Source: Geodermatophilaceae bacterium (GTDB taxonomy: Bacteria > Actinomycetota > Actinomycetes > Mycobacteriales > Geodermatophilaceae). Taken from it: a stretch of DNA of 32,149 bases. The notes under the pieces were generated by a model. The model was not told where the DNA came from, ran no database searches, and worked only from the letters and a program-made list of their open reading frames with translations. Location: the NCBI GenBank assembly GCA_013812145.1, contig JACCTY010000065.1, forward strand, positions 1 to 32,149. Reading direction: 5' to 3'. The translations under genes and the position numbers were made by a program. Positions 1 through 32,149 of this stretch are shown in pieces. Position 1 is the first letter of the stretch. The number at the start of each line of letters is the position of its first letter.

Positions 1-1
1 G

Positions 2-451
2 GTCGAGGCTGCGGTAGCCGCCGAGGCCGGCCGCCGCCGCCGGGCCCGCCTCGTCACGTCCGTTGCGACGCTCGCCGCCGCGGCCGCGCTCATCGTCGTC
101 GCGGTGTTCGGGATCACGACGTTCACCGAACGTACGCCGGACGCACCGGTGCCCGAGCAGGTCGCCGTACAGGTCGACACCTCGCTCACCGACGTCACGG
201 CCACCGCCGGGCTGATCGCGCACACGTGGGGAACCGAGATCAAGCTGCAGACGGCCGGACTCGAACTCGGTGCCGATTATCGGGCACTCGTGCGCAGCGC
301 CGATGGCGAGCAGGTTCCGGCCGGGCAGTTCGTCGGCACCGGACCGGACACGATCAACTGCAATCTGCAGACGTCGGTGCTGCGCGAGGATGCAACCGGA
401 TTCATGATTCTCGACGACCAGGACCAGGTGGTCATCAGCAGCGACTTCTAG
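2..451 (+). CDS. Anti-sigma-factor-like membrane protein, 3' part
   Basis: The gene is open from the window edge, so its start lies outside; about 149 residues are visible. An Arg-rich stretch (RRRRAR) precedes one hydrophobic segment (about residues 19-37, rich in Ala, Val, Leu and Ile), followed by an exported-looking domain of about 110 residues that ends at TAG 449-451. The distal part, with GQFVGTG, INCNLQ and a closing I-L-D-D-Q-D-Q-V-V pattern, resembles the extracytoplasmic tail of actinobacterial zinc-finger anti-sigma factors. That role is an inference, because the N-terminal zinc-binding domain would lie upstream and is not seen. A sigma factor gene is expected just outside the window. 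It converges with the ABC ATPase gene, overlapping its last 4 bases. Confidence 0.6.
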   Translation, partial: VEAAVAAEAGRRRRARLVTSVATLAAAAALIVVAVFGITTFTERTPDAPVPEQVAVQVDTSLTDVTATAGLIAHTWGTEIKLQTAGLELGADYRALVRSADGEQVPAGQFVGTGPDTINCNLQTSVLREDATGFMILDDQDQVVISSDF

Positions 452-1137
452 CGGGCAGGAGCCGGTGCGCCTGTGCGCAGTTCCCCGTCGTGCATCGACA
501 GGATGCGGTCGGCGTACCCCCACGTCTCGGGGTTGTGGGTGGCGATCAGGCAGACCGAGCCGGTGCCGATCAACTGACGGAACGCGGTGAAGATGACTTC
601 GGTCCAGTGCGCGTCCTGGTGCGCGGTCGGCTCGTCGGCCAGCACGATCTTCGGGCGCAGCAGCAACGCGCGTGCGACGCAACAGCGCTGCTGCTCACCC
701 AGCGAGGCCTGCCTCGGGTAGCGGTCGGCCAGGTGGGCGATACCGACCGAGGTCATGAGCTCGTGGGCCGCCTTTCCGCCGCGGTCGGCCTGCCCGGCCA
801 GCCGGCCGGGTAGCGACACGTTCTCGCCCACCGTCAGATCCTCCAGCAGGCCTAGGGCCTGCGGGATGAGCGCGAGTTCGCCCCACGACAAGTCCTCCGC
901 GTGCCGCCCGGCCAGCTCACCGCCCCAGGCGAGGGCACCGGCGTCGGCGCGTTCCCAGCCGCACAGCACGTTGAGCAACGTGGACTTGCCCGACCCCGAC
1001 GGTCCGACCAGGGCGACCAGCTCGCCCGGGCGCAAGGACAGGTCCACCTCGCGCAGCGCATGCACCCGCTCGGCATTTCGTCGGTAGGTCTTGGTCAGCC
1101 CGCGACCGGCGACGACGATGACACCGACATTCACCAT
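448..1137 (-). CDS. ABC transporter ATP-binding protein (LolD/MacB type), atypical signature
   Basis: A 229-residue nucleotide-binding subunit. Walker A is GPSGSGKST (45-53), the Q-loop glutamine sits at IPQ (91-93), Walker B is KIVLADEP (163-170, with the catalytic Glu) and the H-loop His is 201. The ABC signature is SLGEQQR (145-151) instead of LSGGQ, and the D-loop reads TAHQD. It is the last gene of a minus-strand unit, and its ATG overlaps the end of the other ATPase gene by 7 bases, which implies translational coupling. Systems of this family work on lipoproteins, peptides or antimicrobials at the cytoplasmic membrane. Here the substrate cannot be told. The odd signature suggests it supplies an impaired half-site to a heterodimer with the neighbouring ATPase. 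Confidence 0.88.
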   Translation of the reverse strand: MVNVGVIVVAGRGLTKTYRRNAERVHALREVDLSLRPGELVALVGPSGSGKSTLLNVLCGWERADAGALAWGGELAGRHAEDLSWGELALIPQALGLLEDLTVGENVSLPGRLAGQADRGGKAAHELMTSVGIAHLADRYPRQASLGEQQRCCVARALLLRPKIVLADEPTAHQDAHWTEVIFTAFRQLIGTGSVCLIATHNPETWGYADRILSMHDGELRTGAPAPAR

Positions 1138-1889
1138 GACTCCACGACCGTGCCGTGCTCCAGCCGCAGCAGATGGTCCGACGCGGCGACAACCGCCGGA
1201 TCGTGCGAGGACAGGATGAACGCAACGCCTTCCTCGCGCAGGTCATGCACCGCTTGCAGCACCCGCTCGGCAGAGGCGCTGTCCAGCTCCGCCGTCGGCT
1301 CATCGGCGACGACGATCGCCGGGTGGCCGATCACCGCGCAGGCCACCGCGACCCGCTGCTGCTCGCCACCTGACAGTTGCACCGGCCTGTGGCTGGCTCG
1401 CTGCTCCAAGCCGAGGGTGCGCAACAACCGGTCGATCTCCTCCGCACCCGGCCGCTGCCCGCGCAGTCGCGCGGCCAGCTTCATCTGGTCGACGACAGTG
1501 AGGTACTCGATGAGGTTGTCGATCGGATTCTGGAACACGTACGCGACCGACGTACGCCGGAGCGCGCGGCGGCCCCGTGGGCCGAGCCCGGCGACCTCCG
1601 TCCCCGCGATGAGCACGGAGCCGTCGCTGGGCCGGTCCACGCACGCCAGGATGCGCAGCAACGAGGACTTGCCCGATCCCGACGGGCCGACGATCGACGT
1701 CACCCGGGCGCTCGGGAAGTCCTTGTCGACATCGGCGAGCGCCAACACCTCCTCGTCCGCGGTCCGGTAGACCTTGCGCACCCCCCGGCACATCGCCGCG
1801 GGCATCTCGTAGAGGTCGGTGTCCAGGCCAGGTGCGTCGAACCAGTCGTCGTCAAAGCCGCCGCCGGGCGCGGCGTGTCTAGGAGCCAA
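1131..1889 (-). CDS. ABC transporter ATP-binding protein (LolD/MacB type), canonical
   Basis: A 252-residue nucleotide-binding subunit with all canonical motifs: Walker A GPSGSGKSS (68-76), Q-loop at FQNP (119-122), signature LSGGEQQR (172-179), Walker B IVVADEP (192-198) and H-loop His229. An acidic, poorly conserved N-terminal tail of about 30 residues (GFDDDWFDAPG) precedes the ABC fold. The first 11 bases overlap the end of the permease gene upstream and the last 7 overlap the next ATPase gene, so the three genes form one transcription unit. It probably pairs with the atypical ATPase under the single large permease. No ligand can be inferred. Confidence 0.9.
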   Translation of the reverse strand: MAPRHAAPGGGFDDDWFDAPGLDTDLYEMPAAMCRGVRKVYRTADEEVLALADVDKDFPSARVTSIVGPSGSGKSSLLRILACVDRPSDGSVLIAGTEVAGLGPRGRRALRRTSVAYVFQNPIDNLIEYLTVVDQMKLAARLRGQRPGAEEIDRLLRTLGLEQRASHRPVQLSGGEQQRVAVACAVIGHPAIVVADEPTAELDSASAERVLQAVHDLREEGVAFILSSHDPAVVAASDHLLRLEHGTVVESW

Positions 1890-4551
1890 GTCGGAGCACC
1901 TCCGCCATGTCGGCGCGGCTGGCCGCGCGTTGGGCGTACGCCGCCGTGAGCAGGGCCACGGCCAGCGTGGCCGCCGCCGCGGCGATCACCGTGATGGCCG
2001 GGACAGTGAGCAACGGTCCGGGCGGACGGGTCGGGTCGATCTCCAGCATCCGGTAGACGACCAGCACAGCGGACCAGGCCAGCGCCCCGCCAACCACGAA
2101 CGCCAGCCCCAGCAGCAAGGTCAGCTCAAGGATGAGCGAGCGCAGGTGGGAGGCCGGTTTCAGGCCCATCCGGCGGGCCAGAGCGTAGGACGCCACCCGA
2201 GTTCGTTGCCGCGTTTCCAAGTACAGCAAGAGGCCGCCGATGGCCACCGCGCCGACAAAGGCGGCCAGCGCCTGCAGGTAGCCGAAGGTCCAGCTGACCG
2301 ACAGGAAGTTGGCCACCCGGAAGACGGTGTCGGTGCTCTGCACCCGCAACACCCGGATCTCCTCCGGCAGCGCCTCGCGCACGTCGGCTTCGGTGGACGT
2401 CGACCAGATCTCGGTGAACCTGCCCGCCGTACGGTCTATCTCGCCGAGTTCGTCGGCCCGCACGATGAGCATCGGATCCGGCGTCCGCCGCCCGGGGAAG
2501 GTGTCCGCGCGTCCAACGACGTCCATGTCCACGTCGCGCATCCCGAGCGCGACGGTGGGGTTCTCGCCGCTGATGCCCATGGAGATCGCGTTCACCCCCG
2601 GGGAACCGTCGTCGGCTGACAGCGCACCGACCAGCTCCGCCAGCGGCGTGGCGGCGAACCGGTCGTCCCAGTACGCGTAGTCGGGGAAGGTCGCGGGGTC
2701 GATGGCGAGGACCGTGACGTCCTGCCCGTCGGTACTGCCGTAGGGGTAGCGGGCGACGATCGTGCCGAGCCGGTCGAGGGCCGCCGATCCTGCGGGGCGG
2801 TCGACGGAGATCACGGCGATGTCGCTGCCGACCACGACGCCGGCCTTTGCCTCGAGGGTGTACTCGGTAGTTCCGGTCAGCGCCGAGCCGTAGACGAGGA
2901 CGCCGATCGGCATGCTGACCGCTGCCAGCAGACCGGCGCTGATCAGCCGGGACGCGGCGACCCGACTCACCGCGAGGTACGGCGCGGGCCTCCACCGCCC
3001 GGCCCTGCGGCGCAGCAGCGGCAGTACGGCGGCCAGCAACCGGACAATGAGGATGGCCGAACCCGCGAGGAAGAGCAGGGGGAAGGAGACCAGCAGCAGA
3101 TTGACCCGCGCGACGTTCTTCTCGATGACGACGCCGTCGCCGCGGCGCAGCTGCAACCACGACGCCAGCGCGGCGGCGAGCAGCAGCAGCTCCCACGGCA
3201 GCAGGCTGGCCCAGGACCGCTTGACCCCGATCGTGCGCTCGGTTGCCCCGCGTGCCCGCAGCCCGGCAACGCTGGCCAGCAGGACCATCCCGACCACCAG
3301 ACCGAGCGCCGCGGTCAGCCCCGCCTGCGCGGGTGCGCTCGCGTCCACGACCGGGCTGGGACCGAGTGCCTTGATCAGCCAGCGGGCCAGCAACCAGCCC
3401 AGCACCGTACCGGCAATCGCCGGAATCGCGAGTTCCAGGGCGGCCTTGCCGGCCAACGCAACCGGACCTACCCCCCGGCTGGACAGCAGTCGCACCTCGC
3501 GAACACGCCGATCCGCCCAGTAGCTGCCGGCAGCTGCGACCAGGAGCAGCGCCAGAATGCTGCCGCCCAGCGCGATCGGGATCACCGGACCTCGAAGTCC
3601 GTCGGTGATGAGCGTCGTACGGTCGACCATCTCGGGGAGCAGGCCGGTGTCGCCCCGGCGATCAAAGCGATTCTCGATCCCTGACGCCGCAAAGGCTCGA
3701 TCCCGCTGGTCGACGATGACCCGGGCCTCGGTCAGGGTGAGGCCGTCGGTCTCGATCGGCGAGACCCAGGTGTGGAGCAGCGGGACGAACGAAGCCGCGC
3801 TGACCTCCTCGGCCACGGCCGTGGTGGTTGCGATGACCAGGCCGGGTGGCGGGGGGTCCACCGACGCCTCGTTCAGGAAAAGGGTCGTGTAGGAGCACCA
3901 GTACGGCCGGACCGGGCTCTCGTTGAAGAGGTCGTCGTAGACGCCGACGACCGGGACGGCGGTCGTGTCGATCAGAACGGTGTCGCCGGCAGTCAAGTTG
4001 AGCCGCTCCGCGGTGCCGCCCGGAAGCAGCAGACCGTCACCCGGGACGCGGGAGAGAACCGAGATCTGCTCCTGCACTCCGTCCCGATAGAACAAGTGCG
4101 TCAGCGTGTTGCCGCCGCCGTTGCTCATCGGGACGCTGCCGTCGGAGTCCACGACCTGGTACGGGGCGGCGAGGCCCACGTCGGTCAGGGCCTGCGACGC
4201 GCGAATGGTGCCCGGATCGACTGGCAGTGGTTCGTTGCTGATGCCGCCGAAGCGTCTGCCGGGCCCGATGTCCTGCAACACCGGGTAGGCCGCATCGTCG
4301 CATTCGGCGGCGAGTTGAACGCGCAGGGATTCCGACGCCGCGGAGGACAGGAACAGTGCGGCGGAGGAACTGGCACAGGCAAGGATGGCGGCGGCGCCCA
4401 CCACGGCCAGGATCACCGCCGGTTGCCCGAAGGAGAGCAGCGGCGCGCGAGTCCAGGGTGGCAGCAGCAGTACACCACCGCGGCGGCGTGGCGGCGTTCC
4501 GGCCTGCGTCCGACCTCGGGTAGCCGGCCGGGTCGGCTCGAGCAACGTCAC
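1879..4551 (-). CDS. FtsX/MacB-like ABC permease, 890 residues
   Basis: A large integral membrane protein of the MacB/FtsX permease class. One hydrophobic segment near residues 43-70 is followed by a long exported region. A cluster of several membrane helices fills about 320-560 and includes SILALLLVAAAG and LAIPAIAGTVLGWLLA. A second exported domain follows, and three C-terminal helices (about 765-880) include the FtsX-like stretch LETRQRTRVASYALARRMG. The duplicated permease plan is that of double-FtsX exporters or lipoprotein movers. The start is GTG 4549-4551; six bases upstream on the minus strand is TAGGGT (4558-4563), so the mRNA is probably leaderless. It is the first gene of the operon with both ATPases. 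The substrate is unknown; antimicrobial peptide efflux or lipoprotein handling are both possible. Confidence 0.87.
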   Translation of the reverse strand: MTLLEPTRPATRGRTQAGTPPRRRGGVLLLPPWTRAPLLSFGQPAVILAVVGAAAILACASSSAALFLSSAASESLRVQLAAECDDAAYPVLQDIGPGRRFGGISNEPLPVDPGTIRASQALTDVGLAAPYQVVDSDGSVPMSNGGGNTLTHLFYRDGVQEQISVLSRVPGDGLLLPGGTAERLNLTAGDTVLIDTTAVPVVGVYDDLFNESPVRPYWCSYTTLFLNEASVDPPPPGLVIATTTAVAEEVSAASFVPLLHTWVSPIETDGLTLTEARVIVDQRDRAFAASGIENRFDRRGDTGLLPEMVDRTTLITDGLRGPVIPIALGGSILALLLVAAAGSYWADRRVREVRLLSSRGVGPVALAGKAALELAIPAIAGTVLGWLLARWLIKALGPSPVVDASAPAQAGLTAALGLVVGMVLLASVAGLRARGATERTIGVKRSWASLLPWELLLLAAALASWLQLRRGDGVVIEKNVARVNLLLVSFPLLFLAGSAILIVRLLAAVLPLLRRRAGRWRPAPYLAVSRVAASRLISAGLLAAVSMPIGVLVYGSALTGTTEYTLEAKAGVVVGSDIAVISVDRPAGSAALDRLGTIVARYPYGSTDGQDVTVLAIDPATFPDYAYWDDRFAATPLAELVGALSADDGSPGVNAISMGISGENPTVALGMRDVDMDVVGRADTFPGRRTPDPMLIVRADELGEIDRTAGRFTEIWSTSTEADVREALPEEIRVLRVQSTDTVFRVANFLSVSWTFGYLQALAAFVGAVAIGGLLLYLETRQRTRVASYALARRMGLKPASHLRSLILELTLLLGLAFVVGGALAWSAVLVVYRMLEIDPTRPPGPLLTVPAITVIAAAAATLAVALLTAAYAQRAASRADMAEVLRLGS

Positions 4552-4557
4552 CCGGGA

Positions 4558-4563
4558 ACCCTA
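4558..4563 (-). promoter_or_regulatory. -10 element for a leaderless FtsX permease transcript
   Basis: The minus strand reads TAGGGT, then 6 bases, then the GTG start of the permease. This spacing places the transcription start on the start codon. No clear -35 box is visible. Confidence 0.45.
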
Positions 4564-4672
4564 AGGGAGTCCATCAGCACGGACGTGGCCTCGTATCCGG
4601 ATCGTTGCGACCGCTGAGTCACTGCGCCAGCACGGCTGCGGCGAGAAATGCTGCCGGATCGTTGATTTCCGG

Positions 4673-4701
4673 TTGGTCGCTCGCTGGGATCGGCAGAGAA
4701 T
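4673..4701 (+). promoter_or_regulatory. Promoter of the ABC-F operon (leaderless)
   Basis: TTGGTC (4673-4678), a 17-base spacer, and GAGAAT (4696-4701) are followed after 6 bases by the ATG at 4708. No Shine-Dalgarno sequence sits before that ATG. There is no room for a leader peptide or attenuator of the type that controls many antibiotic-resistance ABC-F genes. Confidence 0.5.
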
Positions 4702-4707
4702 CGTCGG

Positions 4708-6345
4708 ATGTCCGCTGCGCTGATCGCCCGCGACATCGGGGTGGCCCGCGGCTCCGTACCGGTGTTGTCGGGGGTCTCCGTCTCGGTGCACGCCGGCGTG
4801 CGGCTGGCCGTGGTCGGCCCGAACGGCGTGGGCAAGACGACCCTGCTCAGGGTGCTCGCCGGCGAGCTGGTTCCGGACGAGGGTTCGGTGCGGCTGCTCC
4901 CACCGTCCGGCGTAGTCATCCACGTCGCGCAGGAGCTTTCGATCCGGCCGGGGGAGACGGTGCTGGACTACCTCGGCCGCAGCTCCGGCGTCGCCGTGCG
5001 CGAGAGCGCGATGTCGGCCGCCGCCGAGGCGCTCGGCGAGGGGCAGGCGCATCCGGTGGCCGCCGGCGACTCGTACGACGCGGCATTCCAATCGTGGCTG
5101 GTTGCCGGCGGCGCCGATTTCGCCGAGCGGGCTGCCGAGATCTGCGACCGGCTCGGGCTGCATGTCGACGTGGCGACCCGCGGTACCGAACGGCTCTCCG
5201 GCGGGCAGTCCGCCCGGCTGCGGCTCGCGTCGGCGCTGGTCAGTCGCCCCGACGTACTGCTGCTCGACGAGCCCACCAACGACCTGGACCTGGCCGGCCT
5301 GACCGCCCTGGAGTCGCTGGTGATGTCGACCTCGGCCGGCGTCGTGCTGGTGTCTCACGACCGGGAGTTTCTCGGGCGGACGGTGACCGGCGTGGTCGAG
5401 ATCGACGAGTTCACCCGGATGTCGTCGGCGTACGCCGGTGGCTGGCAGTCCTATCTGGAGGAACGCGCCGCCGTCCGTGCTCGCGCTGAGCAAGAGTACG
5501 ACCAGTACGCCGAGCTGCGTGCCGATCTGGTGCGGCGGGCGCGTCGGCAGCGGGAGTGGGCGCGGACAGGCGCGGCGCGGTCGGGGAACCCGGCGCGGGA
5601 GCCGGACAAGCACATCAGGTTCCGCGAGGTTCAGCGGGCGCAACGGACCGGCGCCAAGGCGGCGGCGACGGATGCCGCCTTGGAACGGCTGGCGGCGGTT
5701 GAGGAACCGCGGGAAGAATGGGAGCTTCGGCTGCACATTGCCTCGGCTGGACGCGGCAGCGATCTCGTGTTCGCCCTCCGAGATGCGGTCGTTGAACGAG
5801 GCGACGTCCGACTCGGCCCGCTGGACTTGTCGGTGTACGCCGGCGAGCGGATTCGTCTCGTCGGCCCGAACGGCTCCGGCAAGTCGACCCTCATCGAGGC
5901 ACTGCTCGGACGTCTCCCGCTCCGGTCCGGCACGGCGTACCAGGGGCCGGGTGTCGTCGTCGGCGAGATGGAGCAGACCCGATCGGTCCTGCGCGGCACC
6001 GAGCCCGTACTCGATGTCGTGCGCGGGCTCACCGGTGCGGACGTGGGGGAGACCCGGACGCTGCTTGCCAAGTTCCGGGTCGGACCGGATGTCGTGCTGC
6101 GTCCCGCGGATTCGCTGTCTCCCGGTGAGCGGACCCGGGTGGGACTGGCGCTGTTCCAGGCTCGCCGCGTCACCTGCCTGGTGCTCGACGAGCCGACAAA
6201 CCATCTGGATCTGCCGGCCATCGAGCAGCTGGAGCAGGCTCTGGACGGCTACGACGGCACCCTGCTGCTCGTCACGCACGACCGCCGGCTCGCATCGTCG
6301 GTCCGGCTCAACCGCGACATCGACGTCTTGTCGCTGCGAGCATGA
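4708..6345 (+). CDS. ABC-F family ATPase (ribosome-associated)
   Basis: A 545-residue protein with two ABC domains in one chain and no membrane segments, the hallmark of the ABC-F class that binds the ribosomal E site. Domain 1 has Walker A GPNGVGKTT (37-45), LSGGQ (163-167) and LLLDEPTNDLD (Asp187, Glu188). Domain 2 has Walker A GPNGSGKST (386-394), an LSPGE signature, and LVLDEPTNHLD. Between them lies a charged, Arg/Glu-rich segment (about 250-320, with REWARTGAARSGNP) that corresponds to the P-site-tRNA-interaction linker. It could be a housekeeping translation factor or a resistance-type ribosome protector; the sequence alone does not decide. The stop overlaps the next start (ATGA), so it is coupled to the RNA methyltransferase gene. 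That context favours a role in ribosome function. Confidence 0.92.
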   Translation: MSAALIARDIGVARGSVPVLSGVSVSVHAGVRLAVVGPNGVGKTTLLRVLAGELVPDEGSVRLLPPSGVVIHVAQELSIRPGETVLDYLGRSSGVAVRESAMSAAAEALGEGQAHPVAAGDSYDAAFQSWLVAGGADFAERAAEICDRLGLHVDVATRGTERLSGGQSARLRLASALVSRPDVLLLDEPTNDLDLAGLTALESLVMSTSAGVVLVSHDREFLGRTVTGVVEIDEFTRMSSAYAGGWQSYLEERAAVRARAEQEYDQYAELRADLVRRARRQREWARTGAARSGNPAREPDKHIRFREVQRAQRTGAKAAATDAALERLAAVEEPREEWELRLHIASAGRGSDLVFALRDAVVERGDVRLGPLDLSVYAGERIRLVGPNGSGKSTLIEALLGRLPLRSGTAYQGPGVVVGEMEQTRSVLRGTEPVLDVVRGLTGADVGETRTLLAKFRVGPDVVLRPADSLSPGERTRVGLALFQARRVTCLVLDEPTNHLDLPAIEQLEQALDGYDGTLLLVTHDRRLASSVRLNRDIDVLSLRA

Positions 6346-7142
6346 TCCGGCTCGTCGTCAGCGACCCGGCGGATCCGCGGCTGGACGACTTCCGGGATCT
6401 GACGGTCGCCGATCGTCGGCCAGATCGTCCTGGTGGCCGGGGAGCGGTGATCGCCGAGGGTGTCGTCGTCGTCCGCCGGCTGCTCGGCTCGCCGTACCGG
6501 ATCCGTGCCGTTCTCGGGGTGGCGGCGCGCATTAACGACCTGCTTCCTGACCTGTCCACTGTGGACGTTTCGGCGTACGTAGTAACGCCGCAGGTGATGT
6601 CCGACGTCGTCGGCTTCCATCTCAACCGGGGCGTGCTCGCGGTGGCGGACCGGGGCAGCCCTCCTCAGGTGGAGGAGCTCCTCGCCGGGGACCGGTTGCT
6701 GATCCTGGAGGGGATCAACGATCACGAGAACCTGGGCGCGCTGTTCCGCAATGCAGCCGCCCTGGGTGTCGACGCGGTGCTGCTCGGCCACCGGTGTGCG
6801 GACCCGCTGTACCGTCGCTCGGTGCGGGTGTCGATGGGCCACGTTCTCCGGCTGCCGTTCGCGACGCTGCCGCGATGGCCGGACGACCTGAGAGCGGTCA
6901 GGGCCGCCGGGCACAGCGTTCTTGCCCTGACGCCCCGTACCGGGGCGGTGCCGTTGCCCGAGGTCGATCCGACGCGGCACCCTCGTGCAGCTCTGTTGGT
7001 CGGTGCGGAGGGGCCGGGCCTGAGCGAAGGAGCGCTGGCGGCTGCCGACGTACAGGTCCAGATTCCGATGGCCGCGGGCGTCGACTCGCTCAACGTCGCG
7101 ATCGCCGCGGCGATCGCCTGCTATCACCTGGGCAGCCGGTGA
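6342..7142 (+). CDS. TrmH/SpoU-family RNA 2'-O-methyltransferase
   Basis: A 266-residue SPOUT-class methyltransferase. The C-terminal knotted domain is clear. Motif 1 is the N-L-G-A-L-F-R-N-A-A-A-L-G run around residues 130-142, with the conserved Asn and Arg. Motif 2 is LLVGAEGPGLS and motif 3 is IPMAAGVDSLNVAIAAAIA near the C-terminus, which form the S-adenosylmethionine-binding knot. The N-terminal ~100 residues look like a substrate-binding domain. The family methylates ribose 2'-OH in rRNA or tRNA; the target here is not predictable. It overlaps the upstream ABC-F gene by ATGA and the downstream gene by GTGA, so all three are probably made together. Confidence 0.9.
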   Translation: MIRLVVSDPADPRLDDFRDLTVADRRPDRPGGRGAVIAEGVVVVRRLLGSPYRIRAVLGVAARINDLLPDLSTVDVSAYVVTPQVMSDVVGFHLNRGVLAVADRGSPPQVEELLAGDRLLILEGINDHENLGALFRNAAALGVDAVLLGHRCADPLYRRSVRVSMGHVLRLPFATLPRWPDDLRAVRAAGHSVLALTPRTGAVPLPEVDPTRHPRAALLVGAEGPGLSEGALAAADVQVQIPMAAGVDSLNVAIAAAIACYHLGSR

Positions 7143-7783
7143 CCCGACGGATCGAGGTACCGGCGGAGCGGCTCGCCGGCTGGTACGACCGGTTCGCCGA
7201 CCACAACGGTGAGCTGGCGTGGGAGGCCCGGCCGGACAGCGTCACGGTGCGCGCGGCGAACGGGGCGACGGCCGTGTGCACGGTCCCGTTCGCACCGCTG
7301 ATGGGCGATCCGGCTGCGCCGTACGCCGGGCTGGTCGAGCATGCCCTGCTCGACCGACGGGTCGGAGTACTGCTCGTCCGCAAGGGCGGCTATGCCGCAG
7401 GTGTGTTCGTCGGACCGGACCTGGTCGCCTCGAAGGTCGGCTCGCGATTGGTTCAAGGCCGCGCAGCCGCCGGCGGCTCATCCCAGCAGCGGTTCGCCCG
7501 CCGCCGGGAGAACCAGGCCAGGCAGGCCTACGCCGCGGCGGCGGACTGCGCGGCGCGGGTGCTGCTGCCCGAGGTGGCCACGCTCGACGCGGTAGTGCTC
7601 GGCGGGGACCGGCGGGCGGTGGACCTGACCCTCGCCGACCCGCGGCTCGAACAGCTGCGGTCCCTCGTCGTCGATCAGCTGCTACCCGTCCCGGATCCCC
7701 GGCAGCGGGTGCTGCTGGCCGCTCCGGCGCAGTTCCGGGCGGTGCGCATCGAACTCACCGATCCGGCCTCCCTGGTCGGTTAG
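7139..7783 (+). CDS. acVLRF1-type release factor / peptidyl-tRNA hydrolase
   Basis: A 214-residue protein of the actinobacterial VLRF1 group (related to yeast Vms1 and human ANKZF1), which belongs to the eRF1 superfamily. The diagnostic catalytic loop is visible at residues 112-123, GGSSQQRFARRR, matching the GxxQ glutamine loop plus a basic patch; it is preceded by GSRLVQGR. The GTG start (7139) overlaps the TGA of the methyltransferase gene as GTGA; longer readings into the upstream gene are spurious. In eukaryotes Vms1 cleaves peptidyl-tRNA on stalled 60S subunits. The bacterial proteins were assigned this role by comparison, and I infer ribosome rescue here. The last 4 bases overlap the convergent MMPL gene. 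Confidence 0.85.
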   Translation: MTRRIEVPAERLAGWYDRFADHNGELAWEARPDSVTVRAANGATAVCTVPFAPLMGDPAAPYAGLVEHALLDRRVGVLLVRKGGYAAGVFVGPDLVASKVGSRLVQGRAAAGGSSQQRFARRRENQARQAYAAAADCAARVLLPEVATLDAVVLGGDRRAVDLTLADPRLEQLRSLVVDQLLPVPDPRQRVLLAAPAQFRAVRIELTDPASLVG

Positions 7784-9927
7784 ACCCTGCCGCTGGCGGT
7801 CAGTTCCCGGTCGACCGTTGGATCGGTTTCCGGCGGGGCCAGCGGCGACGGGGCGACCCGCAACACCCGCGCCAGACTGTCGGGCAGCCACCAGTTCCAC
7901 CGGCCGAACAGGCTGACCAACGCCGGGACCAGCAGCGCCCGCACGATGGTGGCATCGATCAGGATGCCGACGCCGAGCGCAGTACCGAGCACCTTGATGT
8001 CGGTGCCGGGCGCCGAGGCCAGCGCGGAGAACGCGAAGAAGAGGATCAGCGCCGCGGAGGTGACCAGCCGCCCGGTCCGCCCGATCCCGGTCACCACGGC
8101 CGCCGAGGTCGACCCGGACTTGTCGTACTCCTCGCGCATTCTGGCCAGGATGAAGACCTCGTAGTCCATGGACAGTCCGAACAGGAACGCGAAGATCACT
8201 ACCGGCAGCCAGAACGTGATCGCCCCGGTTGGCGACACCCCGAAGATGGCGTCCGAACCGTTGCCCTGCTGCCAGAAGAACACCACGGCGCCGAATACAG
8301 CGGCGAGTGAGATGAGGTTGAGCAGCACCGCCTTTATCGGCAGCAAGATCGACCGGAACGTCCGCACCAGCAGCACGAATGTGATCGCGGCGATCAGGAG
8401 CAGGACATAGGGGAATTTGTCGTAGACGGCACTGGAGTAGTCCTCCACCGCAGCACCCGCCCCGCCGACACCGACGGAGCCGGTCGTGGCGCCCTCGATG
8501 GCGGCGCGTACGTCGGCGACCACGGCCGTCCCGTCGCTGTCCACGGTCTCCTGCTCCGGGATGACGTCGACGATCGCGGTGCCGTCGGCTTCGGCCCCGA
8601 CGACTGCGGTCCGGATGCCCTCGACCCCGGCCGCTGCCCCGACGGCGGCCTCGGCCTGGTCAGCCGGCACCAGCACCTGGATCGGGGTGAGCACGCCGGT
8701 GCCGATGCCGCCGTCGCGCAGCAGCTCCACGCCGTCGAACGACGGGCCGTTGCGGGCCAGCGACTCGAGGCCGGACTGCCCGATCCGCAGGCTGAACACC
8801 GGGAGGATCAGGACCGCCAGGGCCACGAGCGCGACTGCGGTGGCTAGGAACCGCTGCGCCACGATTGCTCGCGCCCACGCCGACCAGCCGCGGGAGGCAG
8901 CGCCTTCCTTGCGGATCCGCGGGACGTCGATCCGCGGGCCGATCGAGGACAGCAGCGCGGGCAGCAGGGTCAGCACGACCGCGACGCTGACCAGCGGTAT
9001 CAGCATGCCGCCGAGCCCCATGCTGCGCAGGAACGGCACCGGCACCACGAGCAGCGCCAGCAGGCTGATCGCGACGGTGACGCCCGACGCGACCACGGCG
9101 TGTCCGGCGGTCTGCATCGCCACGACGACGGCGTCATGATTGTCGCGGCCGTGCGCACGCTCTTCGCGCCAGCGTGACACCAGCAGCAGCGAGTAGTCGA
9201 TCGCCACCCCGAGGCCAATCAGGGAGATCAGGAACTGCACCACGAAGTTGACGTCGGTGATCGTCGTCAGCCCGAGCACGAGCAGGAATGTGGTCAGAAT
9301 CGACACCGCCGCGATGAGCAGCGGCAGCAGCGCCAGGAACGAGGCGTAGACGAACAGCAGCACCGCAAAGGCGCCAACGGCTCCGAGCAACGTCTCCAGG
9401 AGCACGCTCGGCCCCTCGGTGTCCCCGCCGGCCGACAGCAACCCGTACGACGTCAGGTTCGGCTCGAATCCGGCCGCCTCGGCGGCCTGGGTGAAGACCG
9501 GGCCGAACTGGGCCTCGACGCCGGGGCCGAAGCCGGCCGGCAGCGGACCCTGCACCAGGCCGAATGTGGTTCGTCCGTCGTCGGAGACGAACGACTCGTC
9601 GCCGGTGCTGCCGAAGTCGACGACTCGCAGGTTCGGCAGCTGGTTGCGAATCTCGTCGTACACAGCGGTGACGGCGGGCAGGTTGTCGGCAACCGTCTGC
9701 CCCTCCGGCACGGTGAGCAGGGGGATGAACGTGTCGAAACTCGTGACGCCGTAGGTCTCCTCGATCTGCCGCTCGGTCTCGTAGCCGGGCTGGCCGGGCA
9801 GCGAGAAGTCGAACGAGAGCCGGTCGGTCAGCTGCCCGGCCGCAGCGCCGCCCGCGACGAAGAGGGCCAGCCAGCTGAGGCAGACCAGCAGACGATGGCG
9901 CAGAACGAACTCGGCGACACGCTTCAC
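7780..9927 (-). CDS. MMPL/RND-family transporter
   Basis: A 715-residue membrane exporter. The architecture is a first helix (LLVCLSWLALFVAGG), a periplasm-like loop of about 150 residues, five to six helices, a second loop and a second helix bundle. Each bundle carries the Asp-Tyr pair used for proton relay in MmpL3-like proteins: AIDYSLLLVSRWREE in the first and LSMDYEVFILARMREEY in the second. I place the start at GTG 9925-9927 (VKRVAEFVLRH) because GGAGAG lies 5 bases upstream; an upstream open frame of 50 codons lacks family character. Relatives export lipids, siderophores or drugs. It lies downstream of the ABC exporter pair on the same strand, with a dyad between them. Confidence 0.9.
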   Translation of the reverse strand: MKRVAEFVLRHRLLVCLSWLALFVAGGAAAGQLTDRLSFDFSLPGQPGYETERQIEETYGVTSFDTFIPLLTVPEGQTVADNLPAVTAVYDEIRNQLPNLRVVDFGSTGDESFVSDDGRTTFGLVQGPLPAGFGPGVEAQFGPVFTQAAEAAGFEPNLTSYGLLSAGGDTEGPSVLLETLLGAVGAFAVLLFVYASFLALLPLLIAAVSILTTFLLVLGLTTITDVNFVVQFLISLIGLGVAIDYSLLLVSRWREERAHGRDNHDAVVVAMQTAGHAVVASGVTVAISLLALLVVPVPFLRSMGLGGMLIPLVSVAVVLTLLPALLSSIGPRIDVPRIRKEGAASRGWSAWARAIVAQRFLATAVALVALAVLILPVFSLRIGQSGLESLARNGPSFDGVELLRDGGIGTGVLTPIQVLVPADQAEAAVGAAAGVEGIRTAVVGAEADGTAIVDVIPEQETVDSDGTAVVADVRAAIEGATTGSVGVGGAGAAVEDYSSAVYDKFPYVLLLIAAITFVLLVRTFRSILLPIKAVLLNLISLAAVFGAVVFFWQQGNGSDAIFGVSPTGAITFWLPVVIFAFLFGLSMDYEVFILARMREEYDKSGSTSAAVVTGIGRTGRLVTSAALILFFAFSALASAPGTDIKVLGTALGVGILIDATIVRALLVPALVSLFGRWNWWLPDSLARVLRVAPSPLAPPETDPTVDRELTASGRV

Positions 9928-10002
9928 GGGCTCTCCAGACGGCGCAGCGGTGTGATGATCATGACTGAACGAGCGAAGCGTCCACAACGAGGTAATGGCA
10001 GT

Positions 10003-10020
10003 ATCAGGGATTACCCTGAT
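10003..10020. promoter_or_regulatory. Inverted repeat, candidate operator before the MMPL gene
   Basis: ATCAGGG-ATTA-CCCTGAT is a perfect 7-base dyad with a 4-base centre. It sits in the 109-base gap between the end of the ABC exporter gene and the start of the MMPL gene, about 75 bases before the MMPL start. The two arms look like half-sites for a dimeric regulator. No T-run follows, so a terminator is less likely. No regulator gene is adjacent. Confidence 0.45.
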
Positions 10021-10036
10021 GTTCCACCGGCGCTTG

Positions 10037-11869
10037 TCAGACCAGGCTGTCCAGCCAGGCCTGGTGCAGGTCGGCAAAGGCGCCGCTTCCGCCGATCAGA
10101 TCGGCTGCCGCGCCGTCCTCGACGATCCGCCCGTCGGACATCACCAGAACCCGGTCGGCGATCTCCACGGTGGACAGCCGGTGCGCGATGATCAGCGCCG
10201 TTCGGTCGGTCAGGATCGTCCGCAGAGCGCGCTGGACCAGCCGCTCGCTGGGCACGTCCAGCGAGGAGGTCGCCTCGTCCAGGATCAGGATCGCCGGGTC
10301 GGCGAGGAAGGCCCGCGCGAACGACACGAGCTGCCGCTGGCCGGCGGACAGCCGCCCGCCACGCTTGCGGACGTCGGTGTCGTAACCCTCGGGCAGCGCG
10401 GTGATGAACTCGTGCGCCCCGATCGCTTGCGCGGCCTGCTCGATGTCGGCCCGGCTGGCCGACGGACTGCCGAGGGCGATGTTCTCGGCGACACTCCCGG
10501 AGAACAGGAAGCTCTCCTGCGTCACCATGACCACCGCCCGGCGCAGATCAGCGTCGGTCAGGTCGCGCACGTCCACGCCGTCGACGGTGACGGACCCCTC
10601 GTGAGGGTCGTAGAAGCGGGCCAGCAGGCGCGCCAGCGTCGACTTGCCGGCGCCGGTCGCGCCCACCAGCGCCACGGTCTGCCCGGCCGGGATCCTCAGG
10701 TCCAGCCGCGGCAGCACGACGGCGGCCTCGGCGTCGGAGCGGTAGCCGAAGCGCACCGCGTCGAAGTGCACCGTGCCCTGCGGTGACTCCAGCGAACGGG
10801 GGTACGCGGGCGCCGGGACCGTCGCGGACTCCTCCAGTACGCCGGACAGCTTCTCCAGCGCCGCCGTCGCGGACTGGAAGGAGTTGTAGAGCACCGACAG
10901 GTCCTCCATCGGCGCGAAGAAGCGGCGCAGATAAAGCAGAAAGGCCACCAGGACACCGACCTCGATCTCGCCGCTGATCGTGCGGTACCCGCCGTACAGC
11001 AGGACCGCGCCGATGGTGAGGTTGCCGAGCAGCATGATGCCCGGCTCGAAGACCGCGATGAGCTGCCAGGCCCGCCGGTTGGCTGCCTTGTAGTCGTCGG
11101 CGACCTCCTCGAAGATCTCCTGGTTGCGCGGCTCGCGGCGGAACGCCTGCACCGCCCGGATGCCGCCAAGGGACTCCGCGAACTGCACGATCAGCAGCGC
11201 CACGGTCTCCCGGGTACGCCGGTAGCTCAGCGTCGAGTTCTTGCCGAACCACCGGAACATGAGGAGCAGCAGCGGGAAGCTGAGCAGCACGACGAGGGCG
11301 AGCGGCGCGTCGAGCACCAGCAGGATCACGCCGATCGACACGATCGACAGCACCGCCATCACGAGCTCGTCCAGACTCTCGTCCAGCAGCTCGCCGATGG
11401 TTTCCACGTCGCTGGTCAGCCGGGAGATGACCCGCCCGGAGGTGTACTTCTCGTGGAATGACAGCGACAGCCCCTGCAGGTGGTTGAACACCCGGCGCCG
11501 CAGCTGGAACAGCATCGCCTGCCCGACGTATCCGCTGCGGGTGAAGAAGAACCAGCGCAGCGCCCCCTGCGCCACCGCCGAGAGCATGAACAGGCCGAAC
11601 ACGATGAACAGCGTGCTCGGGCCGTCACCGGCCAGGATCTGCGGAATGCCGTCGTCGATCCCGACCGCGATCAGGTACGGACCGGCCATACCGGCGGCGT
11701 TCTGCAACAGCACCGCCCCAGCCACGGTCCAGAGCGCCGCTTTGTGCGGCCGAGCAAGCGACCTGAGCAGCCGCCGGCTCCGTTCGCGTAGAAAGACGCC
11801 GCCCGCCACGCTGATCTCGGCGGCATCCTCGGAGGCGACCCCGCGCCACGGCGACTCGGCGGTAGTCAT
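10037..11869 (-). CDS. ABC exporter half-transporter, consensus ATP site subunit
   Basis: A 610-residue fused membrane-ATPase exporter subunit. Six helices span about 45-310. The ABC domain has Walker A GATGAGKST (403-411), Q-loop Gln451, signature LSAGQ (507-511), Walker B ILILDEATSSLD with catalytic Glu532, and H-loop His563. The ATG overlaps the TGA of the upstream exporter gene by 4 bases, so the two subunits are coupled and most likely form a heterodimer. The substrate (lipid, peptide or drug) is not evident. Its Gly-to-Ala signature change is what the partner's degenerate site would see. Confidence 0.93.
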   Translation of the reverse strand: MTTAESPWRGVASEDAAEISVAGGVFLRERSRRLLRSLARPHKAALWTVAGAVLLQNAAGMAGPYLIAVGIDDGIPQILAGDGPSTLFIVFGLFMLSAVAQGALRWFFFTRSGYVGQAMLFQLRRRVFNHLQGLSLSFHEKYTSGRVISRLTSDVETIGELLDESLDELVMAVLSIVSIGVILLVLDAPLALVVLLSFPLLLLMFRWFGKNSTLSYRRTRETVALLIVQFAESLGGIRAVQAFRREPRNQEIFEEVADDYKAANRRAWQLIAVFEPGIMLLGNLTIGAVLLYGGYRTISGEIEVGVLVAFLLYLRRFFAPMEDLSVLYNSFQSATAALEKLSGVLEESATVPAPAYPRSLESPQGTVHFDAVRFGYRSDAEAAVVLPRLDLRIPAGQTVALVGATGAGKSTLARLLARFYDPHEGSVTVDGVDVRDLTDADLRRAVVMVTQESFLFSGSVAENIALGSPSASRADIEQAAQAIGAHEFITALPEGYDTDVRKRGGRLSAGQRQLVSFARAFLADPAILILDEATSSLDVPSERLVQRALRTILTDRTALIIAHRLSTVEIADRVLVMSDGRIVEDGAAADLIGGSGAFADLHQAWLDSLV

Positions 11870-13659
11870 CGCGACGCCCCCACGGGAAGCTCGAGGTCGT
11901 CGTCGAAGTCGGCCTCAGCGGACAGGATCTGCCGGTAGGCCGGAACCGTGTCAAGCAACTCGGTGTGGGTGCCGACCGCGGTGATCCGACCGCCGGAAAG
12001 CAGCGCCACCCGGTCGGCGAGCAACACAGTCGACGGCCGGTGCGCGACGACGAGCGCAGTGGTCGTGGCAAGCACGTGCCGCAGCGCCTCCTCCACCAGG
12101 CCCTCGGTGTAGACGTCCAGCGCCGAGAGCGGGTCGTCAAGAACGAGCACCCGCGGACGGCCGAGCACCGCGCGGGCCAGGGCCAGCCGCTGCCGTTGGC
12201 CGCCGGACAGGGACAACCCCTGCTCTCCGATCCGGGTGGCCAGCCCCCACGGCAGCTCGTAGACGAAACCGGCCTGGGCGATGTCGATGGCCTCGGCGAT
12301 CTCGGCGTCGGTGGCGTCGATCCGGCCCAGCGCGAGGTTCTCCCGCACGCTCGCCGAGAACAGCGTCGGATCCTCGAACGCCGTGGCGACGACTCGCCGG
12401 AGGCTGCTGAGCGTGACGTCACGGATGTCGACCCCGTCGATCGTGATCCGGCCGGAGGTGACGTCGTACAGGCGGGGGACGAGAGCGGTGAGCGCGGTCT
12501 TGCCACTTCCGGTGGCGCCAACCAGCGCGACGGTCTCACCCGGCTCGATCGTCAGGTCCACGTTGCTGAGGACGTTCTGATTGCTGCCAGGAAAGCGGAA
12601 ACTCACCTCCTCGAACCGCAGCAGACCGCGCACCTCAGCCAGGTCGCGGGCGCCGGGCGTGTCCTGCACTGCCGGTTCGGTGTCGAACACGTCGTACAGC
12701 CGGTCGGCGGCGGTGGCCGACTCCTGACCGATCGCCAGGATCCAGCCCATCGCCTCGATCGGCCACGCGAGCATGACCACCAGCGCGACGAACGCGACCA
12801 GGCTGCCGAGGCTGAGGTCGCCCCGGCTGACGGCCAACGCGCCGAAGAGCAGGACGACGCCGAGGAGGACCTGCGGGACGAGGTCCAGGATGCTCCAGAA
12901 CTTCGCCAGGATGCGCACCTTGCCCAGCGAAGCCGTCCGCAGCCGCCGAGCCTCGCGCAGGAACCGGGCGCCGATCTGCCGCCGGCGACCGAGCGCCTTG
13001 ATGATGCGGATGCCGACGGCGGACTCCTCCACCACGGTGGCGACGTCGCCCTCGAGGTCCTGACATTGGCGGGAGGCCACGATGTACTCCCGCTCGAAGC
13101 TCATCGTCATGAGGACGACCGGGATGGCGCTGAGCGCGACCACGAGGCCGAGCGGCCAGTACAGGCGGAACAGCAGCACCGTGACGACCGCGAAGAGCAT
13201 GACGTTGACGATCAGGAAGATGACGCCGAAACCGAGAAAGCGCCGGATCGTCGTGAGGTCGCTCGTCGCCCGCGTCACGAGCTGACCGGTCTGGGCTCGG
13301 TCGTGGTAGGCGACCGGCAGCCGCTGCAGATGGGCGTACAGGTCGTTGCGGAGCTGCGTCTCCATGTCCAGCATGCAAAAGGACTGCACCCAGCGCCGGA
13401 CGAACCCGAACACCGCCTCGCCGATTCCGAACGCGATCGCGAGCGCGCCCAGGGCCCACAGCCCCGACGTCTCCCCGCGGGCGACCGGTCCGTCGATCAC
13501 CCGGGCGGAGACCAGCGGCACCGCCAGCTCGGCGAACACGGTGAACAGCGCCGCCACGCCCATCACGAGCAGCTGACCCTTGTACGGCGCCAGGTAGCTA
13601 CGCAACCGCCACAGGGACCGGAAACTCCTGGCTGCGGGTACGGGCTGGTCGGCTGACAT
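11866..13659 (-). CDS. ABC exporter half-transporter, degenerate ATP site subunit
   Basis: A 597-residue fused membrane-ATPase subunit. Six helices (about 28-310) are followed by the ABC domain: Walker A GATGSGKT (381-388), signature LSGGQ (484-488), H-loop His540. Two catalytic positions are altered. The Walker B sequence is VLVLDDPLSALD, with Asp509 in place of the catalytic Glu, and the Q-loop reads TAFED, with Glu429 in place of Gln. This is the pattern of heterodimeric exporters such as TM287/288, in which one ATP site hydrolyses slowly or not at all. The next gene encodes the partner with an intact Glu. The start ATG at 13659 lies 69 bases from a large hairpin that separates it from sepH. 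Confidence 0.92.
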   Translation of the reverse strand: MSADQPVPAARSFRSLWRLRSYLAPYKGQLLVMGVAALFTVFAELAVPLVSARVIDGPVARGETSGLWALGALAIAFGIGEAVFGFVRRWVQSFCMLDMETQLRNDLYAHLQRLPVAYHDRAQTGQLVTRATSDLTTIRRFLGFGVIFLIVNVMLFAVVTVLLFRLYWPLGLVVALSAIPVVLMTMSFEREYIVASRQCQDLEGDVATVVEESAVGIRIIKALGRRRQIGARFLREARRLRTASLGKVRILAKFWSILDLVPQVLLGVVLLFGALAVSRGDLSLGSLVAFVALVVMLAWPIEAMGWILAIGQESATAADRLYDVFDTEPAVQDTPGARDLAEVRGLLRFEEVSFRFPGSNQNVLSNVDLTIEPGETVALVGATGSGKTALTALVPRLYDVTSGRITIDGVDIRDVTLSSLRRVVATAFEDPTLFSASVRENLALGRIDATDAEIAEAIDIAQAGFVYELPWGLATRIGEQGLSLSGGQRQRLALARAVLGRPRVLVLDDPLSALDVYTEGLVEEALRHVLATTTALVVAHRPSTVLLADRVALLSGGRITAVGTHTELLDTVPAYRQILSAEADFDDDLELPVGASR

Positions 13660-13727
13660 GGCTCAGGCAGGCTAACTCCGGGGACCGACACAACGACACC
13701 GAGTTTCGCCGCCAGCGCAGCAGCTCT

Positions 13728-13807
13728 CCTTCGTTCCCGCCGATCTTGGTCTGAGCAACCTCTCCGGCGCGCTGAGACGTTGACTAGACCAAGATCGACG
13801 ACGAAGG
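13728..13807. repeat. 80-base imperfect inverted repeat (hairpin)
   Basis: Outer arms CCTTCGT (13728-13734) and ACGAAGG (13801-13807) flank perfect 12-base arms CGATCTTGGTCT (13741-13752) and AGACCAAGATCG (13786-13797). Inside, CAACCTCTC pairs with GAGACGTTG except for one mismatch. The fold closes on CGGCGCGCT. It lies in the 176-base gap after sepH and before the ABC exporter gene. It could end sepH transcription, or be a dispersed palindromic repeat; there is no T-tract. Confidence 0.6.
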
Positions 13808-13835
13808 GGCCGCCGGACGTGCGGCCGAAGTCAGG

Positions 13836-14681
13836 TCAGCTGCGCTTGCGGCGTACGCCGAAGACGATGTCTTCCCACGAGGGGATGCGGGCGCGGTGCT
13901 CGCGCTCCTCGTCGGTCGCCGCCGGCGCCGGACCCGGGTCGACAGATTCGCCGTCGCGTGGGCGCTCCTCGACCGCTACCGAGCCGCTGGGCTCGACCGA
14001 GTAGCCGGCGTCGTACGCCGGTGGTGCCCCGACCGAAGCGAATGCGCGCTGCGCTGACTCGGCCGGCGGTGCGACGATCAGCGACTGCCCGGTGCGGGGA
14101 CGCTCGGCGAACGCGGACGTCTCGGCGTCGGCCGGCGTCACTGTGCGCGCGCTGACGTCGTACCACCAGCGGGTCACGCTGTGCCGGTTGCCGACCGACC
14201 AGCTGACGATGACCTCCCAGCTGCCATCAAGCAGCCGGCGGGCATCCCAGCCGGCGAGGCGGTGGTCAGCGTCCAGCAGGGAGAGCTTCTCGACCATGAA
14301 TTCACCGAGCGCGGCGGCCGGTGTCCCGTCGGCGAGCCGGACCCGCGCGCGCCGGGACTCCTGCGCGATCCGCTCGCGCTCCTGCATGACGGGGTAGGCG
14401 TACCGCAACACCTTCTCCACCCGTACGCCGGCCACTGCGGCGACCTGCTCGGGGGTCTCGCCGGCCCGAATCCGGGCTTGGATGTCGCGGGGGCGAAGCG
14501 TGCTCTCCAGCTCGATCTCGATCTGACCGAGCCGGCTCATGTCACCGCGCGCCGCGGCGCGCAGCCGATCGTCGACCGGGACCAGGAAGCGCTCGCCGTT
14601 GTCGATGGCGTCGGGCACGTCGGGGGCGAGCACCAGATGGGTCCCGTCCTCGTCGAGGGCGACGAAGCGCAAGGGGCGCAT
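13836..14681 (-). CDS. sepH: Septation protein SepH (DUF3071)
   Basis: A 281-residue protein that matches SepH, the actinobacterial division factor which binds FtsZ and promotes filament assembly. The N-terminal domain (MRPLRFVALDEDGTHLVL onward, to about 165) holds a helix-turn-helix-like segment around TPEQVAAVAGVRVEKVLRYA (about 80-100). A low-complexity Pro/Ala/Glu-rich linker follows, and the conserved tail SWEDIVFGVRRKR ends the protein. I choose ATG 14679-14681 because GGGAGGAA lies just upstream; a longer reading adds 26 residues without family character. TAGGGT (14744-14749, minus strand) is a likely -10, giving a leader of about 55 bases. Transcription runs toward the large hairpin at 13728-13807. 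Confidence 0.88.
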   Translation of the reverse strand: MRPLRFVALDEDGTHLVLAPDVPDAIDNGERFLVPVDDRLRAAARGDMSRLGQIEIELESTLRPRDIQARIRAGETPEQVAAVAGVRVEKVLRYAYPVMQERERIAQESRRARVRLADGTPAAALGEFMVEKLSLLDADHRLAGWDARRLLDGSWEVIVSWSVGNRHSVTRWWYDVSARTVTPADAETSAFAERPRTGQSLIVAPPAESAQRAFASVGAPPAYDAGYSVEPSGSVAVEERPRDGESVDPGPAPAATDEEREHRARIPSWEDIVFGVRRKRS

Positions 14682-14789
14682 CTCGGTTCCTCCCAGCCCT
14701 GCTCGACCCGGCCTGACAGCAGCCGGACGCTGCCGGCACGCCGACCCTACGACAGCCACCGGGCTGCACCTGGCTGCGACGCGCCGGTC

Positions 14790-17847
<3,058 letters not shown>

Positions 17848-17966
17848 GCTGCTGCCTCCTATCCTCGGGTCGGGGCATGTGGCCCCGGCACGAGGTTATC
17901 CCTCCGCGGTTGCGCGGGCAGCGCCCTCGTGACCGGCCGCACAGTGACGAGTTCGACAGGAGGGGC

Positions 17967-18617
17967 ATGCCGACCGACCGGGACCCGGACCTGGCCGGGA
18001 TGCGCCGCAACTACGTTGCAGCCGGACTGTCCGAGGACGACCTCGCCGCGAACTGGATGACCCAGCTGCGGCGGTGGCTGGCCGACGCCGTACGGGCCGA
18101 TCTGCCGGAGCCCAACGCGATGGTGCTGGCCACCGCAGCCGCGGACGGGCGACCGAGCGCGCGGACGGTCCTGCTCAAGGAGTACGACGAGACCGGACTC
18201 GTGTTCTACACGAACTACGACTCGCGCAAGGGCAGCGAGCTGACCGCGAACCCGCGGGCAAGCCTGGTGTTCCCCTGGATCGGGCTGTCCCGTCAGGTCG
18301 TCCTGACCGGGGACGTCAGCGTGCTCAGCCGGGAGCAGTCGGCGCGCTACTTCTCCTCCCGCCCGCGAGGATCGCAACTGGGCGCGTTCGCCAGTCCGCA
18401 GTCGCAGGTGATCGGCACCCGAGCCGAGCTGGACGACGCGTGGCGGCGGGCCGAGCTTGCCCACCCCGATGAGATACCGCTGCCGCCGCGGTGGGGCGGG
18501 TTCCGCGTGGCGCCGCTGACCGTGGAGTTCTGGCAGGGCCAGACCGACCGGCTGCACGATCGGCTGCGCTATCGGCGTACCGACTCCGGCTGGCTGGTCG
18601 AACGGCTGGCGCCATGA
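17967..18617 (+). CDS. pdxH: Pyridoxamine/pyridoxine 5'-phosphate oxidase
   Basis: A 216-residue FMN enzyme that oxidises pyridoxine or pyridoxamine 5'-phosphate to pyridoxal 5'-phosphate (PLP). Family marks are MRRNYVAAGL near the N-terminus, RTVLLKEYDETGLVFYTNY with the FMN-contacting residues, SRKGSELTANP, the SSRPRGSQLGAFAS loop, and the C-terminal DRLHDRLRYRR that binds substrate phosphate. The start ATG 17967 follows AGGAGGGG by a few bases. PLP supply fits the nearby PLP enzyme SerC, though a functional link is only inferred. Its TGA overlaps a five-codon ATG frame that reaches the next start. Confidence 0.93.
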   Translation: MPTDRDPDLAGMRRNYVAAGLSEDDLAANWMTQLRRWLADAVRADLPEPNAMVLATAAADGRPSARTVLLKEYDETGLVFYTNYDSRKGSELTANPRASLVFPWIGLSRQVVLTGDVSVLSREQSARYFSSRPRGSQLGAFASPQSQVIGTRAELDDAWRRAELAHPDEIPLPPRWGGFRVAPLTVEFWQGQTDRLHDRLRYRRTDSGWLVERLAP

Positions 18618-18627
18618 GCCTCGCTCG

Positions 18628-19884
18628 GTGAGAAGGGCGTTGCGCGGGCTGGCCATCGATGTCAGCCCACTGCGCTCGGCTGACTTCCGCCGGCTATGGC
18701 TCGGACAGGTCATCACGGTCACCGGTACGACGATGACGCTGGTCGCGGTGCCGACGCAGGTGTTCCAGATCACCGGCCGGTCCCTCGACGTGGGTGTCAC
18801 GAGCATCGTCGCGCTGGTCCCGCTCGTCGTCTTCGGGCTGCTCGGTGGTGCGATCGCGGACGCGATGGACCGTCGGCTGTTGCTGCTGATCACCGCCGGG
18901 GGTACGGCGGTCACGAGCGCCCTGCTCTGGGCGCAGGCGCTGCTGCCCGGCGGTGGCCAGCTGTGGTCGCTGTGGATCCTGGTCGCGGTGCAGTCGGCCT
19001 TCTTCGCGGTGAACTCGCCGACGCGCAGCGCGGTCATCCCGAGACTGCTGCCGCTGGAGCAGGTGCCGTCGGCGAATGCCCTCAACATGACGGTCAGCAC
19101 CGCCGGCGTCATCATCGGACCGCTGCTCGCCGGGCTGCTGATCGAATCTGGCGGGCTGGCGTGGACGTACCTCATCGACGCCATCGGCTTCGCCCTCGCC
19201 CTGATCCTGCTGGTCCGGCTGCCATCGATGCCGCCGGAAAGCTCCGATCCGGGCGCCGCGCGCACCGGTCCGGTCCGCAGCGTCCTGGCGGGCCTCGCGT
19301 TCCTTCGCGGCCGGCACATCCTGCTCATGACGTTCGTCGTGGATCTGATCGCGATGATCTTCGGAATGCCGCGAGCGTTGTTCCCGGAACTCGCGGCCAC
19401 GACGTTCGCCGGTGGCCCGAACGCGCTCGGCTGGCTGTTCGCCGGCGCCTCCATCGGAGCGCTGCTCGCGGGGCTGCTGTCCGGCTGGTTGACCCGAGTG
19501 CACAAGCAGGGGCTGGTCATCCTGGTGTCGATCGTCGTCTGGGGTTCGGCGATCGCCCTGTTCGGGCTGACCGGCTCGCTGCCGTTGGCCGTTTTCTGGT
19601 TGGCCGTCGCGGGAGCGGCCGACATGGTCAGCGCGGTGTTTCGCAGTTCCATCCTTCAGACAGCCGCCCCTGACGAGATGCGCGGCCGGATGCAGGGCGT
19701 GTTCATCGTCGTGGTCGTCGGCGGCCCGCGGCTGGGGGACCTGCGCGCCGGCGGGATGGCCGCGTTCACTTCGCCGGAGGTCGCTCTGGTCAGTGGCGGT
19801 GTGCTGATCGTCGCGGCGATGCTGGTGGTGCCCCTGGTGGTTCCGGCCTTTTGCCGCTACGACGCCCGCGTCGCGACGCCCTAG
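18628..19884 (+). CDS. MFS transporter (EntS-like)
   Basis: A 418-residue major facilitator with about twelve hydrophobic segments. The N-terminus SADFRRLWLGQVITVTG and the loop IADAMDRRLLLL after helix 2 are typical of the EntS/MFS_3 exporter group, members of which export siderophores such as enterobactin. The central loop (about 200-215) is short and charged. The GTG start lies 10 bases after the pdxH stop with no clear Shine-Dalgarno sequence, so re-initiation after pdxH is likely. The substrate is not evident; no siderophore genes are near. Confidence 0.88.
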   Translation: MRRALRGLAIDVSPLRSADFRRLWLGQVITVTGTTMTLVAVPTQVFQITGRSLDVGVTSIVALVPLVVFGLLGGAIADAMDRRLLLLITAGGTAVTSALLWAQALLPGGGQLWSLWILVAVQSAFFAVNSPTRSAVIPRLLPLEQVPSANALNMTVSTAGVIIGPLLAGLLIESGGLAWTYLIDAIGFALALILLVRLPSMPPESSDPGAARTGPVRSVLAGLAFLRGRHILLMTFVVDLIAMIFGMPRALFPELAATTFAGGPNALGWLFAGASIGALLAGLLSGWLTRVHKQGLVILVSIVVWGSAIALFGLTGSLPLAVFWLAVAGAADMVSAVFRSSILQTAAPDEMRGRMQGVFIVVVVGGPRLGDLRAGGMAAFTSPEVALVSGGVLIVAAMLVVPLVVPAFCRYDARVATP

Positions 19885-19980
19885 CGCTGCTGACTGCGCG
19901 TAGGCCGTCGGAGCGGCGGTGCGCCAGACGACGTAGTGGTGAGCGGTGGAGCTTGGCTGCTGCGACAGGAGAATCGAAGG

Positions 19981-20943
19981 GTGAACGATGCGAGACCGGA
20001 CGTGTTGGTGGTTGGAGCTGGCGTGATCGGGCTCACGGTCGGCGTCTGCCTGGCGGAGCAGGGTCTGCGGGTTCTGCTCTGCACCCGATCGGCTCCATCG
20101 GCTACCACCTCGGCAGTGGCCTCGGCGATGGTCGGGCCGAGCCTGGTCCCCGCCGACGATCCGGTCGGGGGGCGAGAGCGCGTCTCGATCGCGGAGTTCA
20201 CCGGGCTGGCCGAGATCGAAGGCACCGGAGTGGCCCTGCGCCGGGGCCGCCTGACCAGTAGGCAACCCGGTCCGTCGCTGCCCGGTCTGCAACCGTGCGC
20301 GCCGCGGGACCTACCGGACGGCTTCGCCGCCGGGTTCTGGTCCACCCTGCCGCTCGTTGACATGCCCATCTACCTCCGCTACCTCTTACGGCGCCTGCAC
20401 GCCGCCGGCGGGCGGATCGAGTACCGCGAGGTGCACTCGCTGCGCGAGCTCGCCAGGCGGGCCCCGCTGCTCGTCAACTGCACGGGGCTCGGTGCCCGGG
20501 AGCTGGTCCCGGACCCGACGGTGCGACCGGTGCGCGGCCAACACGTCATCGTCGACAACCCTGGGCTGGAGGAGTTCTTCATCGAAGCGCCGTTCGGGAC
20601 TGCGTGGACGGCGTACTGGCCGTACCCCGGTCACGTCGTGCTCGGTGGGACTGCGGGGGACAACGATGAGACGCTCGAACCTGATCCGGTTCTCGGCGAG
20701 CAGATCCGCCAGCGCTGCATCGACGTCGAACCGCGCCTGCGGCACGCTCGGGTGCGCGCCCACCAGGTGGGGCTCCGTCCCGTTCGACCAGCGGTTCGAC
20801 TCGAGCTGCAACAGCTGGGCGCGGCCCGGTGTGTGCACAACTACGGGCACGGCGGCAGCGGCGTCACCCTGTCCTGGGGCTGCGCCCGGGAAACCGCCGG
20901 CCTGCTCACCGGTACGGACGGGCCGCCGGCCGAATTGGGATGA
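19981..20943 (+). CDS. FAD-dependent oxidoreductase, D-amino-acid-oxidase family
   Basis: A 320-residue flavoenzyme with an N-terminal Rossmann motif VLVVGAGVIGLTVG (about 8-21), a Thr/Ser-rich flavin loop (ATTSAVASAMVGPSL), the central VNCTGLGAREL that follows the second strand, GLRPVRPAVRLE with the substrate-carboxylate Arg, and the C-terminal NYGHGGSGVTLSWG flavin segment. These match D-amino-acid oxidases, which deaminate D-amino acids to oxo-acids with H2O2 release. I choose GTG 19981 because AGGAG lies upstream and the Rossmann strand follows at once; an upstream GTG at 19936 adds 15 residues. Possible roles are D-amino-acid catabolism or cell-wall turnover. Confidence 0.87.
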   Translation: MNDARPDVLVVGAGVIGLTVGVCLAEQGLRVLLCTRSAPSATTSAVASAMVGPSLVPADDPVGGRERVSIAEFTGLAEIEGTGVALRRGRLTSRQPGPSLPGLQPCAPRDLPDGFAAGFWSTLPLVDMPIYLRYLLRRLHAAGGRIEYREVHSLRELARRAPLLVNCTGLGARELVPDPTVRPVRGQHVIVDNPGLEEFFIEAPFGTAWTAYWPYPGHVVLGGTAGDNDETLEPDPVLGEQIRQRCIDVEPRLRHARVRAHQVGLRPVRPAVRLELQQLGAARCVHNYGHGGSGVTLSWGCARETAGLLTGTDGPPAELG

Positions 20944-20987
20944 CGTGGCGGACCTCGGGACCCGGTCCCCCAGGGTGGCCGGCGGCG

Positions 20988-20993
20988 TAGGCT
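20988..20993 (+). promoter_or_regulatory. -10 element for a leaderless PPOX-fold gene
   Basis: TAGGCT lies 7 bases before GTG 21001, with no Shine-Dalgarno sequence between. The same layout occurs before other genes in this window. Confidence 0.4.
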
Positions 20994-21000
20994 GCGCGTC

Positions 21001-21492
21001 GTGGAGCCGGTCGCGGACCGACCGTTCATGCCGGGGTACGGCGTACCGGCCGAGGGCGGTGATTTGTTGCCCTTCTCCTATGCCGAGCAGCGGCTCACCG
21101 AAGCCGTCAACTACTGGCTGTCCACCGTGGCCCCCGATGGGGCGCCGCATCTGATGCCGGTCTGGGCAGTCTGGCTGGACGGCACCGCACAGTTCAGTAC
21201 GGGTAGCGAATCCCGCAAGACGAAGAACCTGCGCGCAGAACCCCGCTGCACCATCGCCCCGCAGTGCTCGAACGACGCCGAGCTGGTTGTCGTCGAGGGC
21301 CACGCCAGACAGGTGAGGGCATCCGGCTTGCCGGCGTTCGCCGCAGCAGTCGAGGCGAAGTACAGCTTCGACATGAGCGGGATGCTCGATCAGCCCGTGT
21401 TCGCCGTCGTACCCGGAAAGATCATCGCGCTGGACGAAACCTTCAGCGCGCACGCCACCCGCTGGACCTTCCCCGGCCGCAGTCGGTCTTAG
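21001..21492 (+). CDS. Pyridoxamine 5'-phosphate oxidase-fold (PPOX) protein
   Basis: A 163-residue split-barrel protein. Family signs are YWLSTVAPDGAPHLMPVWAVW (strands 1-3, about 39-59), FSTGSESRKTKNL (65-77) with the cofactor-contacting Lys, and ELVVVEGHARQV for the next strands. Actinobacterial members often bind F420, FMN or heme; the cofactor is not decided here. The GTG at 21001 fits a leaderless start; ATG 21028 is an alternative that drops nine residues. It lies just downstream of the D-amino-acid-oxidase-like gene on the same strand, 57 bases away. Confidence 0.8.
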   Translation: MEPVADRPFMPGYGVPAEGGDLLPFSYAEQRLTEAVNYWLSTVAPDGAPHLMPVWAVWLDGTAQFSTGSESRKTKNLRAEPRCTIAPQCSNDAELVVVEGHARQVRASGLPAFAAAVEAKYSFDMSGMLDQPVFAVVPGKIIALDETFSAHATRWTFPGRSRS

Positions 21493-21556
21493 CACCAATG
21501 AACAGGTCGCGGCGAGTCGGTGGCAGTCGCTAACGTCCGGTGACCTCCCCGTCGCG

Positions 21557-23824
21557 ATGCTCGGTGCGGCGGGCCGAACGCCGACAACGGAACGGGCGGT
21601 CCCCCAGGTGAAGCCCTTTGGACGTCATTCCGGCGTGGTCCTCGCCGTCGTTTCCGCCGCGTTGCCCGCGCTCTGGTTCGGGGGCGTCGCAACCGGCGAC
21701 GACGGTCCGCGGACCGGAGCAACAGAGGCGGACGCGATCCACGCCGCGCCGCCGGCCGGCTTCGAGCTGAACGTCGGGCAGACCGATCCCCGAGTGCGCT
21801 TCTCGTCGGCGGGCAAGGGCTTCCGCCTGTTCCTCACCAACCAGGAGGCGGTGTTCGCGCTGGCGCAGCCCGGCTCTCCGACGCAGGGTGGGCAGGTGCT
21901 GAGGATGCGCTTCGGCGGTGCCGCAACGCCCGCCGTACAGGGGATGCAGGAGCTGCCCGGGCGGGCGAACCGGCTCGTCGGCGCGGACCCGACGCAGTGG
22001 CGGACCGGTATCCCCCGTTTTTCCCGCGTTCAGTACGCCGACGTGCACCCCGGAGTGGACCTGGTGTTTCGGGACGAGGCCGGGCGGCTCGAATACGACT
22101 TCATGCTGGCCCCTGGCGCCGATCCCGCCCAGATCCGTCTCGGGTTCCAGGGCGCGGCCGGTCTCGCGGTGGATGACCGCGGAGACCTCAGGGTGGCGCT
22201 GCCCGGCGGAGGCGAACTTCGGCAGCTGGCTCCGGTCGCCTACCAGGGCGCGGGGCAGACGCGGCGACCGGTCAGCTCTCAGTACAGACTTCTCGGCGGT
22301 GACCGGGTCGGGATCGAGGTCGGACAGCACGATCCGGCCTTGCCGCTGGTCATCGACCCGGTCTTGAGCTACTCGAGCTTCCTGGGCGGCGGCGACTACG
22401 ACTCGGCGTACGGGATCGCCGTGGACGCCGACGGCAACACCTATGTCAGCGGACTGACCGCCTCATACGACTTCCCGGGTGCGAGCACGGTCGCCGGCAT
22501 CGACGCTTTCGTGACCAAGGTGAGCCCGGACGGGTCTCAGATCGTGTACTCGACCACGCTCGGCGGCAGCGCGGACGAGCGCGCGAACGGCCTGGCCCTG
22601 GACGCGCTCGGCAACGCCTACCTGACCGGCCGCACAGAGTCGCCGGACTTCCCGACGACCGGCCGCGCCTACGACCGCACCTGCGGAACCGACGGGGCCT
22701 GCAACCCGGACGGGCTCGGCCCGCACGCGGACGCCTTTGTGACGAAGTTGAATGCCAGTGGTTCGGCTCTGGTGTACTCGACCTTCCTCGGAGGATCGGG
22801 CTATGACAACGGCAACCCGAACCGGTTCTTCGGAGACGGGGCGGGCGACATTGCCGTGGACGGGGCCGGGAACGCCTATCTGACGGGCTCGACGCAGTCG
22901 GCCAACTTTCCGGTGACTGCGAACGCGTTCCAGCCCTCGAACGGTGGGGGAATCTGCACGCCGGGGACCCCTCTGTGCCAGGACGCGTTCGTGACGACGC
23001 TCAACGCCGCCGGGACGAGGCTGCTCTACTCGACGTACCTCGGTGGGAGCGACATCGACGAGGGGTTCGGAATCGCCCTCGACAGCTCCCGCGCCGTCTA
23101 TGTCACCGGCAGGGCGGTCTCGGGCAACTTCCCGGTCACTCCCGGCGCGGTTCGACCCCGCAGCAGGGGAGGTGGCGACGGCTTCGTGACCAAGTTCCGA
23201 GCGAATGGGACCGGACTTGCGTACTCGACGTATCTGGGCGGCAACGGCACCGATACCGCCTCGGCGATCGCCGTGCGCGGGCGAGAGGCGTATGTGACGG
23301 GGTATACGTCGTCGTTCGACTTCCCCACCACCCCCGGTGTGTTCCAGCCTGCCAAATCGGGTGACTTCGACGCGTTCGTGACTCGGTTGACCGCTGCGGG
23401 CTCGCGGTTCGTGTACTCGTCGTACCTCGGTGGACTCACGGACGAGCTGTCCGACGGCGGGATCGCGGTGGATGCCACCGGGCGGGCCTATGTGACGGGC
23501 ACCACGGAGTCCGGAGAGTTCCCGCAACGCCGGCCCCTCGACGGCTGCACGAGGACCTTGGGGATGTTCGTCACCGTCGTCCAGGCCGCGGGCTCCGGTT
23601 TGGACTTCTCCACCTGCATCGACGGCGGGCTCAACGACTACGGGACCGACATCGCGGTGGACGCCGCGGGTGCCGCCCACGTGACGGGGCACTCGGCGTC
23701 CTCGGGGTCGTTCTCGACGCAACGGTTTCCCACGACAGCGGGCGCGTTCCAGCCCGGTTTCGAGGGTGGGGCGTTGGACGCCGTAGTGGTCAGGATCGAG
23801 GGGCCGCCGCTCACCTCGCCGTAG
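21557..23824 (+). CDS. Secreted SBBP-repeat (beta-propeller) protein
   Basis: A 755-residue protein of the SBBP/DUF7948 group. A signal sequence lies at about 26-46 (VVLAVVSAALPALWFGG). It is followed by the family N-terminal domain with FELNVGQTDPRVRFSSAGKG (about 69-88) and the stretch around SRVQYADVHPGVDLVF. From about 271 to 750 there are seven repeats of about 60 residues with the pattern YSTYLGG-D-IAVD-GNAYVTG-T-S-FP-T--AF, ending in DAFVTKL, compatible with a seven-bladed propeller. Four Cys in repeats 2 and 3 lie in insertions. GTG 21608 is an alternative start that would place the signal peptide at the very N-terminus. It probably acts outside the cell; the ligand is unknown. Confidence 0.85.
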   Translation: MLGAAGRTPTTERAVPQVKPFGRHSGVVLAVVSAALPALWFGGVATGDDGPRTGATEADAIHAAPPAGFELNVGQTDPRVRFSSAGKGFRLFLTNQEAVFALAQPGSPTQGGQVLRMRFGGAATPAVQGMQELPGRANRLVGADPTQWRTGIPRFSRVQYADVHPGVDLVFRDEAGRLEYDFMLAPGADPAQIRLGFQGAAGLAVDDRGDLRVALPGGGELRQLAPVAYQGAGQTRRPVSSQYRLLGGDRVGIEVGQHDPALPLVIDPVLSYSSFLGGGDYDSAYGIAVDADGNTYVSGLTASYDFPGASTVAGIDAFVTKVSPDGSQIVYSTTLGGSADERANGLALDALGNAYLTGRTESPDFPTTGRAYDRTCGTDGACNPDGLGPHADAFVTKLNASGSALVYSTFLGGSGYDNGNPNRFFGDGAGDIAVDGAGNAYLTGSTQSANFPVTANAFQPSNGGGICTPGTPLCQDAFVTTLNAAGTRLLYSTYLGGSDIDEGFGIALDSSRAVYVTGRAVSGNFPVTPGAVRPRSRGGGDGFVTKFRANGTGLAYSTYLGGNGTDTASAIAVRGREAYVTGYTSSFDFPTTPGVFQPAKSGDFDAFVTRLTAAGSRFVYSSYLGGLTDELSDGGIAVDATGRAYVTGTTESGEFPQRRPLDGCTRTLGMFVTVVQAAGSGLDFSTCIDGGLNDYGTDIAVDAAGAAHVTGHSASSGSFSTQRFPTTAGAFQPGFEGGALDAVVVRIEGPPLTSP

Positions 23825-23829
23825 GGTGT

Positions 23830-24486
23830 TCAGGCCAACGCGGATGCTGCGACCCGCAGGTCGGCCACCAGCGCGTCGTAGGCCGCCGCTCGTTCCTCAT
23901 CGGGCGTTCGCAGGATCGCCGACGGATGCGTCGTCGCCATCAGCCAGGACTGCTGCACCCCGGCCTCCTCATCGCCGAGGGCGCTGGGCCGCGGCAGCAG
24001 CCGGCCCCGGTCCTTGGTGATCCGGAACGACGGGGCGATCAGCGCCTTGGCCGCCACGGCCCCGAGGCAGACCACGATCTCGGGGGCGAGCAGCGCGAGT
24101 TCGGCGTCCAGCCAAGGTCGGCAGGCGGCGATGTGTTCGGCGCCCGGGGATACATGCAATCGCCGCTTGGGAGTGGGACGGAACCGGAAGTGCTTCACCG
24201 CGTTCGTCACGTAGGCATCGCCGCGATCGATGCCCGAGTCGGCCAAGGCCCGGTCCAGCAGCCGTCCGGCGGGTCCGACGAACGGCTCGCCGCGCAGATC
24301 CTCCTGGTCGCCCGGCTGCTCGCCGACGAAGACGATGCGCGCGGTCTCCGGGCCGGCCCCGAACACCGCCTGGGTGGCAGGCTCCCACAGCTCGCAGCCC
24401 CGGCACCCCTGAGCAGCCTCGCGAAGACCGGACAACCCGACACCGCCGGGCGGGTTGACGGTCGAAGCCTGCGGATCCGCTGTCAT
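23830..24486 (-). CDS. udgX: Uracil-DNA glycosylase, UdgX type
   Basis: A 218-residue iron-sulfur uracil-DNA glycosylase of the family 4-like group. Motif A is GEQPGDQEDLRG (55-66) and motif B is HPSAILR (187-193). Four cysteines, 28, 31, 122 and 140, can hold a 4Fe-4S cluster. The loop KRRLH (107-111) is the UdgX hallmark: the equivalent His in the M. smegmatis protein becomes covalently joined to the abasic sugar left after uracil removal, which gives a stable protein-DNA complex. The ATG follows GGGAGGTG on the minus strand. It converges with the SBBP gene, 5 bases apart. A role in repair or lesion shielding is inferred. Confidence 0.88.
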   Translation of the reverse strand: MTADPQASTVNPPGGVGLSGLREAAQGCRGCELWEPATQAVFGAGPETARIVFVGEQPGDQEDLRGEPFVGPAGRLLDRALADSGIDRGDAYVTNAVKHFRFRPTPKRRLHVSPGAEHIAACRPWLDAELALLAPEIVVCLGAVAAKALIAPSFRITKDRGRLLPRPSALGDEEAGVQQSWLMATTHPSAILRTPDEERAAAYDALVADLRVAASALA

Positions 24487-24660
24487 CGGCGCACCTCCCT
24501 TAACCCTTTTCTACCGGTCCGCCGCGGTTCCGGCTCGGTCACTGTCAGTGCAGGACCATCGTCCGCTGGAGACTGAGACCAAGAGCCGGTCACGGATGAG
24601 GCATCAAACCCGCGGGCGGCTGCCAGACGGAGCGGATCGCCCACAGCAGGAGGGAAAGCA

Positions 24661-24968
24661 ATGATCAGCTCAACCAAGACCCGCGTTGCGGCGATCGCAT
24701 TGAACGCACTCGCCAGCACCACCATGGCGGCACCCGGATCGAGGTCGAGTTCGAGGTCGAGTTCGACATCAACGGCCAGAACTGGCAGGTACGACTGTCC
24801 GACAACGGCACCCGCATCTTCCAGGGCACCCGGACCACGGTTGGCCCGAGCGGTTCCTTCGAGGTGCGGGCCGTCACCGCGAACCAGGCTGGTCCGGACA
24901 ACATCCTTGGCCGGGCCCGTAACCCGCAGACCGGCGAGACCTGCGTTGGACGGGTCACCTTCCCGTAG
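24661..24968 (+). pseudogene. Small secreted protein gene, frameshifted
   Basis: A strong ribosome site AGGAGGG (24648-24654) precedes ATG 24661. The first frame encodes a signal-peptide-like start (MISSTKTRVAAIALNALAS). Around 24728-24741 the sensible frame changes: after a loss of one base (or a gain of two) the other frame reads GTRIEVEFEVEFDINGQNW and on through GTRTTVGPSGSFEVRAVTA to GETCVGRVTFP, ending at TAG 24966-24968. Staying in the first frame gives Ser/Arg/Pro-rich sequence typical of a wrong frame. Intact, it would be an exported protein of about 100 residues. I do not recognise the family. A 12-base tandem duplication (24741-24764) lies next to the break. It is either a decaying gene or a consensus error. 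Confidence 0.6.
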
Positions 24969-24988
24969 CCCTCGCCATCCCCGCCACC

Positions 24989-25024
24989 CGCGCGGTGCGC
25001 TCCTTCGAGGGGGCGCACCGCGCG
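24989..25024 (+). terminator. GC-rich hairpin, likely terminator
   Basis: CGCGCGGTGCGC (24989-25000) and GCGCACCGCGCG (25013-25024) pair perfectly over 12 bases, and TCC/GGG can extend the stem toward a TTCGAG loop. It follows the stop of the small secreted gene by 20 bases and ends 6 bases before the -10 of the ABC genes. No U-tract follows, as is common in high-GC actinobacteria. Confidence 0.6.
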
Positions 25025-25030
25025 ATCTCC

Positions 25031-25036
25031 TACTGT
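25031..25036 (+). promoter_or_regulatory. -10 element for the NatAB-like operon (leaderless)
   Basis: TACTGT is followed after 6 bases by GTG 25043. This spacing suggests that transcription starts on the start codon. GGGGGAG just before GTG is too close to act as a Shine-Dalgarno site. Confidence 0.45.
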
Positions 25037-25042
25037 GGGGGA

Positions 25043-25934
25043 GTGCTCGAATTCGACTCGGTGACCAAGTCGTACGGCGGCAACCTCGTGCTCGACGATC
25101 TGAGCTTCGCCGTACAACCCGGGCAGATGTTCGGCTTCTGTGGCGCCAATGGGGCCGGCAAGACGACCACGATGCGGATCGCCCTCGGCCTGGTCCGCGC
25201 CGACCGGGGGGAGGTGCGTTGGAACGGCCGGACAGTCGACCTGGAAATCCGCCGCCGGATCGGGTACATGCCAGAGGAACGCGGCCTCTATCCCCAAGAT
25301 GCGTGCCCTCGATCAACTCAGCTACTTCGGGATGCTGCACGGCATGAGCAACTCCGCGGCGCGGCAGGCCGCCGCGGAGTGGATTGACCGGCTGGGAGTC
25401 GAGCAGCGGACCGGTGATGCGCTGGAGAAGTTGTCGCTGGGCAACCAGCAACGGGTCCAACTGGCCGCCGCCCTCGTGCACGAGCCCGAGTTGCTCATCC
25501 TCGATGAACCGTTCAGCGGCCTGGATCCGGTAGGGGTGGACGTGCTCGCGGAGGCGCTGGCGGCCCGGTGCCGGGCCGGTGTCCCGGTCGTGTTCTCCAG
25601 CCACCAGCTCGACCTGGTCGAGCGGTTGTGCGACTCCGTGGGGATCATCAGTGGCGGCCGACTAGTCGCCCACGGCAGCGTCAGCGATCTGCGTCAACGG
25701 GAGGGGAAGCGGCAACTGCGGGTGGTCGCCCCGGATGCCCCGGCTGGCTGGGCGGCTCGGCTGCCCGGCGTCCACGTGCTCTCCGAGCAGGGACCCGAGG
25801 TGCTGCTCGAACTGGATGATCCCGCCCGGGACCAGGAGGTGCTGGCCGCCGCGCAGCGCACCGGCCGGGTGCTGCACTTCAGCTGGCGGGCACCCACACT
25901 GACCGAACTCTTCCGTGAAGCGATCGCGGCATGA
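25043..25934 (+). pseudogene. ABC transporter ATP-binding protein (NatA-like), single-base frameshift
   Basis: The first frame encodes LEFDSVTKSYGG, Walker A CGANGAGKTTT and IGYMPEERGLYP, then runs into nonsense and stops at 25387. The frame one base on continues without loss as KMRALDQLSYFGMLHGM, with signature LSLGNQQR, Walker B LLILDEP, H-loop FSSHQL and a C-terminal domain. The join is a CCCC run at 25292-25295; with three C's the whole would read as a normal 296-residue ATPase. So one extra C disrupts it, by mutation, sequencing error, or a +1 slippage site. The intact permease gene follows with ATGA overlap, which argues that the pair was recently, or still is, functional. NatAB-type exporters move sodium, drugs or peptides; the substrate is unknown. 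Confidence 0.82.
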
Positions 25935-27055
25935 AGCCTGCGGCTGTCGTCTGCTTGGTAGCCCGCCGCGAGATCGCAGCGAAGCTACGGGACAAGGGCT
26001 TTCTGCTGTCCACCGCGTTCATTCTGGTGGCTGTCCTCGCCTCTGCACTGCTGCCGGTCCTGTTGACCGATGATTCACCGACGTACGACGTCGGTGTGGT
26101 GGGCGTCGACGCGGAGCTGGAGGCAGCGGTGCAGGCCCAAGCGGAGGCTGCCGGCGCCGCTGTCGAATCGGAGGAGATCGAAGCGGCGATCGACGGTGAG
26201 CAGGTCGTGGTGGACAGCGCGCTTGACTCGATGCTCGAACGAATCCTCAATGCGGCGAGCGCCGCGGTGGCTGCTGAGCAGCGGCTGGTCGAGGTGGGCA
26301 TCGACCCGGCCGAGGTAGCCCAGGCGCTGTCCGTCCCGCCGCTGGAGTTGGTCCGCCTGGACGCCGACGCCGAGCGCAACGCCCAGCGGCAGGTGATCGC
26401 GTTCCTCGGCGTCGCCGTGCTCTACGGCCTGCTGATCTTGATGGGCCAGTACGTCGCCATGGGGGTCGTGGAGGAGAAGTCCAGCCGGGTGGTCGAACTG
26501 TTGTTGTCCACGATCAAGCCGTGGCAGCTGCTAGCGGGCAAGGTGATCGGCCTGGGCCTGCTGGGCCTGGCGCAGCTGCTGGTCGTCTGCGTGGCCGGTC
26601 TGAGTGCGGCCATCGCGTTCGATGTCGTCGCCGTTCCTGGCGACGCGATCGGGACCATGGCGCAGGTGATCGGCTGGTTCGTGCTCGGCTACGCCTTTTA
26701 CGCTGCGGTCTTCGCCGCCGGGGCGGCGCTGGTGTCGCGCCAGGAGGACCTGCAGAGCGTCCTGCTGCCCATGATCACCCTGCTCGTCGCCGCATTCTTC
26801 GTCGCGATCACCGCTGCGCAGAATCCCGACGGACTGCTGGCCCGGATCACCTCCTTCGTTCCGGCGCTGTCACCGATGGTCATGCCGGTGCGCTCGGCGG
26901 CCGGGAACGTCGACTGGTGGGAACTCGTGGTCGCCGTCGGGCTCATGCTCGCCGCGATCGCAGCGGTGATCCGCCTCGGGGGCCGGATCTACGCGGGTGC
27001 GCTGCTCCGAATGGGTGGCAAGGTCAAGGTGAAGGACGCGCTGGCCGGCAACTGA
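25931..27055 (+). CDS. ABC-2 type permease (NatB-like)
   Basis: A 374-residue membrane protein. The N-terminus LVARREIAAKLRDKGFLLSTAF leads into helix 1 (about 27-45). An exported loop of about 120 residues with an Ala/Glu-rich coiled section (ELEAAVQAQAEAAGAAVES) follows. Five to six helices span about 157-350 and include the ABC-2 hallmark MGVVEEKSSRVVELLLSTIKP, which couples to the ATPase. The layout matches YhaP/NatB permeases. The start overlaps the TGA of the ATPase gene by 4 bases. It converges with the glycosyltransferase gene, 4 bases apart. The reading frame is intact, unlike its partner's. Confidence 0.88.
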   Translation: MKPAAVVCLVARREIAAKLRDKGFLLSTAFILVAVLASALLPVLLTDDSPTYDVGVVGVDAELEAAVQAQAEAAGAAVESEEIEAAIDGEQVVVDSALDSMLERILNAASAAVAAEQRLVEVGIDPAEVAQALSVPPLELVRLDADAERNAQRQVIAFLGVAVLYGLLILMGQYVAMGVVEEKSSRVVELLLSTIKPWQLLAGKVIGLGLLGLAQLLVVCVAGLSAAIAFDVVAVPGDAIGTMAQVIGWFVLGYAFYAAVFAAGAALVSRQEDLQSVLLPMITLLVAAFFVAITAAQNPDGLLARITSFVPALSPMVMPVRSAAGNVDWWELVVAVGLMLAAIAAVIRLGGRIYAGALLRMGGKVKVKDALAGN

Positions 27056-27059
27056 GGCA

Positions 27060-27749
27060 TCACAGCTGCGCGGCGGGCAACGCGGACAGGAATCGACTCA
27101 GCCCACCGGGTGCACGGCCCAGTCGACGGCCGCTTGTCATGACGGGGACGTCGTCGGCCCAGGCTATCCGCCGGCCGACGGCGGTCAGGGCGGCGATCAG
27201 CGCGACGTCTTCGTGCGTGGTCAGGGCGGTGAAACCACCGGCCGCGACATAGGCATCGGCGCGGAACCCGAGGTTCGCGCCGTGGACGTGACCGTGGCCC
27301 CAGTGTTGGCGATATCCGCGCCGGTAGGCGTGCTGCGAGTCCTCGCGGTACGACGTCCAGTCGTCGATCGTGACGGTGCCCGCCACGGCGTCGTACCCGG
27401 CTCGGGCGTACCGCAGCTGTTGCCTAAGCCACGTCGGGCCCACGGCGCTGTCCGCGTCGGTCGTTGCCAGCCAGAGCCCGCGTACGCCGTACCGCCGGAG
27501 CAGCAGAGCACACCCGGCGGCGCGGGCCGCACCCACATTGGCCTCGTCGATCCGCAGGATCTGGGTGGACTGACCCAGCGCGCCCGCGGCCGCGAGAACT
27601 TCATCGCTGTCGTCGGTGCAGCCGTCGAGTACGAGAACGACGTGGACGGGGAGCCCGGCAACCGCGACCGCCACCCGAACGGCGGACAGGCAGCGCGCGA
27701 GCAGCTCCGCCTCGTCACGCACCGGTATCACCACACCGGCCGCCCGCAC
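27060..27749 (-). CDS. Glycosyltransferase family 2
   Basis: A 229-residue GT-A-fold transferase. VVIPVRDEAELL (6-17) starts the nucleotide-binding strand, LDGCTDDSDEVL (41-52) follows, and the metal-binding TDADS has its D-x-D at 98-100. HGANLGFRADAYVAAGGF is the acceptor-side motif, and HEDVALIAAL holds the probable catalytic Asp. There is no membrane anchor, so it should act in the cytoplasm on a nucleotide sugar. It is the last gene of a four-gene minus-strand operon, starting 2 bases after the methyltransferase stop. Donor and acceptor are unknown; the neighbours suggest that the product is an amino-sugar conjugate. Confidence 0.88.
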   Translation of the reverse strand: MRAAGVVIPVRDEAELLARCLSAVRVAVAVAGLPVHVVLVLDGCTDDSDEVLAAAGALGQSTQILRIDEANVGAARAAGCALLLRRYGVRGLWLATTDADSAVGPTWLRQQLRYARAGYDAVAGTVTIDDWTSYREDSQHAYRRGYRQHWGHGHVHGANLGFRADAYVAAGGFTALTTHEDVALIAALTAVGRRIAWADDVPVMTSGRRLGRAPGGLSRFLSALPAAQL

Positions 27750-27751
27750 CG

Positions 27752-28369
27752 CTAAACCAGCCCTTCGACCGCGGCCACCGACTTGGACTCCGGCGGCACC
27801 TTTTGAAACGTCTCCAGTACGACGTCCTCGTCGCGGTACCTGGCCAGCCGCGACAGGCCCGCGCCGGATTCGATGACCGTGTGAACCTCGTCACCGGTCA
27901 TGAGGTACTCCCGGACGGGATGCCGCCAGTGCACCGCAAGCAGCGTTCCGCCCGGCTCCAGCGCCTGCTGCGCCCCCATCATGGCCTCGCGCAACAGTGC
28001 GCCGTCGAGGTAGTAGCAGACCTCGCTGAGGACGATCAGGTCGAACCGCTGGTCCGGCCAAGGATCACCGAGCGCCCACCGTCGCAGCGAGACGTTGCGG
28101 TGTCCGGCGAGCCGGGTCGCCACCTCCTCCAGTGCCGCACTGGAGACGTCCGTCGCGACGATGCTGTCGCACCGGCCGGCGAGCGCCTCGGTGACGATGC
28201 CCAAGGAGCAGCCCGGCTCGAAGGCGGCGGCGTACCGGCGTCGCGGCAGCATGGCCATCGCCAGCGCCAGCTTTCGCTCCTCGTACCACCGGGTGCGGAA
28301 TCCCCACGGATCGCGAGCGCTGTCGTACATGGCGTCGAAGAAGCTGTCCGGCAGCCGCGCGCCACTCAT
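27752..28369 (-). CDS. NodS-like SAM-dependent methyltransferase
   Basis: A 205-residue class I methyltransferase. FDAMYDSARDPWGFRTRWYE (11-30) and FEPGCSLGIVTEAL (50-63, the SAM-binding Gly-rich loop) are typical of the NodS group, followed by Asp74 at the end of strand 2 and LIVLSEVCYYLD for motif IV. NodS of rhizobia N-methylates the deacetylated amino sugar of Nod factors. The start is ATG 28367-28369, which overlaps the TGA of the PIG-L gene (ATGA); a reading of 82 more codons upstream lies inside that gene in another frame. Pairing with a sugar deacetylase fits N-methylation of a freed amine, but this is inferred. Confidence 0.87.
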   Translation of the reverse strand: MSGARLPDSFFDAMYDSARDPWGFRTRWYEERKLALAMAMLPRRRYAAAFEPGCSLGIVTEALAGRCDSIVATDVSSAALEEVATRLAGHRNVSLRRWALGDPWPDQRFDLIVLSEVCYYLDGALLREAMMGAQQALEPGGTLLAVHWRHPVREYLMTGDEVHTVIESGAGLSRLARYRDEDVVLETFQKVPPESKSVAAVEGLV

Positions 28370-29115
28370 TCGAAGACCACCTCCGTGCGCCGAGAGAGCC
28401 GGTCGAGCATCGCGGGGGTCAGAACGGCCGCATCCTCGGGCGCCTCCGACAGCGGCCGGATCTGGCTGGCAAAGCAGCCGATGGCTGCGAGTTTCGCTGC
28501 GTGTGTCTCGTCGTCCAACTCGATCGCTCGGGCACGGGACCAGGGAACCCGCGGGTCGGCCGGCAGCGCCCAGTGCCAGGTCCAGATCGGGAACGTCAGC
28601 AGGCGTACGCCGCACCGCTGGGACACCGAACGCGCCACCCTGCCCACTGCTTCATGGTCGGGGTGGCCGTCACCGTCCCAGGTGGACAGACACCAGGTGC
28701 TTGTCGATACGTCTGCCAGCAGGTGGGCGACGACCGCCTCGATGGCGGGCTCTGCTGCGGCCACTGCGCCGTCACCGATACCCAACCGGTGGACCGTGGC
28801 ATCGACGAGCCCGAGGGCCCTGAGCGCACTGGCGGACTCCGCCCGGCGGAGGGCGGCCAGCCGCCCGGGTGTGACGGTCGATGACGCCGGGTGCGAGGCG
28901 TCTCCGTCGGTGACCGCGATCACCTCTACAGCGGCGCCGCGCAGGCTCAGCCGCCGCAGCAGACCGCCTACCCCGAGAATCTCGTCGTCGGGATGCGGGG
29001 CCAACAGGACTACCCGGTCGCATCCGCTGAGATCCAGCGGCGGGAACCTGTGCAAGCCCGGCCACGACTGCCAATCCGTCTCCGGCGTTCCGACACCGGC
29101 GATCGTGGTCACCAT
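28366..29115 (-). CDS. PIG-L family deacetylase
   Basis: A 249-residue zinc hydrolase of the PIG-L/LmbE/MshB group. The metal-binding motif is APHPDDE (39-45), and HPDHE (151-155) supplies the third ligand His. Family members remove N-acetyl groups from GlcNAc-type sugars, as in GlcNAc-PI, mycothiol or bacillithiol synthesis. The context is unlike that of mshB, since no mycothiol genes adjoin. It overlaps the acyl-CoA-dehydrogenase-like gene by 7 bases and the methyltransferase by 4. Fused PIG-L/methyltransferase proteins exist in other bacteria, which supports joint action. The likely product is a free amine for the methyltransferase. Confidence 0.88.
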   Translation of the reverse strand: MVTTIAGVGTPETDWQSWPGLHRFPPLDLSGCDRVVLLAPHPDDEILGVGGLLRRLSLRGAAVEVIAVTDGDASHPASSTVTPGRLAALRRAESASALRALGLVDATVHRLGIGDGAVAAAEPAIEAVVAHLLADVSTSTWCLSTWDGDGHPDHEAVGRVARSVSQRCGVRLLTFPIWTWHWALPADPRVPWSRARAIELDDETHAAKLAAIGCFASQIRPLSEAPEDAAVLTPAMLDRLSRRTEVVFE

Positions 29116-30074
29116 GACGGCGACGCGTTCTCGACCAACAGCGTGCCCAGCTCGGCCAGATGCCGTTCGGCGTGACTCTGTCGCAGGTAGACGGTCAGGT
29201 CCGCGACCCGCCGCGCGTGGGCGGCATCCGAGCCGAGCGGGCCCGCACCGCTGGCCCGGCCGACCCTGGTGAGGACGTCGTCGCAGGTCGCCTCGACGAC
29301 CGCCCGAACGCGCATCGCTCGGATTCGGGCCTCGCCGCGGCTGTCCAGCGGATCGGCGTCCACCGCACGAGCCGCCTCAGCCAGCGCGACGCCGGCGGCG
29401 TGCAGTGCGGCGTCGACAGCTCCGAGGTGCGCCAGGGCGTGCGGTCCGGCCCGGCCGGCCCGGGCCTGCTTCAACAAGGTGTCCGCGACGCCGCAGGCCC
29501 CGCCGTACCAGCAGGCGGCGACACCGATCGCTCCGTGCCAGAAGCCGGCCCGATTCAGGTATTGGCCGGGTGCCCCGACGGGCTCGGCGGGGGCGGCGTC
29601 GAAGCGGATGGCGCCGCTGTCGCTGCCGGCCATTCCCACCGCCGGCCAGGTGTCTTCGATCGGCTCGGTGTGGGCAGGGTCCATTTCGGCGGCGAACAGA
29701 GCCCGGTCGGCACCGATCCGCGCCGTCACCAGCCCGTGCGTGCAGGAATGCGCCCCGCTGCACCAGGGCTTGGTTCCGGTCAGCACCCAGCCGCCGTCGC
29801 GCTCCTCGGCGTGGACCACGGGTGTCGGTGGCTCCGCCGCCCAGACACCCCAACGTGATCCGGCCGGCGGCGGCGGACCGCCGAGCTCAGCCAGGATCGC
29901 CACCGCGTCGGCGTGGCCCTCGGCAAGTCGGGCGAGGGACAGATCCTGCCGGGCGATGCCAGCCAGTCCCCACCAGCGTTTGTCGGTCTCCCCCGAACCC
30001 GGCAGCGGGAGGTTCAGGGCGCCGCTACCGACCAACTCCACGAAGGAGGCACCGACCCGATTCACCTCGGACAC
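29109..30074 (-). CDS. Acyl-CoA-dehydrogenase-fold flavoenzyme, short form
   Basis: A 321-residue protein, shorter than typical acyl-CoA dehydrogenases (about 380). The middle beta-domain is recognisable in GGWVLTGTKPWCSGA (about 107-121), and the C-terminal helical bundle in VADTLLKQARAGRAGPHAL and AHARRVADLTVYLRQSHAERHLAELG. I cannot see the usual catalytic Glu motif. The C-terminal RQ-H-AERHL-LG pattern is closer to flavin monooxygenase relatives (DszC, amino-sugar N-oxygenases) than to fatty-acid enzymes. The start is GTG 30072-30074 with GGGGAG four bases upstream; the frame is open further but is preceded by the promoter. It is the first gene of the four-gene operon. Confidence 0.75.
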   Translation of the reverse strand: MSEVNRVGASFVELVGSGALNLPLPGSGETDKRWWGLAGIARQDLSLARLAEGHADAVAILAELGGPPPPAGSRWGVWAAEPPTPVVHAEERDGGWVLTGTKPWCSGAHSCTHGLVTARIGADRALFAAEMDPAHTEPIEDTWPAVGMAGSDSGAIRFDAAPAEPVGAPGQYLNRAGFWHGAIGVAACWYGGACGVADTLLKQARAGRAGPHALAHLGAVDAALHAAGVALAEAARAVDADPLDSRGEARIRAMRVRAVVEATCDDVLTRVGRASGAGPLGSDAAHARRVADLTVYLRQSHAERHLAELGTLLVENASPSW

Positions 30075-30111
30075 GTGGCTCCCCGCACCATGACTCGACT
30101 CGTTGAAGTAC

Positions 30112-30140
30112 AGCCTAGGTCGTAGCCGATCCCGGCCAAA
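30112..30140 (-). promoter_or_regulatory. Promoter of the ACAD/PIG-L/methyltransferase/GT2 operon
   Basis: The minus strand has TTTGGC (30135-30140), a 17-base spacer and TAGGCT (30112-30117). Transcription would start near 30105, giving a leader of about 30 bases that holds the GGGGAG ribosome site before GTG 30074. Confidence 0.5.
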
Positions 30141-30153
30141 GTTCGGCCGGATC
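30128..30153 (-). terminator. Hairpin upstream of the operon, possible terminator
   Basis: GATCCCGGCC (30128-30137) pairs with GGCCGGATC (30145-30153) with one bulged C. It lies just past the end of a minus-strand gene relic and overlaps the -35 of the operon promoter. It may have ended transcription of the lost gene, or it could be regulatory. Confidence 0.4.
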
Positions 30154-30160
30154 GCGGGGT

Positions 30161-30292
30161 TCAGCTGACCAGTCCTAGATCCAGGAGCATCGCGTCTAGC
30201 AGGGTGTCGATCGCGGGCCATGGCACCTCGGGTTTGCTGACGACGTGGTTCTGCGCGTAGCGGTGACGCCCCGTTCGAGGGATTGCCCGCAG
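30161..30292 (-). pseudogene. C-terminal relic of an unrecognised gene
   Basis: A minus-strand frame ends at TGA (30161-30163) with a plausible protein tail: RYAQNHVVSKPEVPWPAID followed by TLLDAMLLDLGLVS. Codon third positions are GC-rich from about 30262 leftward, but not further upstream, and a stop in frame at 30293-30295 closes it. No start or ribosome site is present. I do not recognise the family. It lies head to head with another truncated gene, so one deletion may have removed both 5' ends. Confidence 0.4.
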
Positions 30293-30295
30293 CTA

Positions 30296-30560
30296 GCCAC
30301 ATTCTCGGCGCTGTCCTGGACGGGATACTGCGCAACATCGAAGTCGTCGAGACGATCCCCGGCGACGACACAGCAGTGCTCATGTGCAGCGCGCAGGTTG
30401 CGGCGCACCAGGGCCGGGCCGAGGGACTTCTGGTCCTCCGCCCGAATGCCAGCGGTCGCTTCGCACAGCTGACCGTGTTCCTGCGGCCGCTTGCTGCCTG
30501 CAGGCACTCGCCGACGAAATGGGCCGGCCGGATGCGTCGCGGCAGGATGGCGGAAGGTGA
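30296..30560 (+). pseudogene. NTF2/SnoaL-like protein relic, truncated and frameshifted
   Basis: A plus-strand frame reads HILGAVLDGILRNIEVVET, then TAVLMCSAQV and AEGLLVLRPNASGRFAQLTV, ending FLRPLAA, which resembles the C-terminal half of SnoaL/NTF2-like proteins (typical end LTVFLRPL). After about 30495 the sensible frame shifts to LQALADEMGRPDASRQDGGR, ending at TGA 30558-30560. The N-terminal half of the usual ~120 residues is missing. With a truncated start and a shifted end, it is not expected to make a working protein. Confidence 0.55.
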
Positions 30561-30653
30561 CGGCATCCGCAGGTGGATCCTCAGCCCACACTCAGTCGTC
30601 GCGGTTGCTTCGTGCCGGCTGGTGGCCGCTTGGTCGCATCGTTGATCCGACTC

Positions 30654-30959
30654 TCACGGCATGAATAGGTCGAAGGCGTCGCTGATGGCGAGGGTGAGCG
30701 CCGGTTCCTGGTCGTCGAAGAAGAGGCCGAGCGTGTCGCCGACGGCGTTCGTGCGCACGGTGATGAGGTTGTCGCAGCTGACGACGCTGTCATGGTCCAG
30801 GCCGTTGCGGGGCCCGACGGGAACCTCGCTGGTGATGCCTCGGATCGTGCTGGTGATGGGGGCGACGGTGATCCAGGTCAGCAGGTGCAGCCTGGACGGC
30901 CGGGTCAGGATCAGGGCTGGTCGGCGTTTGTCCAGCTGGACCGCGGCGATGGTCCGCAT
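30654..30959 (-). CDS. MazF/PemK-type toxin, short form
   Basis: A 101-residue protein with family marks IAAVQLDKRRPALILTR (4-20), ITVAPITSTIRGITSEV (29-45) and GLDHDSVVSCDNLITV (about 53-68). MazF toxins are ribosome-independent endoribonucleases that cut mRNA or tRNA at short sites. The N-terminal RGDVWWV strand found in most MazF proteins is absent, so it starts directly at the second strand. The ATG 30957-30959 is 10 bases downstream of the antitoxin stop; a longer reading overlaps the antitoxin gene in another frame. It is part of a minus-strand antitoxin-toxin pair. Confidence 0.8.
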   Translation of the reverse strand: MRTIAAVQLDKRRPALILTRPSRLHLLTWITVAPITSTIRGITSEVPVGPRNGLDHDSVVSCDNLITVRTNAVGDTLGLFFDDQEPALTLAISDAFDLFMP

Positions 30960-30969
30960 CGGTGCGGTA

Positions 30970-31209
30970 TCAGTCCAGCGACGGGTGCGGTAGGTCGAGC
31001 AGACCGTCCAGGTCGGGGTAGACGGGCTCCCCGCGTCTGGCGATCTCGACGAGTGCGGCTTCTTCAGCTCGGTAGCGCTGGTCACGAAGCAGGCGGGCGA
31101 TTCCCTGGCGGACCGCCTCGGAGCGATTGGCGGCGCGCCCTTCCACCACCTCCGCGTCCAGAACCGCCAGTTCGCGGTCGTCGAGCCGGATGGCAATCTG
31201 CGTGGTCAT
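30970..31209 (-). CDS. Ribbon-helix-helix antitoxin (MazE-like partner)
   Basis: A 79-residue protein. TQIAIRLDDRELAVLDAEV and RSEAVRQGIARLLRDQR give the ribbon and two helices of an RHH DNA-binding dimer. The C-terminal part (EEAALVEIARRGEPVYPDLDG) is acidic and likely wraps the toxin. The start ATG 31207-31209 follows TACACT with 6 bases, so it is probably leaderless, and inverted repeats upstream are likely autoregulatory sites. It precedes the MazF-type toxin gene, as expected for a type II pair. Confidence 0.82.
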   Translation of the reverse strand: MTTQIAIRLDDRELAVLDAEVVEGRAANRSEAVRQGIARLLRDQRYRAEEAALVEIARRGEPVYPDLDGLLDLPHPSLD

Positions 31210-31215
31210 GGTGGG

Positions 31216-31262
31216 AGTGTAGGAAACGGTTGTCAACCAATCGGTATGCGCCTGGTTGGCAA
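31216..31262 (-). promoter_or_regulatory. Promoter and operator repeats of the MazF-type pair
   Basis: TACACT (31216-31221, minus strand) lies 6 bases before the antitoxin ATG. GGTTGTCAACC (31228-31238) is an 11-base dyad. TTGTCAACC (31230-31238) also pairs 8 of 9 with GGTTGGCAA (31254-31262). Such nested repeats suit cooperative binding of an RHH antitoxin. Confidence 0.5.
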
Positions 31263-31381
31263 GGCGCGGGCCCCAGCTGCACGTCGCCCTACTGAAGTAG
31301 TGCTGATCGCGCCAGAGCGGGCCTCCACAGGGTTGACCCCGGACCGGGCCTGGAGGTCGGCTGCGCGACGAGCAGTTGCGC

Positions 31382-31395
31382 GCCACAATTGTGGC
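31382..31395. promoter_or_regulatory. 14-base perfect palindrome, likely Phd operator
   Basis: GCCACAATTGTGGC is fully self-complementary. It ends 1 base before the ATG of the Phd-type antitoxin and overlaps the expected -10 region (ACAATT, 6 bases before ATG). Autorepression by the antitoxin is the usual mode. Confidence 0.6.
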
Positions 31396-31396
31396 C

Positions 31397-31663
31397 ATGA
31401 GCATTGAGTCGCTTCGTCAGGTCCGCGACCACTTCAGCGACGTCGTCGACCGGGTGGAGCGTGAGCATGAGCGCGTCACCGTGACCCGCAACGGCCGTGC
31501 GGCCGCGGTCCTCATCAGCCCAGACGACCTCGCCCAGCTCGAGGAGACCCTCGACGTCCTCGGAGACCCCGACGCACTGGCGGACATCCGCGAGGCCGAT
31601 GCGGCCTACGCGCGCGGAGATGTGGTGCGCGGTGTCGCCGCGGTTCGCGCTCTGCACCCGTGA
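31397..31663 (+). CDS. Phd/YefM-family antitoxin
   Basis: An 88-residue protein. The N-terminal Phd fold is clear: MSIESLRQVRDHFSDVVDRV, then ERVTVTRNGRAAAVLISPDDLAQLEETL. The C-terminal ~30 residues are acidic and Ala-rich and would bind the toxin. The ATG at 31397 is chosen because the family start (short helix then LRQVR) begins there and the operator palindrome lies directly upstream; an upstream alternative at 31376 would run through the palindrome. The stop overlaps the toxin GTG by 4 bases. Confidence 0.85.
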   Translation: MSIESLRQVRDHFSDVVDRVEREHERVTVTRNGRAAAVLISPDDLAQLEETLDVLGDPDALADIREADAAYARGDVVRGVAAVRALHP

Positions 31664-31941
31664 CCGAAGCGGAGCCTTACGAACTCGTCCTCACCCCGCC
31701 GGCGGTTCGTGCCCTGCAGGCCAAACTGCCTGAGACCGTGGCCGCAGCCGTGATCGAGTTCCTGACTGGCGCGCTTATCGAGAACCCCCGCCGCGTCGGG
31801 AAGCCCTTGCGTGGAGATCTCGGCGGCATCCACTCCGCACGTCGCGGGACGTACCGAGTGCTCTACCGCATCAACGACGAACGCCATGAGGTCGTCGTCG
31901 TACGCATCGATCATCGCCAGGGCGTCTACAGGCCGAACTGA
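31660..31941 (+). CDS. RelE/ParE-family toxin
   Basis: A 93-residue protein with the RelE fold: YELVLTPPAVRALQAKLPE (7-25), a helical pair, NPRRVGKPLRGDLGGIHSARRG (the basic loop) and TYRVLYRINDERHEVVVVRIDHRQGVYR, with the conserved YRVLY and terminal Arg/His/Tyr residues. RelE toxins cut mRNA in the ribosomal A site; ParE toxins hit gyrase. The R-G-x-Y-R-V-x-Y pattern and basic residues favour RelE. The GTG start overlaps the antitoxin stop (GTGA), so the two are translationally coupled. Confidence 0.86.
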   Translation: MTEAEPYELVLTPPAVRALQAKLPETVAAAVIEFLTGALIENPRRVGKPLRGDLGGIHSARRGTYRVLYRINDERHEVVVVRIDHRQGVYRPN

Positions 31942-31950
31942 TCGAGTCGG

Positions 31951-32055
31951 TTGAGACTCATCGACGACCGCGCCGTAGAACAGTTTGCGGCGAAGCACCC
32001 GGATCCCATGCTGCCCTGGGTCCTTGGGGCCAGCGAGACAGTGAGCTTACGGTGA
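31951..32055 (+). other. Possible HigB-like toxin fragment
   Basis: A frame of 34 codons from TTG 31951 to TGA 32053-32055 begins LRLIDDRAVEQFAAKHPDP, which is reminiscent of the N-terminus of HigB toxins (M-R-I-I then helix then HP-D-A). The rest does not continue the family. It follows the RelE gene by 9 bases. It is a weak call and may be chance; the remaining bases to the window end show nothing I recognise. Confidence 0.2.
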
Positions 32056-32149
32056 GCCCGGTGGTGAGGCACCCGTGCTAGCGGAGAAATCCACTGGGCA
32101 AGAACTTCCTCGTGCCAGGCGCGTCCGGAACCGTCCATCGCTCGTCGCC

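Follow-up and report, generated by a model that had tools for sequence, protein, structure and literature searches.

A widespread four-gene unit predicted to direct the synthesis of a modified amino-sugar glycoside in bacteria of four phyla

Four genes, encoding an ACAD-fold flavoprotein, a PIG-L deacetylase, a NodS-like methyltransferase and a GT2 glycosyltransferase, form a conserved unit in bacteria. They were analyzed in a stretch of 32,149 nucleotides from a Geodermatophilaceae bacterium (contig JACCTY010000065.1), referred to here as the window. We favor, with some reserve, the interpretation that the operon specifies a single cytosolic pathway by which a modified amino-sugar glycoside is made; this product would probably serve stress survival. 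This assembly line is widespread and apparently unstudied. No functional study of the four-gene set was found in the literature searched, and the initial view that the unit lacks an assigned product still stands. The only mention found is a list of predicted neighborhood partners for the Acinetobacter baumannii protein BlsA, which names LmbE, a glycosyl transferase and a SAM methyltransferase and gives no function (PMC9948694).

Results

The four genes overlap or abut, as originally described, and the coordinates of the open reading frames confirmed each of the junctions (Table 1). The single promoter-like sequence that had been placed ahead of the operon was not recovered. A consensus scan of positions 26900-30700 detected no sigma-70 promoter-like or terminator-like site, which is weak evidence considering that the host is a high-GC actinomycete. 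In the window, the operon is flanked by an ABC exporter on one side and by toxin-antitoxin genes on the other. A defense system was considered and rejected; the only PADLOC match was mad2, on the methyltransferase domain.

Table 1. Genes of the operon in the window
Gene	Coordinates	Strand	Start codon	Product length (aa)	Junction or upstream sequence
ACAD-fold	30074-29109	minus	GTG	321	GGGGAG just 5′ of the start
PIG-L	29115-28366	minus	ATG	249	7-base overlap with the ACAD-fold gene
NodS-like methyltransferase	28369-27752	minus	ATG	205	4-base overlap with the PIG-L gene
GT2	27749-27060	minus	GTG	229	2-base gap to the methyltransferase gene

All four genes are adjacent, in two orders, in 17/17 named actinomycete relatives. 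A sample of 96 loci was retrieved through the ACAD or the PIG-L gene; the methyltransferase gene is retained in 94 of them, GT2 in 86 and PIG-L in 83, with the complete set present in 79 and at least eight gene orders represented. Members of the unit were found in Actinomycetota, Pseudomonadota, Bacteroidota and Deinococcota. The marker gene occurs in approximately 1/10 of the sampled Actinomycetota genomes and 1/12 of those from Pseudomonadota, as well as in Bacteroidota and Deinococcota. Distance matrices calculated for each of the four proteins are correlated (r 0.79-0.90, 76 loci), which partly reflects shared species phylogeny. The set is not a chance association, since overlapping junctions are also seen in named relatives and the unit is shared by four phyla; a grouping of unrelated genes was ruled out by this conservation together with the shuffled gene orders. 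Loss of the neighborhood in relatives had been named beforehand as the observation that would speak against one functional unit. The neighborhood proved to be strongly conserved, including in relatives across phyla, and the proposal of one functional unit was borne out. The unit is often carried by plasmids.

The PIG-L protein scored 87.1 bits against Pfam PF02585 (cut-off 28.2). The zinc motifs of this LmbE-type, zinc-dependent family (HPDDE ... HxDH) are intact, as HPDDE and HPDH, and residues H41 P D D E45, D153 and H154 are invariant in the alignment. Its nearest solved relatives are diacetylchitobiose deacetylases and BshB; the latter was also the best curated match, with BshB and MshB both far under their cut-offs. 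An hhalign comparison of the PIG-L and ACAD proteins served as a negative control only.

The loci of Rubrobacter and kin differ in their deacetylase: 17/17 lack the PIG-L gene and have a NodB-type polysaccharide deacetylase (CE4) in its slot. No PIG-L was found anywhere in 4/11 genomes of this type. Where the contig reaches, the gene order is CE4-ACAD-MT-reductase-GT2, as in Rubrobacter indicoceani, the additional gene coding for an FAD-dependent, ferredoxin-NAD reductase-type enzyme. The Rubrobacter CE4 protein scored 82 bits against Pfam PF01522 (cut-off 23.1) and includes the TFDDGP, HxxxH, RPPWG and LMHDG motifs. Its best match was NodB (108 bits, E 3.6e-31), under the cut-off of 240. That two unrelated sugar N-deacetylases share one slot supports a pathway in which de-N-acetylation is followed by N-methylation, and this replacement is the strongest new evidence obtained.

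The methyltransferase belongs to the NodS fold family (Pfam PF05401, 54.1 bits, cut-off 24). NodS was the best curated match for the window, Rubrobacter and Pseudomonas proteins, at scores under the equivalog cut-off of 300 (57 bits for the window protein against NCBIfam NodS, 89 bits for that of Rubrobacter). Profile matches in the PDB included 4isc (E 6e-64), NodS 3ofj (E 2e-27) and GenN. Because the family matches of the methyltransferase, GT2, CE4 and ACAD-like proteins are all far under equivalog cut-offs, their specificities are proposed by analogy.

The GT2 protein scored 54.4 bits against Pfam PF00535 (Glycos_transf_2, cut-off 23.3) and has the GT-A fold with the DXD and ED motifs of the family (D98-A-D100 and E180-D181), the TDAD, HGAN and ED columns being conserved in the alignment. 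No QxxRW motif was present after the ED motif in the same alignment. The AlphaFold2 model (pLDDT 89) consists of a GT-A domain only, with GT-A relatives at Z ~20-22; here and below, statements on structural comparisons cover the families among the matches listed. At 229 amino acids and with a single domain in the model, the protein differs from NodC-type processive membrane GT2 enzymes. A role in building sugar chains had been suggested. Given that the enzyme is soluble and short, transfer of a single sugar is more likely than NodC-like chain synthesis.

The ACAD-fold protein, to which no role had been given originally, was barely above the cut-off for Pfam PF02770 (Acyl-CoA_dh_M, 33.7 bits, cut-off 33.3), and its best NCBIfam matches, flavin monooxygenases or SfnB, were far under theirs. 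PDB profile matches comprised DszC, MsuC and nitrososynthases, and also ACADs. With the AlphaFold2 model (pLDDT 91), Foldseek returned DszC first among the matches listed. In VIA-align, DszC/TdsC tied with ordinary acyl-CoA dehydrogenases, so the fold alone does not settle the chemistry. The column of the catalytic Glu reads R-Q-S-H and Glu is absent in every row of a 17-row alignment; the EGT position, in an alignment that includes ACADs from this genome, is Q-S-H; and the alternative helix position of the catalytic Glu, placed by motif register only, is an invariant G181. WCSG replaces FITN, as in DszC, and S106 and W143 align with DszC S163 and W205. The protein thus combines the ACAD fold with the CSG/SG flavin-site motif and the lack of a catalytic Glu that are characteristic of group D flavin monooxygenases. 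Since this residue is missing, and the motifs and fold match DszC, MsuC and sugar nitrososynthases, the protein is probably group D flavin monooxygenase-like and not an acyl-CoA dehydrogenase. A linked reductase gene, as in the Rubrobacter-type loci, is in keeping with an oxidizing flavoprotein; most versions of the operon encode no flavin reductase, which counts against it, and the linkage is confined to the Rubrobacter type.

Discussion

In the pathway that we propose, the GT2 enzyme would use a nucleotide sugar to place one N-acetylamino sugar, most likely GlcNAc, on a small acceptor. The acetyl group would be taken off by the PIG-L protein or, in Rubrobacter and kin, by the NodB-type CE4 enzyme, and the NodS-like enzyme would methylate the freed amine. 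The flavoprotein may then oxidize the product, N-oxygenation of the (methyl)amine being the most natural guess, and the resulting compound would probably aid survival under desiccation, oxidation or radiation. The order of the steps, the GlcNAc donor, the oxygenase chemistry and the stress role are what we infer. As a speculative extension, held with low confidence, the products could constitute a new family of amino-sugar glycosides that are N-methylated and N-oxygenated (hydroxylamine or nitrone) and that protect desiccation- and radiation-tolerant bacteria of several phyla against stress through their redox activity.

The genes surrounding the set bear on other interpretations. Near distant alphaproteobacterial, Bacteroidota and Deinococcus loci there are extra GT4/GT2 genes or a UDP-galactopyranose mutase gene, and polysaccharide and wall-teichoic-acid enzymes are among the structural neighbors of the GT2 protein. 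The set could then decorate a surface polysaccharide or lipid-linked glycan, with the GT2 enzyme attaching an amino sugar to a precursor of the envelope, to be tailored by the other enzymes. We consider this unlikely: the four proteins look soluble, the extra glycosyltransferases are found only in distant branches, and the neighbor comparison revealed no recurring polymerase, flippase, export or acyltransferase gene beside the core set. The same comparison identified no recurring acyl carrier or CoA ligase gene. Together with the lack of a recurring acyltransferase gene, this result argues against the ACAD-fold protein being a true dehydrogenase of an acyl chain or CoA ester, in which case the product would be an acylated amino sugar, nearer a Nod factor or a glycolipid. 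The fold itself, with VIA Z values near 30 to several acyl-CoA dehydrogenases, and the marginal PF02770 match are compatible with such an enzyme, but the loss of the catalytic Glu throughout the alignment led us to reject a literal acyl-CoA dehydrogenase function, and we regard the acylated product as highly doubtful.

In line with the proposed stress role, the genes near the set often include otsA/otsB, treY/glgX, GlgE, KatE catalase, DUF892 and photolyase. The description of the unit as self-contained was too strong, since many genomes embed it in such stress clusters and Rubrobacter adds the reductase gene, although the stress neighborhood is found in a minority of loci and is absent at the window. 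In Comamonas the order is otsA-ACAD-PIG-L-MT-GT2-otsB, where otsA overlaps the set and otsB abuts it, the genes overlapping or nearly touching; in Legionella, otsB and the gene for a GH65 enzyme are directly upstream; and otsA/otsB, treY/glgX or GlgE lie close to the Acinetobacter, Pseudomonas and Cupriavidus loci. These arrangements suggest that trehalose or its phosphate might be the acceptor of the GT2 enzyme and the product a trehalose-derived amino-sugar protectant. However, no trehalose gene adjoins the set in most loci, the window and the Rubrobacter type among them, and common stress regulation could explain the co-location without a common substrate. A trehalose acceptor is in our opinion quite unlikely.

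If the proposed amino-sugar glycoside pathway is correct, a metabolite common among environmental bacteria has so far gone unnoticed and is still to be discovered, and Nod-factor-like amino-sugar chemistry would exist far outside symbiosis. The exchange of PIG-L for a NodB-type enzyme fixes one step, and the pathway can be tested with four soluble enzymes.

The amino-sugar conjugate logic of the original prediction, parallel to rhizobial nodCBS, holds as logic. Like nodC-nodB-nodS, which produce the lipochitooligosaccharide core, the set combines GT2 transfer, de-N-acetylation and NodS-type N-methylation. PIG-L had been proposed to replace NodB, and the parallel is closer than was claimed, given that Rubrobacter-type loci carry a NodB-type (CE4) deacetylase where others have PIG-L. 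In the window this role corresponds to PIG-L, and CE4 takes it only in the 17 Rubrobacter-type loci. Unlike the nod genes, the set has no NodA or acyl chain genes beside it, its GT2 is short and soluble, most phyla have PIG-L in place of CE4, there is an additional putative ACAD-fold oxidase and there is no tie to nodulation. No acyltransferase occurs among the genes read beside the operon or in the annotated plasmid loci. With no NodA at the loci read, a soluble GT2, and NodB and NodS scores well under the equivalog cut-offs, the set does not qualify as a nod system.

Some known group D flavin monooxygenases oxidize amino groups of sugars. The ACAD-fold protein shares with KijD3, ORF36/RubN8, DnmZ and DszC/MsuC the fold, the conserved flavin-region Ser and Trp and the absence of the ACAD Glu. 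In contrast, it is shorter (321 versus ~400 amino acids), identity is ~15-23%, its activity is a prediction, and the unit encodes a reductase only in Rubrobacter-type loci.

Mycothiol (MshA/MshB) and bacillithiol (BshA/BshB) synthesis also proceeds through a glycosyltransferase and then a PIG-L deacetylase to a small cytosolic GlcNAc conjugate. Both were rejected: no cysteine ligase gene lies beside the set and the BshB/MshB scores are far too low. Furthermore, the glycosyltransferase is GT2 rather than GT4, and an N-methyltransferase and a flavoprotein are encoded instead of the ligase. In aminoglycoside pathways, a PIG-L enzyme deacetylates N-acetylparomamine and N-methylation of the GenN type takes place. 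Like these pathways, the four-gene set would transfer GlcNAc, deacetylate it with a PIG-L enzyme and methylate the amine of the same sugar; it lacks cyclitol or other antibiotic genes and, unlike a typical antibiotic cluster, is conserved across four phyla.

Results

Features of the window that are relevant to the four-gene set are listed in the table. The original prediction described these genes as an operon behind a promoter-like sequence. Its junctions were confirmed, with overlaps of 7 and 4 bases and a gap of 2 bases between successive genes, while no consensus promoter was found for the set. All four proteins passed the Pfam cut-offs, the middle domain of the ACAD-fold protein only just. 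A convergent ABC exporter permease gene lies 4 bases from the GT2 end, and the genome has five PIG-L genes, including that of the operon.

Features of the window
Feature	Position	Strand	Size	Remark
ACAD-fold protein	30074-29109	minus	321 aa	first gene of the set
PIG-L deacetylase	29115-28366	minus	249 aa	second gene
NodS-like methyltransferase (MT)	28369-27752	minus	205 aa	third gene
GT2 glycosyltransferase	27749-27060	minus	229 aa	fourth gene
Two toxin-antitoxin pairs (next two rows)	30654-31941			directly upstream of the operon
PemK/MazF-like + ParD-like RHH gene	within 30654-31941	minus		toxin-antitoxin pair
Phd/YefM + ParE	within 30654-31941	plus		toxin-antitoxin pair
Protein with DUF7948 and SBBP beta-propeller repeats	21557-23824		755 aa

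The four genes form one unit. They were adjacent in all 17 close relatives found by a PIG-L protein scan of named genomes (Rhodococcus/Rhodococcoides, Actinoplanes/Paractinoplanes, Virgisporangium, Antrihabitans, Dietzia, Actinomadura and others), in the order ACAD-PIGL-MT-GT2 (10) or GT2-ACAD-PIGL-MT (7). When 96 loci were scored with four profile HMMs, genes being counted up to 4.5 kb away from ACAD, MT was present in 94, GT2 in 86, PIG-L in 83 and all four in 79. At least eight gene orders occurred among these loci; that the members stay together while their order is reshuffled is the sign of selection for linkage. Protein distances of the four families correlated at 0.79-0.90 over 76 loci, values to which species phylogeny, being common to all, contributes. 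Of the loci L126 and L124, one, in a genome of the same order, has its ACAD frame interrupted by a TGA and the other retains only ACAD and PIG-L; these may be decaying copies. In Pseudomonas-type loci GT2 is directly followed by another PIG-L gene, a divergent one (L180:5433-6152, L181:12510-13229).

The ACAD-like protein profile had members in 4/4 sampled genomes of the window's genus, 24/96 of its family, 31/296 Actinomycetota and 33/398 Pseudomonadota. Scoring was limited to the best candidates of each genome, and these counts may therefore be underestimates. The set is plasmid-borne in Acinetobacter, Cupriavidus, Comamonas, Legionella, Kitasatospora, Sulfitobacter, Paracoccus, Komagataeibacter, Sphingomonas, Rubrobacter and Deinococcus, and is also present in Pricia antarctica (Bacteroidota).

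One Actinomycetota group lacks PIG-L. Of its loci, 17 were read (16 from family f19, one from f10), and each has a CE4 deacetylase gene upstream of ACAD; unless truncated by a contig end, these loci run CE4, ACAD, MT, FAD reductase, GT2. One such locus, on a Rubrobacter indicoceani plasmid, is annotated as polysaccharide deacetylase, acyl-CoA dehydrogenase, SAM-dependent methyltransferase, FAD-dependent oxidoreductase and glycosyltransferase. The CE4 protein keeps the motifs TFDDGP, HxxxH, RPPWG and LMHDG; among curated families it scores highest against NodB (108 bits, E 3.6e-31, short of the 240-bit cut-off), and the MT of these loci is more NodS-like (89 bits). The CE4 profile had no matches in the other 89 loci, and 4 of 11 genomes with a CE4-type locus have no PIG-L anywhere. 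The FAD enzyme between MT and GT2, of the ferredoxin-NAD reductase type (L231:8523-9725, L141:9564-10745), is possibly the electron donor to the ACAD-fold enzyme. Since the 17 loci are related by descent, the swap counts as one or a few events. PIG-L and CE4 have unrelated folds, and their common chemistry is acetyl removal from an acetamido sugar; their occurrence in the same slot is the best evidence in this analysis for the function of the pathway.

The confident model of the ACAD-fold protein (pLDDT 91) had DszC as top Foldseek match, whereas VIA-align gave a tie between DszC/TdsC (Z about 31, rmsd 2.6, 312-314 aligned) and acyl-CoA dehydrogenases (Z about 30). For this protein, we consider that sequence decides better than fold comparison. 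When it is aligned with genuine acyl-CoA dehydrogenases encoded in the same genome, QSH(A) stands at the position of their catalytic EGT and WCSG at that of FITN. A profile alignment places the CSG serine on DszC S163 and W143 on DszC W205, two active-site residues of DszC. Profile matches also include MsuC and the sugar nitrososynthases KijD3, ORF36 and DnmZ. Such enzymes are assigned to group D, which has the ACAD fold and for which N-hydroxylations are known (reviewed in PMC6165268), and amino sugars are listed among substrates of flavin N-hydroxylating enzymes (reviewed in PMC7347517). On a Deinococcus sp. AJ005 plasmid (L232:5594-7954), a fusion protein combines the ACAD-like part with an N-terminal half of about 400 aa; that half has no Pfam match and resembles a glycoside hydrolase. 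An adjacent gene carries the annotation family 1 glycosylhydrolase.

The zinc motifs of PIG-L are intact, and its nearest solved structures are diacetylchitobiose deacetylases and BshB. Those nearest to MT are 4isc (E 6e-64) and NodS (E 2e-27), followed by small-molecule N-methyltransferases and GenN. MT also matches part of the PADLOC model mad2 of the MADS defence system (E 6e-16), with which it probably has only a methyltransferase domain in common. From the confident GT-A structure model and the TDAD and ED motifs, GT2 is predicted to be inverting and probably non-processive.

Discussion

A role in stress is one that we infer solely from neighbouring genes. In Comamonas the set is flanked by otsA and otsB: the last 4 bases of otsA overlap with the beginning of the ACAD gene, and otsB follows GT2 after 4 bases. 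Its neighbours include otsB and a GH65 enzyme upstream in Legionella; catalase, DUF421 and otsA/otsB on an Acinetobacter plasmid; catalase, GlgE and a PA2169-family protein in Cupriavidus; and treY-like and glgX-like genes in Pseudomonas-type loci. Catalase is also near the set in Sulfitobacter and Sphingomonas; in species of the genus that the window comes from, photolyase is close to it. By a rough estimate, given 1-2 catalase genes per 5 Mb, catalase is expected by chance in well under 1% of 15-kb stretches.

The sole mention found in the literature searched names the set as predicted to neighbour a photoreceptor gene and gives it no function (PMC9948694). Membership of a nod system was rejected for the four-gene set. 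By analogy, the set probably works like nodCBS plus an oxidase: an acetamido sugar would be transferred by the glycosyltransferase and then deacetylated, and N-methylation and flavin-dependent oxidation would follow as the last two steps, in either order.
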